Assembly (NCBI RefSeq): GCF_039962255.1
Contig: NZ_JAMPKY010000009.1
Location: forward strand, 186,001-250,000
DNA length: 64,000 nt
Direction of reading: 5' to 3'
Source: Leptolyngbya subtilissima AS-A7
GTDB taxonomy: Bacteria; Cyanobacteriota; Cyanobacteriia; Phormidesmidales; Phormidesmidaceae
In this document: in pieces, positions 1 through 64,000 of the stretch
Position numbering within the stretch: position 1 is the stretch's first letter
Layout of the letters: every line of letters starts with the position of its first letter
The notes under the pieces: model-generated
What the model saw: only the letters and a program-made list of their open reading frames with translations
The model's database searches: none
Told to the model about the DNA's origin: nothing
Made by a program: the position numbers and the translations under genes

Positions 1-1
1 G

Positions 2-301
2 GCCATAGGCGAGAGCCTGTGCCAATTGTTGAAAGCAGTTCACCATGAGTTAGACAAACTTTGTATGGCAAAAACGGGGTTGCTGTTTGAACAGGCGATC
101 GCCCCAGTACCTCCCATTTCCACTCAGCAAATTACGACACAACTTCCACAGGTTGCTCGTGACTCACCGCTGCTTTCACCGCCTCGATCGCCCACAGCGT
201 TGCTTCCGGGGTCGCCGGTAGCGCCAGGGGCACATAGTCGGCATTGCCGAAAGCCGCTACCGCAGCGCGAATTGCTTCCCGCACGGCCATCGCCAGCATA
301 A
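2..301 (+). CDS. possible 3' end of a gene entering from the left edge
   Basis: This frame is open from the first bases of the window and reads a plausible helical C-terminus (AIGESLCQLLKAVHHELDKL...) before running into the antisense of the xanthine dehydrogenase gene, where it stops after about 100 codons. Only the first 40-45 codons look protein-like. The rest is Pro/Arg-rich, as expected of an antisense shadow. It may be the end of an upstream gene converging on xdhB, possibly with a lost stop codon. No family is recognised, and the call depends on sequence left of the window. Confidence 0.25.
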   Translation, partial: AIGESLCQLLKAVHHELDKLCMAKTGLLFEQAIAPVPPISTQQITTQLPQVARDSPLLSPPRSPTALLPGSPVAPGAHSRHCRKPLPQRELLPARPSPA

Positions 302-2462
302 AAGGCGGTTCGCCCACGGCCTTGCTGCCGTAGATCACGCCATCCTGGGCGGCGCGCTCTAGCAGATGCACGGTGAACTGCTCGGGCACTTCACTGATGG
401 TGGGAATTTTGTAGGTGCTGGGGGCAAAGGTGCGCAGGCGGCCTTCCGCGTCCCACACTAGCTCTTCCATGGTGAGCCAGCCCATGCCCTGCACAAAGGC
501 CCCTTCGATCTGGCCTCTATCTACCAAAGGATTGAGGGATTCACCCACGTCGTGAACGATGTCAACCTGGCGCAGCTTAAAGGTGCCGGTGAAGCCATCA
601 ACTTCGACCTCAGAAACGGCGGCACCGTAGGCGAAGTAGTAGAAGGGGCGACCTTTACTGAGCTTTGCATCCCAAAAGATGTTGGGGGTCCGGTAAAAGC
701 CGGTGGCGGAGAGGCTGATGCGTTCGCTGTAGGCCTGCTTCACCACTTCATCGAAGGTGATGCGGGCGCTGGGGTAGGTGCGGCAGTAGATCCAGTCGTC
801 CTCAAAGACCATGTCTTCGGGGGCATCGAGATTCAGCATGTGCACGGCGACGGCAGCGAGGCGATCGCGCAAAATCTCACAAGCATTCTTGACCGCCTGG
901 CCATTCAAGTCTGATCCGCTAGAGGCAGCAGTAGCCGAGGTATTGGGCACCTTGTCGGTGCTGGTGTGCATCATGCGCAGGCGATCGACCTTCACTCCCA
1001 GAGCCTTGGCAGCAATTTGAATCATTTTGGTGTGCAGCCCCTGCCCCATTTCGGTGCCGCCATGGTTGAGCTGAATGCTGCCGTCGGTGTAGATCAGCAC
1101 CAGCGCTCCCGCTTGGTTGTATTGCACGTTATTGAAGGAAATACCGAACTTGACCGGGGTGATGGCCAGCCCGCGCTTTTTGTAGGGGCTGGTTTCGTTA
1201 AAAGCAGCGATCGCCGCCCGCCGCACCATATAGTCAGCCCCTTCCTTAGCCTCTTGCCAGACGCGGGCGATGCGGTTGTCAACGATGTCTTGATCGTAGT
1301 GGGTGCGGTTGGTGTCGCCCTCGCCGTGGTAGAAGTTGCGCTCGCGCACTAGGTCGGGGGGCAGGTTGAGGGTGCGGGCAATGCGATCGCATACTTCCTC
1401 GATCGCGATCATGCCTTGGGGACCGCCGAAGCCGCGATAGGCGGTGTTCGACACCCGGTTGGTTCTGGCGATGTGCCCTTCAATCACTAGGTTGGGCACG
1501 TAGTAGGCGTTATCCACGTGCAGCATGGCCCGACCCAGCACTGGGGGCGATAGATCCAGGCTCCAGCCGCCGTCGGCGGTCAGCACGGCTTTCATAGCGG
1601 TAATCGTGCCGTCGCTGTTGAAGCCCACCTCATACTGGCTTAAAAAGCCGTGGCGCTTGCCGGTGATCAGCATGTCGTGGTGGCGGCGCAGGCGGCAGCG
1701 GGCGGGTCGGCCGGTTTTGTAGGTAGCTAGGGCGGCCGCCGCGGCAAAGGGGTTCGACTGGGATTCTTTGCCGCCAAAGCCACCGCCCATGCGCAGGCAG
1801 GTGCAGACCACCCGGTTTTTGGGCAGGCCAAGAATGCGGGCGACGATCTCCTGGGTTTCGGTCGGGTGTTGGGTCGAGGTGTAGAGCTGAAGGTTGCCTT
1901 CGCCATCGGGAATGGCCCAGCTGACCTGGGTTTCGAGGTAGAAGTGGTCTTGGCCGCCGATTTCAATTTCGCCCGTAAAGGTATGCTCGGCCTCGGCCAG
2001 GGCCACATCGGGGTCACCTCGGCGAATGATTTGGGGATCGTTGTGGTAGCTGTTGGCTGCGATCGCCTCTTTCACCGTCTTGATCGCCGGCAGTGGCTCG
2101 TACTCCACCACAATCTTGGCGGCTCCTTCCCTGGCGGCTGCTTCGTCTTCACCCACAGCCCAGGCTACGACTTGGCCGTAGTAGCTGATTTCGTCAGTTG
2201 GCAGCAGCACTTCGTCGCGGATGATGACACCAGTATTGTTTTCTCCCGGCACGTCAGCGGCAGTGAGCACGGTAACGCAGCCTGCCACCGCCATTGCTGG
2301 GGCCACATCTAGCTTGGTGATTCTCGCCCGCGCGTGGGGTGAGAGCACCGGATACAGCGACAGCATCCCCGCTGGTTCGCGTTGGTCGTCGGTGTAGACT
2401 GCTGTGCCGCTGACGTGAGCCACGGCGCTTTCATGACTTTTGGGCTTACCGACTGGGCTCAT
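132..2462 (-). CDS. xdhB: xanthine dehydrogenase, molybdopterin-binding subunit
   Basis: Molybdenum hydroxylase large subunit of 776 residues, which oxidises hypoxanthine/xanthine to urate in purine breakdown. The glycine-rich Moco loop GGGFGGKE lies near residues 225-232 and contains the glutamate typical of xanthine enzymes. AYRGFGGPQG near residue 340 carries the substrate-orienting arginine. GSKAVGEPPF near residues 710-720 carries the catalytic glutamate. Together these residues favour xanthine dehydrogenase over aldehyde or CO dehydrogenase. It follows xdhA on the same strand after an 89-base gap, so the two subunits are probably one operon. No xdhC (Moco sulfuration chaperone) lies in the window. 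Length and motifs look complete. Confidence 0.93.
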   Translation of the reverse strand: MSPVGKPKSHESAVAHVSGTAVYTDDQREPAGMLSLYPVLSPHARARITKLDVAPAMAVAGCVTVLTAADVPGENNTGVIIRDEVLLPTDEISYYGQVVAWAVGEDEAAAREGAAKIVVEYEPLPAIKTVKEAIAANSYHNDPQIIRRGDPDVALAEAEHTFTGEIEIGGQDHFYLETQVSWAIPDGEGNLQLYTSTQHPTETQEIVARILGLPKNRVVCTCLRMGGGFGGKESQSNPFAAAAALATYKTGRPARCRLRRHHDMLITGKRHGFLSQYEVGFNSDGTITAMKAVLTADGGWSLDLSPPVLGRAMLHVDNAYYVPNLVIEGHIARTNRVSNTAYRGFGGPQGMIAIEEVCDRIARTLNLPPDLVRERNFYHGEGDTNRTHYDQDIVDNRIARVWQEAKEGADYMVRRAAIAAFNETSPYKKRGLAITPVKFGISFNNVQYNQAGALVLIYTDGSIQLNHGGTEMGQGLHTKMIQIAAKALGVKVDRLRMMHTSTDKVPNTSATAASSGSDLNGQAVKNACEILRDRLAAVAVHMLNLDAPEDMVFEDDWIYCRTYPSARITFDEVVKQAYSERISLSATGFYRTPNIFWDAKLSKGRPFYYFAYGAAVSEVEVDGFTGTFKLRQVDIVHDVGESLNPLVDRGQIEGAFVQGMGWLTMEELVWDAEGRLRTFAPSTYKIPTISEVPEQFTVHLLERAAQDGVIYGSKAVGEPPFMLAMAVREAIRAAVAAFGNADYVPLALPATPEATLWAIEAVKAAVSHEQPVEVVS

Positions 2463-2501
2463 GGGGGCATCTCGCTGGGGATTTTTGACTGTGAACTGGC
2501 T

Positions 2502-2525
2502 CCCCTCTCCTCCCTGGGAGAGGGG
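2502..2525. repeat. short palindromic repeat between xdhA and xdhB
   Basis: Nine-base inverted arms CCCCTCTCC and GGAGAGGGG flank a six-base centre, followed by more GGGGAGAGGG-like sequence. Dispersed palindromes of this C/G-rich kind are common in cyanobacterial intergenic DNA. It sits in the 89-base gap of the xdh operon, where it could shape mRNA stability or the subunit ratio (inference). Confidence 0.6.
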
Positions 2526-2551
2526 CTGGGGAGAGGGAAGCAGGGTCTATG

Positions 2552-4012
2552 CTACGAAAACTCCACAAAGAACTTCTCGAACAAATTCACCACCAGGCGC
2601 TGGCGGTACTCGGCGCTGCCCCGCAGGTCGGTAAGGGGCGTAAACGCTTCTCGAAGAATAGGTTTCACGGCCTGAATGGTGTCAGCACTCCAGGGTTTGC
2701 CCACAAGGAAATCTTCGGCTGCGATCGCCCTGGCCGGAGTCGCCGCCACCCCGCCATAGCTCAACCGCGCATGGAGAATTTGATTGCTACTATCCACATC
2801 CACCACAAAAGCCGCTGCCACAATGCTGATGTCATCGGTGCCGCGCTTGCCAATTTTGTAGGACTGGCTCAGGCGGCGATCGGTACCGGTCGTCAGGGCT
2901 TTAGGAATTTGGACGGAGACAATCACTTCACCAAGTCGCAATTCGGTTTGGCGGTAGCCGACAAAGAAGTTTGATAAAGGCAGCGTTCTTTCGCCCTCAG
3001 GGCCAGCCAGCTTCACAATCGCATCCAGCGACAGGAGAACTGGGGGCAGGTCGCCAATCGGGGAAGCAGTGCCGATGTTGCCTCCTAGGGTGGCCCGATT
3101 GCGCACCTGACGAGCGGCAAACCAGTGGATCATCTCATCCAAGCTGGGGAAGATGCCGTGCAGGTTGGCCTCAATGTGGCTGAGGGGCACCGCCGCACCA
3201 ATTTCAACACAGTCCTCAGTTTGGTGGATCTGCTTGAGTTCGGCGATCGCTTCCAAGGAGATCAACGTGGGGTAGTGCTGCCGATGCCAGCTCATCTCCA
3301 AGCCCAGGTCTGTGGCCCCAGCGACCAAGGTGGCGTCGGGGTACTGCTGCAACAAGTCCAACACCTCTGACAGCTGAGTGGGACGGTAGAACTGCTCGCT
3401 ATGACCGTTGTTTTGGGTGGTGTAGGCCAGGGGCAGCAGTTCTGTCGAGGCAGAGACCAGCCGTTCTGAGAACTGGTCTTGAACGGTGGCATTGGCCACC
3501 ATTTGAGCGGCGCGGCGAATGGGGATGTAGCCCGTGCAGCGACAGAGGTTGCCCTCCACCGACAGGTCGTTAGGGGTGCCGTCGTAGTAGGCGGCAAACA
3601 GGCTCATGATAAAGCCGGGGGTGCAGTACCCGCACTGAGAGCCGCCCGTTTCGACCATGGCGGCCTGCACAGGGTGAAGCTGGTCGACGGTGACGGGCTC
3701 CTTGACAAATGCATTTTTAGGAATTTGGCACTGGGTAATGCCGTCGGCGGTCAAGACCTGCCGCCCCACCACCGCCCCTAGGGGAATTAGGCAGCTATTC
3801 ACCGCTTGATATTGGGGTTGGCCGTTAGCCCCTTCACCAATCAGGGCTACGGTGCAGGCCCCGCAGTCGCCATCACCGCAGCCTTCTTTGGTGTCTGCTC
3901 GTCCGCTCAGGCGCAGATACTCCAGCAATGTCATCGCGGGCGAAACGTCTTTAACAGAGACAGGCTCTCCATTAACCGTAAAACTGAGTTGAATGTCGAG
4001 TTGTTGAGTCAC
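2552..4012 (-). CDS. xdhA: xanthine dehydrogenase, iron-sulfur/FAD subunit
   Basis: Electron-transfer subunit of xanthine dehydrogenase, 486 residues. The plant-type [2Fe-2S] domain has CGDGDCGAC near residues 45-53. The second [2Fe-2S] domain has CGYCTPG and CRCTGY between about residues 125 and 165. The FAD domain starts near residue 200 with FYRPTQLSEVLDLL, followed by LVAGATDLGLE and ATLGGNIGTASPIGD. This Fe/S-FAD fusion is the usual bacterial XdhA architecture; CO-dehydrogenase-type enzymes split these domains over two proteins. It is the first gene of the two-gene operon, and its promoter should lie in the 372-base gap shared with the divergent HD-domain gene. Confidence 0.93.
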   Translation of the reverse strand: MTQQLDIQLSFTVNGEPVSVKDVSPAMTLLEYLRLSGRADTKEGCGDGDCGACTVALIGEGANGQPQYQAVNSCLIPLGAVVGRQVLTADGITQCQIPKNAFVKEPVTVDQLHPVQAAMVETGGSQCGYCTPGFIMSLFAAYYDGTPNDLSVEGNLCRCTGYIPIRRAAQMVANATVQDQFSERLVSASTELLPLAYTTQNNGHSEQFYRPTQLSEVLDLLQQYPDATLVAGATDLGLEMSWHRQHYPTLISLEAIAELKQIHQTEDCVEIGAAVPLSHIEANLHGIFPSLDEMIHWFAARQVRNRATLGGNIGTASPIGDLPPVLLSLDAIVKLAGPEGERTLPLSNFFVGYRQTELRLGEVIVSVQIPKALTTGTDRRLSQSYKIGKRGTDDISIVAAAFVVDVDSSNQILHARLSYGGVAATPARAIAAEDFLVGKPWSADTIQAVKPILREAFTPLTDLRGSAEYRQRLVVNLFEKFFVEFS

Positions 4013-4384
4013 AGGTGCTTTATGCGGCTAAAAACGTGTACCCACGGGCCATGAGATTAGTGTTCAACTTAGCGACAATTTAGTAGGCAGAATGACAAAT
4101 TGACTAAATTTAATTTGTGTTTAGGACACTGATTAAAGCCTACTGCGTGAGCTGGGGTTTGAACCGGTGCGTCAGGCGGCGATCGCTGCCGACTAGTGTT
4201 GCGGTCTCGGCAGGTAGAGTTTATTAAATCAGTGACTCGCGATGCCAATGGCGATTAGCGAACTAGGTAAGGCGCACTTATCTAATTCTGTGGGTGCTGA
4301 ACCATCGCTTTGGCTACACCCCAAATTGATGTCGTTGCCCATCGCGATCGGTCATGCTGGACGAAAGCGATTTTCTGCACAACC
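4013..4384. promoter_or_regulatory. divergent intergenic region between xdhA and the HD gene
   Basis: No gene is seen here. The AT-rich middle (about 4070-4130) contains an inverted repeat, CAAATT at 4096-4101 and AATTTG at 4112-4117, in front of xdhA. It could be a regulator operator, but it is short enough to occur by chance. No convincing NtcA site (GTA-N8-TAC) was found. Confidence 0.3.
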
Positions 4385-4957
4385 ATGACTTCATCTGTGG
4401 GTTCCGCCCCTGCTACCACCGCTCTGCTAGAGGCTCTGCACTTTTCAGCCACCAAACACAGCGACCAGCGCCGCAAAGACAAAGAAGCCTCGCCCTACAT
4501 TAACCACCCCATTCGAGTCGCGCAACTCTTAGCTAGCGAGGGCGGCGTGACCGATCTGGTGACCCTACAAGCCGCCATTCTCCACGACACGGTAGAAGAT
4601 ACCGACACCACTCCAGAGGAGATCGAGCGCCACTTTGGCCCCGAGGTGCGGCGAGTGGTGGAAGAAGTCACTGACGATAAAACTTTGCCCAAGGCAGAGC
4701 GCAAACAACAGCAAGTGGAGCACGCCCCCCACCTGTCGCCCCAGGCGAAGCAGCTTAAAATCGCCGACAAAGCCGCCAATGTGCAAAACATTACCACCTC
4801 GCCCCCCGACGGCTGGTCGCTAGAGCGAAAGCGCGAATATTTAGACTGGGCTGATCGAGTCGTGGCCGGGTGCCGAGGCTGCAATCCAGCCCTAGAAGCA
4901 GTTTATGACGAGATTATAGCTCAGGGACGACAGGCGCTGGCAGCGGTAGCTGTATAG
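4385..4957 (+). CDS. small HD-domain hydrolase, SpoT/Mesh1-like
   Basis: A 190-residue stand-alone HD phosphohydrolase. The [12 protein letters not shown] segment, the [15 protein letters not shown] metal-binding HD core and the [12 protein letters not shown] segment match the hydrolase half of RelA/SpoT proteins and of Mesh1-type small alarmone hydrolases. There is no synthetase domain, so the likely role is removal of (p)ppGpp or a similar pyrophosphorylated nucleotide. The frame extends to 4310, but the ATG at 4385 gives a family-like N-terminus. The gene is monocistronic, divergent from xdhA and convergent with the aldolase-family gene. Substrate is inferred from family; Mesh1 enzymes can also act on NADPH. 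Confidence 0.82.
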
Positions 4958-5052
4958 CTCAAGAGGTCTGAGGAGTGAGGAACGGGGGCTGCTAGTCGTT
5001 TGTTGATCCTAAAAATTGAGATTATGGCTGCTTTTAGCCTTTCCTTGGGTGC

Positions 5053-5170
5053 GGTGCATTGCTTCGCGAATGCACCCTACAAATTGTCTTGCACCGACCC
5101 CCTCCCCTCTTGAAAGGGGGTGGTAGGGTCTTGAGAGCCCCTTTGGTAGGGGGCGGTGAAGTGGGGGATC
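5053..5170. repeat. palindromic repeats in convergent intergenic region
   Basis: Between two convergent genes lies a hairpin with arms GGTGCATT (5053-5060) and AATGCACC (5069-5076) around GCTTCGCG. It is followed at about 5097-5170 by C-run/G-run sequence with short CCCCT/AGGGG inverted arms. Both resemble dispersed palindromic repeats of cyanobacteria. The first hairpin could act as a bidirectional terminator, although no clear T-run follows. Confidence 0.5.
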
Positions 5171-5230
5171 TCGCTCTATGCATTAGCACACAGACTTAGT
5201 GCGACCCTTGGCTTTAAATGTGACGAAACA

Positions 5231-5830
5231 CTAGTTGTCTATATGCTGGTGCAGCACCTGGGCCGCAGACTCTAGGGTAGGGCCAAATACCAAGACCCCC
5301 TCCTCGTGCCCTGCCATGATCAAAATGCGAGTTTGCATTAGGTCGTCGTGATCTAGCAGCCGCATCATTTCGTAGGCCATCGCTGGGGTGCCGTAGGGAA
5401 CGCTGGCGGCGGTGGTGGGCAACACTCCCTGGCCCCGCTGCCACAGCGGGCGGTTATGAACGTGAATAATTGCTTGAATGGCGCTGCTGTAGTCGTAAAG
5501 GGCCGCATGGGTGAGCGATTCTGAGGAGGCCTGAATCGGGCCGGTGCAGTGCAAGGTGTTGCGATCGATATCCCAGGCGTCGACCAGGGTGTAGTGGTGA
5601 GCCGTAGTTTGGGCCAGGTGCCCGGTTTGGGTGCCCGAAACGGCAAAGCTGCGGGCCGATCGCCGGAGGCTGATATTGCCGTAGCCAATGCCGTTGGGGT
5701 AGAGCCCAATTTGCTGCGCCTGCCACATGCGATCGCGCCACGCCATCAGCTCTGTTAGCTCAGCCGTATCCAGCGGCGCACCAGGTGTCCAGTGGCCGAC
5801 GTACTTGATTACGCCTTCATCGGGAATCAT
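5231..5830 (-). CDS. class II aldolase/adducin family protein, probable MtnB-like dehydratase
   Basis: A 199-residue class II aldolase/adducin fold protein. IIHVHNRPLW carries the paired histidines expected to bind the divalent metal, and IMAGHEEGVLVFG is the usual C-terminal motif. It lies 11 bases behind mtnA on the same strand, so it probably acts on methylthioribulose-1-phosphate. That would be either the MtnB dehydration of methionine salvage or the aldol cleavage of the DHAP shunt; sequence alone does not decide. The frame extends to 5893 inside mtnA, but the ATG at 5830, just after the mtnA stop, gives a normal N-terminus (MIPDEGVIKYVGHW). Confidence 0.7.
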   Translation of the reverse strand: MIPDEGVIKYVGHWTPGAPLDTAELTELMAWRDRMWQAQQIGLYPNGIGYGNISLRRSARSFAVSGTQTGHLAQTTAHHYTLVDAWDIDRNTLHCTGPIQASSESLTHAALYDYSSAIQAIIHVHNRPLWQRGQGVLPTTAASVPYGTPAMAYEMMRLLDHDDLMQTRILIMAGHEEGVLVFGPTLESAAQVLHQHIDN

Positions 5831-5841
5831 TGCGATCGCCG

Positions 5842-6945
5842 CTAGGCCGCCTCTGGAAACAGGCTGAGCAGCCCGGCCTCTGAGGCGGGGCAAATGCCCC
5901 GTTCGGTGATCAAGCCCGTCACGAGGCGGGCGGGGGTGACATCAAAGGCGTAGTTAGCGGCGGGGGAAGATTCGGGGCAGATCAGCACCGAGGTAACCCC
6001 GTGGGGAGACAGCCCATCGATGTACTTCACTTCATCCTGGCTGCGCTGCTCAATAGGAATCTCTTTCACTCCGTCGCGCAGAGTCCAGTCGAGGGTGGAG
6101 GAGGGCAAGGCAACATAGAAGGGCACGCCGTTGTCGTGGGCAGCTAGGGCCTTGAGGTAGGTGCCGATTTTGTTGGCGACATCGCCCTGGCGGGTGGTGC
6201 GATCGGTGCCCACGATCGCCAGATCTACCATGCCGTGCTGCATCAGGTGGCCCCCGGCATTGTCAGGAATTACTGTGTGAGGCACGCCATGCTGCCCCAG
6301 TTCCCATGCGGTGAGCTTGGCCCCCTGGTTGCGGGGGCGGGTTTCATCGACCCAAACGTGAATGGGGATGCCGCGATCGTGGGCCTGGTAGATGGGCGAG
6401 GTGGCGGTGCCCCAGTCGACACAGGCTAGCCAGCCAGCGTTGCAGTGGGTCAAGATGTTGACGGGCTGCCCGGTGCGGGCGTAGATATCTTCAATTAGCT
6501 GCACCCCGTGCAGCCCGATCTGGCGGCACTGTTCTTCGTCGGCATCGAGGATAGCCTCAGCGTTTTGCCGCAGGCAATTGACTGCTTCTGAGGCCGTTGT
6601 CGCCTGTTGTAGGGCCTTCATTTGGGAGGTCAGCGCCCAATGCAGATTGACCGCCGTGGGGCGAGTTTGGCCCAGAGCGTTGGCAGCCCGGGTCAAAACC
6701 TCGCGAAAGTCTGGCTCAGAAATCGCATCCAGGGCCGCCAAATACATGCCCATAGCGGCGGTGGCCCCAATTAGCGGAGCACCGCGTACCACCATATCTT
6801 TGATGGCATAGGCCGCCTCATCCACCGAGCTCAGGTCCATCCAGGTGAGCTGGTGGGGCAGCTGGCGCTGGTCAATCACCTGCACAACGCGAGGATTGTC
6901 TGGGTGTAAACGAATGCTTCGTGTCGGCTCGCCGTTAATTTTCAC
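5842..6945 (-). CDS. mtnA: S-methyl-5-thioribose-1-phosphate isomerase
   Basis: A 367-residue isomerase that converts methylthioribose-1-phosphate to methylthioribulose-1-phosphate in methionine salvage. It is related to eIF2B alpha subunits. MVVRGAPLIGATAAMGMYLA is the family's substrate-binding segment. THCNAG near residues 165-170 contains the catalytic cysteine, and IVGTDRTT near residue 245 the catalytic aspartate. The NKIGTYLKALAAHDNGVPFY segment is also conserved. It is followed at once by the class II aldolase-family gene and preceded by the adenylate cyclase 70 bases upstream on the same strand, which may be co-transcribed. Confidence 0.95.
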   Translation of the reverse strand: MKINGEPTRSIRLHPDNPRVVQVIDQRQLPHQLTWMDLSSVDEAAYAIKDMVVRGAPLIGATAAMGMYLAALDAISEPDFREVLTRAANALGQTRPTAVNLHWALTSQMKALQQATTASEAVNCLRQNAEAILDADEEQCRQIGLHGVQLIEDIYARTGQPVNILTHCNAGWLACVDWGTATSPIYQAHDRGIPIHVWVDETRPRNQGAKLTAWELGQHGVPHTVIPDNAGGHLMQHGMVDLAIVGTDRTTRQGDVANKIGTYLKALAAHDNGVPFYVALPSSTLDWTLRDGVKEIPIEQRSQDEVKYIDGLSPHGVTSVLICPESSPAANYAFDVTPARLVTGLITERGICPASEAGLLSLFPEAA

Positions 6946-7015
6946 AGGCCTGTTCTAGCCCCCAAAATTCCAATATTTATTATGACAGACCGCCTAGCTC
7001 AATGCGTGCTGGGCT

Positions 7016-8758
7016 CTATCCCTCTTCAGTGGACTGTTTGCCCCGCAGCCAGTAGGTCTCCATTGCCCCTTTCCCCTTCACCTGCACTGTGCCGCGCACC
7101 TCAAAGTCATAGCGGTCTTTCAGCCAGTTATAGGTCGCTGCTGTTACCTGAATACCGCCTGCTAGACCGGTCGATTCCATCCGCGAGGCCACGTTGACCG
7201 TGTCGCCCCAGAGGTCATAGATAAACTTCTTGGTCCCAATCACTCCGGCGACCACGGTGCCAGTGTTGATGCCAACGCGAATTTGAAACGCCTCGCCTGT
7301 CTTTGAGCGGAAGTCGGCAACCCGCTGCTGCATAGCCAGGGCCATATTGGCGATCGCCTCTGCGTGGTCGGTGCGCGGCACAGGCAACCCTGCTGCCACC
7401 ATGTAGGCATCACCAATGGTTTTGATCTTCTCCAACCCAAATTCTTCTACCAGGTCGTCGAACTCGGAAAAGATGCCGTTGAGCAGCTCTACAACCTCGA
7501 AGGGCTGCAGGCGGGCCGCGATGGGGGTGAAGTTGACGATGTCGGCGAACAGAATCGTGACCTCGTCAAAGTGCTCAGCAATTGAGGTGTCGTTCTCTTT
7601 CAGCCGCTGCACAATCGACTCGGGCAGGATGTTGATCAACAGTTGCTCGGAGCGCTCTTTCTCTTTGTTCAGCTCCTTCAGCGCAATTTCCAGCTCCACA
7701 GCCTTTTCCTGGTAGCGGGCGTTGGCCAGGCGCAGGACGCTCTCGTGGGCTAGGGCTTGCTCGGCCCGTGCCAAACGCTGGCTTTCTTGCATGAGTTGTT
7801 TTAGCAGCCACCGGCCCAGCAAGCCAAACCCCACCCCGGCCAGCAGCAACACCCCGCCCAACAGCTGGCTGGCCAGCCAGCCCTGTTGGTGTAGGTCGCG
7901 GTTTAGCTCCACCCGCAACAACGCTAGGGGGGTGCCGTTGATGTCGTCTATGCGGGCATAGCCAGCAATGCGATCGCCTGTGATTGGGACAACTGCGATC
8001 GCATCGTTGGGCAGGGCGCTGTCACCAATTTTGGGTTGGCGGATCAGGCGATCGCGGATCTCGGCCTCGCTGGGGCTGAGGGAGCCGTTCAGATCCACTA
8101 GTTTCATCTGCACTTGCAGTTGCTGCTCCAGACGTTGAATCTGAGAACGGCTGAGCACTCTGCCCATAGCAAACCCCCCTTGGGGCGGCGCTGTCTCGGC
8201 GCTGTTGGTGACGGAACAAATGGCCAGCAGCATTGGGCCTGACTCGCTGGCAAGCCAACCGGTCTGGGTATCTCGGGTCTGAGCAGTGCTCTGCTGCTGA
8301 GCCCAGTTTTGCAGGTAAGTCTTCACCGATGTCGGTAGCGGGGTCGGCGCAATACCCTGTCGAGAGAGCTGTTGCCCGTAGCGCAGCTGCCCGTCAGGCC
8401 GTACGGCGGCTAGCACATCGACATTCAGCAGGTTGGTGAAGTGGCTGCTGGAAGCAAAGTTTTCGCGCTCAAAGGTGCGATCGCTGGTAGTCATGTAGGC
8501 ATAAAACTCGTCCCAGCGAGCATAGTCACAGGTGTTGACCAACAGCCCTCGGAGTTCGCGGTCAACCCCATCAATGGCCCGACGCACATCCTGCCGAACG
8601 GTAACGGTCTCCAGCCGACCCAAGCTTTGGGTGACGAAGGCCGCCGAAATCAAATACAGCAGTCCCAATACGCCGAGCGTCCCCAGCGACAGAAATAGGC
8701 CTAGCCGCCGATTCTTCCGCCGCAGCTTGGCCACAATCAGTTTGCTCTGACTACTCAC
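7016..8758 (-). CDS. membrane adenylate cyclase with CHASE4 sensor domain
   Basis: Class III nucleotide cyclase of 580 residues. There is a transmembrane helix at about 22-42 and an extracellular CHASE4-like domain (CDYARWDEFYAYM near residues 78-90). A second helix at about 297-318 and a coiled-coil linker lead to the catalytic domain from about 385. FADIVNFT near 403 supplies the first metal aspartate. KTIGDAYM near 447 carries the adenine-selecting lysine and DLWGDTVNVASRM near 512 the selecting Asp plus the Asn/Arg transition-state pair. These residues predict cAMP rather than cGMP. The likely role is to convert an outside signal into cAMP; the ligand is unknown. Confidence 0.88.
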   Translation of the reverse strand: MSSQSKLIVAKLRRKNRRLGLFLSLGTLGVLGLLYLISAAFVTQSLGRLETVTVRQDVRRAIDGVDRELRGLLVNTCDYARWDEFYAYMTTSDRTFERENFASSSHFTNLLNVDVLAAVRPDGQLRYGQQLSRQGIAPTPLPTSVKTYLQNWAQQQSTAQTRDTQTGWLASESGPMLLAICSVTNSAETAPPQGGFAMGRVLSRSQIQRLEQQLQVQMKLVDLNGSLSPSEAEIRDRLIRQPKIGDSALPNDAIAVVPITGDRIAGYARIDDINGTPLALLRVELNRDLHQQGWLASQLLGGVLLLAGVGFGLLGRWLLKQLMQESQRLARAEQALAHESVLRLANARYQEKAVELEIALKELNKEKERSEQLLINILPESIVQRLKENDTSIAEHFDEVTILFADIVNFTPIAARLQPFEVVELLNGIFSEFDDLVEEFGLEKIKTIGDAYMVAAGLPVPRTDHAEAIANMALAMQQRVADFRSKTGEAFQIRVGINTGTVVAGVIGTKKFIYDLWGDTVNVASRMESTGLAGGIQVTAATYNWLKDRYDFEVRGTVQVKGKGAMETYWLRGKQSTEEG

Positions 8759-9094
8759 GCACCCTCGCTCTACTGCCCGCAGCTCCCTGCGTTGTCAAGT
8801 TATACCCTCATTGACCAGGGAGCAGGCCCGTAGTTGACCATTGCCAAATTGTATGGTTATGACTGCGGTTTACAACGGCCACAACACAACCACCCTGGCC
8901 AAGGGTACAAACCCTTGGCAAAACATGCAGTAGCGCTTGAAGCTGATGTGGCATTGTCTGTCAGGGCAAGCGGCCATAAAACCTTTGACCTGGCTGCGCG
9001 CCCTTACCTAAATTCCTGCCTCAGTTCAGCAACGCCAAAACGTTCAAATGTTTCAGTGTTCGCTCAGAAAAGGTCAGAACCGAACTGGCTACAG
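8759..9094. other. intergenic region with an inverted repeat
   Basis: No gene is supported in these 336 bases. One perfect inverted repeat is present: GCCAAGGGT at 8898-8906 and ACCCTTGGC at 8911-8919, with a four-base loop. It lies between the end of the helical-repeat gene and the start of the cyclase gene, both on the minus strand. No T-run follows on either strand, so an operator or RNA hairpin is as likely as a terminator. Confidence 0.45.
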
Positions 9095-11299
9095 CTATAG
9101 AATGCAGCGAATGGATGCCATGACTTGCTGGCGCAAATGAATTGACTGAAGTTGATTGGCCACCTGCTGGGCTTGATCACCCTGTCCCAGCTGGGCGTAT
9201 TGCAGGGCGATCGCTTCTAGCAAACTGCCTCGATCGTCCTCTCTATCGATGACTGTGTAGCCCCCAACCCCTAGGCGATCGACCTGAGATTCTTCGCCAG
9301 GAATGGTCTGGGCTACCTGGAAGGCTTGGGCCAAAACGGGCAGCGCGGCCTCGCCCTGCTGCAAATCGCCATAGCGTTGGGCGATCGCCAGCAGGAGCTG
9401 AGCCTGACGGCTGGGTTCAGAGAGTTCGTTGACTACAGGCAGGGCCAGGTCAAAGCGGTTTTGTTGCAGCAGAGCCGTTGCACTTCTCTGCAAGCGCTCA
9501 ATGCGCACCTCTGCGGGAGAGGTAGCGCGGGCGATCTGTAGCGCCCCGACATACTGCCTCGCCGCCATAAATACCTCAAAGGGTTGTTCGATGATGCCGA
9601 CCCGCTGCAGCAGGTCGCGGGTGAGGTCGGCTTGCCCCATTTGGGCATATACAACGGCAATGGCGGCGAGGGCACCGGGCTCGATCGCCGCGCTTTGCGT
9701 CACCTCTTCGGGGAACTGGCGCTGATAAGTGGCGACCAGATCCTCTATGCTCTGCAACGTTTCCTGGAGCAAATTGTTGGCCCAGGTGGTTTGACCGGCC
9801 TGATGGGCGCTCAGCGCGATCGCCGCTAGCAGCCGAACCCGCAAGACGGGCCGATTGGCCAGGGGCAGCTGTTTGGCCCACGCCGCCGCCTGGTCGTATT
9901 GCCCTGTGGCCGCGTAGGCGGTGACGACATTGACTATTTGCTCATCTTGAGGGCCGTAGCCGATGGCCGCAAGCTGGCTCCAGGATTGGCGAATCCAGTC
10001 AAACTGTTGGATGTCGATCGCCAGTTCCAGCAGGCTTCCCAAGGAAAAGCTTTGTTCCCAGGGGTCAGCGATCGCCTGCAGGTCACTCAACTGGTCTGAC
10101 AGCCACGCCTCAACTACCTCCTGCTGCCCGGCCTGGCTGTAGGCCACCATCACCGACTTAATCGCCTCCTGTTGAGTGACCTTGAGCTGAGTTTGGGCCA
10201 GCTCCAGGGCTTCGTCCCGTTGCCCTAGCTGAAGGTAGGTGTCAACTAAGGTTCTAAAGACGAACTCTGGATCCGTTAAGCCCGTAGCCGACTCGGCCTG
10301 CTCCCTGGCCTGGGCCATCACCCGAGCGGCTTGGGCGGGTTGGTTGGCGTTGTGGTAGCCGATCGCCACCTTGCCCAGGGCCAAAATGCGTTGGGTTGCA
10401 GCGGGGATGGCTTGCGCTGTCGACTCTGCCCCCAGCCAACTTTGAACGGTAATTGCTCCTTCCACTATCCCCCGCAGGGCGATCGACTTCAGCTCATACT
10501 CATCGGGCAAATCGGCGGCAATGGCTTCGGCGGGTGCAAAGTGGCCAATGTGGGCATAGGTGGTTGCCATGCGCTGCAAAATAGTCAACTTCAGCCACTC
10601 AGAGGTGCCGGGCGGAATTTGCTCAACCGCTCCACCCACCTGGATCAGCACTACCAGCGCCGAGGTTGTATCGCCCATGAATGCGTAGGTTTCGGCAATG
10701 TCGATTAGCGCGCTGGCGGTGAAATCGCTGCCCCGAATCAAGGTTACTGCCTGCCGTGCCTGTTCCAGGGCCTGCCTGGCCGTTGGGGTTTCACGCTGCT
10801 CGAGAACGGTATAGTAGTGGGCGATCGCCGCGAGCGATCGCGCTTTGACATAGCTGTAGCCCGAGGGCAGCTGATTGGCCAACGCCAAAAACTGATCCAA
10901 GGTGGCCCGAAGCTGGGGCGATTCCCGTTCCGGGAGGCTACGCCAACGCGCCGCCTGATCGCCCTGGGTCAATCGCTGCCACCGCGTCGTTGGGTAGCCC
11001 TCGTTGGTATCTAGCAACCACTGCTGTAGTAGATCTGCCTGCCGTCGCCCGTCTTGCAGCTGCCCAGCGATCGTCAAAGTCTCTTGTAACGATGACAGGG
11101 CCGTATCGAGTTGAGCGCTTTCCAGGGCAGACCGCGACTGATCCTCCGCCATAGCCAGCCGGTTTTGCAGGGGAGCATTGGGTTCGCAAACGGCAGTAGC
11201 CGCCTGAGCCTGAGCTACATAAATGGGGTTGATGGCGTTTTCCAAAGGCGCGATCGCCAGCACACCCAACAACAAAACCGACTGAATAGAGCGAATCAT
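9095..11299 (-). CDS. exported helical-repeat (TPR-like) protein
   Basis: A 734-residue protein beginning with a Sec-type signal sequence (MIRSIQSVLLLGVLAIAPLE, with likely cleavage after an Ala-rich stretch near residue 34). The rest is almost wholly amphipathic helix pairs with TPR-like spacing, such as YAHIGHFAPAEAIAADLP, YAATGQYDQAAAWAKQLP and YAQLGQGDQAQQVANQLQ. Such alpha-solenoids are usually protein-protein scaffolds. No catalytic domain is visible. Export suggests a periplasmic assembly or envelope role, but the partner is unknown. It is upstream of the adenylate cyclase on the same strand with a 336-base gap. Confidence 0.75.
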   Translation of the reverse strand: MIRSIQSVLLLGVLAIAPLENAINPIYVAQAQAATAVCEPNAPLQNRLAMAEDQSRSALESAQLDTALSSLQETLTIAGQLQDGRRQADLLQQWLLDTNEGYPTTRWQRLTQGDQAARWRSLPERESPQLRATLDQFLALANQLPSGYSYVKARSLAAIAHYYTVLEQRETPTARQALEQARQAVTLIRGSDFTASALIDIAETYAFMGDTTSALVVLIQVGGAVEQIPPGTSEWLKLTILQRMATTYAHIGHFAPAEAIAADLPDEYELKSIALRGIVEGAITVQSWLGAESTAQAIPAATQRILALGKVAIGYHNANQPAQAARVMAQAREQAESATGLTDPEFVFRTLVDTYLQLGQRDEALELAQTQLKVTQQEAIKSVMVAYSQAGQQEVVEAWLSDQLSDLQAIADPWEQSFSLGSLLELAIDIQQFDWIRQSWSQLAAIGYGPQDEQIVNVVTAYAATGQYDQAAAWAKQLPLANRPVLRVRLLAAIALSAHQAGQTTWANNLLQETLQSIEDLVATYQRQFPEEVTQSAAIEPGALAAIAVVYAQMGQADLTRDLLQRVGIIEQPFEVFMAARQYVGALQIARATSPAEVRIERLQRSATALLQQNRFDLALPVVNELSEPSRQAQLLLAIAQRYGDLQQGEAALPVLAQAFQVAQTIPGEESQVDRLGVGGYTVIDREDDRGSLLEAIALQYAQLGQGDQAQQVANQLQSIHLRQQVMASIRCIL

Positions 11300-11350
11300 G
11301 GTTAGCCAGAGAATGGTTGGGTCAGAGGGAAGAGTGAGCGATCGCGAGGT

Positions 11351-11575
11351 CTATTCAACCGCTCGCCAAAAGACATAGGGGCGATCCACAGAGACCCCAG
11401 AGGCCAGCACCTCTCGCGTGCCATCGCCGAGCAGATTGAGGGTAAAGCGCACCTGACCCCCGGCAAACTCGGCTTGATACATGGCCATTTGCTCAGAGCT
11501 GGCGCTGCCCGCGCACTGACTAAACTCTGCGAGCAGCGGAGCGGTAAATACCACCTGGTCAGCCGTGGCCGCCAC
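11351..11575 (-). CDS. small hypothetical protein, possibly 5'-truncated
   Basis: A 74-codon frame starting at a GTG, with a sensible composition (ADQVVFTAPLLAEFSQCAG, MYQAEFAGGQVRFTLNLLG) that could be a small beta-rich periplasmic domain. The open frame continues upstream for 14 codons (DKIDSIATAPAQPV) to an in-frame TAG that is preceded two codons earlier by an ATG. The real gene may therefore have carried an N-terminal leader that is now interrupted. No family is recognised. It lies 51 bases upstream of the helical-repeat gene on the same strand, so it may be its operon partner. Confidence 0.45.
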   Translation of the reverse strand: MAATADQVVFTAPLLAEFSQCAGSASSEQMAMYQAEFAGGQVRFTLNLLGDGTREVLASGVSVDRPYVFWRAVE

Positions 11576-11660
11576 CGGTTGGGCCGGAGCGGTGGCTATA
11601 CTGTCAATCTTGTCCTAGGCCATACGGAGCAGTGGGTTGAAATAGACGCTCGTTCAAAGT

Positions 11661-11702
11661 GGCACTGCTAAAGCGGTACTGCTAAAGCGGCACTGTCGCC
11701 GC
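11661..11702. repeat. tandem 14-base repeat
   Basis: Three adjacent 14-base units: GGCACTGCTAAAGC, GGTACTGCTAAAGC and a degenerate GGCACTGTCGCCGC. They lie in the gap between the giant NB-ARC/WD40 gene and the small hypothetical gene. Origin and role are unknown. Confidence 0.7.
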
Positions 11703-11766
11703 TAACAGAGGATCGGGCTGATTTCACCGTTGCCTACCCCTAGGCTGGTTAGCCCCGCAACTCAGG

Positions 11767-14700
11767 TTACAGGTCCACCGCCCCCAGGCTTTTGAGAATG
11801 TCGATTTCGCTAGGAGAGAGACCCGTGATGCCCGTGATATTCATCGCTTCGTAGAGGCGATCGGGGCGCATGATGGCGAGGCATTCCCCAGTTTCTACAT
11901 TCCACAGGCGAATGGTTTCATCAAGGCTGCAACTGGCCAGCATGGGGTAGCGGCTACCGGGGGCGGGGGTGGGCAGAAAAATGACGGCGGTGACGATTGA
12001 AGTATGGCCCTCGATCACCCGCAGGCAATTCCAGGTGGCGACATCCCAGACGCGGATAGTGCGATCGCTGCGACCGCTCACTAGCAGCGACCCGTCGGGG
12101 CTAAACACTAGCCCGCCGTGAATACCGGTGTGCCCTTCCAGTTTGCGGAGGAATTCCCCGGTTTCCACATTCCAAAGCTTGATGTCGGATAGGTTGCCCA
12201 CAGTGGCCATCAGCGGCTCGTGAGGGTGAATGGTAACCCCCCAGGTGTGGCCCTCTTGGCCGCCGCCCACCCGCAGACTTGCGCCGGTTTCTACATCCCA
12301 CCAGCGCAGAGCACCGTCGTTGCCAACGGTGACAAAATATTGCCCCTGGGGCTCTACAGCCAAGCCCAACAGATAGGCGTCGGGGTCGAGCACGATGCTG
12401 CGCAGGCATTCGCCGCTGTCGCTGTCCCAATAACGAATGGTGGCGTCGGAGCTGGTGGCGCTGAGCAGGTAGCCTTGGGGTGTGTAGCCAAAGGCCTGAA
12501 TCCACGAGTTGTTCTCGCGGCGCAGGGTGTAGCGGCAGCGGCCCGTGGCCAACTCCCAAATATGTACTTCGCCGTTGAGGCTGGCGCTAGCCAGCAGATC
12601 GCCTCGGGGATGAAAGGCGACCTTCCAAATACTGCCCTCGTAGCCGGTGAAGGTTTGCACGCATTCACCGGCCTCGTTCCACAGGCGAATGGTGCCGCCT
12701 AGGCCGCCGCTGGCGAGCAGGTGCCGGTGGGGGTGACAGGCGATGGAGCGCAGTCCGGCGTTGCCGCCTTGGATGGTTTTGAGGCAGTGGCCGGAGATTG
12801 GGGAGTGGGAGGGTGGGAGGGTGGGAGGGTGGGAGGGTGAAGGAGATGAGGAGGGTGAAGGGGTGGGGGAGACCGTAGGGGCAGACTTGCGTGTCTGTTC
12901 AGGCGGCTGGGGAGAAGACGGAGTTACTGGGCGACTAACGTCCCAGAAGCGGATGGTTTGGTCGATGCCGATGCTGACTAGAGCTTGGCCGGGGAGCCAC
13001 TGGCCGTCGGGGGTGTTGCCGTTGATGAAGGCTGTGCCCCAGACGCTGTCGGTGTGGCCGGTGAGTACGGTGAGGCACTGGCCGGTGGCGACATCCCAGA
13101 GGCGGAGGGTGCGATCGCTGCTGGCGCTGGCGACCAGCTGGCCGTCGGGGCTGAAGTGAACGCCGCAGACTTCGGCGGTGTGGCCGCGCAGGGTATGCAG
13201 GCAGGTGCCGGTAGCGATGTCCCAAATCTTGACGGTGTGGTCAAAGCTGGAGGTGGCAAAGCGATCGCCCCCTGGATGCATGGCCAGCGTCCAACACATG
13301 CCGATGTGCTCAGTCATGGTGTGCAGGCATTCACCGCTGTCGATATCCCACACTTTCACCAGGCCATCCTGGCCGCAGCTGACGAGGATGTGGCGGGGCG
13401 GTTCGCCAGGGGCCATGGCGAGCGGGTGGGGGGCAAAGGCAATGCCGTTGGCGGGGCCGCTGTGCCCGGTGAGCGATTGCAGCACCTCACCCGTGCGCCA
13501 GTTCCACAGCAGAATGGAGCGGCTGGTGTCGCCCAGGCTGCCGGCCAGCACGGTGCCGTCAGGGCTAAAGGTCAGCCCCCAAGGGTGGTCGTAGTGCCAG
13601 GTTTGCAGGCAGTGGCCGGTAGTCATATCCCAAAATTTGACGCCTGTATCCATGCTGCCGGTGACCAGCACTTGCCCGTCTGGGCTAAAGGCTAGGGCAA
13701 AAATGTAGGTGCTGTGGGCCTGCATGATGAAGACCGGCAGCCCGGTAGAGGCCTGCCACACCTGCACCATGCCGTCTTCACCACCCATGGCAATGAAGTC
13801 ACCGTCGGCACTGGCAATCAGCGCGTTGGGGTGGGGCACTGGCTCGGCAAAGCGGCAGGCGATTAGGTTGGCGTGGGCCAGATTGACCTGTTGCAGAGGC
13901 GTCTTTTGCAGGCCGGCCTGACGAATGGTCAGCCCCGAGAGGTCGTAGCCGGTGAGGTCGAGCTTGAGGTACTGCATCAGGTTGAGCAGGTTGCCGACCC
14001 CGTAGCTATAGCTCTGGGTAAAGGTCTGCCGCAGCAGGGTCAGCAGTTGCCGCATCTGGCGATCGAGGGCAGCGGTCGAATTAAAGCGAGCGCAGAGGTT
14101 CTGAGCAATGGGCTGCAAAATCAGCCGGGTCTGGCTGTCGCGGATATATTCTTTGGCGGTGGCTTTGAGCAGGGCGTAGCGGTCAATCAGCAGCCCCTCG
14201 GGTGGGGCCACCTGGGGCATAGCGATAATCTCGTCGCTGATCTGCTCAATCAGGCGCTCGGTCACATACTCCATCACCACGGGCTGCTGAGTAAAGCGGG
14301 CATGCTTTTGCTCGATCAGGCTGCGCCGCGCCAGCGACTCTAGGGTTTCGAGCAGGCGCTGCTTGGGGATGGCGGGCACGATGTCGGTCTGCAAATCGGC
14401 AATGGTTACCCAGTCGCGGTTGATCGCCAACCAGCCCATGATCTGCTGCTCTAGGGGCGCGAGGCGCTGGTATTGCTGGTCGAGCAGGCGGCGAATGCCG
14501 TTGAAAACGGTAGTTTCTTCCTGCACAAACGCATCGACATCGCCGCCAAACAGCTCGCGAATGGAGGTGGCGACGATCTTGAGCGCTAGGGGGTTGCCGC
14601 TATAGCTGTTGAGCAGCTGGTAGCGTCCGGTGGGCGATCGCGACAGCCCAATCGCATCAAAAATTTGGTCAGTATCCGCCGGCGGTAGGCCGGGCAGAGT

Positions 14701-15771
14701 CAGCGATCGCACCGGCAGCGTCGCCCCCTCCATATCGGCTAGTACCGAGGGCTTTTCGCGGCTGGTCAGCACCACACAGCTCTGGTGAGGCAGCTCGCCC
14801 ACCTGGCGCAGCAACTCGCCGTAGGCTTCGTAGCCTTCGCGGTAGGCCCCGGTCAGTTTGCCCTCTTGCAGCAGCGTTTCGCCGTTGTCGAGCACCAGCA
14901 GACAGCGCTGCTGCCGCAGGTAGTGCATCAATCGTGAGAGCAGCGGCGCAACCGCCAGCGTCGAAGGGCTTTCCTGCTGACCCGAAAGTGACTGGATCAG
15001 ATCGGTCAAGAGCAGCTCTAGGGGCGGGGCGTTGCGGAGGGTGCGCCAGATGATGGCGGAGAAGGGTGGATGGGTGGATGGGTAGGCGGGTGGATGGGTA
15101 GGCGGGTGGGAGGGTAGGGGGGTAGGGAGGGAATTTGTCGCTTGGTTTTCCAAGGCATCGGCTTTTAGCGGACTTATCCACCCATCCACCCGCCTACCCT
15201 CCCACTCCATCACTCCCCCACTCTCCCACTCACTCAGCCGCTGGGCCAGCTTCACCGACAGCGCTGTCTTGCCGATGCCGCCCATGCCGAGGATGGCGAC
15301 TAGGCGGCAGCGATCGCGTTGAATCCACTGGGCTAGGGTGTCAAGCTCGGTGGCGCGGCCGTAGAAGAGGGAAGCGTCGATGGCTTCGCCCCAGTCAAGG
15401 GTAAGGGGGGTAGGGGGTGAAGGGGTGGAGGGGTAGGGGGTGGATAGGTGGGCGGTAGGGGGGTGGGATGTTGCTGGGGTTTCGGGTGGGGGGAGTTCGC
15501 CAGGGTTGGGGTGTTGGTAATCGGTGCGCTCTAGGAGTAGGTCGAAGGCGGCGAAGAATTGGTCGAGGGTTTGTTTGTCAACGCCGTTTTGACCGTCGAG
15601 CACGCGGGTGACGGTGCTGAGGGCGAGGCGGGTGCGATCGCTAATTTCTTCGAGGGTGAAGCGATCGCCGTTGTTAAGAGTTGCCTCTAGCTGTCGGCGT
15701 GCTGCATCCAGTTTGCGCTGGCCCGCTAGCGATAAAACTACTCCCCGACGGCGACTCTTTTTAGCGGGCAT
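11767..15771 (-). CDS. STAND NTPase with HTH, NB-ARC and WD40 repeats
   Basis: A 1334-residue signalling ATPase. Residues about 35-85 form an HTH-like domain (FTLEEISDRTRLALSTVTRV). The NB-ARC module follows, with Walker A GMGGIGKT near 161-168 and Walker B LLVLDNGE near 294. A helical part and a short pentapeptide-like stretch lead to about fourteen WD40 repeats from about 640 to 1310 (blades ending in VWDI, LWDV, FWDM). Three Pro/Ser/Thr-rich linkers interrupt it (about 90-125, 207-240, 948-994). STAND proteins of this design act as sensors that oligomerise on ligand binding and are often involved in defence or developmental signalling. The input and output here are unknown. It is monocistronic. 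Confidence 0.88.
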   Translation of the reverse strand: MPAKKSRRRGVVLSLAGQRKLDAARRQLEATLNNGDRFTLEEISDRTRLALSTVTRVLDGQNGVDKQTLDQFFAAFDLLLERTDYQHPNPGELPPPETPATSHPPTAHLSTPYPSTPSPPTPLTLDWGEAIDASLFYGRATELDTLAQWIQRDRCRLVAILGMGGIGKTALSVKLAQRLSEWESGGVMEWEGRRVDGWISPLKADALENQATNSLPTPLPSHPPTHPPAYPSTHPPFSAIIWRTLRNAPPLELLLTDLIQSLSGQQESPSTLAVAPLLSRLMHYLRQQRCLLVLDNGETLLQEGKLTGAYREGYEAYGELLRQVGELPHQSCVVLTSREKPSVLADMEGATLPVRSLTLPGLPPADTDQIFDAIGLSRSPTGRYQLLNSYSGNPLALKIVATSIRELFGGDVDAFVQEETTVFNGIRRLLDQQYQRLAPLEQQIMGWLAINRDWVTIADLQTDIVPAIPKQRLLETLESLARRSLIEQKHARFTQQPVVMEYVTERLIEQISDEIIAMPQVAPPEGLLIDRYALLKATAKEYIRDSQTRLILQPIAQNLCARFNSTAALDRQMRQLLTLLRQTFTQSYSYGVGNLLNLMQYLKLDLTGYDLSGLTIRQAGLQKTPLQQVNLAHANLIACRFAEPVPHPNALIASADGDFIAMGGEDGMVQVWQASTGLPVFIMQAHSTYIFALAFSPDGQVLVTGSMDTGVKFWDMTTGHCLQTWHYDHPWGLTFSPDGTVLAGSLGDTSRSILLWNWRTGEVLQSLTGHSGPANGIAFAPHPLAMAPGEPPRHILVSCGQDGLVKVWDIDSGECLHTMTEHIGMCWTLAMHPGGDRFATSSFDHTVKIWDIATGTCLHTLRGHTAEVCGVHFSPDGQLVASASSDRTLRLWDVATGQCLTVLTGHTDSVWGTAFINGNTPDGQWLPGQALVSIGIDQTIRFWDVSRPVTPSSPQPPEQTRKSAPTVSPTPSPSSSPSPSHPPTLPPSHSPISGHCLKTIQGGNAGLRSIACHPHRHLLASGGLGGTIRLWNEAGECVQTFTGYEGSIWKVAFHPRGDLLASASLNGEVHIWELATGRCRYTLRRENNSWIQAFGYTPQGYLLSATSSDATIRYWDSDSGECLRSIVLDPDAYLLGLAVEPQGQYFVTVGNDGALRWWDVETGASLRVGGGQEGHTWGVTIHPHEPLMATVGNLSDIKLWNVETGEFLRKLEGHTGIHGGLVFSPDGSLLVSGRSDRTIRVWDVATWNCLRVIEGHTSIVTAVIFLPTPAPGSRYPMLASCSLDETIRLWNVETGECLAIMRPDRLYEAMNITGITGLSPSEIDILKSLGAVDL
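12807..12838 (+). repeat. (GGGAGGGT)x4 repeat, G-quadruplex-prone
   Basis: Four perfect tandem copies of the octamer GGGAGGGT give eight G3 runs with one-base loops on the plus strand, which is the template strand of the STAND gene. It encodes the Pro/Ser-rich linker near residue 980. One-base loops make this a strong candidate for G-quadruplex formation and for slippage-driven length change (inference). Confidence 0.85.
15063..15135 (+). repeat. G-rich minisatellite inside the STAND gene
   Basis: Imperfect units of GGGTGGAT and GGGTAGGC (GGGTGGATGGGTGGATGGGT and onward) encode the linker of His/Pro/Tyr/Ser residues near 210-237. A shorter reverse-complement block continues at 15178-15235. 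The same vocabulary (CCACCC, CATCCACC, TACCC) recurs in intergenic DNA at 17220-17370 and 58350-58392. Confidence 0.75.
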
Positions 15772-16168
15772 AGCGGGTCAAGGTGGATCAAATGACAATC
15801 AGGCATACGGTCAGCCGCAAACCCAAGAATGTTACTTATTTTACGTCAGTTAACCGAGATAAGTTCGAGTTAAGCATGGGCTAGGGCGATGATCTCGGGC
15901 TGGCCTTGACCATTGCACAACCCTGAATGCGCCGCTCCTTGAGCAGGCCCGACTAACTCAAAACTGATGCCTAACTAAGGGGTCTAAGTGATCGCCTAAC
16001 TATCCGTATCTTCTCTGGTGACAGCGGGGCTTTCTGACGATATTGGGGACATGGTTAAACACCAGGTCGGCTGAGTGAAGCAGCGCCAACCAAGACTGGC
16101 CGTGTAGGTTGCGTCCCTGCTTCACCAAGCCTCCCAACCCCCTTTCCTATGCTGTAAGGAGAACCCCC
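15772..16168. promoter_or_regulatory. intergenic region with repeated CTAACT boxes
   Basis: No gene is seen in these 397 bases between the divergent STAND and cupin genes. CTAACT occurs at 15953, 15971 and 15996, with CTAAGT at 15984. The nine-mer GCCTAACTA is exactly repeated at 15969 and 15994, 25 bases apart. A cluster like this could be a regulator binding array upstream of the cupin gene (inference). An AAGGAG ribosome site (16156-16161) precedes the cupin ATG. Confidence 0.4.
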
Positions 16169-16621
16169 ATGACGATTACTCTGCAACGCCAACGTCCTAT
16201 CTTTTTGGAGTCTGACGAGGGTCGAGCCTACCAAATGCTCACCCACACCATCACTCGCAAACTAACCGCCGTAGACACCAACGGCTACTACGCTCTAGCT
16301 GAACTTACCGATACCGCCGGTAGCGGTGCTCCCCTGCACAGCCACCCTTGGGAAGAAACGTTCTACGTCCTTGAAGGGGAGTTCGAAATGCTGATCGGCA
16401 ACCAGCAGCAGATTTGCCCCGCAGGCAGCACTGCCCATGTGCCCGCCGGTGCGGTGCACGGTTTTAAGATTCTCTCCCCGGTGGGTCGTGCCCTGCTCTT
16501 GATTGCCCCGGCCTCTGCCGAAGCGTTTTATCTCGAAGTGAGCGATCGCGTCTCCGATCTCACTACCGATATGGAAACCATGCAGGAAATTTGCACCAAG
16601 TACGGTCTAGAACTGCGCTAA
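16169..16621 (+). CDS. single-domain cupin protein
   Basis: A 150-residue cupin. The first cupin motif, GAPLHSHPWEETFYVLEGEFEM, contributes two histidines and a glutamate for a metal. The second motif includes VPAGAVHGF with the remaining histidine. The protein is thus likely a small metal-binding beta-barrel, but the reaction cannot be told from sequence. AAGGAG lies seven bases before this ATG, which decides the start against the longer frame beginning at 16109. It heads a plus-strand series of genes, and the VOC-like gene follows after 38 bases with its own ribosome site. Confidence 0.85.
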   Translation: MTITLQRQRPIFLESDEGRAYQMLTHTITRKLTAVDTNGYYALAELTDTAGSGAPLHSHPWEETFYVLEGEFEMLIGNQQQICPAGSTAHVPAGAVHGFKILSPVGRALLLIAPASAEAFYLEVSDRVSDLTTDMETMQEICTKYGLELR

Positions 16622-16659
16622 CTCGCCTACTGCCATCCCTAGCAACCAAGGAGATTTCA

Positions 16660-17142
16660 ATGATTCACCACATTTCTATCAGCGCTAACGATCCGCTCCA
16701 CGTAGCCACCGTCATGGCCGAAGTTTTTCAGGGCTATGTGATTCCCTTTCCGCCAAACCCTGGCAGCTACATGACCCTAGCCGCCGATGTCTATGGCACA
16801 GCGATCGAGGTCTACCCCACTGGGTCAGAGATCTTTCCAGATAGCCACGAGGGTCAGGCAGGCTTTCAGCTAACTTCACAGCGAACTCAGTACTCCGCAT
16901 TTCACGCCGCTATTTCAGTGCCCATGAGCCTCGAAGAAATTGAGCGAATCGGCGATCGCGAAGGCTGGCGCGTACTCTTTGCCAACCGCGACGGCCTGTT
17001 TGACGTAGTCGAATTTTGGGTCGAAAACCGGCTCATGCTAGAGCTGCTCACTCCAGTCATGGCCGTTAAATACCAGGCCGTCTTTAGCCCCGAGCATCTG
17101 CCCGCCCTAGTCGATCAGTTCGCCCTCGCCCCAGCCCGCTAG
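16660..17142 (+). CDS. VOC (glyoxalase-like) fold protein
   Basis: A 160-residue protein with the opening of VOC-superfamily proteins (MIHHISISANDPLHVATVMA) and a second half that repeats the beta-alpha-beta pattern (FHAAISVPMSLEEIERIGDR...FDVVEFWVENRLMLELL). Metal ligands are not clear. VOC members include glyoxalases, dioxygenases and sequestering proteins, so no reaction is assigned. The ATG is placed by AAGGAG at 16648-16653. The 38-base gap suggests co-transcription with the cupin gene, and both may act on the same small molecule. Confidence 0.65.
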   Translation: MIHHISISANDPLHVATVMAEVFQGYVIPFPPNPGSYMTLAADVYGTAIEVYPTGSEIFPDSHEGQAGFQLTSQRTQYSAFHAAISVPMSLEEIERIGDREGWRVLFANRDGLFDVVEFWVENRLMLELLTPVMAVKYQAVFSPEHLPALVDQFALAPAR

Positions 17143-17219
17143 TCCAGGCCATCCGGATTCCCCCTCCGCTTTTACCGCCCCTGGCGATCGCCTTGAGCAA
17201 GTCATTCCCTCGGCTAAGT

Positions 17220-17370
17220 TGAGTCCCCTCTCTCCTCAATAACCCCACTCCCCTCGATTAACCCATCACCACCCCCCACGAACTAACCCCCCGCCCCCTA
17301 CCCCATCACTCCCCATCCATCCACCCTCCTACCCTCCCACCCATCCACCCCCTACCCCCTTACCCCCACG
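17220..17370 (+). repeat. C-rich minisatellite-like intergenic DNA
   Basis: A strongly strand-asymmetric stretch composed of CCCACC, CATCCACC, CTACCC and CCCCTA words, the reverse complement of the minisatellite in the STAND gene. It immediately precedes the ribosome site of the DUF5602-like gene. It may affect transcript folding little, since the RNA strand is C-rich, while the opposite DNA strand is G-rich. Confidence 0.6.
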
Positions 17371-17378
17371 GAGCCCCC

Positions 17379-18209
17379 ATGCGTCCCTTTCAAATCCTGC
17401 TCTACAGCACTAGCGCTGCCTTGGTGCTGCTCTCGGCCACTGGCTACTCTCAAGTATCAAACCTGGCGTTAGACAGCAATCCCCAGCCGATCGCGGGTAT
17501 GGCCTCAGCCTCTGAAGACAACACCGCCCCGTCTGTGATCGAAGGCGAGCCCCAAGCCCTGGGCAATGGCACCGTACGCACCTATGTTGCTCTAGACAGC
17601 CAAAACCATCCCCAAGAGGTGGGGGTGACGATCACGGCGGCGGCCCTAGCCGGTCTGCCCCAGGAGGGCGCCGAACTCATCTTGCCCCTGCCCTTTCAGG
17701 CTGAATCTACGGCGATCGACCACATTGCGATCGACTGGCGGCCCCACGGTCACCCCCCTGAGCCTATCTATGGCGATGCCCACTTCGATATTCACGCCTA
17801 CACCCTGACCCCTGCCGAGCGCGAGGCTATCACCGCCCAGGGGGCCGACCTGGAGAAAGCCTACAAAACTCCGGCCCCAGAGTATATTCCGGCGGGCTAC
17901 GTGATGGCCCCCGACAGTGCCGAACCCCGCATGGGGGCCCATTGGGCCGACCCCACGGCGGCAGAGTTTCAGGGCCATCCCCACGGCTTTGACCACACGC
18001 TGATCTACGGTTTTTATGAGGGTGCGATCGCTTTTATTGAACCCATGGTGTCCTTCGATTTTCTCCGCAGCCAGCAGGATTTTGAAGGAGCCTTTGCCCT
18101 CCCCCAAAGCTACGCCAAGCCAGGGCTTTATCCCACCCGCTACCGCATCGCCTACAACGAAGCCGACCAAACCTATACCGTGGCGCTGACCGATTTTTGG
18201 CAGCCCTAG
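17379..18209 (+). CDS. exported DUF5602 (TTHB210-like) protein
   Basis: A 276-residue protein with an N-terminal hydrophobic signal segment (FQILLYSTSAALVLLSATGY). Its body is rich in His and acidic residues: IDWRPHGHPPEPIYGDAHFD, MGAHWADPTAAEF and PHGFDHTLIYGFYEGAIAF. This matches my memory of the DUF5602/TTHB210-like family of small secreted proteins with unknown role. The clustered histidines suggest metal binding. A GGAG ribosome site precedes the ATG. It lies between the VOC-like and sulfotransferase genes, all on the plus strand. Confidence 0.7.
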   Translation: MRPFQILLYSTSAALVLLSATGYSQVSNLALDSNPQPIAGMASASEDNTAPSVIEGEPQALGNGTVRTYVALDSQNHPQEVGVTITAAALAGLPQEGAELILPLPFQAESTAIDHIAIDWRPHGHPPEPIYGDAHFDIHAYTLTPAEREAITAQGADLEKAYKTPAPEYIPAGYVMAPDSAEPRMGAHWADPTAAEFQGHPHGFDHTLIYGFYEGAIAFIEPMVSFDFLRSQQDFEGAFALPQSYAKPGLYPTRYRIAYNEADQTYTVALTDFWQP

Positions 18210-18424
18210 AAACAGGGTATGGCAGGGCGATCGCAAACTCGCCGTTCTGTCTGTTCTGTAACGCTCAACTGTTCTCACAGCTAAGCCGACCCCGTTGGGA
18301 ATGCTACCCACGGACGTTAACTCAACGAAATCATCGTCTGTCAGGAAAGCCTGCGCCGCCGCTTGTAGCTATTGAAGCTGTGTAACAACCACTACATTTC
18401 ACCTCTTGCTAAGGAGAGCCACCG

Positions 18425-19387
18425 ATGACCCAAGCCATTCACAAGCCTGCTCAAACCCCAGTTGCAGACCCCAACCGAGCCTGGGCAAACAACTGGCCCG
18501 TCAAGACCCACGAACTGCACAGCCACCACTTCGACTCCACCATCTGGAATGACTTTCAGTTTCGCGACGACGACGTTGTGATTGCCACCTACGGCAAGTC
18601 TGGCACCACCTGGATGCAGCAGATTATCGCCCAGCTGATTTTTAACGGCCAGGAGGGGCTCAATGTCGGCGATATGTCGCCCTGGATGGATTTGCGGGTG
18701 CCCCCCGCCCCAGTGAAACTGGCTGCCATGGAGGCCCAAACCCACCGTCGCTTTCTCAAGACGCACCTGCCGGTAGATGCCTTGGTCTTTTCGCCTCAGG
18801 CGAAGTACATCTACATTGGCCGCGACGGTCGCGACGTGCTGTGGAGCCTCTACAACCACCACGCCAACGCCAATGACCTGTTCTATGATCTGGTAAACAA
18901 CACACCAGGCTTAGTGGGGCCACCCCTCGAACCGCCTTGCAGCTCAATTCGGCAGTACTTCCATGACTGGTTGCAGGGCGACGGTTACCCCTTTTGGTCG
19001 CTGTGGGACAACATGCGATCGTGGTGGGAGGTGCGCCACTTGCCTAACGTGCTGATGGTGCACTACGCCCAGCTCAAGGCCGATCTGCCCGGTCAAATGC
19101 ACCGCATCGCTGAATTTCTGGAAATTCCCGTAGACGAAGCCCAGTGGGACAGCATTGTGGAGCATTGCACCTTCGAGTATATGAAGTGCCACGCTGAGCA
19201 GGTCGCGCCCCTGGCCGGTCAAATCTTTGCGGGTGGGGCCAAAACCTTTATTAACAAAGGCACCAATGGCCGCTGGCGCGACATTCTCACGGCTGAGGAT
19301 ATCGAATGGTATGAGTCTGTGGCCCAGGCCCAGCTCGGCAAAGATTGCGCCTACTGGCTAGCCAATGGCGAACTACCAGTGGTTTAG
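18425..19387 (+). CDS. PAPS-dependent sulfotransferase
   Basis: A 320-residue cytosolic-type sulfotransferase that moves sulfate from PAPS to a hydroxyl or amine. The 5'-phosphosulfate loop TYGKSGTTWMQQ is near residues 54-65. The catalytic histidine is in FLKTHLP near residue 112. The 3'-phosphate motif GRDGRDVLWSLY is near 134. The C-terminal PAPS-gripping segment is FINKGTNGRWRD. Length and order match SULT1-type enzymes. AAGGAG precedes the ATG by eight bases. The acceptor is unknown. A strong terminator follows. Confidence 0.9.
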   Translation: MTQAIHKPAQTPVADPNRAWANNWPVKTHELHSHHFDSTIWNDFQFRDDDVVIATYGKSGTTWMQQIIAQLIFNGQEGLNVGDMSPWMDLRVPPAPVKLAAMEAQTHRRFLKTHLPVDALVFSPQAKYIYIGRDGRDVLWSLYNHHANANDLFYDLVNNTPGLVGPPLEPPCSSIRQYFHDWLQGDGYPFWSLWDNMRSWWEVRHLPNVLMVHYAQLKADLPGQMHRIAEFLEIPVDEAQWDSIVEHCTFEYMKCHAEQVAPLAGQIFAGGAKTFINKGTNGRWRDILTAEDIEWYESVAQAQLGKDCAYWLANGELPVV

Positions 19388-19419
19388 GCTTCTCGTGTAA
19401 AAGCTCAGGCACTGCGGTA

Positions 19420-19453
19420 AAAGCCACCCTAGGCATCCGGCTAGGGTGGCTTT
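19420..19453 (+). terminator. intrinsic terminator after the sulfotransferase gene
   Basis: Perfect 13-base arms AAAGCCACCCTAG and CTAGGGTGGCTTT flank an eight-base loop, 33 bases after the stop codon. The A/T ends make it usable in either direction. Confidence 0.85.
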
Positions 19454-19683
19454 GCTGTGGGGATGATGGAGCCGCACCTTTGATGTGGTTAGAGCAGAAA
19501 TCGTCACGCTGCGATCGAATAATTCGAATTACTTTAGGTTGGGTAATTTAGCTCCTGGTGGCTTTAGTTATGGGCATTATGAACGGTATAGCGAGTAACT
19601 GTCGGTAGGAAAACGACTCTCAGCTGGACATGATGTAAACGCTAACAGCTGCTGGCTGCTAGCACTTCCTCGGCTAGGTTGGC

Positions 19684-22600
19684 ATGGCTGAAACTCTTGA
19701 CTATAGACCCCTGCGATCGCTCAACAATGACGATTTGCTTGCCCTAGAGGTCTGCAATCCCTATCCGATCCGCTTCATCAAGAGCATTCAGCCCCACGGT
19801 CTGTTGCTCTCCCTGAGCTACCCAGACCTGACGATTTTGCAGGTGAGTGCCAATGTCGAGACGCTGCTGCACCAGCCCCCCGCGGCGCTGATTGGGCAGC
19901 CCTTAACCGTAGTCTTTGCCGCCGCCGATATTGAGCTGCTGCGCTACTGCCTCGACAAAACCCAGGCGTCGGCCTACCTCACCCTGACCCACCCGACGAC
20001 CGAGCAGTCCTTTGCGGTCAGCCTGCATTGGCAGCAAGAGACTGTGCTGATGGAGCTAGAGCCACAGACCGCCGATGAACCCATGTCGGAGGAGCTATGC
20101 TGCCAAATCAACACGGCGATCGCCGCCTTTGGCACCGCCTCAGACCTGCAGGCGCTGGTCGAGATTTTTGCCCACGAAATTCAGCGGTTGACCGGGTTTG
20201 ACCGGGTAATGGTGTATCGCTTTCAGCCCGATCAGAGCGGGGTGGTGGTGGCGGAAGTCAACCGCAGCGACCACGAGAGCTATCTAGGGTTACACTACCC
20301 AGCCACCGATATCCCCCGCGAGGCGCGATCGCTGTTCTATGAAAACCCGCTCCGGTTTATTCCCAATCTCGACTATGTGCCCGTGCTGTTGGTACCGGAG
20401 GAGAACCCGGTCACCCAAGGCCCCCTAGACCTGGGTGCTGCCGAACTGCGGGGGGTATCGCTACCCCACATCGACTATTTACACCGCATGGGCGTCAGCA
20501 CCTCCATGACTTTTTCGCTCACCGACGATCAGCGGTTGTGGGGGTTGGTGGCCTGCCATCATTACCAGCCCAAGCCGGTGCCCAAAATTACCCGCATGGC
20601 GTTTACGATGCTGGTCAAGGTGGCCAGCCTAGAGCTGATGCGGCACCAAGAGCAGGAGCGCAGCTATTACCAAGCCCAAAACAAAACCCTGCTGGGGCAG
20701 CTCGGCATCGCTATCAACGAAACCGAAGACGCGGTGCTCAAAACCCTCACCACCAATGCCAATCTGCTGTTGGATATGTTTGAGGCCGAGGGGGTTGCTC
20801 TGGTTTTAGATCAGGACTATGCCCTGGTGGGGTCTACTCCGGCCCAGGCCGAGGTCAAAGCCCTGATTGACTGGCTGGCCGAGCAGGGCGAAGACCAGGT
20901 GTTTGCCACCCCGGCGCTGGCGCAGGCGTACCCCCCAAGCGAGCAGTGGTCGGTAAAGCTAGCTGGGGTGCTGGCGATCTCGATCTTTTTGCAGCAGCCT
21001 CGGCCCGTGTCGTACCACATTTTGCTGTTTCGCCCCGAACAGATCGAAACGGTGCACTGGGCGGGTGAGCTGAGCGCCAGCGTCACCCTCGATGAGGCCG
21101 GAGAACCCAAGCTCTGCCCCCGCCATTCTTTCGACCTGTGGAAAGAATTGGTGAGGGAGCGATCGGTGGCCTGGTCGCCCCGGCAGCTCGAAGCAGCGGC
21201 CGATTTGCGCAGCACCCTCATGCTGGCCGTGCTGCACTTTTCGAATGTGGCCCTAGAGCAGGCGGCAGAGCGCGCCGAGGTGGCGAACCGGGCCAAGAGC
21301 GAGTTTTTGGCCAATATGAGCCACGAGATTCGCACGCCGATGAACGCCGTGCTGGGGTTTACCGATCTGCTGCAAACCATTATTCAAAACCCGGTGGCGC
21401 TTGACTATCTAGAGGCGATTTCGTCTAGCGGCAAGACTCTGATGTCGCTGATTAATGACATTCTCGACCTGTCTAAAATTGAGGCGGGCCAGATGGATAT
21501 CAAGCTGGAGCCGACAGATATTACGCTGTTAATCCAAGATATTCAGCATATTTTTCAGCAGAAGGCGGCGCAGAAAGGCATTCGGCTGCGGATGATTTTG
21601 GGCACGGGGCTGCCCAAGGCGCTGTGGCTGGACGAGGTGCGGCTGCGGCAAATTTTGTTTAACTTGGTCGGCAATGCGCTGAAGTTTACGGAGCAGGGCC
21701 ATGTCGATATCGAGGTGGCCTGTACCAGGCTGCCGGCGGTGCAGGGTGAATCCTCGGTCAATTTAAAGATCTCTGTGGCCGATACGGGCATTGGCATTGC
21801 CGAAGCCGACCAGCAGCGCATTTTTAATGCCTTTACCCAGAGCTACGGCCAGAGCGATCGCAAGTTTGGCGGCACCGGGCTGGGGCTAGCGATCACCTAT
21901 CGGCTCACCCAGCTGATGGGCGGCACCATTGAGGTCGAGAGTCAGCTGGGGCGGGGGAGCACATTTATCTGTGAGTTTAATCGGGTTGTGATCGCCCCCG
22001 AGGGTAGCTCCCAGCCGACAGCGGCCGAGGCCGAAACCGATTTAAACCAGTGGGCACCGCTCAAAATTTTGGTAGTAGACGATGCCCGGTCAAACCAGGA
22101 TTTGATCGCGGGTTACTTTCGCAATACCCACCATCGTCTGTTGTTTGCTGAGAACGGATTGGAGGGGGTGCAGATGGCGCAGACGCACCTGCCCGATTTG
22201 ATTTTGCTCGATCTCCGCATGCCGCTGATGGACGGGCAGGCGGCAGCCCTGGCCCTCAAGCAGCATGAGCTAACCCGCTCGATTCCGATTATTTTGATTA
22301 CGGCTTCGCTTAGCTACGAGGGCGAAACCATGCTCGCCAACGATCTGTACGACGGGCTGCTGCACAAGCCCGTCAAGCGCCAGCAGCTCTTAGAGTCGAT
22401 GCAGCGCGTAATTGGCGCTGGGGTGCTCCCCGCCTTGGAGAGACGCGCTAGCGCCCAGGCAGCGGATCCCGGTGCGGTGGCCCCGGCGACCCTGACTCCA
22501 GAGCGGCTGTTGGCGTTGCTTACCCAGCTCCAGGCGATCGCCGCTGACTGCTGGCAACCGCTGCGGCAAACCCTAGAAACGCGATCGCTTGAAACCTTTG

Positions 22601-22791
22601 TCGAACGGCTGCAAGGGGCGATCGCGGTTTACCCCTACCCACCGCTATCTGACTACCTGACCACTCTGACGACGCAGCTAGAAGAGTTTGATTGGGAACA
22701 TTTGCCCCATACCGTGAATGCGTTTGCGCCCCTGCTAGAGACGCTGACTCACCAGGTCGCGGCTTTGGGTGAGGCTCCCGCTAATGGTTAA
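19684..22791 (+). CDS. bacteriophytochrome-type hybrid histidine kinase
   Basis: A 1035-residue red-light sensor kinase. PAS domain about 20-130: Cys24 sits in the VCNPYPI...SIQPHGLLL context typical of biliverdin-attaching N-terminal cysteines. GAF domain about 145-310: [10 protein letters not shown] matches the chromophore-contacting DIP motif, and [12 protein letters not shown] has Pro where plant/Cph1-type phytochromes have the bilin cysteine. PHY domain: PRHSF tongue motif. HisKA has SHEIRTP with the phospho-His near 546. HATPase has NALKFTEQG and [10 protein letters not shown] receiver domain (LLDLRMP near 843) and a helical tail follow. It overlaps the downstream diguanylate cyclase gene, implying one pathway. 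Confidence 0.9.
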
Positions 22792-24292
22792 CCCCCCGGT
22801 GTTTGAGCCCGCTCAGTGCCTAATTATGGCCGTCGACGACGTGCCCGCCAATCTCAAGATTTTGCAGAAGGTGCTCGACGCGGTGGGCTATCGCACCACC
22901 TTTGCCACCCGCGGGCAGCAGGTTTTAGACCGGTTAAACGACGTCAAACCCGACTTGATTTTGCTCGATCTGATGATGCCAAAAATGAGCGGCATCGACG
23001 TGTGCGCCCAGCTCCAGCAAAATCTGTCAACGGCGCATATCCCCGTTATTTTCTTGACGGCTAGCCATGAAATTGAGCATTTGGCCCAGGCCTTTGAGTG
23101 CGGCGCAGTCGACTATGTCACCAAGCCTTTCAACGTAGTCGAGCTGCTAGCCCGCATTCGCACCCACTTAGAGCTGAGCCAGCTGCGCAAACGCGCCCAG
23201 TTTCAGGCTCAGTGGGAGGCGATTTCGCGGCAGATCGTGCAGGACATTCACGCCTCTATCCATCTGCAAGACATTCTCAACAACACCGTCAAGGCCATTC
23301 AGCAGTTGCTGACGGCACGGCGGGTGATGGTTTATCGCTCCTGCGACCCCCAGGGTTGCAAACTGCTGGCGCTTTCTGGCGACGGTCTGTCCTCAGAACT
23401 CTGCGTTCAAGGGTTGGGCTGTCCTTATCTAGAGCACCACCCTCCGGTGGTGCCCAACCTCACCAAGCAGCAGATTTCCCTGATCGAAGCGGCTCCGCTT
23501 CCTCCCCCCACCGCGGCGTCTTCCTGTAGGTCCGATGTTCCCCAAGAGCTGTATTTGCCCATTCACCAACAGGGCCAGCTATGGGGCGGCTTGGTGGTGC
23601 AAAATGATCCCTGCGCCCGCCCCTGGGCCCAGCAAGAGGTCGAGACCTTGACCCTGATTGTGCAGCAGCTCGAAATTTCGATTCAGCATGCCGAGCTGCA
23701 TCAGCGCTTGAGCGCGGCCAATCAGGAGCTAGAGCGCATCTCAAATACCGATGGGCTGACGCAAATTGCCAATCGACGCTGCTTTGATCGGCGGCTAACG
23801 CGAGAATGGCGACGTCTACAGCGGGAGAAACAATCCCTGGCGCTGATTCTGTGCGATATCGACTACTTTAAGCAGTTTAACGACACCTATGGCCACCCCA
23901 GCGGCGACACCTGCCTGGTAGCGGTGGCCCAGGCGCTTCAGCGCTGCCTGAAGCGCCCCGCCGATTTGGTGGCTCGCTATGGGGGTGAAGAGTTTGTGGT
24001 GCTCTTACCCAACACTGAGCTGGCGGGCGCCGTTGGGGTGGTCGAGCAGATGCAGGGGGCGATCGCTAAAGTGGCGATCGCCGACGCCCCCACCCACCGA
24101 CTTACCCTAAGTTTTGGCATCTATGCGGCGGTGCCCCAGCATGGCACCCAGGCTACCGCCGCCCTGGCTCTGGCAGATCGGGCACTCTATGCCGCCAAGC
24201 AGGCTGGGCGCAATCAATACGTCATTGCCCCGGATATAGGCGCCGCCAGCTCAATCGAGACATTGCCCCAATCTAACCGCTCAAATATTTGA
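22784..24292 (+). CDS. response regulator diguanylate cyclase (REC-GAF-GGDEF)
   Basis: A 502-residue c-di-GMP synthase. The N-terminal receiver has [10 protein letters not shown], phospho-acceptor LLDLMMP and the conserved lysine in VTKPFN. A GAF-like domain fills the middle. The GGDEF domain ends with [11 protein letters not shown], an intact active site. RPAD, five residues upstream, is an RxxD inhibitory site, so product feedback is expected. I chose the ATG at 22784, which overlaps the phytochrome gene's stop (ATGGTTAA) and suggests translational coupling; an earlier start at 22769 is possible. The natural reading is light-controlled phosphorelay from the phytochrome kinase to c-di-GMP output. 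Confidence 0.92.
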
Positions 24293-24336
24293 ACGCTTTT
24301 AGAGCGGATTAATGTCCTCGCACAAAAACGTCTCTC

Positions 24337-24364
24337 GTAGGGGCAAACGGCCGTTTGCCCCTAC
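24337..24364. repeat. perfect 28-base palindrome
   Basis: The 14-base half-site GTAGGGGCAAACGG is followed directly by its exact reverse complement, between two convergent genes. This resembles a dispersed palindrome common in cyanobacterial genomes. It may also serve as a bidirectional terminator. Confidence 0.8.
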
Positions 24365-24411
24365 CCAAGTTCATGCTTCAAGCCAGCAACACCGGATCTT
24401 GCGCCTGCTGC

Positions 24412-25605
24412 CTACTTTGCTGCCAGCGCATCCCGCAGGGGTTTGGTCATCCAGTTCAGCCCGACGCGCACCTGGTGGGAGAACGTTGGCATGCGGTAGA
24501 GGTAGGCCAGGCGGCGAGCCACGTGGGCCAGCTCGCCGTCGAGCTGAATGCCCAACCCGGTGAGGGTGGCACGGCTGGTGCCAAGGGTGAGCATTTCGCC
24601 CATGTGGCGATAGCGGAAGGGGAGCTGGGGGCGATCGCTGAGCTCGGCCCAGATATTCCACCCAACAAAGTCGGCCTGTTGTAGAGCGACCTGGGCCGTG
24701 GTGGGCACCTGCTGAGCCTCGGCATCGCGGCAGTCGGCCACATCGCCCAGGGCATAGACGCCGGGGACATCGATCGCCTCCAGGGTGGGCTTCACCACCA
24801 CCTGCTGGCGCTCGTTGTGCTTGAGGGGCAGGTCGGCAATGACGGGGTTAACCTGGGTACCCACGGTCCACAGCACCAGATCGACCGGCAAAATGTCGGT
24901 TTGCTCGCGGAATGTGAGGCTGATGGTGTCGGCGGTGACGTTGTCTACGGTGGTTTCGAGATCGATCCACACTCCCAGGTCAGAGAGCACCTTTTGGGAC
25001 ACCTCGCGGTTATATTCAGGCGAGGTGCGGAGAATCGTGTCGGTGCTTTCGATCAGGCGCACCCGGCCTCGTTCCCCCAAATGTTCCGCTACTTTGCAGG
25101 CTAGCTCGACACCGCTATAGCCGCCGCCCACCACCGCCACGCGAATTTTCTCGGCGTTGGAGGCTTCAAGCAGGCGCAGCCGTTCCTTCAAATGGTAGGC
25201 ATCTTCCAGGGTGCGGAAGGCATGGGCGTACTCGGCCACACCGGGAGCCATGTGCATTGGGGTGTTGCCGCCCAGGGCTAGAACCAGGCGATCGTAGGTG
25301 AGCGTCACCCCATCGCTGAGGCTGACGCGGTGCTGGTCGAGGTCGATGCCGGTGACTTCTGCCTGGCGAAACTGCACCGCAGTGCCGGCCAGCAGCTCGG
25401 CGTAGGGCGGAGCGACTTCCCAGGTTTGCAGCTCGTCGGTGACTAGCTCATAGAGCAGCGGCAGGAAGAGGAAGCGATCGCGGTGGTCAATCAGAGTAAT
25501 CGTCGGTGGGGTGCCCTCCCACGGCAGCTGGCTGAGGCGCAGAGCGGTGTAGAGGCCGCCAAAGCCACCGCCGAGGATACAAATTTGCTGGGGAGCGTCT
25601 GCCAT
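24412..25605 (-). CDS. ndbB: type II NAD(P)H dehydrogenase, NdbB-like
   Basis: A 397-residue FAD enzyme that passes electrons from NAD(P)H to a quinone without pumping protons. The FAD dinucleotide-binding motif is ICILGGGFGGLYTALRL at the start. The NAD(P)H-binding motif is VAVVGGGYSGVELA near residues 157-170. The second FAD contact is GVYALGDVADC near 285. DRFLFLPLLYELVT is the NDH-2 signature segment. It resembles the cyanobacterial NdbB group, whose Synechocystis member reduces demethylphylloquinone; that closer assignment rests on memory of the N-terminus. It is divergent from azlC with 75 bases between. Confidence 0.82.
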   Translation of the reverse strand: MADAPQQICILGGGFGGLYTALRLSQLPWEGTPPTITLIDHRDRFLFLPLLYELVTDELQTWEVAPPYAELLAGTAVQFRQAEVTGIDLDQHRVSLSDGVTLTYDRLVLALGGNTPMHMAPGVAEYAHAFRTLEDAYHLKERLRLLEASNAEKIRVAVVGGGYSGVELACKVAEHLGERGRVRLIESTDTILRTSPEYNREVSQKVLSDLGVWIDLETTVDNVTADTISLTFREQTDILPVDLVLWTVGTQVNPVIADLPLKHNERQQVVVKPTLEAIDVPGVYALGDVADCRDAEAQQVPTTAQVALQQADFVGWNIWAELSDRPQLPFRYRHMGEMLTLGTSRATLTGLGIQLDGELAHVARRLAYLYRMPTFSHQVRVGLNWMTKPLRDALAAK

Positions 25606-25680
25606 AGTGAAAAGCCGTGATACCTCTTCTACCTTCTAACTCAAAATGGAAAGAGTCATCCTGCTTTGCGGAGATTTCTT

Positions 25681-26418
25681 TTGGCTATAGCGTCAGACTT
25701 GAGCAGCCGCTCTCCCCGCCAAGAGGCGCTGGCCGGGGCGCGAGACATTATTCCCCTGGTGGTGGGGGCGATTCCCTTTGGGATTATCTTTGGCACCCTG
25801 GCCCAGGGCAGCGGCCTATCGTTTGGGGCAACGCTCGGCATGTCGGCCTTCGTGTTTGCCGGGTCGTCGCAGTTTATTGCCCTGGGGCTGCTGGCGGCGG
25901 GCAGCACTCTGCCGTTGATCGTGCTCACCACGGTGGTCGTCAATCTGCGCCACATGCTCTACGCCGCTAGCCTGCTGCCCTACGTGCAGCGCTCTTCCCA
26001 TCGGTGGAAAGCGGTGATTGGCTTCTTTTTGACGGATGAAGCCTTTGCGATCGCCATTCGCCGCTACGTGCAGCCCGACCCTAGCCCCTATAAGCACTGG
26101 TACTACCTAGGTGCAGCCGTCACGATGTACGGCAACTGGATTCTTTGCACCTGGCTGGGCCTAACAGTGGGCCAGCTAATCCCCAATGCAGCCGCTTGGG
26201 GGCTAGATTTTGCCATGGTAGCGACGTTCATCGGCATGATCGTCCCCTACGCGACCACGCGACCGATGGTAGGGGCGATTGCCGTCGCCGGGCTGGTAGC
26301 AGTGCTGGCGAACGGACTACCCCACAAACTGGGGCTGATGGTGGCGGCGATCGCAGGTGTCACCACCGGCTACTGGCTCGAAACCCGCCTTCCGAGGACA
26401 AAGGGTATACCCAATTGA
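25681..26418 (+). CDS. azlC: AzlC family branched-chain amino acid exporter subunit
   Basis: Large subunit of the AzlCD exporter, about 245 residues. The family's opening is seen in PLVVGAIPFGIIFGTLAQ, FVFAGSSQFIALGLLAAGS and VVNLRHMLYAASL, with later hydrophobic helices to the end. No in-frame ATG fits. The TTG at 25681 has GGAGA six bases before it; another TTG at 25666 would add five residues. azlD follows after 27 bases. Family members export valine-type amino acids or analogues, but the substrate here is not known. Confidence 0.9.
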   Translation: MAIASDLSSRSPRQEALAGARDIIPLVVGAIPFGIIFGTLAQGSGLSFGATLGMSAFVFAGSSQFIALGLLAAGSTLPLIVLTTVVVNLRHMLYAASLLPYVQRSSHRWKAVIGFFLTDEAFAIAIRRYVQPDPSPYKHWYYLGAAVTMYGNWILCTWLGLTVGQLIPNAAAWGLDFAMVATFIGMIVPYATTRPMVGAIAVAGLVAVLANGLPHKLGLMVAAIAGVTTGYWLETRLPRTKGIPN

Positions 26419-26445
26419 TCCACCCCCTTACCCTCCCACATCCCC

Positions 26446-26766
26446 ATGAATGACTGGCTTCTCGTCGCCTCCATGGCCCTGGTAACCTTCGTTATTCGCT
26501 ATGTGCTGCTGGCCTTTAGCGGGCGCATTCAGCTGTCGCCGACCGTGGTGCGGGCGCTGGGCTACGTGCCCCCGGTGGTGCTGACGGCGATCGTCGTCCC
26601 CGCAGTGGTGCTGCCCGATGGTGAGACGCTGTGGCTGGGCTGGCAGAATGCACGACTGGTGGGGGCGATCGCCTGCGTCGTCCTCGCTCTTTGGCGCAAA
26701 AACCTGCTGCTCACCATCGCGGGCGGCATGGCCGCATTTTGGGGCTGGCAGTGGTTGGTGGGCTGA
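26446..26766 (+). CDS. azlD: AzlD family small subunit of the amino acid exporter
   Basis: A 106-residue, four-helix membrane protein with the AzlD pattern ALVTFVIRYVLLAFSGR followed by a Pro/Val-rich stretch (ALGYVPPVVLTAIVVPAVVL) and a final hydrophobic helix. It directly follows azlC and completes the two-gene exporter. It ends 16 bases before the stop of the convergent glycosyltransferase gene. The short azlC-azlD gap contains another fragment of the C-rich CCACCCCC/TACCCTCC sequence seen elsewhere in the window. Confidence 0.88.
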   Translation: MNDWLLVASMALVTFVIRYVLLAFSGRIQLSPTVVRALGYVPPVVLTAIVVPAVVLPDGETLWLGWQNARLVGAIACVVLALWRKNLLLTIAGGMAAFWGWQWLVG

Positions 26767-26782
26767 GCCACGGAGCATCTAA

Positions 26783-28096
26783 TCACCAACCCACCGAATC
26801 TATGTAAGCCTGAATAATGCTGACAGCGCAGTTGACGCCATCCTCAGCGCGAATAGTTTCTCCTAGGGCTCTGGCTTTTGCGGCCATGGTTGGGTTGCTC
26901 AATACCTGCTTGATCGCAGCAGCCAGATTTTGCGCCGTCAGATTTTGAATGGGGATGGGCGGCGGCGCAACCCCAAGCTGAGTGAGGCGGTTTGCCCAAG
27001 CAGGCTGGTCGCCAAAAAAAGGCACCGTTATAGCGGGTAAACCAGCCCGCAGCCCAGCCGCGGTTGTTCCTGAGCCGCTGTGGTGCACCACAGCCGACAC
27101 CTGGGGAAACAGCCAGTCGTGGGGAATGGATGGAGCGGCGTAAACCCGGTCAGTCAATTGCCCCGCTTGGGTGAGCCCCCAGCCGGCCAGCAGCACCGCC
27201 CTAACGTTGGCTCGATCTACCGCTTCTAGCAACAGCTGAAGCATCGCCTGCTCATCGGCAACCGCCATACTGCCAAAGCCAAGGGCAATCGTCGGAGTAG
27301 AACTTTCTCCCTGAGACTGGGCGAGAAAGTTTTGCAAGTCTGGGGACGGCTGGTAGGGTTGAGACGCTTGAGGAAAGCAGTAGCCGGTCACATGCACCGA
27401 ATGGGATGACTGAGCCCAGTCGGCAGGGCGGGGAATGACGGCTTCGCTGTAGAGGTGCAAAATTGGCACCTGCTGCAACTGTTTGGGATGGTGAGCGCGG
27501 TACCGAGGGCCAAGCGGCGGCAGCGCTGGTAGCTGATGTCTCTCCCGAAAGGTTTCTAGGGTAGAGCGATCGCGTACCCAGCCCAGCACATCTACCAGGC
27601 GATAGCTAGCCCAATTCAGCGCTGACTGCACTGGATTGACGCTCGTTGGTATGTCGCCAAACCCAAGAAACGGAAACAGCCCGGTCTCTACGATGGGAAG
27701 ACTAGCCGCAACAATCAGCGGCAGATTCAGCGCTTCGGCGACGTGATAGCTCCACAGCGCCAGTGGCCCCGCGATGATGACCTGACTGCCTTGGGCCGCC
27801 GCCAAAACCTGCTCTAGCTGTCTGGGCAAATTCTTGGCAAACTGGGGCGCTTGTTCCCAGGGCAGAAACTCGCCCCTCAAAAACCGCTGTCCCTCCTGCG
27901 ATCGAAAGAATGCCCGATAGTCTCCTGCCAAGGGCGCAACCTCTACACCGTAGGATTTCACCAGGTCTGTGAAGGCCTCGTGGGTGACAACGGTAGGTTG
28001 GTATCCGGCTTGCAGAAGACCCTGGGCCAGGGCGAGCATGGGCATACAGTCGCCCGTAGATCCGAGCGCAACCAGGGTAATTTTTGGGGTAGGCAT
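26783..28096 (-). CDS. GT1-family (UGT/MurG-like) glycosyltransferase
   Basis: A 437-residue two-domain GT-B glycosyltransferase. The N-terminal half starts ITLVALGSTGDCMPMLALAQ, as in sterol and macrolide glucosyltransferases. The C-terminal half carries the UGT donor-binding segment VVHHSGSGTTAAGLRAGLP followed by VPFFGDQPAWA. It probably transfers a sugar from a UDP- or TDP-sugar to a lipid or natural product. The ATG at 28096 is preferred over 28120 because MPTPKITLVALGS aligns with family starts. No biosynthetic cluster is adjacent, so the acceptor is unknown. Confidence 0.88.
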   Translation of the reverse strand: MPTPKITLVALGSTGDCMPMLALAQGLLQAGYQPTVVTHEAFTDLVKSYGVEVAPLAGDYRAFFRSQEGQRFLRGEFLPWEQAPQFAKNLPRQLEQVLAAAQGSQVIIAGPLALWSYHVAEALNLPLIVAASLPIVETGLFPFLGFGDIPTSVNPVQSALNWASYRLVDVLGWVRDRSTLETFRERHQLPALPPLGPRYRAHHPKQLQQVPILHLYSEAVIPRPADWAQSSHSVHVTGYCFPQASQPYQPSPDLQNFLAQSQGESSTPTIALGFGSMAVADEQAMLQLLLEAVDRANVRAVLLAGWGLTQAGQLTDRVYAAPSIPHDWLFPQVSAVVHHSGSGTTAAGLRAGLPAITVPFFGDQPAWANRLTQLGVAPPPIPIQNLTAQNLAAAIKQVLSNPTMAAKARALGETIRAEDGVNCAVSIIQAYIDSVGW

Positions 28097-28276
28097 AGCG
28101 CTAAGGATCCGGCAATACAAGCGCCTTTACTGTAGCAGCCGCTGAACTGTAGCTGTTGGCACGGCCCAGTTAGAGAAGAGGCAAGAATTACGTAATATTG
28201 AACACCAACACCCCAATGCCTTAGACCTATAGTGCTCTTCGACTTTCGAGTCAGGTTGTTCCAGAGAGAAATCAGC

Positions 28277-29293
28277 ATGAGTGGACTTGGTGGCCTAAAT
28301 AAATCTCCTAACGGCGTGGTGCTGGGCATGGTGCAACTGCAACTGCCCAACGTCGTCACCCCCGACGATCTCGCCGCCCAGACCCAGCGCATTTGCGAGA
28401 TGGTCGCCAAAGCCCGCCGCAACATGCCCACGATGGACCTGGTGGTGTTCCCCGAATATTCGCTCCACGGGCTGTCGATGGATACCAACCCGGCGATCAT
28501 GTGCAGTCTGGATGGCCCCGAAGTCGCTGCCTTTCGCCAGGCCTGCATCGACAACGACATCTGGGGCTGCTTCTCGATTATGGAGTACAACCCCGAGGGC
28601 AACCCCTACAACAGCGGCTTGATTATCGACAACCAGGGCTCAATCAAGCTCTACTACCGCAAGCTCCACCCCTGGATCCCTGTAGAACCTTGGGAACCCG
28701 GAAACGTGGGCATTCCGGTCTGTGATGGCCCCAACGGCAGCAAATTGGCGCTGATCATCTGCCACGACGGTATGTTCCCCGAAATGGCCCGCGAGTGCGC
28801 CTACAAGGGAGCCGAGATCATGATTCGCACGGCGGGCTACACGGCCCCCATTCGCCACTCGTGGCAAATTACTAACCAGGCCAACGCCTTTTGCAACCTG
28901 ATGGTGACGGCGTCGGTGTGCATGTGCGGCAGCGACGGCAGCTTCGACTCTATGGGCGAGGGCATGATCGTCAATTTCGACGGCACACCGCTGGTGATGG
29001 GCAGTCACCGTCCCGACGAAATCATTACCGCTGAGGTACGCCCCGACCTGGTGCGCGAAGCCCGCATTCACTGGGGAGTGGAGAACAACATCTACCAGTT
29101 TGGCCATCGCGGCTATGTAGCGGTCAAAGGCGGTGCCCAAGACTGCCCCTACACCTACATGAAGGACATGGTGAAAGAGCGCTACCGCTTGCCCTGGGAG
29201 GATGAGGTAGTTCATCAAGACGGCACCGCCTGCGGTTTTCCAGTACCCACCCGAGACTACAAGGGTGAAGAATTGCCGCCGGTTTTGAACTGA
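28277..29293 (+). CDS. amiF: formamidase (nitrilase superfamily)
   Basis: A 338-residue nitrilase-superfamily amidase converting formamide to formate and ammonia. The triad is Glu60 (FPEYS), Lys129 (YYRKLHPW) and Cys162 (ICHDGM). The segments KLHPWIPVEPW, GPNGSKLALIICHDGM, VENNIYQFGHRGYVA and the YKGAEIMIR helix follow Helicobacter-type AmiF closely, rather than AmiE (aliphatic amidase). The ATG at 28277 gives the expected N-terminus; the longer frame to 28232 lacks support. Cytosolic. The gene is monocistronic with a hairpin behind it, and probably serves nitrogen supply. Confidence 0.9.
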   Translation: MSGLGGLNKSPNGVVLGMVQLQLPNVVTPDDLAAQTQRICEMVAKARRNMPTMDLVVFPEYSLHGLSMDTNPAIMCSLDGPEVAAFRQACIDNDIWGCFSIMEYNPEGNPYNSGLIIDNQGSIKLYYRKLHPWIPVEPWEPGNVGIPVCDGPNGSKLALIICHDGMFPEMARECAYKGAEIMIRTAGYTAPIRHSWQITNQANAFCNLMVTASVCMCGSDGSFDSMGEGMIVNFDGTPLVMGSHRPDEIITAEVRPDLVREARIHWGVENNIYQFGHRGYVAVKGGAQDCPYTYMKDMVKERYRLPWEDEVVHQDGTACGFPVPTRDYKGEELPPVLN

Positions 29294-29326
29294 GTCAGCA
29301 GCTATTTTCTATCCCAAAAACATTTA

Positions 29327-29380
29327 GGGGTATGAGGTACAGGGTTTGGGGCAGACCTTACACCCTGTACCTCATACCCC
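29327..29380. repeat. long inverted repeat downstream of amiF
   Basis: Perfect 19-base arms at 29327-29345 (GGGGTATGAGGTACAGGGT) and 29362-29380 flank a 16-base loop, 33 bases after the amiF stop. The stem is long for a simple terminator and no T-run follows. It may be a dispersed palindromic element that also ends transcription. Confidence 0.8.
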
Positions 29381-29489
29381 GATCGCATCAATCAGTTCTC
29401 GCGCCTTCGGCCCCAAATTCTGCCCTTTTACAGACGGCAGCGCTGCCGTGAGCGGCCTACAGTATGGGCGTAGAAGTGGAGAAATCAGC

Positions 29490-29693
29490 ATGGCATTGAC
29501 GTTCCAAGTTCCGACGCTGAGCGATCAGAAATCGGCGCAAGAGCTAAAAGATTTGATTTTGACCACTGAACCTGAGGCCGATATTGACATTAATACTCAG
29601 GCAAAAACCGTCACCATTAGCTCTCAAGCCTCCGAAGAAACCTTCAAGCAGCTGATCACCGCATCTGGGCACAAAATAGCTTCTGCTAGCTAG
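29490..29693 (+). CDS. small HMA-like ferredoxin-fold protein lacking the CxxC pair
   Basis: A 67-residue protein starting MALTFQVPTLSDQKSAQELK and containing ADIDINTQAKTVTISSQAS. The layout resembles heavy-metal-associated domains (beta-alpha-beta-beta-alpha-beta), but the metal-binding cysteine pair is absent, so metal delivery is doubtful. The context GAGAAATCAGC before its ATG is almost the same as before amiF. The frame is open back to 29346, but that part runs through the inverted repeat and is unlikely to be coding. Role unknown. Confidence 0.65.
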   Translation: MALTFQVPTLSDQKSAQELKDLILTTEPEADIDINTQAKTVTISSQASEETFKQLITASGHKIASAS

Positions 29694-29742
29694 GTTCGGC
29701 CAGATTGTCTAAGGCCTGCGATCGCAGCTCCGCGCTACTCTA

Positions 29743-29810
29743 GAATGCACTGGTTTTAGGGACTGATCTTTGACTTCAGTTTTCGCGACCGGTCTTTGAC
29801 CACTGCATTC
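29743..29810. promoter_or_regulatory. paired repeats upstream of the P450 gene
   Basis: GAATGCACTGG (29743-29753) and CCACTGCATTC (29800-29810) are inverted copies with one mismatch. Between them, GACTGATCTTTGAC (29761-29774) and GACCGGTCTTTGAC (29787-29800) are direct repeats with 12 of 14 matches, 26 bases apart. This symmetry just before the P450 start looks like an operator region, but no regulator gene is adjacent. Confidence 0.45.
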
Positions 29811-29821
29811 CACCGTTTCCT

Positions 29822-31189
29822 ATGGTTGCTTCTACCCCTGCCCCGCTGCCCCCTGGGAGTTTTGGCCTGCCGGTTGTCGGCGAAACCCTTAACTTTTTGT
29901 TTGACCGCGAGTTTGCCAAAAAGCGTCAGGCCAGGTACGGAGCTATCTTCAAGACGCGCCTGCTGGGCCGACCTACCGTCGTGCTAATGGGGGCAGAGGC
30001 CAACCAGTTTGTGCTCTCCACCAATATGGACAGCTTTTCCTGGCGGGAGGGGTGGCCCGGCACATTCAAACAACTTTTGGGTGAGTCGCTGTTTTTGCAG
30101 GAGGGTGAAGAGCACCGCCGCAATCGCAAGCTGCTCATGCCCGCCTTCCACGGCCCTGCTCTAGTTGGATACGTAGAAACCATGCAGTCTCTCACCGATC
30201 GCTACGCCCAGCGATGGGAGGACCTGGGCCAGTTCACCTGGTTCGATGAGCTTAAGCAGCTCACCTTTGATATTGCTAGCACCTTACTGTTGGGTAGCGA
30301 ACCCGGTAGCGAAACCGCCCAACTGTCGAAATGGTTTACTGAGTTAACCAACGGGTTGTTTGCTCCACCGATTCGCTGGGGTTGGACGACCTTTGGCAGA
30401 GCCGTTAGCGCACGGGATAAGTTGCTCAACCACATTGAGCAGGTGGTCAAAGAACGCCAGGCCCACCCCACCCAAGATGCGCTGGGCCTGCTAGTGCAGA
30501 GCGAAGACGAAGACGGCAATCGCCTCAGCCTAGAAGAAATTAAAGCCCAGGCCCTGCTAATGCTGTTTGCGGGCCACGAGACCACTACCTCGATGCTGAC
30601 CTCGCTGGTGATGTCGCTGGCGCAGCATCCCGATGTGTGGGAGCAGGCGCGACAGGAGCAGGCGCGGCTGATGGAGGCAGGCGAAGCCGTCACCCTAGAG
30701 CAGATTCGGCAGATGCCCTACCTCGACCAGATCGTCAAAGAGGTGGAACGGCTGTACCCGCCCGTGGCCGGGGGCTTTCGGGGCGTGGTCAAAGACTTTG
30801 AGTTTAACGGCTATCGCGTGCCCAAGGGTTGGATGGCGCTCTATAGAATCGATGCTGCCCACCACGATCGCACCATCTACACCGACCCCGATCGCTTCGA
30901 CCCCGATCGCTTTAGCTCTGAGCGGGCCGAGCACAAGCGTGCCGACTTTAGCTTGGTGGGCTTTGGCGGCGGCCCCCGCATCTGCCTAGGCTTGGCCTTT
31001 GCCCAGCTCGAAATTAAGCTGGTGGCGGCCCATCTGCTGCGCCATTACACCTGGGAGCTAGTGCCCAATCAGAATTTAGAGATGATGCCAATTCCGACGT
31101 TGAGGCCGCGATCCGGGCTGAAGGTCGTTTTCAAAAAACGCGCGATCGCTCCAACGCAGACTGCCGCCGACCAACCTGGGCAGCGTTAA
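29822..31189 (+). CDS. cytochrome P450, CYP120-like
   Basis: A 455-residue soluble P450 monooxygenase. [17 protein letters not shown] and [17 protein letters not shown] at the N-terminus match CYP120, whose Synechocystis member hydroxylates retinoic acid. The oxygen-activating I-helix is AGHETTTS near residues 249-256. The ExxR pair is in KEVERLYPP. The heme loop [10 protein letters not shown] has Cys388 as thiolate ligand. No redox partner gene is adjacent. The UPF0060 membrane protein gene begins three bases after its stop, so the two are co-transcribed. Substrate by analogy: retinoid or other apocarotenoid. Confidence 0.92.
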
Positions 31190-31191
31190 CC

Positions 31192-31518
31192 ATGATGGTG
31201 AAATCCCTATTATTTTTTATCCTCGCGGGCCTGTGCGAAATCGGTGGGGGCTATCTGGTGTGGCTGGCGCTGCGCGAGGGCAAGAGCCCCTGGTTAGCGG
31301 TGCTTGGGGTAGCCGTTTTAGGAATCTATGGCGCAGTGCCCACCCTCCAGCCCACGCATTTTGGTCGAGCCTACGCCGCCTACGGTGGCGTATTTATTGT
31401 GCTTTCTATCGGTTGGGGGTGGCTGGTCGACCAGGTGAAACCCGATCGCTTTGATCTGCTGGGTGGCTGGGTGGTGCTGCTGGGCGTTTTGGTGATGATG
31501 TACGCCCCTCGCAGCTAG
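31192..31518 (+). CDS. UPF0060 (YnfA-like) small membrane protein
   Basis: A 108-residue protein with four predicted membrane helices: [56 protein letters not shown] and [16 protein letters not shown]. The LCEIGGGYL and [13 protein letters not shown] motifs are the UPF0060 signature. Relatives resemble small multidrug-resistance exporters, so efflux of a lipophilic compound is possible. It starts three bases behind the P450 gene, which suggests it handles the substrate or product of that enzyme (inference). Confidence 0.9.
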
Positions 31519-31542
31519 CAGAGTCCATCTGCAATCTGGTGG

Positions 31543-33471
31543 CTACCCCCCCACATGAATGACCGGACGGCGTCTGGGAGATTTTTCGGCTTTGCGCAGC
31601 ACCTCCCGAGTGACCACGGCAATATCGCCCTCGCCAAACAACATGAAGCGCAGCAGATATTGAATTGGGTTGCCCTCAATCCAGCCAAAGTAGGCGTGGG
31701 GCAATTTGCCGGTCTCATCGCGCATGTAGAGCAAAATAGCAGCAATCGTATTGGGCACCGCCGACCCCCTAGCTCTCAAAATGCGGTAATTGCCCACCTG
31801 CACCCCTTCTACCTGCACCGTCTCCATAAAGTCTGAGGCATCGGAAACCTCGATCTCTAAAAACAGAATGGAATCGGTCGAGGGAATGTGATTGTCTTCC
31901 CGCACCTCGGTTTCCTTGAGGGAATATTCCTGTTCATCCCCGGCCTGCTTGCGGTTAGCAATGATGCGAATGGTATGCTCGCTTTCTTCTAAAATGAAAC
32001 GCCGAGCGATGGGATCCATTTCAAACCGCTCAACCCGCAGCTCGGTAGAGCGCCAAACGCGCGAAATCAGTGAGGTGAAAACAATGGCACCAATAAAGAA
32101 GGCGGCAATTTTAACCCCATCGGGCCGCTCAAAAATATTGACAATCGTGGTGTAGAAAAACACCAGGGTAATGGTGCCAAACACGACCATGCCCCGCCGC
32201 GATCGCGCCTGTCGAGCCGCCAGCGTCACCGCAAACGACGCTGAACTCATCAGCACCAGCACCCCCGTGGCGTAGGCCCCACCCTGGGCCTCAACGCTGG
32301 CGCGAAAAATAATCGTGACGGCAAAGGCGATCGCCGTAAAAATCAGCACTAGCGGTCGGGCCGCCAAGGTCCAGCTGGGGGCCATGCCATAGCGGGGCAG
32401 ATAGCGGGGCACAATGCTGAGCAACCCAGCCATGGCCGAGGCCCCGGCAAACCACAAAATCGAGATCGTGCTCAAGTCGTAGAGGGTGCCGAACCCATCC
32501 CCCAGGTACTCGTGGGCCAGATAGGCTAGCGCTCGTCCGTTGGCGGCTCCCCCCGCCTGAAATTCTGGCGGCGGAATCAGCAGCGTCGTGACCAAGCTGC
32601 TAGTAATCAGGAAGAAACTCATGATCACCGCTGCGGTGGTCAACAGCTTATGGGTGTTGCGGATGCGACCAGCTGGAGCAGTTTCGGTGTCGCTGCGATC
32701 GCCTTCGACTAAGGGCATCACCGCTGCCCCCGTTTCAAACCCAGACAGGCCTAGCGCCAACTTAGGGAATACCAGCGCGGCCAAGGCCAGGAGCACCACC
32801 GGATTGCTGTTTCTGGAAAATAGCAGGCTCCACCAATCGGCAATCGCTGTGGGATGGGTCAAAATCTGATAGCCCCCCACACCAATGGTCACCAAGTTGA
32901 GCAGCAGATAGACCGCGACTAGAAAAACCGCTATCCCAATCGCCTCTCGAAACCCCTTTAAAAAAACGGCTGCCAGGAAAGCAATGAGGCAGATAGTTAG
33001 TGGCACTTCGTACCCATGCAGAAAATCGTGGACAAAGGGATTTTCGACAATGTGGGCCGTAGCGTCGGCAGCGGAGAGGGTAATGGTGATGATGAAGTCA
33101 GTCGCCACAAACCCCAGCAGGCAAAGCACAAAAAACTTGCCCTGCCACCACGGCAGTAAATGCTCGAGCATGGCGATCGACCCCTCACCATGGGGGCTCA
33201 TGGAGGCCACCCGCCGATAGATCGGCAGCGCTCCAAACAGAGTCAGTAAAACCAGAATCAACGTTGCAATGGGCGATAGCGCCCCAGCTGCTAGAGCGGC
33301 AATGCCGGGCTGGTAGCCCAGCGTGGAGAAGTAATCAACCCCAGTCAGGCACATGACCTGCCACCAGGGGTGTTTCACCGCGTGGCTGCTCTTCCCTGAG
33401 CGATCGGACTCAACTAACCAGCGCAGCAACCGTCTGCGGTATGTGGCTGATGGCCTGACTCGTTTAACCAT
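31543..33471 (-). CDS. APC superfamily permease with C-terminal cytosolic domain
   Basis: A 642-residue transporter. An N-terminal basic stretch precedes about twelve hydrophobic helices, including [20 protein letters not shown] (the first-helix signature of this APC subgroup), [20 protein letters not shown] and [20 protein letters not shown]. The last 180 residues are hydrophilic and include a segment ([20 protein letters not shown]) that may be regulatory. Amino acids are the likely substrate, but potassium-type relatives exist and the ligand is not decided. It converges on the UPF0060 gene with a 24-base gap. Confidence 0.82.
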
Positions 33472-33642
33472 CTACGGCATTCCTACGGGGTAGTGGCAGT
33501 ACATTAATTAGTCAACCGCTTAGTGTCACCCTTGATCAACTGTATTGAGGTTTGCCGCTGTAGCCGTTGCCGCCAAGGTACGTAGGGTTACTAAGCAAAA
33601 GACGTTGAAGCGCCGACAGGTGGCCTAGGGATGAGGCGATCG

Positions 33643-34848
33643 CTAATGCTGAGGTTTGAGCGATCGCCCTCGCCAGGTCCAGCCCCAGCCGGTCTTGGTT
33701 TTGACGATGGAGGTGAGGGCGATCGCCACTACCACCAAGCCGCCCACGCTGCTCAGCCACCAGTAGCGCAGCGGCACCCCCACCTGGCGATAGCCCGTGA
33801 TCCTCAGCAGCCCGTAACCTGCCAGGGTCGACACCGTCAACCCGTATAGGAGCGCTATAGACGAGGAGAGTTCGGGTTTGAGTAGGGTCACGGCTAGGCT
33901 CGCCAGCAGCCCGACCCAGGGCATGACAAACACCATGGCGATGGTGAAGGCCGACAGCAGCGTCAGCGGCAGGTTTTCTTCGGTGCCCAAGTAGTAGTTC
34001 TTGGTCCACCCTTCCCACAGGGTCGCAAAGGAGGAATACATGCGCACGCTCAGCAGATCAATGCCCAGCACGTAGCGCAGCTTGAGACCGTGGCGCCGAA
34101 TCTGGCGGGCGAGTTCGACATCTTCTACAATCACGTCGCCGATGGCAGAGTGGCCGCCGATTTTGTCGTAGGCGGCGCGACGAAACAGCATAAACGGCCC
34201 AGCGGCAAAGGCATCGTCTACGGCGGTAGACTCGTTAATGGCTTCAAAGTCATAGGCGATCGCGATCGCGCTCATAATGATGGGCTGCACCAGCCACTCC
34301 GAAAAGCAGCTGCACTCAATCTTGGGCGCACAGCTCAGCAGGTCGGCTTGGCTGGTTTGGGCTTCGGCCAGGGCGGCGGGTATTGCCCCTGGCGACAGCC
34401 GCACATCAGCATCAATAAACAGCAGGTAGTCGCCCTGGGCAACATCTGCCGCCTGGGCACAGGCCCAGTTTTTGCCGCGCCACACCTCGCCCTTAGGGCG
34501 AGGCGGCACTACCAAGTGGTGGATGTTGCCATGCTGGGCGGCTAATTCTGCCGCGATCGCCCCGGTAGCATCGGTAGATTGGTCGTCAGCAATCCAAACT
34601 TCAAACCGCTGCGCCCCCAGTAGTTCAGTCGCCAGCACCGCTTCTACACAGGCGCGAATATTATCAGCTTCGTTGTAGGCCGGAATTACCACATCCACAG
34701 AGGGTGCTGAGGGCAGGGATGTCCCTACCGGCTGAAGGTGAGGAGCCGACGCCAGCGACTGGGTGAGCTTGAAATAGAACGCCGCGATCGCCACCAGTGC
34801 CACCCCCAGCAATCCGTCTAGCCCCAAAATAAACCTGTCTAAACCCAT
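33643..34848 (-). CDS. membrane-anchored family 2 glycosyltransferase
   Basis: A 401-residue GT-A enzyme. There is an N-terminal membrane helix (LDGLLGVALVAIAAFYFKL) and a nucleotide-sugar fold with VDVVIPAYNEADNIRACVEA. LLFIDADVRL is the metal-binding DxD and VIVEDVELARQIRRHG the acceptor-side ED motif. Three to four C-terminal membrane helices follow. This architecture is shared by carotenoid (CruC/CrtQ-like) and hopanoid glycosyltransferases, so the acceptor is probably a membrane lipid or carotenoid. The frame extends to 34869, but the ATG at 34848 is equally good. Nothing is seen in the 171 bases behind it. Confidence 0.83.
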   Translation of the reverse strand: MGLDRFILGLDGLLGVALVAIAAFYFKLTQSLASAPHLQPVGTSLPSAPSVDVVIPAYNEADNIRACVEAVLATELLGAQRFEVWIADDQSTDATGAIAAELAAQHGNIHHLVVPPRPKGEVWRGKNWACAQAADVAQGDYLLFIDADVRLSPGAIPAALAEAQTSQADLLSCAPKIECSCFSEWLVQPIIMSAIAIAYDFEAINESTAVDDAFAAGPFMLFRRAAYDKIGGHSAIGDVIVEDVELARQIRRHGLKLRYVLGIDLLSVRMYSSFATLWEGWTKNYYLGTEENLPLTLLSAFTIAMVFVMPWVGLLASLAVTLLKPELSSSIALLYGLTVSTLAGYGLLRITGYRQVGVPLRYWWLSSVGGLVVVAIALTSIVKTKTGWGWTWRGRSLKPQH

Positions 34849-35059
34849 GCTCGTCTTCCCCGCCGCCATCCTGTAGCAATCTACTATGTGCAGCTCAGAT
34901 TGGGGGGTGATGATTTCCGCGATCGCCCCTCGATGCCGCCCACCGCCTCGATTCTTTCCTTTGGAATGTTCCCTAGACTACAACCCTTGCCTATCCCCCC
35001 CCGTAGCATCGTAGCCACGTCGATTAAGTCGTTCCTGGTCAGAATTGAGGAGTTTTTGA

Positions 35060-36403
35060 ATGATTAGACAATGGCGTTTTGGCCTGCTGGGGCTGGGCTT
35101 GGCAGTGGCCTTGGGCTTTAGCGGGCTGATGATCAATCGGGCGATCGCCCAGACACCCCAAGAGCACTACCTTGCGGCCAATGCCGACACCGTGCACTGG
35201 GGCTACTTCAGCCAATCCCTAGAGCCTAAGCTCACGGTCAACTCCGGCGACATTGTCACCGTCGAGACCCTCACCCACCACGCCAACGACGACGCCTCCC
35301 TCATGGTTATGGGCGATCCCGGTGCCGAGAGCGTCTTCGCCTGGACTCCTGAGGGCAAAGGCGTCGATCGCCGGGGCGCAGGCTCCGTTGACCCCGAGGT
35401 CTACACCACGGGCGCGGGTGAAGGGGCGGGCGTACACGTGCTAACCGGTCCCATCTACGTCAACGGGGCCGAACCCGGCGACGTACTCGAAGTTAAAATC
35501 CTAGATGTGGCACCGCGCCCCAGCGGCAACCCCGAATACCAGGGGCGCACCTTCGGCAGTAACGCAGCCGCCTGGTGGGGCTTCCACTACAAAGACTTGA
35601 TTGAAGATCCCAAACCCCGTGAAGTCATCACCATCTACGAGCTAGACGCCACCGAAACCGAAGACTACGCCACCGCCCTCTACAACTTCCGTTGGACGCC
35701 CCAAACCGACCCCTTTGGCGTTGTCCACGAGACCATCGACTACCCCGGTGTGCCCGTTGACCCCGCCACCATCGACAAAAACTACGAGGTGCTAGAGGGC
35801 GTCAAGGTGCCGATTCGCCCCCACTTTGGCCTGATTGGTCTGGCTCCCCGCGAGGCCGACTTTGTCGACTCGGTGCCCCCCAGCTACTTTGGCGGCAACA
35901 TCGACAACTGGCGCATAGGCGAAGGGGCCACTATGTATTACCCCATTGCTGTCGAAGGGGCGTTGCTGTCGCTGGGCGACCCCCATGCTGCCCAGGGCGA
36001 CTCCGAATTGTCGGGCACGGCGATCGAAACCTCCCTCACCGGCAAAATTCAGGTCACGGTGCACAAGCAGAGCGACCTGGCGGGCACCATCCTCGAAGAC
36101 CTCTACTACCCACTGCTCGAGAACGACGAAGAGTACGTTGTCCATGGCTTTAGCTACGCTAACTACCTCGAAGAACTGGGCGATACAGCTCAAAAAGACA
36201 TCTTTGGCCAGTCGTCTATCGATAAGGCCATGCGCGATGCTTTTCACAAAATGCGCCACTTTCTCATGACCACCCAGGGCATGGGCGAAGATGAAGCGAT
36301 TAGCCTCATGTCGGTGGCGACCGACTTTGGGGTCACCCAAATTGTCGATGGCAACTGGGGCGTCCACGGCGTGATCAAAAAGGCGGTGCTACCCGGTGTC
36401 TGA
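35060..36403 (+). CDS. exported acetamidase/formamidase family protein
   Basis: A 447-residue FmdA/AmdA family amidase, unrelated to the nitrilase-type AmiF. A signal peptide ends near residue 31 (VALGFSGLMINRAIAQ), so it works outside the cytosol, which is unusual for this family. ETLTHHAND, GPIYVNGAEPGDVLEV, RPHFGLIGLAP and LSLGDPHAAQGDSELSGTAIE are family motifs with the expected metal-binding histidines and acids. It should split formamide or acetamide into ammonia and acid in the periplasm. It stands alone, with no transporter beside it. Confidence 0.87.
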   Translation: MIRQWRFGLLGLGLAVALGFSGLMINRAIAQTPQEHYLAANADTVHWGYFSQSLEPKLTVNSGDIVTVETLTHHANDDASLMVMGDPGAESVFAWTPEGKGVDRRGAGSVDPEVYTTGAGEGAGVHVLTGPIYVNGAEPGDVLEVKILDVAPRPSGNPEYQGRTFGSNAAAWWGFHYKDLIEDPKPREVITIYELDATETEDYATALYNFRWTPQTDPFGVVHETIDYPGVPVDPATIDKNYEVLEGVKVPIRPHFGLIGLAPREADFVDSVPPSYFGGNIDNWRIGEGATMYYPIAVEGALLSLGDPHAAQGDSELSGTAIETSLTGKIQVTVHKQSDLAGTILEDLYYPLLENDEEYVVHGFSYANYLEELGDTAQKDIFGQSSIDKAMRDAFHKMRHFLMTTQGMGEDEAISLMSVATDFGVTQIVDGNWGVHGVIKKAVLPGV

Positions 36404-36720
36404 GAATGGGTGATAGCCGTCTGAGTGCAATGACCCCAGTTGTAGGTAGGTGGCGCGCTAGCAGAATCCAGCAAAATTCAAACGTTGGTGTTGGGCTACA
36501 TGTCGTTTCACCTCACCTACGTCTAGCGGTTTGTCTCTCCTAGGGCCAAAGCCCGTTCCTTGCCGGTAGGACTTCAAGACAAGCAGTCATCCGCGCCGAT
36601 AGTGGGGTTTCCAGCGCAGGTCTTGGGTATAGTCGCTTGCCTGGACTTGAGCGTGTGGTCTTCAGCTCGCCGCAACTCTCGCTAGAATGAAGGCCACACG
36701 AATTACGGATTGCTTGTGCT
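36404..36720. other. intergenic region, no feature recognised
   Basis: These 317 bases between two plus-strand genes have no supported coding frame, tRNA or clear terminator. The downstream gene's promoter probably lies in the last 80 bases, where CTAGAATG (36683-36690) could be part of a -10 region. Confidence 0.4.
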
Positions 36721-37185
36721 ATGAAACGGTTGCTTGTTGCTCTGGTAATGTGTTTAGCGCTGGTGGGGTTTCCGGCCCAAGCCGATGCGCACCAGATTGA
36801 AACCTTTTACACCCTCGACAATCAGCTAGAGTTTCAGTCGCTGTTTAGCTCGGGCGAACCCTTTGTTGGAGCAACGGTTAACATCTATGCCCCCAACAAC
36901 CCCGACGAGCCCTGGATGACGACCACCACCGATCGCGAGGGCCGCTTCGCGTTTTTGCCCGACGAGTCGATCCCGGGTGACTGGGAAGTCTCGATTGAAG
37001 ACGATACCCAAAGCCATGCTGACTACTGGACTGTGCCCGTAGGCGACAAGGGCATCATCTATGACGGCATCAGCCTCGACTCGACTGAAGATGTGCACTA
37101 CCGCGCCGCCGCTGCGTTCATGCCGCTGGTGATCTCGATTGGTGGAGCGCTGGCCTGGCTAGGGTTTACCCGCCGCCGTCGCTAG
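36721..37185 (+). CDS. exported Ig-like protein with C-terminal membrane anchor
   Basis: A 154-residue protein. A signal peptide (MKRLLVALVMCLALVGFPAQ) with cleavage near residue 23 is followed by HQIETFYTLD. A beta-sandwich comes next, in which GEPFVGATVNIYAPNN and DREGRFAFLPDESIPGDWEV resemble carboxypeptidase-regulatory-like domains. It ends with a hydrophobic helix and a basic tail (MPLVISIGGALAWLGFTRRRR), a stop-transfer anchor. The mature N-terminal histidine (DAHQIE) and the fold recall nickel-transporter accessory proteins, but no transporter gene is adjacent. A strong terminator follows. Confidence 0.72.
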   Translation: MKRLLVALVMCLALVGFPAQADAHQIETFYTLDNQLEFQSLFSSGEPFVGATVNIYAPNNPDEPWMTTTTDREGRFAFLPDESIPGDWEVSIEDDTQSHADYWTVPVGDKGIIYDGISLDSTEDVHYRAAAAFMPLVISIGGALAWLGFTRRRR

Positions 37186-37214
37186 ACAGTTTCCTCAAAC
37201 ACTCAAAACAACTG

Positions 37215-37254
37215 ACCTCCGGTATCCCTCAACGTTAGGATGCCGGAGGTTTTT
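37215..37254 (+). terminator. intrinsic terminator after the Ig-like gene
   Basis: Arms ACCTCCGGTATCC (37215-37227) and GGATGCCGGAGGT (37238-37250) have one mismatch and are followed by a T-run. This is a standard rho-independent terminator and isolates the giant gene downstream. Confidence 0.9.
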
Positions 37255-37480
37255 GCTATGGGCCTTTCCTGCATTCGCCAAGCCGACCCGTCACCCCAAG
37301 GCACTGGTTTTAATCATTGCGGTTGGTGAGAACGATCACCAAATCCTTGCTGTAGTCAACAGTGTTTTCCCTGTAGCTTCTCCTGCGTTCCCCAAAACTG
37401 TTAGGGAGAGTTGATCCAGCGCTGCGCTCTGGTCACTGCTCCTAGCCAGACATCGCAAAGCCCCACAGGAGAACCTCTTC

Positions 37481-40400
37481 ATGACTGCTCAAGCCCCCGT
37501 TTTAGAGAGCTTTATCAAGCGTTACGGCGATCGCAACTACCGCTACCCCGTGCTGGTACGCCACCAGGGCACCGTGATTGCCCTGGCGATGGATGACCAG
37601 CGCCGCATCTATTATTCCGTGCTGAATCTCAATGGTCAGGGAAATTCCCTCGACGTGAATAGCTGGGCTGACCAGCCCCAGGAGCTGGAGTTCCCCAAAG
37701 AAATTGCTGAAGTGGGCTTTGGCCTCGCCGATCAGCTGCTGCTGCCGACGGTGAAAAAAGGGAGCCGTACCCCGGTCGATGCCGGTGTGGTGGTAGCCGA
37801 CAACGAAGTAGACAAGTTTCTCTCCAGAACCGCGCGATTGACGGCAGATGCCCCGTTTCAATCGATGTCGGATGGGCGATTTGTTTACGTGTTTCGCCAG
37901 GCGATCGCCGCTAACCACCCCGACCAAATCACCGTTGAAGGCCCCAAAAACCGCCAGATCCCAATCGTAGACTCGACGCTGCTGGTCGATCGCTTTGTGC
38001 TGTCGGGGGCGTCGGGCGCATCCCAGGCTGGGGAAGCTGCCCCGGTACCGCAGCTCAAGCTCAATCTAGAGGTGCGCTTTCGCCGCAGCCGCAGCAAGAC
38101 TCGCCCCCAGAGCACCAAAGACAGCCTGGGCGCACGCGACATGCAGGATCAGCCCTTCTTTGAGCCCACCCAGGAGCTGTCGTTTATTCGCAACTTGCAG
38201 GAGGGGCGGTTTTCAATCGTGCTGCTGCCCACCACCATTGCCGAGGTGTCGCGCTGGCAGATCTTTGCCTTTAACAGCGCCACAGAAATGATCGACGCCT
38301 ACAACGTGGAGCGATCGCTAGAGGGCCTGTTCAACACCCGAGGCACTCAATCTGCCTCCAGCAACGATGCCGCCGAGACGGCGCTGAACTTCAGCCAGGA
38401 GAGTGACCACGTGGTGCTGGCCCCAGGAGTTCGCCTCGGCCAGGGCTTTAGTCAGGAGGCGTGGATTTTCCCCCGCGTTACCGCACCGGAGCCGGGGGAA
38501 GCGCTAGAGCAGGCTCTGCTGGGGAATGACGACAAGACCGCCACGGCTCCACCCTCGATCTGGATTGTGGACAACCGCCGGGTGCGGGTGGGCTTTGGCG
38601 ATGGCGCTGAGTTCCAGTCCTTCATCACTGGGGAGGTGTTGCGATCGAACCAGTGGAACCATCTGGCAGTGGTATTTAACAACGACCCCGAGGATGCGGG
38701 CTATCACCTCTACGTCAATGGTCTGCCCGTGGATGTGCGGCAGGAAGGCACATCCACGGGCACCAGCGTAGGCAAGGTGCCGGTGGATGCTGCGATCACG
38801 CTGATCGGTGCGCCCAGCCGCAGCTTCTTTGGCCTGATCGACGAGATTCGCCTGTGGAATCGGCCGCGCTCGGAGCGAGAAATTCGCAGCGATCGCGGCC
38901 TGCGCCTCTCTGGCCACGAACTGGGGCTGACGGCCTACTGGCGACTGGATGAAGGCTCTGGCCGCGAAATTTTCGACCACACCAGCAACCACGCCCCCGG
39001 CACCATGACGGCAGGCTTTGCCAACCGCGCCTGGGTAGCCTCCGACGCACCCATTGGCGAAAACGCCGGAGTGAACCGCGACAGCTTCCGCTTTGAGGGC
39101 CGCACCGTCGAGTCGGGCCTCGCCTCGCTGCTCTACTTCCAGCAGGAGGAAGCCCGCACCGGCTACGACCAACAGGCTAAGCCCCTGCGTCAGGGAGCGC
39201 GGGTGATGCTGGCGGTGGCTACCCAAGCGGCTGGAGGCGATCGCAAAGAAATTGCCACCCTTGACTTTGGCGTTTCTGCCAACGGCCGCCTAGCCAAGGT
39301 CGCCGACAACTTGCGGCTCAAGCCCGTAGCGGTGGAGCGCGACGGCGACCCAGTGGATGTGAGCGCGGAACTGGCCCAGATCCAATCGATTCAGCAGGTG
39401 ATTGACCAAACCCTAAGCGCCGACGACAGTGCCGATGTGAGCGTTGCACTGGCCCAGATTGAGGCGTTGCAGGCCGCTATTAGCCAAAAGCAGCAGTCAG
39501 CTCGCACCGTGGATGTCAACGCCGAACTCGATCGCATTGGCACCTTGCAGGGCGCCATTACCCAAAAGACCCAGCGCGTGACCACCCTGAGCGAGGAGAT
39601 CGACTACCTCAATTGGGTGTTTAGGGTTGTGGATGACGCAATTGCCAACCGCAGCACCGGGCTCACCGTGCCAGCGGGTAGCTTAGATAGCCTCAATCTA
39701 CCGGCTAAGCTCAGCCGACTGCGCGAGCTGCGTAACCTCCAGGCAAATGGCCAGCAAGAGCTGCAGCAGCTGCTAGATTTTCTGCGCAATGCTCGGGTCA
39801 CCCTGCACGAGCACGCTAACTTTGGCGGCCGCTCTCTATCCTTTGGTCTGAACGCTATTGGCAACAGCTTTTCGCCCCGCTTTGTGGGCTATACCCAGCT
39901 TAATCAGCACAACTTCAACGACCTGATCAGCAGCATTAGCATTTCGGCTTTTGTTCGCGTGGGGCGAGGGTCGCAGCTGTTTTTGCCGGCGCTGCAAGTC
40001 ACTGTTTTCGAGCATGCCAACCGCAACAGCGGCCAAAATGGGTTTGCCCACACGTTTACCGATACTACGGCCTTTGTCGGTCGTGACTTCAACGATCGCA
40101 TCTCCAGCCTAGAGATCTCCGAAAACTCAGCTTTTCGCAATCACTGCGATGCGCTGCAGCGATCGCTCGACTCCCTCACCACTGACCTCAGCACTCTGCT
40201 CGACGAGCTGCGCGGCATTCGCGCCAGCATTGAAGCCCTGCGCACCGACCAAGACCAGCAGCGGCAGCAGCTGGAGCAGGCGGTAATTAGCGATCGCACC
40301 GCCCTGTCCGCCCTGCAAAACCTGCTGAACAAGGGCTTTGCCGCCACCATGCCGCTGGTGCATAGCGACGTCAATGGTCTGTCGGTGGCGGGCGGGCTGC

Positions 40401-43400
40401 TCACCTTCGCCTGGGCCGACGACACCCCGCTGCTGTTCGACAGCGCCGTGGGCAACGTGGCGATGTACTTTCGCGGTACCGACGATCAGTTCTTTGTCGC
40501 CTACTACAAAACCCTGACCCAGCGGGCGCGCTATGCCCTAAACGATGCCCTGGGGGCAGAGGCGGTGGTGGGTTTTGCCCGCTCCACCGAGGCCGAGATG
40601 GATCGCATTCGCCTCGATGTGGTTGGGGAGGCAGTTGACTTCACCTGCATTGTCACCATTCAGAGCAAAGCCAGCGACCAGACAATTATTGAAACCTGGC
40701 ACCAAGTACCTCGCGCCCCCGAGGGCTTTGCCAAGGTGCTAAATGGCCTGGCGGGCGATCGCACCTTTGTCGGTCGCGGCGAAATTGCCCTCACCCCTGG
40801 GCGCGCCGACACTCTGACCGTAGCGGGGGGCATTCACCGCTCGCTACCGGCTGGGGCCACGCTGTTTATTGGTGATTTTAAGGCCACTCTTGAAACCGCG
40901 GTAGATCAGGGCGCAACGGAGCTGGCCATTCGCACTGAGGCTGCCAGCTCCACTACCGAACCGCTACCCGTGTTCTTTTTGGAATACGACTATGCGGTGC
41001 AGGCCAGTACCACCCAGGGCGGTGCTGACCTCTCCTCCGGCTCTAAGCTGCTGGCTTTTATCGCCAACGGCGCCGGCCAAGCGGTGAAGAATGGCACCGT
41101 GCACAGCGGACTGACGCTCTCTAGCCGCTGGGTCTCTGAGGCTCCGGGCCACACTTATGCCTTCGATGGCCAAGACAGCCACGCTCGGCTGGAGGCCTCC
41201 AGGGCCGATTTTGACCAGCAGCTGCGGCGGTTTTCGCCCCAGGCTGACCTAACGCTAGAAGCCTGGGTGCGCCCCAGTCAGATCGCCGAGGCCAGTCTGC
41301 GATCGCGCCTGCTCCACTACCAACCAGCGGCAAATACCACCGATACTCGCTACCTGCTGGGGCTGAAGCGTGAGGAGCTGACCACAGCGATCGCCCTCAA
41401 CGGCAGCACTGACCTGGTGCGCATTCCCAATGCTACTCACCTCAATTTTGCTGGGGCCATCACTCTAGAGGCTTGGGTCAAACCCGCCAAAAACGAGAAC
41501 CTGGGCAACATCATCGTCCACGGCAACGCCAGCGGTCACCAGGTCTTTCTGCGCATCAATGAGGGGCGCTACGAGGTGGGCAGCCACAATGGCACTGACC
41601 ACAAGGTGGCGATCGTCATGCCCGCCGCCGATCGCACCGGCAACGCCTGGGTTCACCTAGCCGCGGTTTACGACGGCACCCACTGGCGGCTGTACCGCAA
41701 CGGCATTGCCCTTGGTGAACAGGCCGAGGCGATCGGGGCCATCCCCATCAATGCCGACTGGGGCTTGGGTGCTCACCCCAACCCGAGCGATCGCGTGCGG
41801 ATTTTGACTGGGGCGATCGCCGAGGCCCGCATCTGGCAGCGGGGTCGCACCCAGACCGAAATCGCCGCCGACATGACCCGCGAACTCAGCGGCAACGAAA
41901 CCGACCTGGCGGGCTGCTGGCGCTTCGACGACTTTGGCAATCGCCGCGCCACTGACCACGCCCGCTTTGGCCACCACGGTCAGCTCGAAGGCAATCCCCA
42001 GCCGACGGAGTCCCCTATTCCGGCTTACTCGGTGTTTGCTGGAGTGGGTGAGCAACTGGTGCAGTCATCCCAGAAGATTGCCGCGGGCAACTGGAACCAC
42101 CTGGCGGCGGTGTTCAACCAGTCCTACGGAGTGCAGCTCGATGGCCAGCCCGGCACCTTTTTGGATGCAGGCGCTGACCTCACCCTCGATCTCAACCGCG
42201 ATCTGACCATCGAAGCGGCCTTTAAAGTCAATGATCTGAGCCAGCCCCGCGCCCTGCTCACTAAGGGCAAACTCAGCGCTACCGAAGACCCCGAGCAGCA
42301 CGTGCCTTACGCCCTTTACCTCAACCCGGCAGGCCGTTTGGTCTTCGCCTTTGAAGATGTCAGAGGCAAAAAACACCTGTTCATCTCCCAGCCCATCCCC
42401 AACCCCACCGAGTTTCACACCGTTACCGTCACCCGCAAGCGCCATACCATCACCAGCCCGGTGCGCAACAATAGCGATCAGCAAACTGGAGTCGATATTG
42501 TCTCTTGGGATGCGATTCAGTTTTTTGTGGATGGTAAGGCGAATACTCCCAACGGCCAGCCCTACGGTCTGTTTGAGTACAAAAAAGCGGGCAGCGACAC
42601 TACCGGCACTCCCCGCCAGGAGGACGGCCGCAATGGGGGCAGCACCAGCCCCGGCTTCAATGCCGGACAGCCCCAGCAGCCCCTGGACATTGGTAACAGC
42701 AATGCGCCGCTAGAGTTTGGCTCGGGCTTTAGTCTGGCCAGCTTCGACCCAGCGGGCGACGACCTAGACAGTATCAACGGCGTGTACATTTCCGCTGAGG
42801 CTCTGTCTATTGCTGATAACGGCGACATGACTAACCCCCAACAAGCCGAAATGGTGGCCTTGGCCGTTGGGGTCAATGCCGGGGTTCGTGATTTAGAGCG
42901 GGATAGCGATCTGCTCAATACCGTCCGCAATGGGTTCGATAACGGCTTTGCGATCGCCCCCCTACAGGGCACCCTGGCCGAAATTCGCCTGTGGAATGTG
43001 CCTTTGGAGGCGGGCAGTATCAAACCTACAATTCAGGGTGGCGAAAAGGGACTGCTCGCTTGGTGGCGCTTTGAGGAAGCCGAGGGCGCGATCGCCTTTG
43101 ACTCCAAGGGCAGCAGCCATGCCCGCTTTAAAGGAGCGGTGCAGTGGGTCAAAGACCCCAACCCCAGCGGGTCGCAGCTGGTGCTCTACCGCAACGGGCA
43201 GCTGCTGAGTAGTGAGCTGGTGCCAGCGGCCAGCCGCGCCGTCCTGCTCTCGCCCCAGGCCCAGTTCACCCTGGGCGCGCTGCAACGCAACAATAGAACC
43301 CAGGAGTTTTTCCAGGGCGAACTGGAGGAAGTGCGGATCTGGCAAACGGCTCGCACCCCAGAGCAGCTGCAAGATAACCTGTTCCGGCGGATACTGGGCG

Positions 43401-46400
43401 AAAACGGGCAGTTCCTCGACAACCGCGAAGACCTGCTCGCCTACTATCCCTTTGACACTCAGAGGGCCGGAGTGCTCTCCGACTTCTCGCTGCTGGGCAA
43501 TGATCTGACGCCAGTTGACGCTGAGTTTGTGCTCTCCACTGCCCCCATCGGTGAAGACACTCCCCAGGTGCGCAGCGCCCTGGCGGGGGTGAGGACTCCC
43601 TTTAGCGATCGACTCCAAAGCGCCCCCGCCGTGCAGGAGTACGGTGACCTGCAAACCGATGTCGACGGCAACCTGTTTGGCATCTATAAGCGCTGCTACG
43701 GCCTGATCAAAGACGGTCAGTGGGAATTAGTCACCGGCTTTAAGGTGGGCGAACTGGTCACCGAATGGGTTGGCCAGGTGCAATTTGACCCGCAGCTGAT
43801 CGGCTTTATCGAAGGGGCACCGCCAGTCCCCGGCGAAAACCTCACCAGCCGAGGGGCCGTGCTCGGGGAATTTGCCAACTACAACGGGGCTAGCTCCGTT
43901 GAACTCAAGCAGGCCAGCAAAACCAACTTCACCTTTTCCGCTGATAAAGAAAGCGGCTTTGACTCCAGCTTTGATCTGACTGCCGGGCTGCTGACCGGGG
44001 CCAATGTCGAAGCCGGTATTGGCCTGGTAACTGAGGTGGCCGACGCGGACAGCGCCTTTGGCATCAAGGCCAAGTTTGAAAATTCCCTGGGTTGGCTCAG
44101 CTCGGGCAGCACCAGCCTGGGGCTGACCACTAACCTATCGAGCAAGCAGCAGCTGCAAGGGTTTGTCGAGCCTGCCAATGCCGTTGCCTTCGGCGATGTC
44201 GGTCGGCGGTTTATTCCCGAAAACACGGGCTTTGCCTTGGTACAGTCGCAGACCGCCGATGTGTTTGCCCTGCGCCTCAAGCACAATAGCGCCCTGGTGT
44301 CATACCAGATGCGCCCCAACCCCGACATTCCGCCTGATCGCAACATCATCAACTTCCCCATCAACCCCGCCTACACCAAGCAGGGCACCCTCGACGGCAA
44401 GATCGGCTTCACCCCCGATGCGGCCTACCCCAATGCCCTCACCTTTAGCAGCGACAGCAGCTTTTATAAGCCGATCGAGGCCTTTGCCCTCAAGCAGCGC
44501 ATCCAGCGCGAAGAGGAGCGGGTGCGGGCCTACTACGACCAGTACGACGCCGGTGCCGTAGGCCGTCGCCAGAACGTGCTGTTTGGCCAGAGCGGCGACC
44601 TGGGCAGCGAGGATGTGCTGCAAAACCTGCCCCGGCTCGAGAAGCGCAACCTGGCCAACACCTACGTCTGGACGGCGGACGGCGGTCTGTTTGCCGAAAC
44701 CCAGGAAACTATGGATGTGGTGCAGGAGAGCTACGGCGGGTCCTACGCTTTTAAGGGGCAGGCGGGCATCTTTGCCGACCTGGACGTGGCCATCAGCGGT
44801 GTGGGCTTTAAGTTTGGCTTTGAGGCCATGTTTGGCGGCCGGCTCAACGTGCAGGCCACCAAGAGCGTGCAGTCAGAAAATAGCTTCTCGGTCGAGGTGA
44901 ATGTCGATGAGGTTGAGCGCGATGTATTTCTGCGCGACGAAGCGGGAGAAGTGCTGTTTGACCTCAGCAATCCTTTGACACCCAAAGCCCTGCGCCATCC
45001 TGGCAAGGTGGATGCCTACCGGTTTATGACCTTCTATCTGGAGCCCCAGGCCGATCACTTCGACCACTTCTTTAGCCAGGTGGTTGACCCGATTTGGTTA
45101 GAGCAAAGCACCGACGCCAACGCCCTGGCCCTGCGTGGCCTGCGCGATGCCAACAAAGGCCCTGGCACTAAGCCCCCCTGCTGGCGCATTTTCCACCGGG
45201 TCACCTTTGTCAGCCGGGTGCTGCCTCCGATCGGCAGCACCAAGCCCCTGCCGGCGCTAGAAGCCACTCTGCGGGAGCTGAGCATCGACAGCAACTTTGA
45301 GTTGATCAAGCGGCTCGATCCCTTTGTGGCCGACAAAGTAGACGACTTTGGCGAATTCTCCCGCGCCATTCGCGAGACCATTGCTACCTTCCTGCCCGAG
45401 CTGCAGCCCCACGTAGCCGCCATCACCGAGTTTATGCGGCTGTTCTACGGCGTCACCGAGGTCACCAGCCTGACCGACAGCCCCGAGCTGACGGCACTGT
45501 TGGAGGGCGATCGCAGCCCCAATACCGCCCCAGTAGTGCGGGTAGGCCGCAGCCAAATCCTGCATCTGGAGGATGAGGCGGTGCAAACCACCCTGCCCGG
45601 CTCGGTGGCCGACGATCGCCTCTCCCCTGAGGCCGTCTTCGTCACCTGGGCGGTGCAGTCTGTTCCCACTGGAGCCACCGTCGCCTTTGACGATCTTCAC
45701 AGCCCCGTGACCGTTGCCAGCTTTAGCAACATTGGCCGCTACCGGCTAGCCCTAACCGCCAGCGATGGCACCCTGTCTGCCACTGAAGACCTCGATATTT
45801 TGGTTAACCAGTCGCCCCTGGTGCGAGCTGGTGACGACCAGGAGATCGGCTTCCGCCAGTCCCTAGAACTGCGGGGCGAACTGGTGCGGGATGGTCGAGG
45901 CGATCGGACGACTCAAGCCCTCACCACTCGCTGGGAGGCGGTCAGCGGCCCTGGCTCCGTCACCTTTGACAACGCCGCCGCCCCGCGCACCAGCGCGCTC
46001 TTTACCGCCAGTGGTGTCTACCTGCTGCGGCTGACGGCAGAAACTGCCACGGCTAGCGGTGTGCTCACCCACAGCGACGATCTGCAAGTATTTGTAGGGG
46101 CGCGCATCAACCGGGGTCTGCTCAGCCTCTACAGCTTTGCGGATAGTTTGGCCAATGGGGGCAACACCGTGCGCGATGTCGCTGGCATCGGGGTGCCGGT
46201 AGATCTGGCGATCGCCGGTAAACCCACGCCGCTCAAAGCCCGCGGCGCAACCACGTCCTTTGCCCTGGCGCTGAAGAAGCCCGCCCGACTCACCAGCACC
46301 AATGCCAGCCGTCTGATCCAGGCGATCAGAGCCAGCGGTGAGTTCACCCTAGAAGCCTGGATTAACCCCTCCCAGGGGAACCAGCCCGGCCTGGGTCGCA

Positions 46401-48916
46401 TTCTCACCCTGTCGGGTGGGGCCAGTAGCCGCAACCTGATTTTGGGCCAGGCGGGTAACCAGTTTCACCTTGGGGTGCGCACCAGCGAGACGAATGGCAA
46501 CGCCAGCGATCGCGCCTTTGCCGGCGGCATTGTGGCCCCTGCCACTCTCACCCACGTCGTCTGCACCCGCGAGACTAATGGCACCACCCGTCTGTATCTG
46601 AATGGACAGGTCGTGGCCCAGCGCGTCATCCCTGGGACCTTGGCCAACTGGGACGACAGCTTTGCCCTGGCCCTGGGCAACGAGCTGGGGGACACCCTCA
46701 GCGAAGACCGCGCCTGGCTGGGCGATTTCCACCTGGTGGCGCTCTACAGTAGCGCCCTTACCTCCGCCGAAATTGCCACCAACTTCGAGGTGGGGGCCGA
46801 CGCCAACCTAGCTCCGGTGGTTTCTGCCGGTGCCGACCGGGTGATCAACCTCCCTAGTGCTCTCTCCCTCAAAGGAGCTGTTATGGATGACCAGCTGCTC
46901 AACGGCAACCTATCAGTGCTGTGGAGCCAGCCCGGTGGCCCATCCCCGATCACTTTTAGCGACCCGACCAGCCTAGAGCCCACGGTGACCTTTGCTGAAC
47001 CGGGCGTCAACGATGAAGACGGACAGCTTGTTAAGGTGGCGGGCGTCTACACCCTGCGGCTCACCGTCGGCGACGAGGCCCAGGCCATTAGCGACGAGGT
47101 ACAGATCACCGTTAACCACGCGCCGATGATCAAAGCGCCGGATGCGATCGTGGTGCAGTTGCCCAACCGAGCCCAGCTCACCGCCGAGGTGCAAAGCGGC
47201 TTGGGCAACCCGCGGCAGGGACGGCTCACCCTGCTCTGGAGCCAGCTTAGCGGACCGGGCACGGTTTCTTTTGGCGACCCTACCTTGGCCAACACCACCG
47301 CTCAGTTCTCCGAAAGCGGCACCTACGGGCTGCGGCTCACCGCCAGCAACGGGCTGCTCACCGCGGTGGCCGACGTTACCGTCCACGCCAACAAAGCGCC
47401 GACGATTCGGGCCAGCGCTGCACCGCTGGTCAACCTGCCCGCCACCGCTGCCCTCCAGGGTGAAGTGGTGGATACCGGCCTGGCCGATCCGGCAACAGGT
47501 ATTGTGAGCGCGCAGTGGAGTCTGGTGAATGGCCCCGGCCCGGTCACCTTTGCCGATGCCAAGCGGCTGTCTACCACCGCCACCTTCAGCACCAGCGGCG
47601 AATACACCCTGCGGCTGACCGTCAGCACCGTGGAACTCACCACCAGCCGCGAGGTGACGATTACCGCCAACCAGGCTCCGGTGGTCGATGCTGGTCCCGA
47701 CCAGAGCCTCGATTTCCCTGCTCTGGCCGAACTTGATGGCACCGTTAGCGACGATGGCTTCCCCACTACCCCTGGTCGCCTGACCCTGGCCTGGAGCAAA
47801 GTCAGCGGCCCCGGCGCGGTCACCTTTGCCGACCCCGCCAGCGACATCACCACGGCCCAGTTTTCTCGGGGCGGTGAGTATGTGCTGCGGCTGACAGCAA
47901 ACGATGGGGCGATCGCCACCCACGACGAGGTCACCATTCAGGTGAACCAGCCCCCGGTAGTTAACGCTGGCGCCGATCAAGTTCTAACCCTGGCAGTGTC
48001 AGCGGCAGGAGCGGTTCAGGCGGCAACGACAGCTCTCAACGGCACCGTCCAAGACGATGCTCTCCCGGCCAATACTCTGACCACGCTTTGGAAGCAGCTC
48101 AGCGGTCCGGCCCCCGCCCTTCTGAAAGATGCTGCAAAACCCTCCACCTCGGCTGAGTTCCCTGGAGCGGGCACCTACGTACTGGAGTTGAGCGCCAGCG
48201 ACGGACGGCTGACCGGGCGCGATACCGTCACAGTCGTCGTTTCCAAACGAGTCATGGTAGGTGTTCAGGCCCTCTACGATTTCCGGGAAGGCAGTGGCAA
48301 CACCATCCGTGACCAGTCGGGGATTCAGCCCGCGCTGGATTTGGCTCTGGTAAACGGGGCGATCGCTCGCCTTCCCCAGGGCATTAGCCTCCAACAGCCT
48401 AGCCTGCTGGCTACCGCCGGAGCTGCGACCCGGCTCAACCAGGCCATTCAGCGCAGCCAGGCCATTACCCTAGAGGCCTGGGTGAAACCAGCCCAGCTTT
48501 CCCCCAGCCAGACCCCGGCGCGGATTGTCACCCTCTCAGCCGATACCGGGCATCGCAACGTCACCCTGGGCCAAAACAACAACCAGTACGTAACGCGCCT
48601 GCGCACCACCACTACTGGAGTCAATGGGTCTAGCAAGGTGGTCGAAGCGGGTTCAGTCAGCGTCAACCAGCTGACCCACCTGGTCTATACCCGCGACGGC
48701 GAGGGCAATACCACCCTCTACCTCGACGGCCAGGTGCAAAAACGCGAGGTGATCAGCGGCGATCTTTCCAACTGGGATGCTACCTACCGCCTGGCTCTAG
48801 GTAATGAGCTGACAGGCGATCGCCCTTGGCTGGGCGAGTACTACTTAGTCGCCATCTACGATCGCGCCCTCAGCACCGAGGAGGTCAGCCAAAACTTCGC
48901 TGCCCGCCTTCCATAG
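37481..48916 (+). CDS. giant 3811-residue multimodular LamG / beta-gamma-crystallin / PKD-like protein
   Basis: A single uninterrupted frame with AGGAGA eight bases before ATG. No signal peptide. Modules in order: unknown N-domain (1-300); LamG-like jelly roll (about 300-520); three coiled-coil units of VDVSAELAQIQS type (626-710); two beta/gamma-crystallin motifs with calcium-type NDLISS (813-818) and NDRISS (871-876); coiled coil (889-954); LamG-like domains (about 1225-1515 and 1550-2020); a Gly/Ser-rich beta module of unknown family (2040-2670); two PKD/REJ-like domains; LamG (2877-3106); five more PKD/REJ-like repeats; final LamG (3590-3811). LamG and PKD modules usually bind glycans or proteins, so adhesion or surface recognition is likely. 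The export route is unclear: no RTX repeats, LPXTG or autotransporter barrel is seen. Confidence 0.9.
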   Translation: MTAQAPVLESFIKRYGDRNYRYPVLVRHQGTVIALAMDDQRRIYYSVLNLNGQGNSLDVNSWADQPQELEFPKEIAEVGFGLADQLLLPTVKKGSRTPVDAGVVVADNEVDKFLSRTARLTADAPFQSMSDGRFVYVFRQAIAANHPDQITVEGPKNRQIPIVDSTLLVDRFVLSGASGASQAGEAAPVPQLKLNLEVRFRRSRSKTRPQSTKDSLGARDMQDQPFFEPTQELSFIRNLQEGRFSIVLLPTTIAEVSRWQIFAFNSATEMIDAYNVERSLEGLFNTRGTQSASSNDAAETALNFSQESDHVVLAPGVRLGQGFSQEAWIFPRVTAPEPGEALEQALLGNDDKTATAPPSIWIVDNRRVRVGFGDGAEFQSFITGEVLRSNQWNHLAVVFNNDPEDAGYHLYVNGLPVDVRQEGTSTGTSVGKVPVDAAITLIGAPSRSFFGLIDEIRLWNRPRSEREIRSDRGLRLSGHELGLTAYWRLDEGSGREIFDHTSNHAPGTMTAGFANRAWVASDAPIGENAGVNRDSFRFEGRTVESGLASLLYFQQEEARTGYDQQAKPLRQGARVMLAVATQAAGGDRKEIATLDFGVSANGRLAKVADNLRLKPVAVERDGDPVDVSAELAQIQSIQQVIDQTLSADDSADVSVALAQIEALQAAISQKQQSARTVDVNAELDRIGTLQGAITQKTQRVTTLSEEIDYLNWVFRVVDDAIANRSTGLTVPAGSLDSLNLPAKLSRLRELRNLQANGQQELQQLLDFLRNARVTLHEHANFGGRSLSFGLNAIGNSFSPRFVGYTQLNQHNFNDLISSISISAFVRVGRGSQLFLPALQVTVFEHANRNSGQNGFAHTFTDTTAFVGRDFNDRISSLEISENSAFRNHCDALQRSLDSLTTDLSTLLDELRGIRASIEALRTDQDQQRQQLEQAVISDRTALSALQNLLNKGFAATMPLVHSDVNGLSVAGGLLTFAWADDTPLLFDSAVGNVAMYFRGTDDQFFVAYYKTLTQRARYALNDALGAEAVVGFARSTEAEMDRIRLDVVGEAVDFTCIVTIQSKASDQTIIETWHQVPRAPEGFAKVLNGLAGDRTFVGRGEIALTPGRADTLTVAGGIHRSLPAGATLFIGDFKATLETAVDQGATELAIRTEAASSTTEPLPVFFLEYDYAVQASTTQGGADLSSGSKLLAFIANGAGQAVKNGTVHSGLTLSSRWVSEAPGHTYAFDGQDSHARLEASRADFDQQLRRFSPQADLTLEAWVRPSQIAEASLRSRLLHYQPAANTTDTRYLLGLKREELTTAIALNGSTDLVRIPNATHLNFAGAITLEAWVKPAKNENLGNIIVHGNASGHQVFLRINEGRYEVGSHNGTDHKVAIVMPAADRTGNAWVHLAAVYDGTHWRLYRNGIALGEQAEAIGAIPINADWGLGAHPNPSDRVRILTGAIAEARIWQRGRTQTEIAADMTRELSGNETDLAGCWRFDDFGNRRATDHARFGHHGQLEGNPQPTESPIPAYSVFAGVGEQLVQSSQKIAAGNWNHLAAVFNQSYGVQLDGQPGTFLDAGADLTLDLNRDLTIEAAFKVNDLSQPRALLTKGKLSATEDPEQHVPYALYLNPAGRLVFAFEDVRGKKHLFISQPIPNPTEFHTVTVTRKRHTITSPVRNNSDQQTGVDIVSWDAIQFFVDGKANTPNGQPYGLFEYKKAGSDTTGTPRQEDGRNGGSTSPGFNAGQPQQPLDIGNSNAPLEFGSGFSLASFDPAGDDLDSINGVYISAEALSIADNGDMTNPQQAEMVALAVGVNAGVRDLERDSDLLNTVRNGFDNGFAIAPLQGTLAEIRLWNVPLEAGSIKPTIQGGEKGLLAWWRFEEAEGAIAFDSKGSSHARFKGAVQWVKDPNPSGSQLVLYRNGQLLSSELVPAASRAVLLSPQAQFTLGALQRNNRTQEFFQGELEEVRIWQTARTPEQLQDNLFRRILGENGQFLDNREDLLAYYPFDTQRAGVLSDFSLLGNDLTPVDAEFVLSTAPIGEDTPQVRSALAGVRTPFSDRLQSAPAVQEYGDLQTDVDGNLFGIYKRCYGLIKDGQWELVTGFKVGELVTEWVGQVQFDPQLIGFIEGAPPVPGENLTSRGAVLGEFANYNGASSVELKQASKTNFTFSADKESGFDSSFDLTAGLLTGANVEAGIGLVTEVADADSAFGIKAKFENSLGWLSSGSTSLGLTTNLSSKQQLQGFVEPANAVAFGDVGRRFIPENTGFALVQSQTADVFALRLKHNSALVSYQMRPNPDIPPDRNIINFPINPAYTKQGTLDGKIGFTPDAAYPNALTFSSDSSFYKPIEAFALKQRIQREEERVRAYYDQYDAGAVGRRQNVLFGQSGDLGSEDVLQNLPRLEKRNLANTYVWTADGGLFAETQETMDVVQESYGGSYAFKGQAGIFADLDVAISGVGFKFGFEAMFGGRLNVQATKSVQSENSFSVEVNVDEVERDVFLRDEAGEVLFDLSNPLTPKALRHPGKVDAYRFMTFYLEPQADHFDHFFSQVVDPIWLEQSTDANALALRGLRDANKGPGTKPPCWRIFHRVTFVSRVLPPIGSTKPLPALEATLRELSIDSNFELIKRLDPFVADKVDDFGEFSRAIRETIATFLPELQPHVAAITEFMRLFYGVTEVTSLTDSPELTALLEGDRSPNTAPVVRVGRSQILHLEDEAVQTTLPGSVADDRLSPEAVFVTWAVQSVPTGATVAFDDLHSPVTVASFSNIGRYRLALTASDGTLSATEDLDILVNQSPLVRAGDDQEIGFRQSLELRGELVRDGRGDRTTQALTTRWEAVSGPGSVTFDNAAAPRTSALFTASGVYLLRLTAETATASGVLTHSDDLQVFVGARINRGLLSLYSFADSLANGGNTVRDVAGIGVPVDLAIAGKPTPLKARGATTSFALALKKPARLTSTNASRLIQAIRASGEFTLEAWINPSQGNQPGLGRILTLSGGASSRNLILGQAGNQFHLGVRTSETNGNASDRAFAGGIVAPATLTHVVCTRETNGTTRLYLNGQVVAQRVIPGTLANWDDSFALALGNELGDTLSEDRAWLGDFHLVALYSSALTSAEIATNFEVGADANLAPVVSAGADRVINLPSALSLKGAVMDDQLLNGNLSVLWSQPGGPSPITFSDPTSLEPTVTFAEPGVNDEDGQLVKVAGVYTLRLTVGDEAQAISDEVQITVNHAPMIKAPDAIVVQLPNRAQLTAEVQSGLGNPRQGRLTLLWSQLSGPGTVSFGDPTLANTTAQFSESGTYGLRLTASNGLLTAVADVTVHANKAPTIRASAAPLVNLPATAALQGEVVDTGLADPATGIVSAQWSLVNGPGPVTFADAKRLSTTATFSTSGEYTLRLTVSTVELTTSREVTITANQAPVVDAGPDQSLDFPALAELDGTVSDDGFPTTPGRLTLAWSKVSGPGAVTFADPASDITTAQFSRGGEYVLRLTANDGAIATHDEVTIQVNQPPVVNAGADQVLTLAVSAAGAVQAATTALNGTVQDDALPANTLTTLWKQLSGPAPALLKDAAKPSTSAEFPGAGTYVLELSASDGRLTGRDTVTVVVSKRVMVGVQALYDFREGSGNTIRDQSGIQPALDLALVNGAIARLPQGISLQQPSLLATAGAATRLNQAIQRSQAITLEAWVKPAQLSPSQTPARIVTLSADTGHRNVTLGQNNNQYVTRLRTTTTGVNGSSKVVEAGSVSVNQLTHLVYTRDGEGNTTLYLDGQVQKREVISGDLSNWDATYRLALGNELTGDRPWLGEYYLVAIYDRALSTEEVSQNFAARLP

Positions 48917-48956
48917 ACAGCTAGAAATTGCCGCTGACTAGGCGGCGATCTGCAAA

Positions 48957-49011
48957 AAACCGGGTTTCTGCTAGAGAGTAACGCCTCTGACGCAGAAACC
49001 CGGTTTCTTTT
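48957..49011 (+). terminator. intrinsic terminator after the giant gene
   Basis: Perfect 15-base arms AAACCGGGTTTCTGC (48957-48971) and its reverse complement (48992-49006) flank a 20-base loop, followed by CTTTTTC. The A-run on the left also lets it serve the convergent pentapeptide gene. Confidence 0.88.
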
Positions 49012-49057
49012 TCAAGGCTCTCGATGCCGAAAGAGGCAACTGAGTTGGAGGCGGGCG

Positions 49058-49585
49058 CTAGTGCAGCCCCCAAGAGATCCATCGGGAGCTTGTAGCAGCA
49101 TCGCCAGCATCGGATGACCTAACCCAGTTGCCACTGGTATCATCCAGTTCGACTGAGGTGAGATCGGTGTTTTCAACCCAGGCGTTGGTTAGGGTGGCGT
49201 GGGAGAGGTTAGCACCGCTGAGGGCTACCTCACGCAAAATTGCGCCCTGGAGATCGGCCTGTTCTAAATTAGCCGTGCGCAGGTCGGCGTAGCTGAGGTC
49301 GGCCCCAACCAGGTTGGCCCGCTCCAAGTCGGCCCCAATTAAATTGATGTGCTTGAGATTGGCCCCGCTGAGGTCGGCCCCAATCAGCTCGGCGTCGGTC
49401 ACGTTGGCCCGCTCTAGATTGGCCCGCGAGAGGTCGGCCCCGCTGAGGTCAGCCTGAGACAGATCGGCCCCACTGAGGTCGATGCCGCTGAGGGTGGCAC
49501 CGCGCAGATCGGCCCCATGAAAACGAACGCCTGAAAAGTTGCGATCGCCTCGGTTGTATTCGTGCAAAAACTGTTGAATATCCAT
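49058..49585 (-). CDS. pentapeptide repeat protein
   Basis: A 175-residue protein made mainly of A(D/N)LxX pentapeptides, from GVRFHGADLRGATLSGIDLS through YADLRTANLEQADLQGAIL, giving about four to five turns of a right-handed quadrilateral beta-helix. A short helix (MDIQQFLHEYNRGDRNF) caps the N-terminus and a disordered Ser/Asp tail ends it. No signal peptide is visible. Cyanobacteria carry many such proteins, mostly of unknown role. The ATG at 49585 is preferred over 49603 as it gives the usual MDIQQFL start. Confidence 0.9.
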   Translation of the reverse strand: MDIQQFLHEYNRGDRNFSGVRFHGADLRGATLSGIDLSGADLSQADLSGADLSRANLERANVTDAELIGADLSGANLKHINLIGADLERANLVGADLSYADLRTANLEQADLQGAILREVALSGANLSHATLTNAWVENTDLTSVELDDTSGNWVRSSDAGDAATSSRWISWGLH

Positions 49586-50062
49586 GGAAGACAGCCTCCA
49601 CAACTTGGCTAGATCAGCCTTAACGGGCAGTGCCTTGGGGTTGAAGCTTGCTGACTTGTCTTGCTCAGCAGGGGGCCAGCGTAGCCATTCAGCTAAGGCA
49701 GCCGCTCGGGGTGAGCCGCTTTAGGGTCGAAGAAATCGGCCAACAGCTATCGTTGTCTGCTAACTTATGCCTCTCAAGATGGCACCGGTTGAAGTGCCAG
49801 TTGCCGTTAAAGCTATCCCCATTGTCGGCTAATGCTCAGGCATGCGGGGAGGTGATTTATAGAACGCAACGCTCCTCGGGCAGCAGTTTTCCTAACAGCT
49901 CCCAGCTCTATCGGTAAGCGAGGCTGAACATGTTATAAATGTTAAGGAATTATAAGTATTCTCGTGGGCCAATCTTTGCCCCCATTAAGCTGTTTGCGGT
50001 GATTATCAGAGTTATTGAAGTTTCGGCTGTTGATTTCTCGATTTTGCAATCAAGCTTAGGCT
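49586..50062. promoter_or_regulatory. intergenic region upstream of desA
   Basis: No supported gene lies here; an 89-codon frame at 49648-49917 has unprotein-like composition. The AT-rich stretch TTATAAATGTTAAGGAATTA (49931-49950) is the best promoter candidate for desA or for a leader RNA. A transcript starting there would have a leader of about 200 nt that includes the hairpin described next. Confidence 0.4.
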
Positions 50063-50098
50063 CTGTTCGGTTCCCTACGGGGTGAACAGATTTTTTTT
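50063..50098 (+). terminator. terminator-like hairpin in the desA leader
   Basis: Arms CTGTTC (50063-50068) and GAACAG (50084-50089), extended inward by CCC/GGG, are followed by A and eight T (50091-50098). It points toward desA, 55 bases before its start, yet no plus-strand gene lies upstream. It could end a small RNA or act as an attenuator controlling desA. Confidence 0.65.
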
Positions 50099-50152
50099 GG
50101 GCAAACAGTCCAGCTCTGATGTGCGCACCTTAACTTCTGTGGAGACTAGTCC

Positions 50153-51193
50153 TTGACTGCAATTTTTGAGACTTCCGCCAGAGCTGCGGATGTGAACCCT
50201 TACGGCGACCTGACCCTAAAGCAGGTTATTCAAACTATTCCTAAAGCTTATTTTCAAAAAGATCCGCGCAAAGCTTGGGCAGCTGTAGCGCTCAGCGTAG
50301 GGGCTGTAACCCTAGGATATGTAGCGATCGCCTTTTCCCCCTGGTTTTTACTCCCCTTTGCCTGGTTTTTGACCGGCACCGCCCTAACGGGCTTTTTTGT
50401 GGTGGGCCACGACTGCGGCCACCGTTCCTTTGCTAACCGCCGCTGGGTCAACAACTGGCTGGGGCACATCATGTTTCTGCCGCTGATTTACCCCTTCCAC
50501 AGCTGGCGGCTGCTGCACGACATTCACCACCGCCACACCAACGATATGGAGATCGACAACGCCTGGGCACCGTGGAGCAAGGAAGAATACTCCGGTGCGG
50601 GTGGCTTCTTGCAGGCCGTATATCGGTCTATGCGGAGCTGGCTGTGGTGGCTGGCGTCAGTGGCTCACTGGGGCGCACTGCACTTTGATCTGCGCAATTT
50701 TGAACCCCGCGACCACGGTAAGGTCAAGCGCTCGATCGCGGCGGTGGTGGTCTTTGCGCTGGTGTTTTTCCCCACTCTATTTTACTTTGCCGGCCCCTGG
50801 GGTGTCGTGAAATTTTGGCTGATGCCCTGGCTGGGCTACCACTTCTGGATGAGCACGTTTACGCTAGTGCACCACACCATCCCTGAAATTCAGTTTCGCT
50901 ACGGCGACACCTGGAATGAGGTGGAGTCGCAGCTCTCCGGAACACTCCACTGCGACTATCCCAAGTGGATCGAGGTGCTGTGCCACGATATAAACGTCCA
51001 TGTTCCCCACCATGTTTCGGTAGGAATTCCGTCCTACAACCTAAGGCCCGCCTACGCGGCGCTAAAGGAAAACTGGGGCCCTCTCATGAAGGAAACTAAG
51101 TTTTCCTGGGAACTGATGCAGACGATCACGACCCGCTGCCATATCTATCATCCTGAGCGGGCCTACGAAACGTTTCGGGAGCTAGGGCAATAG
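50153..51193 (+). CDS. desA: acyl-lipid delta-12 (omega-6) fatty acid desaturase
   Basis: A 346-residue membrane desaturase that adds the delta-12 double bond to lipid-bound C18 acyl chains using ferredoxin electrons. The three di-iron histidine boxes are HDCGH (86-90), HDIHH (122-126) and HVPHH (283-287). [34 protein letters not shown] and [12 protein letters not shown] match DesA proteins over their length. The start is a TTG with GGAG eight bases upstream. The resulting N-terminus (M)TAIFE, and residues such as [12 protein letters not shown], align with known DesA starts. Expression in this family is often cold-induced; the leader hairpin may matter here. Confidence 0.93.
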
Positions 51194-51240
51194 AGAATTG
51201 GTGAAAACTAGGTTAGTTGGGGCGACTTAGCCCCTCGTTA

Positions 51241-51273
51241 CCGGCTCAGCATCCCTGGGCCGGTTTTATTTTG
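51241..51273 (+). terminator. intrinsic terminator after desA
   Basis: Arms CCGGCTCAG (51241-51249) and CTGGGCCGG (51255-51263), with one G-T pair, are followed by TTTTATTTT. It separates desA from the amidase gene. Confidence 0.85.
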
Positions 51274-51408
51274 GATGGGGCCAATTGGTAAACTGCGACA
51301 CCTCAAACGCGCAGGAGGTGCTTGCGATCGCGACAATCGTGGGTAGCATTAGGAGTCTTGCCCACGCTTGACTCCAAGCCTACTCCTCACACCGCTGCAC
51401 CAACTGCT

Positions 51409-52884
51409 ATGGCCCTGCTGTCTCGACCGCTGAAAACGTTTTTGACCACTGCCGCTGTGGTGCTCACGGGGCTGGCTGCGGCCCCCATGGCCCGAGCCCA
51501 GCAGTTTGATCAGCAGCCCATTGACCCCAACCTGGCGGTGGCCATCGCCAGCCCAGTGCGCAACGGGGCTTTCTACAGCCTGATGATTTTGACCCAGGTG
51601 CCCAACCAGCGGCAGTGCTGGCAAGAGCAGGGACAAGCGGGCGGGCCGGTCACCGTCGACCCGCTGCTGCTGAACTTTGACTTTACCGGAGCCTGCGATC
51701 GCAGCACCGACGGCAACGGCTACTCGGTGCGCATCAACGGTCAAGACCTAAGGGTGCACTACCGCCTAGAGGTTTCGGCTCGGCAGAATGACCTGGTGTT
51801 GTTTGCTCGACCGACGCGCGATCGCTCCGCTCCGCCCATCGAGATTGGCCGCACCAACGGACGCACTGACGGATTTCTCAAAATCCAGCTCAACCCTGGC
51901 TGGCAGATGACCCGCCGCACCTACAACGGCCAGCCTGTCGGTCACATCTACCTCACCCACGACGCGCCGCTAGATGTGCGCCTAGCCGCCGGGGCCGCCC
52001 CACCCCTGAGCCAGACCCCCAATACGCCGCCCGCCGCCCGTCCCACCACGCCGCCGATGACATCGCCCCCGCCACCACCCAGCAGCACAGTGGCTACCGG
52101 CAACTATTTTCGCGTGGTGGTGCCGATTACTGGACCCAACACCCTGCAACAGGTGCGGGCTGTAGAGCCCGAAGCCTTTCGCACCAACGCCGAGGGCCAA
52201 GAGGTGGTGCAGGTGGGGGTGTTTCGCGATCGCCAGCGGGCCGACGAAGTCTACAACGCCCTAGTCGCCGCCAGCCTACCTGCCAAAATTCTTGGGGCCT
52301 CAGCCCCGGCGGTGGCCTCCACGCCCACCCTGCCACCGATTCCCCAGGGGTCGGTGGTGGTCGTCATTGACCCCGGCCACGGCGGGCGCGACCCCGGTGC
52401 CGTGGGCATCGGTGGCCTACAAGAAAAGCAGATCAACACCGCCATCTCTAACCGAGTGCAACAGCAGCTTGCCGCCGCCGGTATTACGGTGCTGATGACT
52501 CGCAGCAGCGATGTCTTTGTCGATCTAGACGCCCGCGCCCAGTATGCCAACCGGGCCGGAGCCAGCGTGTTCGTGAGTATCCACGCCAACGCCATCAGCA
52601 TGAGCCGCCCTGAGGTCAACGGGCTAGAGACTTACTATTTCTCCAGCGGCGAACGACTGGCCCGCAGCATTCATGCCAGTGTTTTGGGGAATACGGATAT
52701 GCGCGATCGCGGCGTCCGCACCGCCCGCTTCTACGTGCTGCGCTACACCACCATGCCCTCGGTGCTGGTCGAAACTGGGTTTGTCACCGGATCCCAAGAT
52801 GCCGCCCGCTTCCGCGACCCTGCCGCAGTGAATCGGATTGCCGACGGCATCGCTCGAGGCATTTTGAATTATTTGGGCCGCTAA
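51409..52884 (+). CDS. N-acetylmuramoyl-L-alanine amidase with DUF3747 domain
   Basis: A 491-residue periplasmic cell-wall hydrolase. The signal peptide is LKTFLTTAAVVLTGLAAAPM...ARAQ. A DUF3747-type domain (FDQQPIDPNLAVAIASPV...YSLMILTQVPNQRQC) follows, then a Pro/Thr linker, a SPOR-like part and the Amidase_3 domain. VVVIDPGHGGRDPGA and the Glu in LQEKQ supply zinc ligands, SIHANA another, and VLVETGF the catalytic glutamate. The enzyme cuts the amide between MurNAc and the stem peptide during septation or remodelling. The frame is open to a TTG at 51322, but the AGGAGGTG there is too close and the ATG at 51409 gives a classical signal peptide. Confidence 0.9.
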   Translation: MALLSRPLKTFLTTAAVVLTGLAAAPMARAQQFDQQPIDPNLAVAIASPVRNGAFYSLMILTQVPNQRQCWQEQGQAGGPVTVDPLLLNFDFTGACDRSTDGNGYSVRINGQDLRVHYRLEVSARQNDLVLFARPTRDRSAPPIEIGRTNGRTDGFLKIQLNPGWQMTRRTYNGQPVGHIYLTHDAPLDVRLAAGAAPPLSQTPNTPPAARPTTPPMTSPPPPPSSTVATGNYFRVVVPITGPNTLQQVRAVEPEAFRTNAEGQEVVQVGVFRDRQRADEVYNALVAASLPAKILGASAPAVASTPTLPPIPQGSVVVVIDPGHGGRDPGAVGIGGLQEKQINTAISNRVQQQLAAAGITVLMTRSSDVFVDLDARAQYANRAGASVFVSIHANAISMSRPEVNGLETYYFSSGERLARSIHASVLGNTDMRDRGVRTARFYVLRYTTMPSVLVETGFVTGSQDAARFRDPAAVNRIADGIARGILNYLGR

Positions 52885-52897
52885 TGGATTGTGAACG

Positions 52898-53547
52898 CTA
52901 ATTGGCCTTAGAAACAAACTGACGAACTGCTTGACTACGGTTAGATCAGTCCTGGTTTCTCGTAGCGCAACCCAAGATTGCAGCTGCTCTACTGGTACTA
53001 CGGAGAAGGCCAAACTGCTCTCCAATTCGCGGATTTGCTCGCCGCGCAAGTCCAAAATTTTGACCTTGCCGTTGCTGTAAAGCCAGAGTTCGGGCACCCC
53101 AAGCGCCTGGTAAATGACCAATTTCTGATTCGACGCACTGGCAATATCCACTTCCACCGCCAAGTCTGGCGACAGGTTTGGCGGAATCTCAGGATTTAAA
53201 CCCTGCACTAACCCAGCATTCTGAATAAAAAAGCAGCTATCAGGTTCAATCCCTTTGTCTAAGTCTTTACGGTTCCAGGTCGTTGAACCCAGATCCACAA
53301 TTTCTAACCCTAGTTCTTCTGCTAAGGCAAAGATAATCTTGCTCAGCAGCCGGTTGACAATCTCATGGAGTTTACTGGGCATGCGAATCTCCAAGCTGCC
53401 ACCGCTATAGGCCAACCGAGTGGCTCGATTCTCGCCTAGCTCTGTTAGAAAAAGCTGGTAGTGCTGCCAAGTCAACCCCGACACAGTCATAGCGCTGCCG
53501 GGAGACAGCACAATTTGACTCAAGGGAGTGGCTAGGGCAACAGGCAT
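52898..53547 (-). pseudogene. Uma2 family endonuclease, frameshifted near its 3' end
   Basis: Uma2 (DUF820) PD-(D/E)xK nuclease-fold protein: GIEPDSCFF and LAVEVDIASASNQKL contain the metal and catalytic residues, preceded by WQHYQLFLTELGE and ENRATRLAYSGGSLEIRMP. As sequenced, the frame misses its stop and runs to 52624 on the opposite strand of the amidase gene, adding about 90 unrelated residues. In the neighbouring frame the last codons read SNRSQAVRQFVSKAN and stop at 52898, a normal Uma2 ending 14 bases past the amidase stop. A one-base loss near 52944 explains this. The fold core is intact, so the protein may still work. The start at 53547 fits the family. Confidence 0.75.
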
Positions 53548-53637
53548 GGGCAAACAACCGCACGGCAATGTCAGGATGATAACAAGGCCGCCAGTCTTGT
53601 GGCGGCATCTGCTCTCTAGGAAACCAGCAGGGTATGG

Positions 53638-54456
53638 CTATCGCGGGGCTCTACGCCAGCCCGCAGCGATCGCCTCCGCCTCGGTGCAAAACCACCGTTC
53701 TCCCTTGTCGAGATGGATCTCTGTCCCCTCATAATCTTCCATGCCGGGAACGTGGTAAAGCTTGTTGCCGCTTGAAATCGAAATATTGCCTTTGACCGTG
53801 CAGGCGGGTTCTGCAACGGCGTCAACGGGCGAGAGCGGAGTCGTAGTACTGGGCTGTGCAGCGGGTGCCGGGGGTGTCGTGGTACTGGGTGACGCGGTAG
53901 GTGAGGGCGAGGGCTTAGTACTGAGCTGCGTAGTGGATGAGGGCGAGGGCTTAGTACTGGGCTGCGCAACGGGTGAGGGCGGAGTCGTAGTACTGGGCGG
54001 TTCAGTGGGCAAGGGCAAAATACTCGCAACAGGCGACAAGAGGGTTCTATGCACAAACGGTAAGGCGAACAGGGCAACAGTAGTGAGGCCTAAAACACCC
54101 ACCACAGCTTCGAGCCAGATGTCTTGTATTGATTGACGCCTAGCTGTCCGAGGGCGGGGCGTTGTTGGAATGGATTTAGCTGTCTGGGGGCGGAGCGTTG
54201 TTGAGATAGGTGTAGTGGTTTGCGGTGGGCTGAGTACAACGCCTTGAATAGAGGCTTTGGCAGCACGTACCTTGCCGTCAGCTTGGGTCACTTTCTCGTA
54301 TAGGATCGTGTCTCCGATCTGCGGACGGCGGCAGTCTGCCGGTAGGGCGCTGATGTGCAAGAAAACGTCCTTGCCACCATCGTCCGGTTTGATAAAGCCG
54401 AAGCCTCTGTCGTCCTTCCAGGTTTTTAGTTGTCCTCTGTCAGGAACAGGTGCCAT
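53638..54456 (-). CDS. cold-shock-domain protein with membrane helix and C-terminal sunset domain
   Basis: A 272-residue protein of unusual order. Residues 5-70 are a cold-shock/OB domain with RNA-binding motif DRGFGFIKPDDGGKDVFLHI. One membrane helix follows at about 112-134 (EAVVGVLGLTTVALFALPF). A Pro/Ser/Thr-rich tandem-repeat stalk fills about 143-215. The last 55 residues are a sunset-type domain: NKLYHVPGMEDYEGTEI and GERWFCTEAEAIAAGWRRA. Topology is inferred: nucleic-acid-binding domain in the cytosol, sunset domain outside. Cold-shock domains and sunset domains are each known; their join through a membrane anchor links RNA or DNA binding to the envelope. Function unknown. Confidence 0.85.
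   Translation of the reverse strand: MAPVPDRGQLKTWKDDRGFGFIKPDDGGKDVFLHISALPADCRRPQIGDTILYEKVTQADGKVRAAKASIQGVVLSPPQTTTPISTTLRPQTAKSIPTTPRPRTARRQSIQDIWLEAVVGVLGLTTVALFALPFVHRTLLSPVASILPLPTEPPSTTTPPSPVAQPSTKPSPSSTTQLSTKPSPSPTASPSTTTPPAPAAQPSTTTPLSPVDAVAEPACTVKGNISISSGNKLYHVPGMEDYEGTEIHLDKGERWFCTEAEAIAAGWRRAPR
53828..54015. repeat. degenerate tandem repeat coding the Pro/Ser/Thr stalk
   Basis: Five copies of a roughly 33-39-base unit built around TAGTACTGGGC (near 53845, 53881, 53920, 53953 and 53989) encode repeats such as PSTTTPPSPVAQ and LSTKPSPSPT in the cold-shock/sunset protein. Such arrays change copy number easily, so stalk length may vary between strains. Confidence 0.7.
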
Positions 54457-54590
54457 TCACGAGCCTCTGGATAACCACTCTGTAGGATTCCCCAGGTGGG
54501 CGATCGCACTGACAGCCTCAGATTAAGTTGAACTGTCGCGCTCAACTCACAGCTCTCGTTTGCCTTCGGTACTTTGCTGAACTTAGGCGG

Positions 54591-55247
54591 CTATTCGTTT
54601 GCCTCTGCTACAGCCAAGCGCACCCCCAATACGATGAGCGCTGCCCCAGTTAAACGCTCTAGCCAATGGGCAACAGCCAGAATGTGTCGCTTGAAAATCT
54701 GTTGGGAAATCACCACGGCCACCACCGCAAACCAAATCAGGGCGACAGCCGCGACGGTTGCCCCAAAAACTGCTTGCGCTACGATCGGCGTTGCAGACTG
54801 GATAATTTGGGTAAATAGCGCTAGAAAAAAGAGCGTTGCTTTAGGATTCAGCAAATTTCCTAGGAAGCCGATGCGGAACGCGGCCCAACGCCCTATGTCT
54901 CGCTGTTGCCCAATGGCTTCTGATGCGTTCACGCAGTGTCCCCGAAGAGGAATCGCTACTCTCTTGGCATGCAAAGACTTGACGCCAAGATAAATGAGAT
55001 AAGCCGCGCCAACCCATTTCAAGGCATTGAACAGCAGAATAGATTGTGAAATCACAGCGCCAATGCCAATTAGGGAATAGGTGGCATGAACCAAGTTCCC
55101 AGCTCCAACACCGATCGCGGTAAAGATTCCTGCCCGTCGAGAGTAGGCCAGGCTGTTGCGCAACGTCAGGGCAAAATCAGGGCCAGGGGTGACAACTGCC
55201 ACTAAACTGACAGCAAAGACCGTTAACCAAGCCGAGAAGAATGTCAT
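54591..55247 (-). CDS. LysE/RhtB family amino acid exporter
   Basis: A 218-residue inner-membrane exporter with about six helices. VVTPGPDFALTLRNSLAYSR is the family's N-terminal signature, followed by GAGNLVHATYSLIGIGAVI, WVGAAYLIYLGVKSL and GFLGNLLNPKATLFFLALFT. Members export threonine, homoserine, lysine or similar amino acids; the substrate is not resolved. It is divergent from ksgA, with 58 bases between their starts. It is the second predicted amino acid exporter in the window beside AzlCD. Confidence 0.9.
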   Translation of the reverse strand: MTFFSAWLTVFAVSLVAVVTPGPDFALTLRNSLAYSRRAGIFTAIGVGAGNLVHATYSLIGIGAVISQSILLFNALKWVGAAYLIYLGVKSLHAKRVAIPLRGHCVNASEAIGQQRDIGRWAAFRIGFLGNLLNPKATLFFLALFTQIIQSATPIVAQAVFGATVAAVALIWFAVVAVVISQQIFKRHILAVAHWLERLTGAALIVLGVRLAVAEANE

Positions 55248-55305
55248 AATTCTCTCCTTGCAAAAGACTTTGGGCGAGAGCCTATCACAGGTTGCTAATC
55301 ACGAA

Positions 55306-56136
55306 ATGTTCTCTCAACCGACCCGCAAGCGCTTTGGCCAGCACTGGCTCACCGACGAGAAGGTGCTCCACCGCATGCTGGAGGCCGCTGCTGTTACTCG
55401 CCTAGACACCGTGCTCGAAATCGGCCCTGGCACTGGGGCGCTAACTCGCTGGCTGCTGCCTTTGGCCAACGCGGTAGTAGCGGTGGAAATCGATCGCGAC
55501 TTGGTCCGCAAGCTCAATAATCAGTTCGCCAAGCACGATAACTTTCGCCTGGTGCCGAGCGATATTCTAGAGCTAGACATCGCTGCCGTCTCGCGGGACA
55601 AAAACTTTGACTTTGGTTTGCCCAACAAAGTTGTCGCCAACATTCCCTACTACATCACCGGGCCGATCTTAGAAAAGCTGCTGGGCACCCTGGCCGCGCC
55701 GAACCCGGCACCCTACGACGCGATCGTGCTGCTGGTGCAGAAGGAAGTGGCGGAACGGCTCTATGCTCGCCCCGGCCGCAAGGCTTTTGGGGCACTGTCG
55801 GTGCGAGTGCAGTACCTAGCAGATTGTGAACTGGTGTGTCCGGTTCCGGCCCGCGCTTTTCAACCGCCGCCCCAGGTGGACTCGGCGGTGGTGAAGCTTA
55901 CCCCTCGCCCGCCTGTCACTCCGTCTGATGACCTAGCGGGGTTTGACCGACTGGTAAAGCTGGGGTTTGGCAGCAAGCGCAAAATGCTGCGCAACAACCT
56001 CAAGGGGGTGGTCGATCGCGACGAACTAGAAGCGATGATGACGACCCTAGCCATTGAGCCCACCGCCCGCGCAGAAGACCTCAGCGTTGAACAGTGGGTG
56101 GCGCTGAGTAATACAATCCTGAAGCACCCCCGCTGA
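55306..56136 (+). CDS. ksgA: 16S rRNA dimethyladenosine transferase
   Basis: A 276-residue rRNA methyltransferase that dimethylates two adjacent adenines near the 3' end of 16S rRNA (helix 45) in late 30S assembly. KRFGQHWLTDEKVL is the N-terminal signature. VLEIGPGTGALTRWLL binds SAM, VVAVEIDRDLVRKL its ribose, and NIPYYITGPI is the catalytic NxPY motif. The helical C-terminal domain continues to the end. The frame is open back to 55156, but the ATG at 55306 gives the family start. ispE follows after six bases, a pair often seen in bacteria. Confidence 0.95.
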   Translation: MFSQPTRKRFGQHWLTDEKVLHRMLEAAAVTRLDTVLEIGPGTGALTRWLLPLANAVVAVEIDRDLVRKLNNQFAKHDNFRLVPSDILELDIAAVSRDKNFDFGLPNKVVANIPYYITGPILEKLLGTLAAPNPAPYDAIVLLVQKEVAERLYARPGRKAFGALSVRVQYLADCELVCPVPARAFQPPPQVDSAVVKLTPRPPVTPSDDLAGFDRLVKLGFGSKRKMLRNNLKGVVDRDELEAMMTTLAIEPTARAEDLSVEQWVALSNTILKHPR

Positions 56137-56142
56137 TTTTCT

Positions 56143-57087
56143 ATGCGCCTTTACACTCTGCTAGCCGCTGCCAAAATTAACCTCTATCTCGAAATTGTGG
56201 GCAGCCGCCCCGATGGCTTTCACGAGCTGATCATGGTGATGCAGAGCGTTAGTCTGTGCGATCGCATCACCGTTCGCAGCATTGGTGTCGATGAGATTCG
56301 GGTGCGCTGCGACCATCCCCTAGTGCCTGCGGATGAGACCAATTTGGCCTACAAGGCAGCGGCCCTGGTAATGGCGCAATTCCCGGACGCGATGGCTAAA
56401 CTGGGCGGCGTCGAAATCACCATCGAGAAGCAGATCCCGGTGGGCGCCGGGCTGGCCGGCGGCTCGTCCAACGCGGCGGCGGTGCTAGTGGGGCTAGATC
56501 TCCTGTGGAACTTGGGCCTGACCCGAAGCGAGCTGCAAGATCTGGGGGCTGAGCTAGGGTCAGATGTACCCTTTTGCGTGTCGGGCGGGACGGCGATCGC
56601 CACAGGCCGGGGCGAACGGCTCGATGCACTCCCTGGCATCGACAACCTGCACCTGGTGATTGCCAAGTATGAGTCTGAGTTTGTCTCAACCCCTTGGGCC
56701 TACAAAACCTACCGGGCCGAGTATGGCGACACCTATGTAACCAATACCCAAGGCTGGCAAGAGCGGCAGGCCCAGGTGCGATCGGGTGAGATGGTGAGGG
56801 CAGTGGCCCGTCGAGATGCGATCGCCCTGGGCCAGCACCTCTGCAATGACTTTGAGAAAATCGTGCTAGATGCCCACCCCAAAACCGCCGCCCTCAAAGC
56901 CACCATGGCCGATCTCGGCGGGCTTGGAACCCTGATGTCGGGATCTGGCCCCTCAGTGTTTACCCTGACGGAGTCTGAAGCGCAGGCCAACGAGCTGGCG
57001 GCCAAGCTGCGCTCGGCGTTGCCAGACTCCGATCTAGGCATTTGGACGGCTCAGTTTGTGCCCAGTGGGGTGCAGGTAGCCAGCTAA
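56143..57087 (+). CDS. ispE: 4-diphosphocytidyl-2-C-methyl-D-erythritol kinase
   Basis: A 314-residue GHMP kinase of the MEP pathway. It phosphorylates CDP-methylerythritol with ATP and so feeds isoprenoids, carotenoids and the chlorophyll phytyl chain. AKINLYLEIVGSRPDGFHEL is the substrate-binding N-terminus. PVGAGLAGGSSNAAAVL near residues 100-115 is the ATP loop. GTLMSGSGPSVFTL is the third GHMP motif. It starts six bases after ksgA and is surely co-transcribed. Confidence 0.96.
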   Translation: MRLYTLLAAAKINLYLEIVGSRPDGFHELIMVMQSVSLCDRITVRSIGVDEIRVRCDHPLVPADETNLAYKAAALVMAQFPDAMAKLGGVEITIEKQIPVGAGLAGGSSNAAAVLVGLDLLWNLGLTRSELQDLGAELGSDVPFCVSGGTAIATGRGERLDALPGIDNLHLVIAKYESEFVSTPWAYKTYRAEYGDTYVTNTQGWQERQAQVRSGEMVRAVARRDAIALGQHLCNDFEKIVLDAHPKTAALKATMADLGGLGTLMSGSGPSVFTLTESEAQANELAAKLRSALPDSDLGIWTAQFVPSGVQVAS

Positions 57088-57187
57088 CCAAAAGGCTGAG
57101 AATGGGTCTGCGGAGGGGTGGCCCACCGTGAGCGGGGAGAAGCAACGCTAGAATAGGGAAACTGTTCTTAACCTATCGGGTTTGTCT

Positions 57188-58279
57188 ATGTCGGTTTTAG
57201 CTGCGATCGCGGTCATCGCCCTACTGGTAGCCGTTCATGAAGCGGGGCACTTCACAGCCGCTCGACTACAGGGCATTCACGTCAACCGCTTTGCCATCGG
57301 CTTTGGCCCCATTCTTTGGAAGTACCAGGGAGCTGAGACTGAATACTCCCTGCGAGCCATTCCCCTGGGCGGCTTTGTCGGCTTTCCCGATGACGACCCT
57401 GAGAGCGAAATTCCCACCAACGACCCCGACCTGCTGAAAAATCGCCCGATTCTCGATCGCGCCATTGTAATCAGCGCTGGAGTAATCGCAAACCTGGTAT
57501 TTGCCTACCTGGTGTTTGTGGCCCAGTTTAGCGCCGTGGGCATTCCCGAAACCTTCAACCCCCAGCCCGGCATTCTAGTGCCCCAGGTAATCGCTGAAAG
57601 CTCTCCCGCAGGTCAGGCAGGAATTCGCGCTGGAGATATTTTGGTAGCGGCCAATGGTGAACCTCTGGCCTCCGGCGAAAAGAGCATTCCCTTATTCATT
57701 CAGCTAATCAAAGATAGCCCCAACCAGCCTGTGCAGCTCACAGTACAGCGCGGTGCCCGCGAGCTAGATGTCTCGGTGACTCCCGTCATCGGCCCCGACG
57801 GCACGGCTGTAATCGGCGTGCAGCTTCAGCCCAATGGTGACTTTGGCTACCGCCGTCCCAAAAACCCTATTGAAGTATTTGGTCTGGCGGCGCAGCAGTT
57901 TCAAGACACTCTAGTGCGCACCGTGAAAGGCTTTGTGCAGCTAGTGACCAACTTTGGGGAAATGGCTAGCCAGGTGGCCGGGCCAGTCAAAATCGTTGAG
58001 CAGGGGGCTGGACTGGCTAAAAATAGCGCCGCCATGCTGTTCCCCTTCACCGCCATCATCAGCATCAACCTGGCAATCATCAACATTCTGCCCCTGCCGG
58101 CGTTAGACGGCGGTCAGCTAGCGTTTTTGCTCATCGAAGCCCTGCGCGGCGGTAAGCCCCTACCCGATCGCATTCAAGAGAACGTCATGCAGACTGGCCT
58201 CGTGCTGCTGCTAGGCCTGGGCGTGTTTCTCATTGTCCGCGACACCACCCAGCTCGAAATCTTCCAAAATCTTCGGTAA
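57188..58279 (+). CDS. rseP: site-2-type membrane metalloprotease (M50, RseP-like)
   Basis: A 363-residue intramembrane zinc protease. VAVHEAGHFTAARL carries HEAGH at residues 17-21, and INILPLPALDGGQLAFLLIE the aspartate zinc ligand near residues 297-308. One PDZ domain lies at about 105-185 (VIAESSPAGQAGIRAGDILV). About four membrane helices are present. Family members release membrane-bound regulators such as anti-sigma factors; the substrate here is unknown. The TTG at 57182 is also in frame, but ATG at 57188 is preferred. It follows ispE after 100 bases. Confidence 0.92.
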   Translation: MSVLAAIAVIALLVAVHEAGHFTAARLQGIHVNRFAIGFGPILWKYQGAETEYSLRAIPLGGFVGFPDDDPESEIPTNDPDLLKNRPILDRAIVISAGVIANLVFAYLVFVAQFSAVGIPETFNPQPGILVPQVIAESSPAGQAGIRAGDILVAANGEPLASGEKSIPLFIQLIKDSPNQPVQLTVQRGARELDVSVTPVIGPDGTAVIGVQLQPNGDFGYRRPKNPIEVFGLAAQQFQDTLVRTVKGFVQLVTNFGEMASQVAGPVKIVEQGAGLAKNSAAMLFPFTAIISINLAIINILPLPALDGGQLAFLLIEALRGGKPLPDRIQENVMQTGLVLLLGLGVFLIVRDTTQLEIFQNLR

Positions 58280-58349
58280 CTCCCCCACCATGGGTCACTG
58301 AGGTTTTTGGCTGACAGCGCCAGGTGAATGGGTAGGGGCCGCGACCCAC

Positions 58350-58392
58350 ACTACCTATCCACCCCCCACCCCATCCACCCCCCCACCCCGTC
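58350..58392 (+). repeat. C-rich minisatellite-like sequence before nth
   Basis: Words such as TATCCACCCCCC and CATCCACCC run up to the base before the nth start codon, leaving no room for a normal ribosome site. This is the same repeat vocabulary as at 17220-17370 and in the STAND gene. Confidence 0.6.
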
Positions 58393-58393
58393 T

Positions 58394-59113
58394 ATGCCCA
58401 ACCAGCGACGAGCTTCTAAAAAACAGCGATCGCTGGAGATTCTTCTCCGCCTGAAACGACTGTATCCCGAAGCCCCTTGCTCCCTAGATTTTGCCAATCC
58501 TTTGCAGCTGATGATTGCCACCATGCTGGCAGCTCAGTGCACCGACGAGCGGGTTAACCTGGTCACCCCGGCTCTGTTTGCCGCCTATGCCGATGTCTAT
58601 GCCTTTGCCGAGGCCGATATCGCCGATTTGGAGCAGCTGGTAAAATCCACCGGCTTTTACCGCAACAAAGCCAAAAACATCCGCGCCGCCTGCCAACGGA
58701 TCATCACCGAGTACAACGGTGAAGTTCCTCCCCGCATGGAAGATTTGGTCACCCTGCCGGGCGTGGCTCGCAAAACAGCCAACGTGGTGCTGGCCCACGG
58801 TTTCGGCATCAACGGCGGTGTGACCGTAGACACCCACGTTAAGCGCATCACTAATTTGCTAGGGCTGACCAAGCACGCTGACCCCGTCAAAATCGAGCGC
58901 GACCTGATGAAGCTGCTGCCCCAGCCCGACTGGGAAAACTGGTCGATTCGGTTGGTGTACCACGGGCGAGCGGTGTGCAATGCCCGCAACCCTAAATGCA
59001 GTATGTGTGAGCTGGCCGATCTCTGCCCCTCGGCAAAGGTGGTTCCGGTAGTTGGCTCTATTCAAGTTGGCCCTGTGCAAGTTAGCCCCATACAAGAGGT
59101 GGTTCAGTCCTAG
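58394..59113 (+). CDS. nth: endonuclease III (base-excision repair glycosylase/lyase)
   Basis: A 239-residue DNA glycosylase/AP lyase for oxidised pyrimidines. The helix-hairpin-helix is LPGVARKTANVVLAHG with catalytic Lys127. The catalytic aspartate is in VDTHVKRI near 145. The [4Fe-4S] cluster ligands are in CNARNPKCSMCELADLC. An 18-residue tail (IQVGPVQVSPIQ) extends past the usual end. The frame reaches 58328, but that part is translated repeat DNA, so the ATG at 58394 is the likely start. Confidence 0.95.
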   Translation: MPNQRRASKKQRSLEILLRLKRLYPEAPCSLDFANPLQLMIATMLAAQCTDERVNLVTPALFAAYADVYAFAEADIADLEQLVKSTGFYRNKAKNIRAACQRIITEYNGEVPPRMEDLVTLPGVARKTANVVLAHGFGINGGVTVDTHVKRITNLLGLTKHADPVKIERDLMKLLPQPDWENWSIRLVYHGRAVCNARNPKCSMCELADLCPSAKVVPVVGSIQVGPVQVSPIQEVVQS

Positions 59114-59170
59114 GGGTTTTTGAGGCTAGATGCGGCAAGATTATGCTAGGCAGGTCTCGGAGGTTTCATT

Positions 59171-59275
59171 TTGGCTGACCTCTACACCACAGATTTTTAC
59201 GCTTGGACTCAAGAACAGGCCGATCTCTTGCGGCTGAGCAAGATTAACTTAGAGTCTGATCAGTTTCCTGGTTAC
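59171..59275 (+). pseudogene. DUF29 gene remnant
   Basis: About 35 codons from a TTG read ADLYTTDFYAWTQEQADLLR, the hallmark N-terminus of DUF29 proteins, which normally have about 145-150 residues. The match ends near SKINLESDQFPGYEGL. The frame then passes into the antisense of the EamA gene and stops at 59464 without any further DUF29 sequence. It is a 5' fragment cut off at the EamA junction, most likely by deletion. Confidence 0.75.
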
Positions 59276-60203
59276 GAAGGTTTGGTCAAGCTGAGCAGAC
59301 CCACGCTGACAGTGACCAGCAGCACCCCTAACCCCTGCACCATAGAAAGCTGCTCTTGCAGGATGCCCCATGCGAGGACGGCGGTGAGGGCTGGGTTAGC
59401 GGCCCCAAGCATTGAGGCGGCGGTGGCCCCGACGACGCGAATGCCGAGGTTGTTTAGCACATGACCAGCGAGGGTGGCGATCGCCGATAGCAAGCCTCCC
59501 ATCCACAGCGCGGGCCACAGCAGACCCGCCAAATCCACCGGCCACAGCAGTAGGCTGACTGCTGATAACACCAACGTCACCGCAAAGCTAATCCCCGTAA
59601 ACGGCACCGGATGAAAGGTTTCAAACGCTTTTTGGGCGGCCACGGTGTAAAAGGCGTACACCACCCCCGAGGCCAGACCAAAGACGACGCCTACCCAACT
59701 CTCGATCGCCGCTCCGGTCATGGGAATAGTCAGGACGCTGCCCAGCAAAATCAGCGCCAAAATGGCCCAGCGGCTAGGGCTAGGGCGGTGGTTAAACCAG
59801 TACCAGTCCAGCAGCGCCGTATAGACGGGGTACGTAAAAAATAGCGTTAGCGCAATGCCCGCCGCAATCCGCCCCACCGACACGTAAAGCAGCGCTAGGT
59901 ATGAAAACATCAACACCCCGCCCACTAGGGCCAGGTGGAGCTCGCGGCGGTAGCTCGCCGAGCCTAGACGCCGCAAGTCGCCCCACATAGCTGGATACAC
60001 CGGCGGCAGCAGCACCGCCATCAGCGGGACTCCGACCAGCATGCGCATAAACATCAGCAAAAATGAGTTGGGCAGAGTGGGCTCTACAAGCCGCCAGTTT
60101 CCAGCACCCCAAACAGGTCAGACGGAATAAACAGAACCCGCGTGATGAGGTTTTGGGCCCCAAAGCAAATGGTCGCCAGCAAAATTAAGACATAGCCGAG
60201 CAT
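59272..60203 (-). pseudogene. EamA/DMT family transporter with a one-base frameshift
   Basis: Ten-helix drug/metabolite transporter. From the ATG at 60203 the frame reads MLGYVLILLATICFGAQNLI and on to PSDLFG, then hits a stop after 39 codons. The neighbouring frame resumes with NWRLVEPTLPNSFLL and continues, without another break, through the two EamA repeats to 59272. Losing one C from the C4 run at 60107-60110 explains it. Repaired length is about 310 residues, normal for the family. The 262-codon 3' part alone lacks the first helix. It is either a recent pseudogene or a sequencing error. Confidence 0.8.
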
Positions 60204-60261
60204 GCATCCCCCTTGTTGCGCCTAGGGATGACCCAACGCCAGTGCCCTGAACCACCGCATT

Positions 60262-60696
60262 CTACGGTAGCCGATAGCTAGCCACCCGCACCATCAAATC
60301 CCCCCCCTGGGGATTGTGGGTGAAGACAAAATTGCCCGCCTTGGTTTCGTGACCTGAGAGAAAGTCGATCTGCTGCTCACCGGTTTCGTCGTCAACCCCT
60401 GTGATATGTAGCTCGGCGGTCACCTGCACCATGCGGGCAATGCGGCCGCCGGTGTTAGTAATGGCAAAGGGCACGTAGTAACGGCCATCGGTGACCCGCA
60501 CCGCCTCCGACACCGCTACCGAAAAGGCGGGCGGGCGATTTTGGTTAGTCTGCCAGTCAAAGAAAATGAGCCCCACCAGCCCCAGCAAAATGAGGGAAGC
60601 CGCTATAAACGTCACCCACTCAGCCGCAGACCGTTGGGTAAAGCTCCTGGGCGCATTGGGAGAGGGTGAGTTGTCGGGGGGGGTGGGCAAATCCAT
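60262..60696 (-). CDS. TIGR02588 family membrane-anchored protein
   Basis: A 144-residue protein with a Pro-rich cytosolic start, one membrane helix (WVTFIAASLILLGLVGLIFF) and an extracytoplasmic beta-rich domain (FSVAVSEAVRVTDGRYYVPF, ITNTGGRIARMVQVTAEL). The pattern fits my memory of TIGR02588, an uncharacterised family. Its ATG overlaps the stop of the upstream gene (TAATG), so the two are translationally coupled. The frame could extend to 60768, but coupling favours this start. Function unknown; likely partner of the TIGR02587 protein. Confidence 0.75.
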   Translation of the reverse strand: MDLPTPPDNSPSPNAPRSFTQRSAAEWVTFIAASLILLGLVGLIFFDWQTNQNRPPAFSVAVSEAVRVTDGRYYVPFAITNTGGRIARMVQVTAELHITGVDDETGEQQIDFLSGHETKAGNFVFTHNPQGGDLMVRVASYRLP

Positions 60697-61613
60697 TAGA
60701 TAAGGATACGCCCTGCGGCTCCGCCAATGGAGGCGGGCAGGCCCAAAACAAGGGTATTGCTCAACCATTCTGACCAGGGGTCACTGGGGTTGAGCTGCTG
60801 AAACAGCACCAGCATGAGCATCGATGCCAGTAGGGCCACGAGGTAGGCCACCAAGGTTTCGGTAACGGGGCTAAACAGCAGGCCCCGCTGCCGCCGCTCG
60901 GCGCGATCGGTAAAGCCCGAGGCAAACACAATGGCGTAGGAGAGACCCAGTGACGCGCCCATGATCAGCAGCAGCCACAAGGGGGGTAGGGATGCGGCCA
61001 GTAGCGGCACCTCTTCGGTGGGGGCAATGCTAAAGGCAATCAGCACAGCGCCAATCAGGGCGGCGTCGAAATCGACCAGGGCATCGCGCAGGTTGGCTAC
61101 GGTAGGGGAGGCCAGTCGGCGCGAGATGGGGGCAGTCGTGCGGCGCACGCGGTCTGTGCCAGAATCGCGCCTTTGCTTGCCCTGCAAGGTTGAGCGTGCC
61201 AAGGCCACCCCCAGCGCAAAGGGCACGGTCTCAAACACCACCTTTCCCAAAACTTCCGATAGGGGAATGTCGAGGGTGATGCGGCGCAGCAGTACCAGGG
61301 CCAGGGCCGCACAGACAACCCCAATGGCAACAGCCTCAATGCTTTCGAACAAGGCTTCGAGGGGGTGCAGGTGGAGGGTCTGGCGAAACCCTTCGACCTG
61401 GGTGAGCAGCCCCACGCCGACTAGGGTGGTGGCGAGCACCGTCAGCAGCCAGTGGGGACCCGTGGCGGCACCGATCACCCATACCTCCACCGTGTACAGC
61501 AGCGGAATGCCGAACAGAAAGCCCCCTACTGCCCCCTGGAGAATGGCCTGTAATTCTATGAGCCAAATGTTGGCAGAGGGCTGAGGCGTTGCGTCGTCTA
61601 CGGACTCGACCAT
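60696..61613 (-). CDS. TIGR02587 family integral membrane protein
   Basis: A 305-residue protein with about seven hydrophobic helices, among them ILQGAVGGFLFGIPLLYTVE, LLTVLATTLVGVGLLTQVEG and LVAYLVALLASMLMLVLFQQ. A charged loop (RVRRTTAPISRRLASPTVAN) lies in the middle. IAPTEEVPLLAASLPPLWLL contains conserved acidic residues within a membrane region. The pattern fits the uncharacterised TIGR02587 family. It is followed by the TIGR02588 gene with a TAATG overlap. Transport or sensing are possible; nothing decides. Confidence 0.78.
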   Translation of the reverse strand: MVESVDDATPQPSANIWLIELQAILQGAVGGFLFGIPLLYTVEVWVIGAATGPHWLLTVLATTLVGVGLLTQVEGFRQTLHLHPLEALFESIEAVAIGVVCAALALVLLRRITLDIPLSEVLGKVVFETVPFALGVALARSTLQGKQRRDSGTDRVRRTTAPISRRLASPTVANLRDALVDFDAALIGAVLIAFSIAPTEEVPLLAASLPPLWLLLIMGASLGLSYAIVFASGFTDRAERRQRGLLFSPVTETLVAYLVALLASMLMLVLFQQLNPSDPWSEWLSNTLVLGLPASIGGAAGRILI

Positions 61614-61788
61614 TGCGGATTGTCTCTGATAAGGGCCCGCTGGGCCAGACCTATCTACAGCATAGTCAGGGTTTGGTGATTCAAAACGGCTGAGGCCAGC
61701 GCTGTTTGCAGGTTTTCTGCCCGAAACCTTAGGAAAATCTCTAGTATTGCTGGGGTTCTACAAAATGCCCGTTAGCGTGAAGGGAACG

Positions 61789-61805
61789 GTCTACGACTTG
61801 TAGAC
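61789..61805. promoter_or_regulatory. inverted repeat upstream of the FKBP gene
   Basis: GTCTAC (61789-61794) and GTAGAC (61800-61805) with a five-base spacer lie 24 bases before the FKBP start codon, in the gap shared with the divergent TIGR02587 gene. It may be an operator or a small 5'-UTR hairpin. Confidence 0.4.
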
Positions 61806-61829
61806 AAGCTCCCACGCAAGGATGTTTTT

Positions 61830-62261
61830 ATGACCCAGGCTAAACCCGGCGACAGCGTCTCGATTCACTATACTGGCAGGCTCGAAGACGGCACTGTGTT
61901 TGATTCGTCGCGCGATCGCGACCCCCTAGAGTTTTCCATTGGCAATGGTGAGGTGATTCCCGGCTTTGAGGCGGCGGTGGTGGGCATGGCCCCTGGCGAC
62001 GCCAAAACCGAAGTAATTCCGGCTGAGAGCGCCTACGGCCCCCACCAGCCCGAGATGGTGATGGTCGTTGAGCGCCACCACATTCCTGCCGAGATTCCCC
62101 TCGATGTGGGGCAACAGCTGCAGCTTCAGGGGCCTGAGGGCCAGATGGTGCCGGTGATGGTGACTGACCTATCTGAGGCCGATGTTACCCTCGACGCCAA
62201 CCATCCCCTAGCGGGAGAAACTCTGATTTTTGACATCGAGCTGGTGGCGATTCAGGGTTGA
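61830..62261 (+). CDS. FKBP-type peptidyl-prolyl isomerase, SlyD-like
   Basis: A 143-residue isomerase and chaperone. SIHYTGRLEDGTVFDSS and PLEFSIGNGEVIPGFEAAVV form the FKBP core. The insert EVIPAESAYGPHQPEMVMVV through QMVPVMVTDL is the insert-in-flap chaperone domain, and HPLAGETLIFDIELV closes the fold. The His/Cys-rich tail of E. coli SlyD is absent, so nickel delivery is unlikely. No signal peptide, so cytosolic. The gene stands alone with a terminator behind it. Confidence 0.93.
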   Translation: MTQAKPGDSVSIHYTGRLEDGTVFDSSRDRDPLEFSIGNGEVIPGFEAAVVGMAPGDAKTEVIPAESAYGPHQPEMVMVVERHHIPAEIPLDVGQQLQLQGPEGQMVPVMVTDLSEADVTLDANHPLAGETLIFDIELVAIQG

Positions 62262-62311
62262 GCTAAAGAAAAATTTCTGCCCTGAGGCCGAGTCGAAAGG
62301 CTCGGCTACCG

Positions 62312-62343
62312 CTATCCCCCTCCACCCTAGGGGGATAGTTTTT
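62312..62343 (+). terminator. intrinsic terminator after the FKBP gene
   Basis: Perfect arms CTATCCCCCT (62312-62321) and AGGGGGATAG (62329-62338) precede a run of five T. A second hairpin, GCCGAG/CTCGGC, lies just upstream at 62287-62306. Confidence 0.9.
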
Positions 62344-62393
62344 ATCAAAGGGGCGATTTATCATGCCACTGGCCTTTAAGCAAGGAGCCCCCC

Positions 62394-62993
62394 ATGGCCT
62401 ACGAATTGCCCCCTCTCCCCTACGCCTACGATGCCCTAGAGCCCTACGTCTCTAAGAGCACCCTCGAATTTCACCACGATAAGCACCACGCGGCCTACGT
62501 CAGTAAGTACAACGATGCGGTCAAAGGCACTGACCACGACAGCAAGCCGATCGAGGATGTGATCAAGGCGATCGCCGGCGACAGTTCTCAGCAGGGGTTG
62601 TTCAACAACGGTGCCCAGGCCTGGAACCACACCTTCTACTGGAACTCCATGAAGCCCGGTGGCGGCGGCACTCCCGCTGGGGAGCTGGCCAGCAAAATTG
62701 TCTCTGACTTTGGCAGCTTTGATAAGTTTGTCGAAGAATTTAAGAATGCTGGGGCCACCCAGTTTGGTAGCGGCTGGGCCTGGCTGGTGCTCGACAACGG
62801 CACCCTCAAGGTGACCAAAACCCTCAACGCCGACAACCCCCTCACCGCTGGGCAAGTGCCCCTGCTCACCATGGACGTGTGGGAACATGCCTACTACCTC
62901 GACTACCAAAACAAGCGCCCCGACTACATCGATAGCTTCTTAAAGAACGTGGTCAACTGGGATTTTGCCACCAGCAACCTAGCCGCCGCCTAG
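62394..62993 (+). CDS. sodB: iron superoxide dismutase
   Basis: A 199-residue Fe/Mn-family dismutase that removes superoxide in the cytosol. Metal ligands are His27 (TLEFHHDKHHAAYV), the His in AQAWNHTFYW, and Asp/His in MDVWEHAYYLDYQ. AQAWNHTFYW with the alanine and GATQFGSGWAWLV are the iron-type hallmarks. No signal or transit segment is present. GGAG precedes the ATG and a terminator follows. Neighbouring genes give no hint of an oxidative-stress operon. Confidence 0.96.
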   Translation: MAYELPPLPYAYDALEPYVSKSTLEFHHDKHHAAYVSKYNDAVKGTDHDSKPIEDVIKAIAGDSSQQGLFNNGAQAWNHTFYWNSMKPGGGGTPAGELASKIVSDFGSFDKFVEEFKNAGATQFGSGWAWLVLDNGTLKVTKTLNADNPLTAGQVPLLTMDVWEHAYYLDYQNKRPDYIDSFLKNVVNWDFATSNLAAA

Positions 62994-63031
62994 ACGGGGG
63001 CAACACCACAGTCGTGCTCCGCGACTCATGG

Positions 63032-63059
63032 GAGGTGGGTTACGGCCCGCCTCTTTTTT
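63032..63059 (+). terminator. intrinsic terminator after sodB
   Basis: Arms GAGGTGGG (63032-63039) and CCCGCCTC (63046-63053), with one G-T pair, are followed directly by six T. Confidence 0.88.
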
Positions 63060-63133
63060 GTTCAAGGTATCAGGCCGAAGGTCTCAGGTCGGCTCCTTGA
63101 ACCTTAAACCCTGAACCCTACACCCTCCCCACT

Positions 63134-63376
63134 ATGCTGTTCGCCGATCCAGACTTTCCCCACGTGGTGCTGTCCTTTGACTATCGGGGCTTTCGCCTAG
63201 AGCTTGACCAAAGCATTGAGGATGGCGTGCCGCTCTATGCGGTATGGGCCACCTACGACATGGGTTGTGCGGTGGCGGTGCCAGGGGTAGTCAGCCGCTC
63301 TGAGGCCATTTATAAGGCCAGACAGTGGGTCGATCGGCGGCTTAGCTCACCGGGTAGGGGCGGTAGTGGGCGGTAG
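63134..63376 (+). CDS. small hypothetical protein
   Basis: An 80-residue acidic-to-basic protein: FPHVVLSFDYRGFRLELDQS, PLYAVWATYDMGCAVAVPG and SEAIYKARQWVDRRL. The compact beta-then-helix composition, and an ATG near the end of an intergenic stretch, support it as a real small gene. No family is recognised. Its 3' end overlaps the convergent EAL gene by 35 bases. Confidence 0.6.
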   Translation: MLFADPDFPHVVLSFDYRGFRLELDQSIEDGVPLYAVWATYDMGCAVAVPGVVSRSEAIYKARQWVDRRLSSPGRGGSGR

Positions 63377-64000
63377 ACTGGGTCAGCCAAGTCTCCAGGT
63401 CAGCAGCGGCCTGGGGTTTGCCAAACCAGTAACCCTGGCCGTAGTCGCAGCCCAATCGCTTGAGGGTACTGACCTGCTGGGAAGTTTCAATACCTTCGGC
63501 GATCGCCCGAAAGCCTAGCTGTCGCCCCAGATTTATGATGGTATGCACAATGGTTTCGTGGCTCGGGCTGCTGTTCATCTGGCCGACGAAGGAGCGATCG
63601 ATCTTCAGACTACTGATCGGAAAGCGGTACAGGTAGCTCAAGGAAGAATAGCCAGTACCAAAGTCGTCAATGCTGAGGGCAATGCCCCGCTGCCGCAGCC
63701 CGTTGAGCACGCGAATAGTGTCGTCGATATTGTCGATCAGCATGCTTTCGGTAATCTCCAGCACCAGGCTGTGCGGCAAAAGCCCCGTTTTGCTCAGAAT
63801 TTCATCGACCCGGCTGAGCAAGCCTGTACTGTGCAGCTGCAGCGCCGACAGATTGACGCTGACCGTAAGTGCCTTGGCTTGGTAGTAGGTGCTTTGCCAG
63901 GTGGCCATCTGTCGGCAGGCTAGCTCTAGCAGCCAGTAGCTTAAGGGCGCAATCAGGCCGGTTTCCTCGGCGACTGGAATGAATTCTCCCGGCATGATCA
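63342..64000 (-). CDS. EAL-domain c-di-GMP phosphodiesterase, C-terminal part
   Basis: The last 218 residues of an EAL protein that continues past the right edge; the frame is still open at the final base. PGEFIPVAEETGLI, VSVNLSALQL, EITESMLIDN, IDDFGTGYSSLSYL, LKIDRSFV, AEGIETSQQ and GYWFGKP are all intact. The metal- and catalysis-related residues visible here support an active c-di-GMP-degrading enzyme. The EAL tripeptide itself and any sensor or GGDEF domains lie outside the window. Confidence 0.93.
   Translation of the reverse strand, partial: IMPGEFIPVAEETGLIAPLSYWLLELACRQMATWQSTYYQAKALTVSVNLSALQLHSTGLLSRVDEILSKTGLLPHSLVLEITESMLIDNIDDTIRVLNGLRQRGIALSIDDFGTGYSSLSYLYRFPISSLKIDRSFVGQMNSSPSHETIVHTIINLGRQLGFRAIAEGIETSQQVSTLKRLGCDYGQGYWFGKPQAAADLETWLTQSTAHYRPYPVS

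Follow-up and report, generated by a model that had tools for sequence, protein, structure and literature searches.

The desA Locus

The window, the whole 64,000-nt stretch of DNA that was analyzed, is from a member of the Nodosilinea group of cyanobacteria, and our subject is one desaturase gene within it and the leader that precedes that gene. We keep for the gene the presumptive name desA, given in an earlier note on this DNA on grounds of similarity. Desaturases of this kind preserve membrane fluidity at low temperature. The closest named relative of its product, in a list from which the window's own genome may be absent, is the DesA of Phormidium tenue FACHB-1052 (98%). The features of the locus, in order, are these:

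49931-49956, plus strand: conserved promoter-like block TGTTATAAATGTTAAGGAATTATAAG, defined by PWM, with a -10-like TATAAA at 49934-49939 and a putative transcription start at about 49945
49966-49982, plus strand: predicted hairpin P1, GGGC-CAATCTTT-GCCC(C), in the consensus fold of 21 leaders
49985-49997, plus strand: predicted 5' strand of stem P2, TTAAGCTGTTTGC, from the consensus fold; within it, CTGTTTGC (49990-49997) is also a candidate antiterminator strand, from a duplex test
50046-50059, plus strand: predicted 3' strand of P2, GCAATCAAGCTTAG, closing the long stem right before the terminator (consensus fold and MFE)
50062-50090, plus strand: terminator hairpin P3, TCTGTTCG-(GTT)-CCC-TACG-GGG-TGAACAGA, -13.9 kcal/mol, z -3.2, kept in the genus
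50091-50098, plus strand: T8 tract, the putative termination point, invariant in 21/21 aligned leaders
50099-50105, plus strand: GGGCAAA directly after the T-run, which by the alignment could pair with TTTGCCC (49975-49981) as an alternative to P1
50141-50145, plus strand: Shine-Dalgarno-like GGAGA of desA, kept ahead of the start codon across the genus alignment
50153-51193, plus strand: desA, acyl-lipid delta-12 desaturase, TTG start, 346 aa (PF00487, E 1.4e-31; orthologues across cyanobacteria)

As the earlier note had it, there is no plus-strand gene for the hairpin to terminate: the pentapeptide gene upstream (49058-49603) is on the minus strand, nothing annotated on the plus strand lies between it and desA, and the next plus-strand gene ends at 48916. 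With no such gene nearby, and with the hairpin standing downstream of desA's own promoter-like block, a terminator belonging to an upstream gene was ruled out. An 89-aa plus-strand ORF at 49648-49917 has no Pfam match. Farther off, a 3811-aa ORF (37481-48916, plus strand) carries repeated stretches that by eye look LamG- and PKD-like.

A Probable Terminator Hairpin in the Leader

What, then, is a terminator doing in front of desA? The hairpin with an eight-T run that the earlier note placed before the gene, pointing at it, is borne out by both the sequence and the fold. P3 is oriented toward desA, with 54 bases between T8 and the TTG start, and its pairing is T50062-A50090, CTGTTC (50063-50068) with GAACAG (50084-50089), G50069 with T50083, and CCC (50073-50075) with GGG (50080-50082); like any intrinsic terminator, it is a G+C-containing hairpin with a U-tract directly 3'. 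None of 200 shuffles folds as well as the 39-nt element, and when wider flanks are included, the z values (-1.2, -0.12, and -0.5) are unremarkable. The bulged hairpin was not among the sites returned by a simple terminator scan of the region (5 sites vs. 10.9 in shuffles), probably because the rule permits no bulge.

Such a structure by itself is near chance and proves nothing. In 464 kb of the same genome, a comparable one (-10 kcal/mol or better, with at least 6 T in 8) stands in 6 of 120 divergent leaders, desA among them, and in 5 of 120 on the antisense strand. It is conservation in relatives that lifts the hairpin above chance.

The pattern of the promoter-like block, TGnTATAAATGTnAAGG...TAAG, scores above 11 upstream of desA in 73 of 80 named desA loci, a descriptive count since the PWM was trained on the same 80 loci; in shuffled upstream regions, the 99th percentile is 10.2 and the highest score 16.5. 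Of 100 class loci, whose genomes overlap with those of the named set, 64 pass as well. Elsewhere in the host genome, there is a single site with at most one mismatch to GGTATAAATGTNAAGG, and it was set aside as evidence of another gene under the same block, its surroundings resembling coding sequence by eye. A start of desA transcription downstream of 50098, which the earlier note had named among the results that would refute its reading, finds no backing in the sequence: the block lies upstream of the hairpin, and between the T-run and the start codon, no -10-like hexamer is conserved (the best matches 3-5 of 6, at varying positions). The block ATAAATGTnAAGGTTTTTTAA that follows the -10 (window 49934-49960) looks like a reversed HLR1 (RpaB) half-site pair, and desA may also be under RpaB/Hik33-type control.

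Conservation Within Nodosilinea

A protein search in 57 genomes yielded 25 loci at genus level (Nodosilinea) with a full desA. Conservation of the stem in close relatives, the other test that the earlier note had set for its proposal, went in its favor: the hairpin with at least 7 T is found in 21 of the 25 genus leaders, and L063 and L074, two more named genomes, have it too. When 21 leaders are aligned (L020 and L022-L026, which align poorly over the leader, are left out), T8 is invariant in all 21, and the sequence is nearly unchanged from the putative start to the T-run. The T7 tract is absent from four of the 25 (L022, L024, L025, and L026); among these, L024 has instead a T5 behind a different hairpin, and in L025 and L026, no comparable terminator was seen. 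One locus, L014, has roughly 85-105 nt inserted between the element and the gene and retains both hairpin and T8. Within the genus, a full-length match to the leader occurs only at desA, which rules out the idea that the whole leader is a repeated element.

The alignment is, in fact, too conserved for strong covariation to be obtainable within the genus: of the 37 predicted pairs, only 3 have changed on both sides, and pair 27/36 of P1, for example, is CG in 19 leaders, UA in one, and UG in one. For two genus loci with a very different leader sequence, L020 (strain BL0902) and L023, the same order is predicted: a 5' hairpin, a long closed stem, and a terminator. There, the P2 region is closed by a stem of different sequence; L023 was folded in two parts, the stretch ahead of the terminator on its own and the terminator separately (as L076).

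A leader peptide might also be imagined. Across the 21 leaders, no start is common to all, and the best candidate, a TTG in 18 of 21, is not preceded by anything Shine-Dalgarno-like; with no conserved short ORF bearing a ribosome site, a leader-peptide attenuator was ruled out.

Leaders Outside the Genus

How far does the arrangement extend? A class-wide sample of 290 genomes gave matches in 201. From the desA places among the matches listed, same-genus places excluded, we took 100 leaders of other genera. A terminator-like structure pointing toward desA is present in 53 of the 100, vs. 19 antisense and 15.7 in shuffled sequence, and at -12 kcal/mol or better, the figures are 29, 5, and 3.8. 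The named set, in which the 73 of 80 loci with a block score above 11 were counted and which has genomes in common with the 100-leader set, gives 32 of 73 vs. 6 antisense and 9.85 shuffled; its members outside the genus alone give 15 of 53 vs. 6 and 5.15. The remaining 47 of the 100 fail the scan, including the Synechocystis-like L168 and L179. By eye, and genus by genus, the hairpin is present in 6/6 leaders of g64, 3/3 of g37, and 7/8 of g79 and missing in others.

Many of these leaders have in common the form CCTGCT-loop-AGCAGG-T5/6. Searched as a regular expression, CCTGCT-loop-AGCAGG-T turns up in 22 of the 100, of which one (L241) looks different. The stricter CCTGCT-N3-30-AGCAGG-T6 was run on 16 whole genomes selected for a desA leader with the motif or something close to it; 9 of its 13 matches there lie at desA. 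From 37 collected hairpins, 33 were used (L140, L141, L216, and L222 were left out); 91.3% of their pairs are standard, with double changes in 7 of 8 pairs and 33 such cells vs. 10.1 in shuffles, values inflated by the choice of hairpins through hairpin or motif searches.

A covariance model was built on the 33 leaders, all from outside the genus, and run over 464 kb of host sequence. Window positions 50056-50113 come second there (19.2 bits, E 0.023). The top match lies elsewhere (L253), so the model partly scores generic terminators. On 100 desA-region loci outside its build, only L175 and L093 fall below E 0.01, and L093 is the same record as model row L152. The model also matches 48936-49009 on the minus strand (17.3 bits), where a terminator for the minus-strand pentapeptide gene would be expected.

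On these comparisons, the desA-leader element is old and patchy, not universal. Directly after the T-run, GGGCAAA or GTGTGGCAAAT is found in several lineages (Nodosilinea, genus g79, and L027) and may serve as a pause site or bind a protein. A separate observation concerns L289 (G000:C8), the region upstream of a desaturase 31% identical to DesA, where a T8 stands roughly 50 nt before a probable GTG start. That T8 does not follow a hairpin but lies within the loop of one (AACGCCC/GGGCGTT), and TTAAGCTGT is common to this region and the desA leader.

A Leader That Attenuates?

Taken together, we think it probable, at about 0.62, that an intrinsic terminator inside the desA leader acts as a leader attenuator of the "actuaton" type with regulated read-through. 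Our reading rests on sequence, conservation, and predicted fold, and from these we infer the transcription start, the actual termination, and the regulation. The conserved promoter, about 210 nt upstream of the start codon, would drive desA through a leader of ~208 nt, in which the 5' hairpin P1, the long closed stem P2, and the intrinsic terminator (P3 + U8) would follow one another. A fraction of polymerases would halt at P3/U8 and release a leader RNA of ~150 nt, the remaining polymerases would pass the terminator to make desA mRNA, and the level of desaturase expression would be set by the fraction that reads through.

What might govern that fraction? In a base-paired switch, which we consider unlikely, CTGTTTGC would pair either inside P2, letting the terminator form, or with the 3' arm of the terminator, GTGAACAG, as an antiterminator, with a ligand or protein on P1/P2 in control. 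P1 and P2 are indeed present in the consensus fold of the 21 leaders, and CTGTTTGC forms the best duplex of the upstream leader with the 3' arm in 10 of the 11 core leaders examined, with 8 to 11 bp and z from -0.44 to -2.73. Yet the element is broken in L019 (z +0.27), the signal is absent in L020, L021, L023, L024, and most of the 22 leaders tested outside the genus, the leader matches no Rfam family, and the equilibrium probability of the CTGTTTGC/GTGAACAG pairing is about 1e-5 or less. An RNA thermometer, or some cold-sensing fold in the leader, is very improbable even though desA is cold induced in Synechocystis (PMC6789579): equilibrium folding gives P3 a formation probability of about 0.99 at 37, 28, 20, and 10 °C, the fold as a whole becomes lower in energy on cooling and changes little, and the Synechocystis-like leaders L168 and L179 show no such terminator. 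The temperature-sensing part of the earlier proposal is thus not supported; its two other suggestions, an attenuator and the end of an unannotated small RNA, are supported and are probably one thing, a terminator whose product would be the ~150-nt RNA.

The small RNA might instead be a separate gene ending at the terminator, with a promoter of desA's own further downstream. This we hold to be improbable: the ~150-nt unit of promoter-like block and terminator is highly conserved, which speaks for it, but the interval between T-run and start, where L014 carries its insertion, holds no conserved -10, and across cyanobacteria, the promoter block stays linked to desA and the leader sequence does not. 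Hairpins can protect mRNA 5' regions, which counts for a reading in which the hairpin serves stability or processing and terminates nothing. A Synechococcus study adds that many 3' ends there are not intrinsic terminators (PMC13289151). The T-run, however, is kept together with the stem, and the excess is strand specific (53 vs. 19), as expected of terminators, so that we would give this reading little chance.

With a thermometer unsupported, an antiterminator limited or negligible, and no conserved leader ORF, partial termination together with a trans-acting factor is favored. A factor that raises read-through, such as a cold-induced RNA-binding protein, a helicase, or an elongation factor, seems more probable than control by temperature melting or by a simple antiterminator helix. 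Two candidates come from one paper (PMC6789579): an RNA-binding protein said to stabilize desaturase mRNAs in Synechocystis, and NusG, listed there in a table of genes induced by stress. A far larger proposal, that in many cyanobacteria the first polyunsaturating desaturase is under attenuation, through a non-Rfam leader family with a cross-lineage promoter block, a re-evolving hairpin/U-tract, cold or membrane sensing by a trans factor, and a ~150-nt RNA with a role of its own, we regard as doubtful and offer as speculation.

Relation to Known Systems

An actuaton, as described for Synechocystis, is an sRNA that doubles as the 5'UTR of an mRNA made by read-through (PMC5386190). The likeness, here drawn from sequence, is a promoter, a leader RNA ending at a terminator, and, downstream in sense, a gene with no obvious separate promoter; the terminator stands in sense directly upstream of a protein gene, and the terminated RNA is putative. 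An abundant discrete sRNA belongs to the definition, whereas the desA leader RNA is so far a predicted one. Attenuator and riboswitch leaders with intrinsic terminators likewise have a conserved structured leader, then a terminator, before the gene, but the desA leader has no Rfam match or ligand, and its alternative pairing is weakly supported and in one clade. Rfam 15 gives no match in the window or the leader, and among 20 related loci, only one below threshold (nuoG, 21.3 vs. 33 bits), which rules out a known RNA family.

Intrinsic termination in cyanobacteria, which lack Rho, has been treated elsewhere (PMC13289151). The name desA does not occur in that study, in PMC4734099, or in the actuaton paper (PMC5386190), and among open-licence papers, preprints aside, we found no record of a terminator in the desA leader.

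Why should this matter? How cold raises the expression of desaturases has long been asked of cyanobacteria and was worked out mostly in Synechocystis, whose desA leader is here without such a terminator. If our reading is right, a conserved desA-leader terminator in many other lineages would place part of the control at transcription elongation and would offer a concrete, testable element. Leptolyngbya BL0902 (L020), which has the same arrangement as the host desA leader, is genetically tractable, chromosomal editing having been described for it (PMC11298460).

Yfr1 and other cyanobacterial sRNAs resemble the desA leader in being short structured RNAs; the host genome's Yfr1, however, lies elsewhere, at C3:36974-37039 (G000). 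The window does contain ACTCCTCACAC, which we take to be the Yfr1 core, at 51382-51392 upstream of an amidase gene. This occurrence is probably chance, given that the real Yfr1 is elsewhere and that the 11-mer appears in 5 of 100 shuffles.
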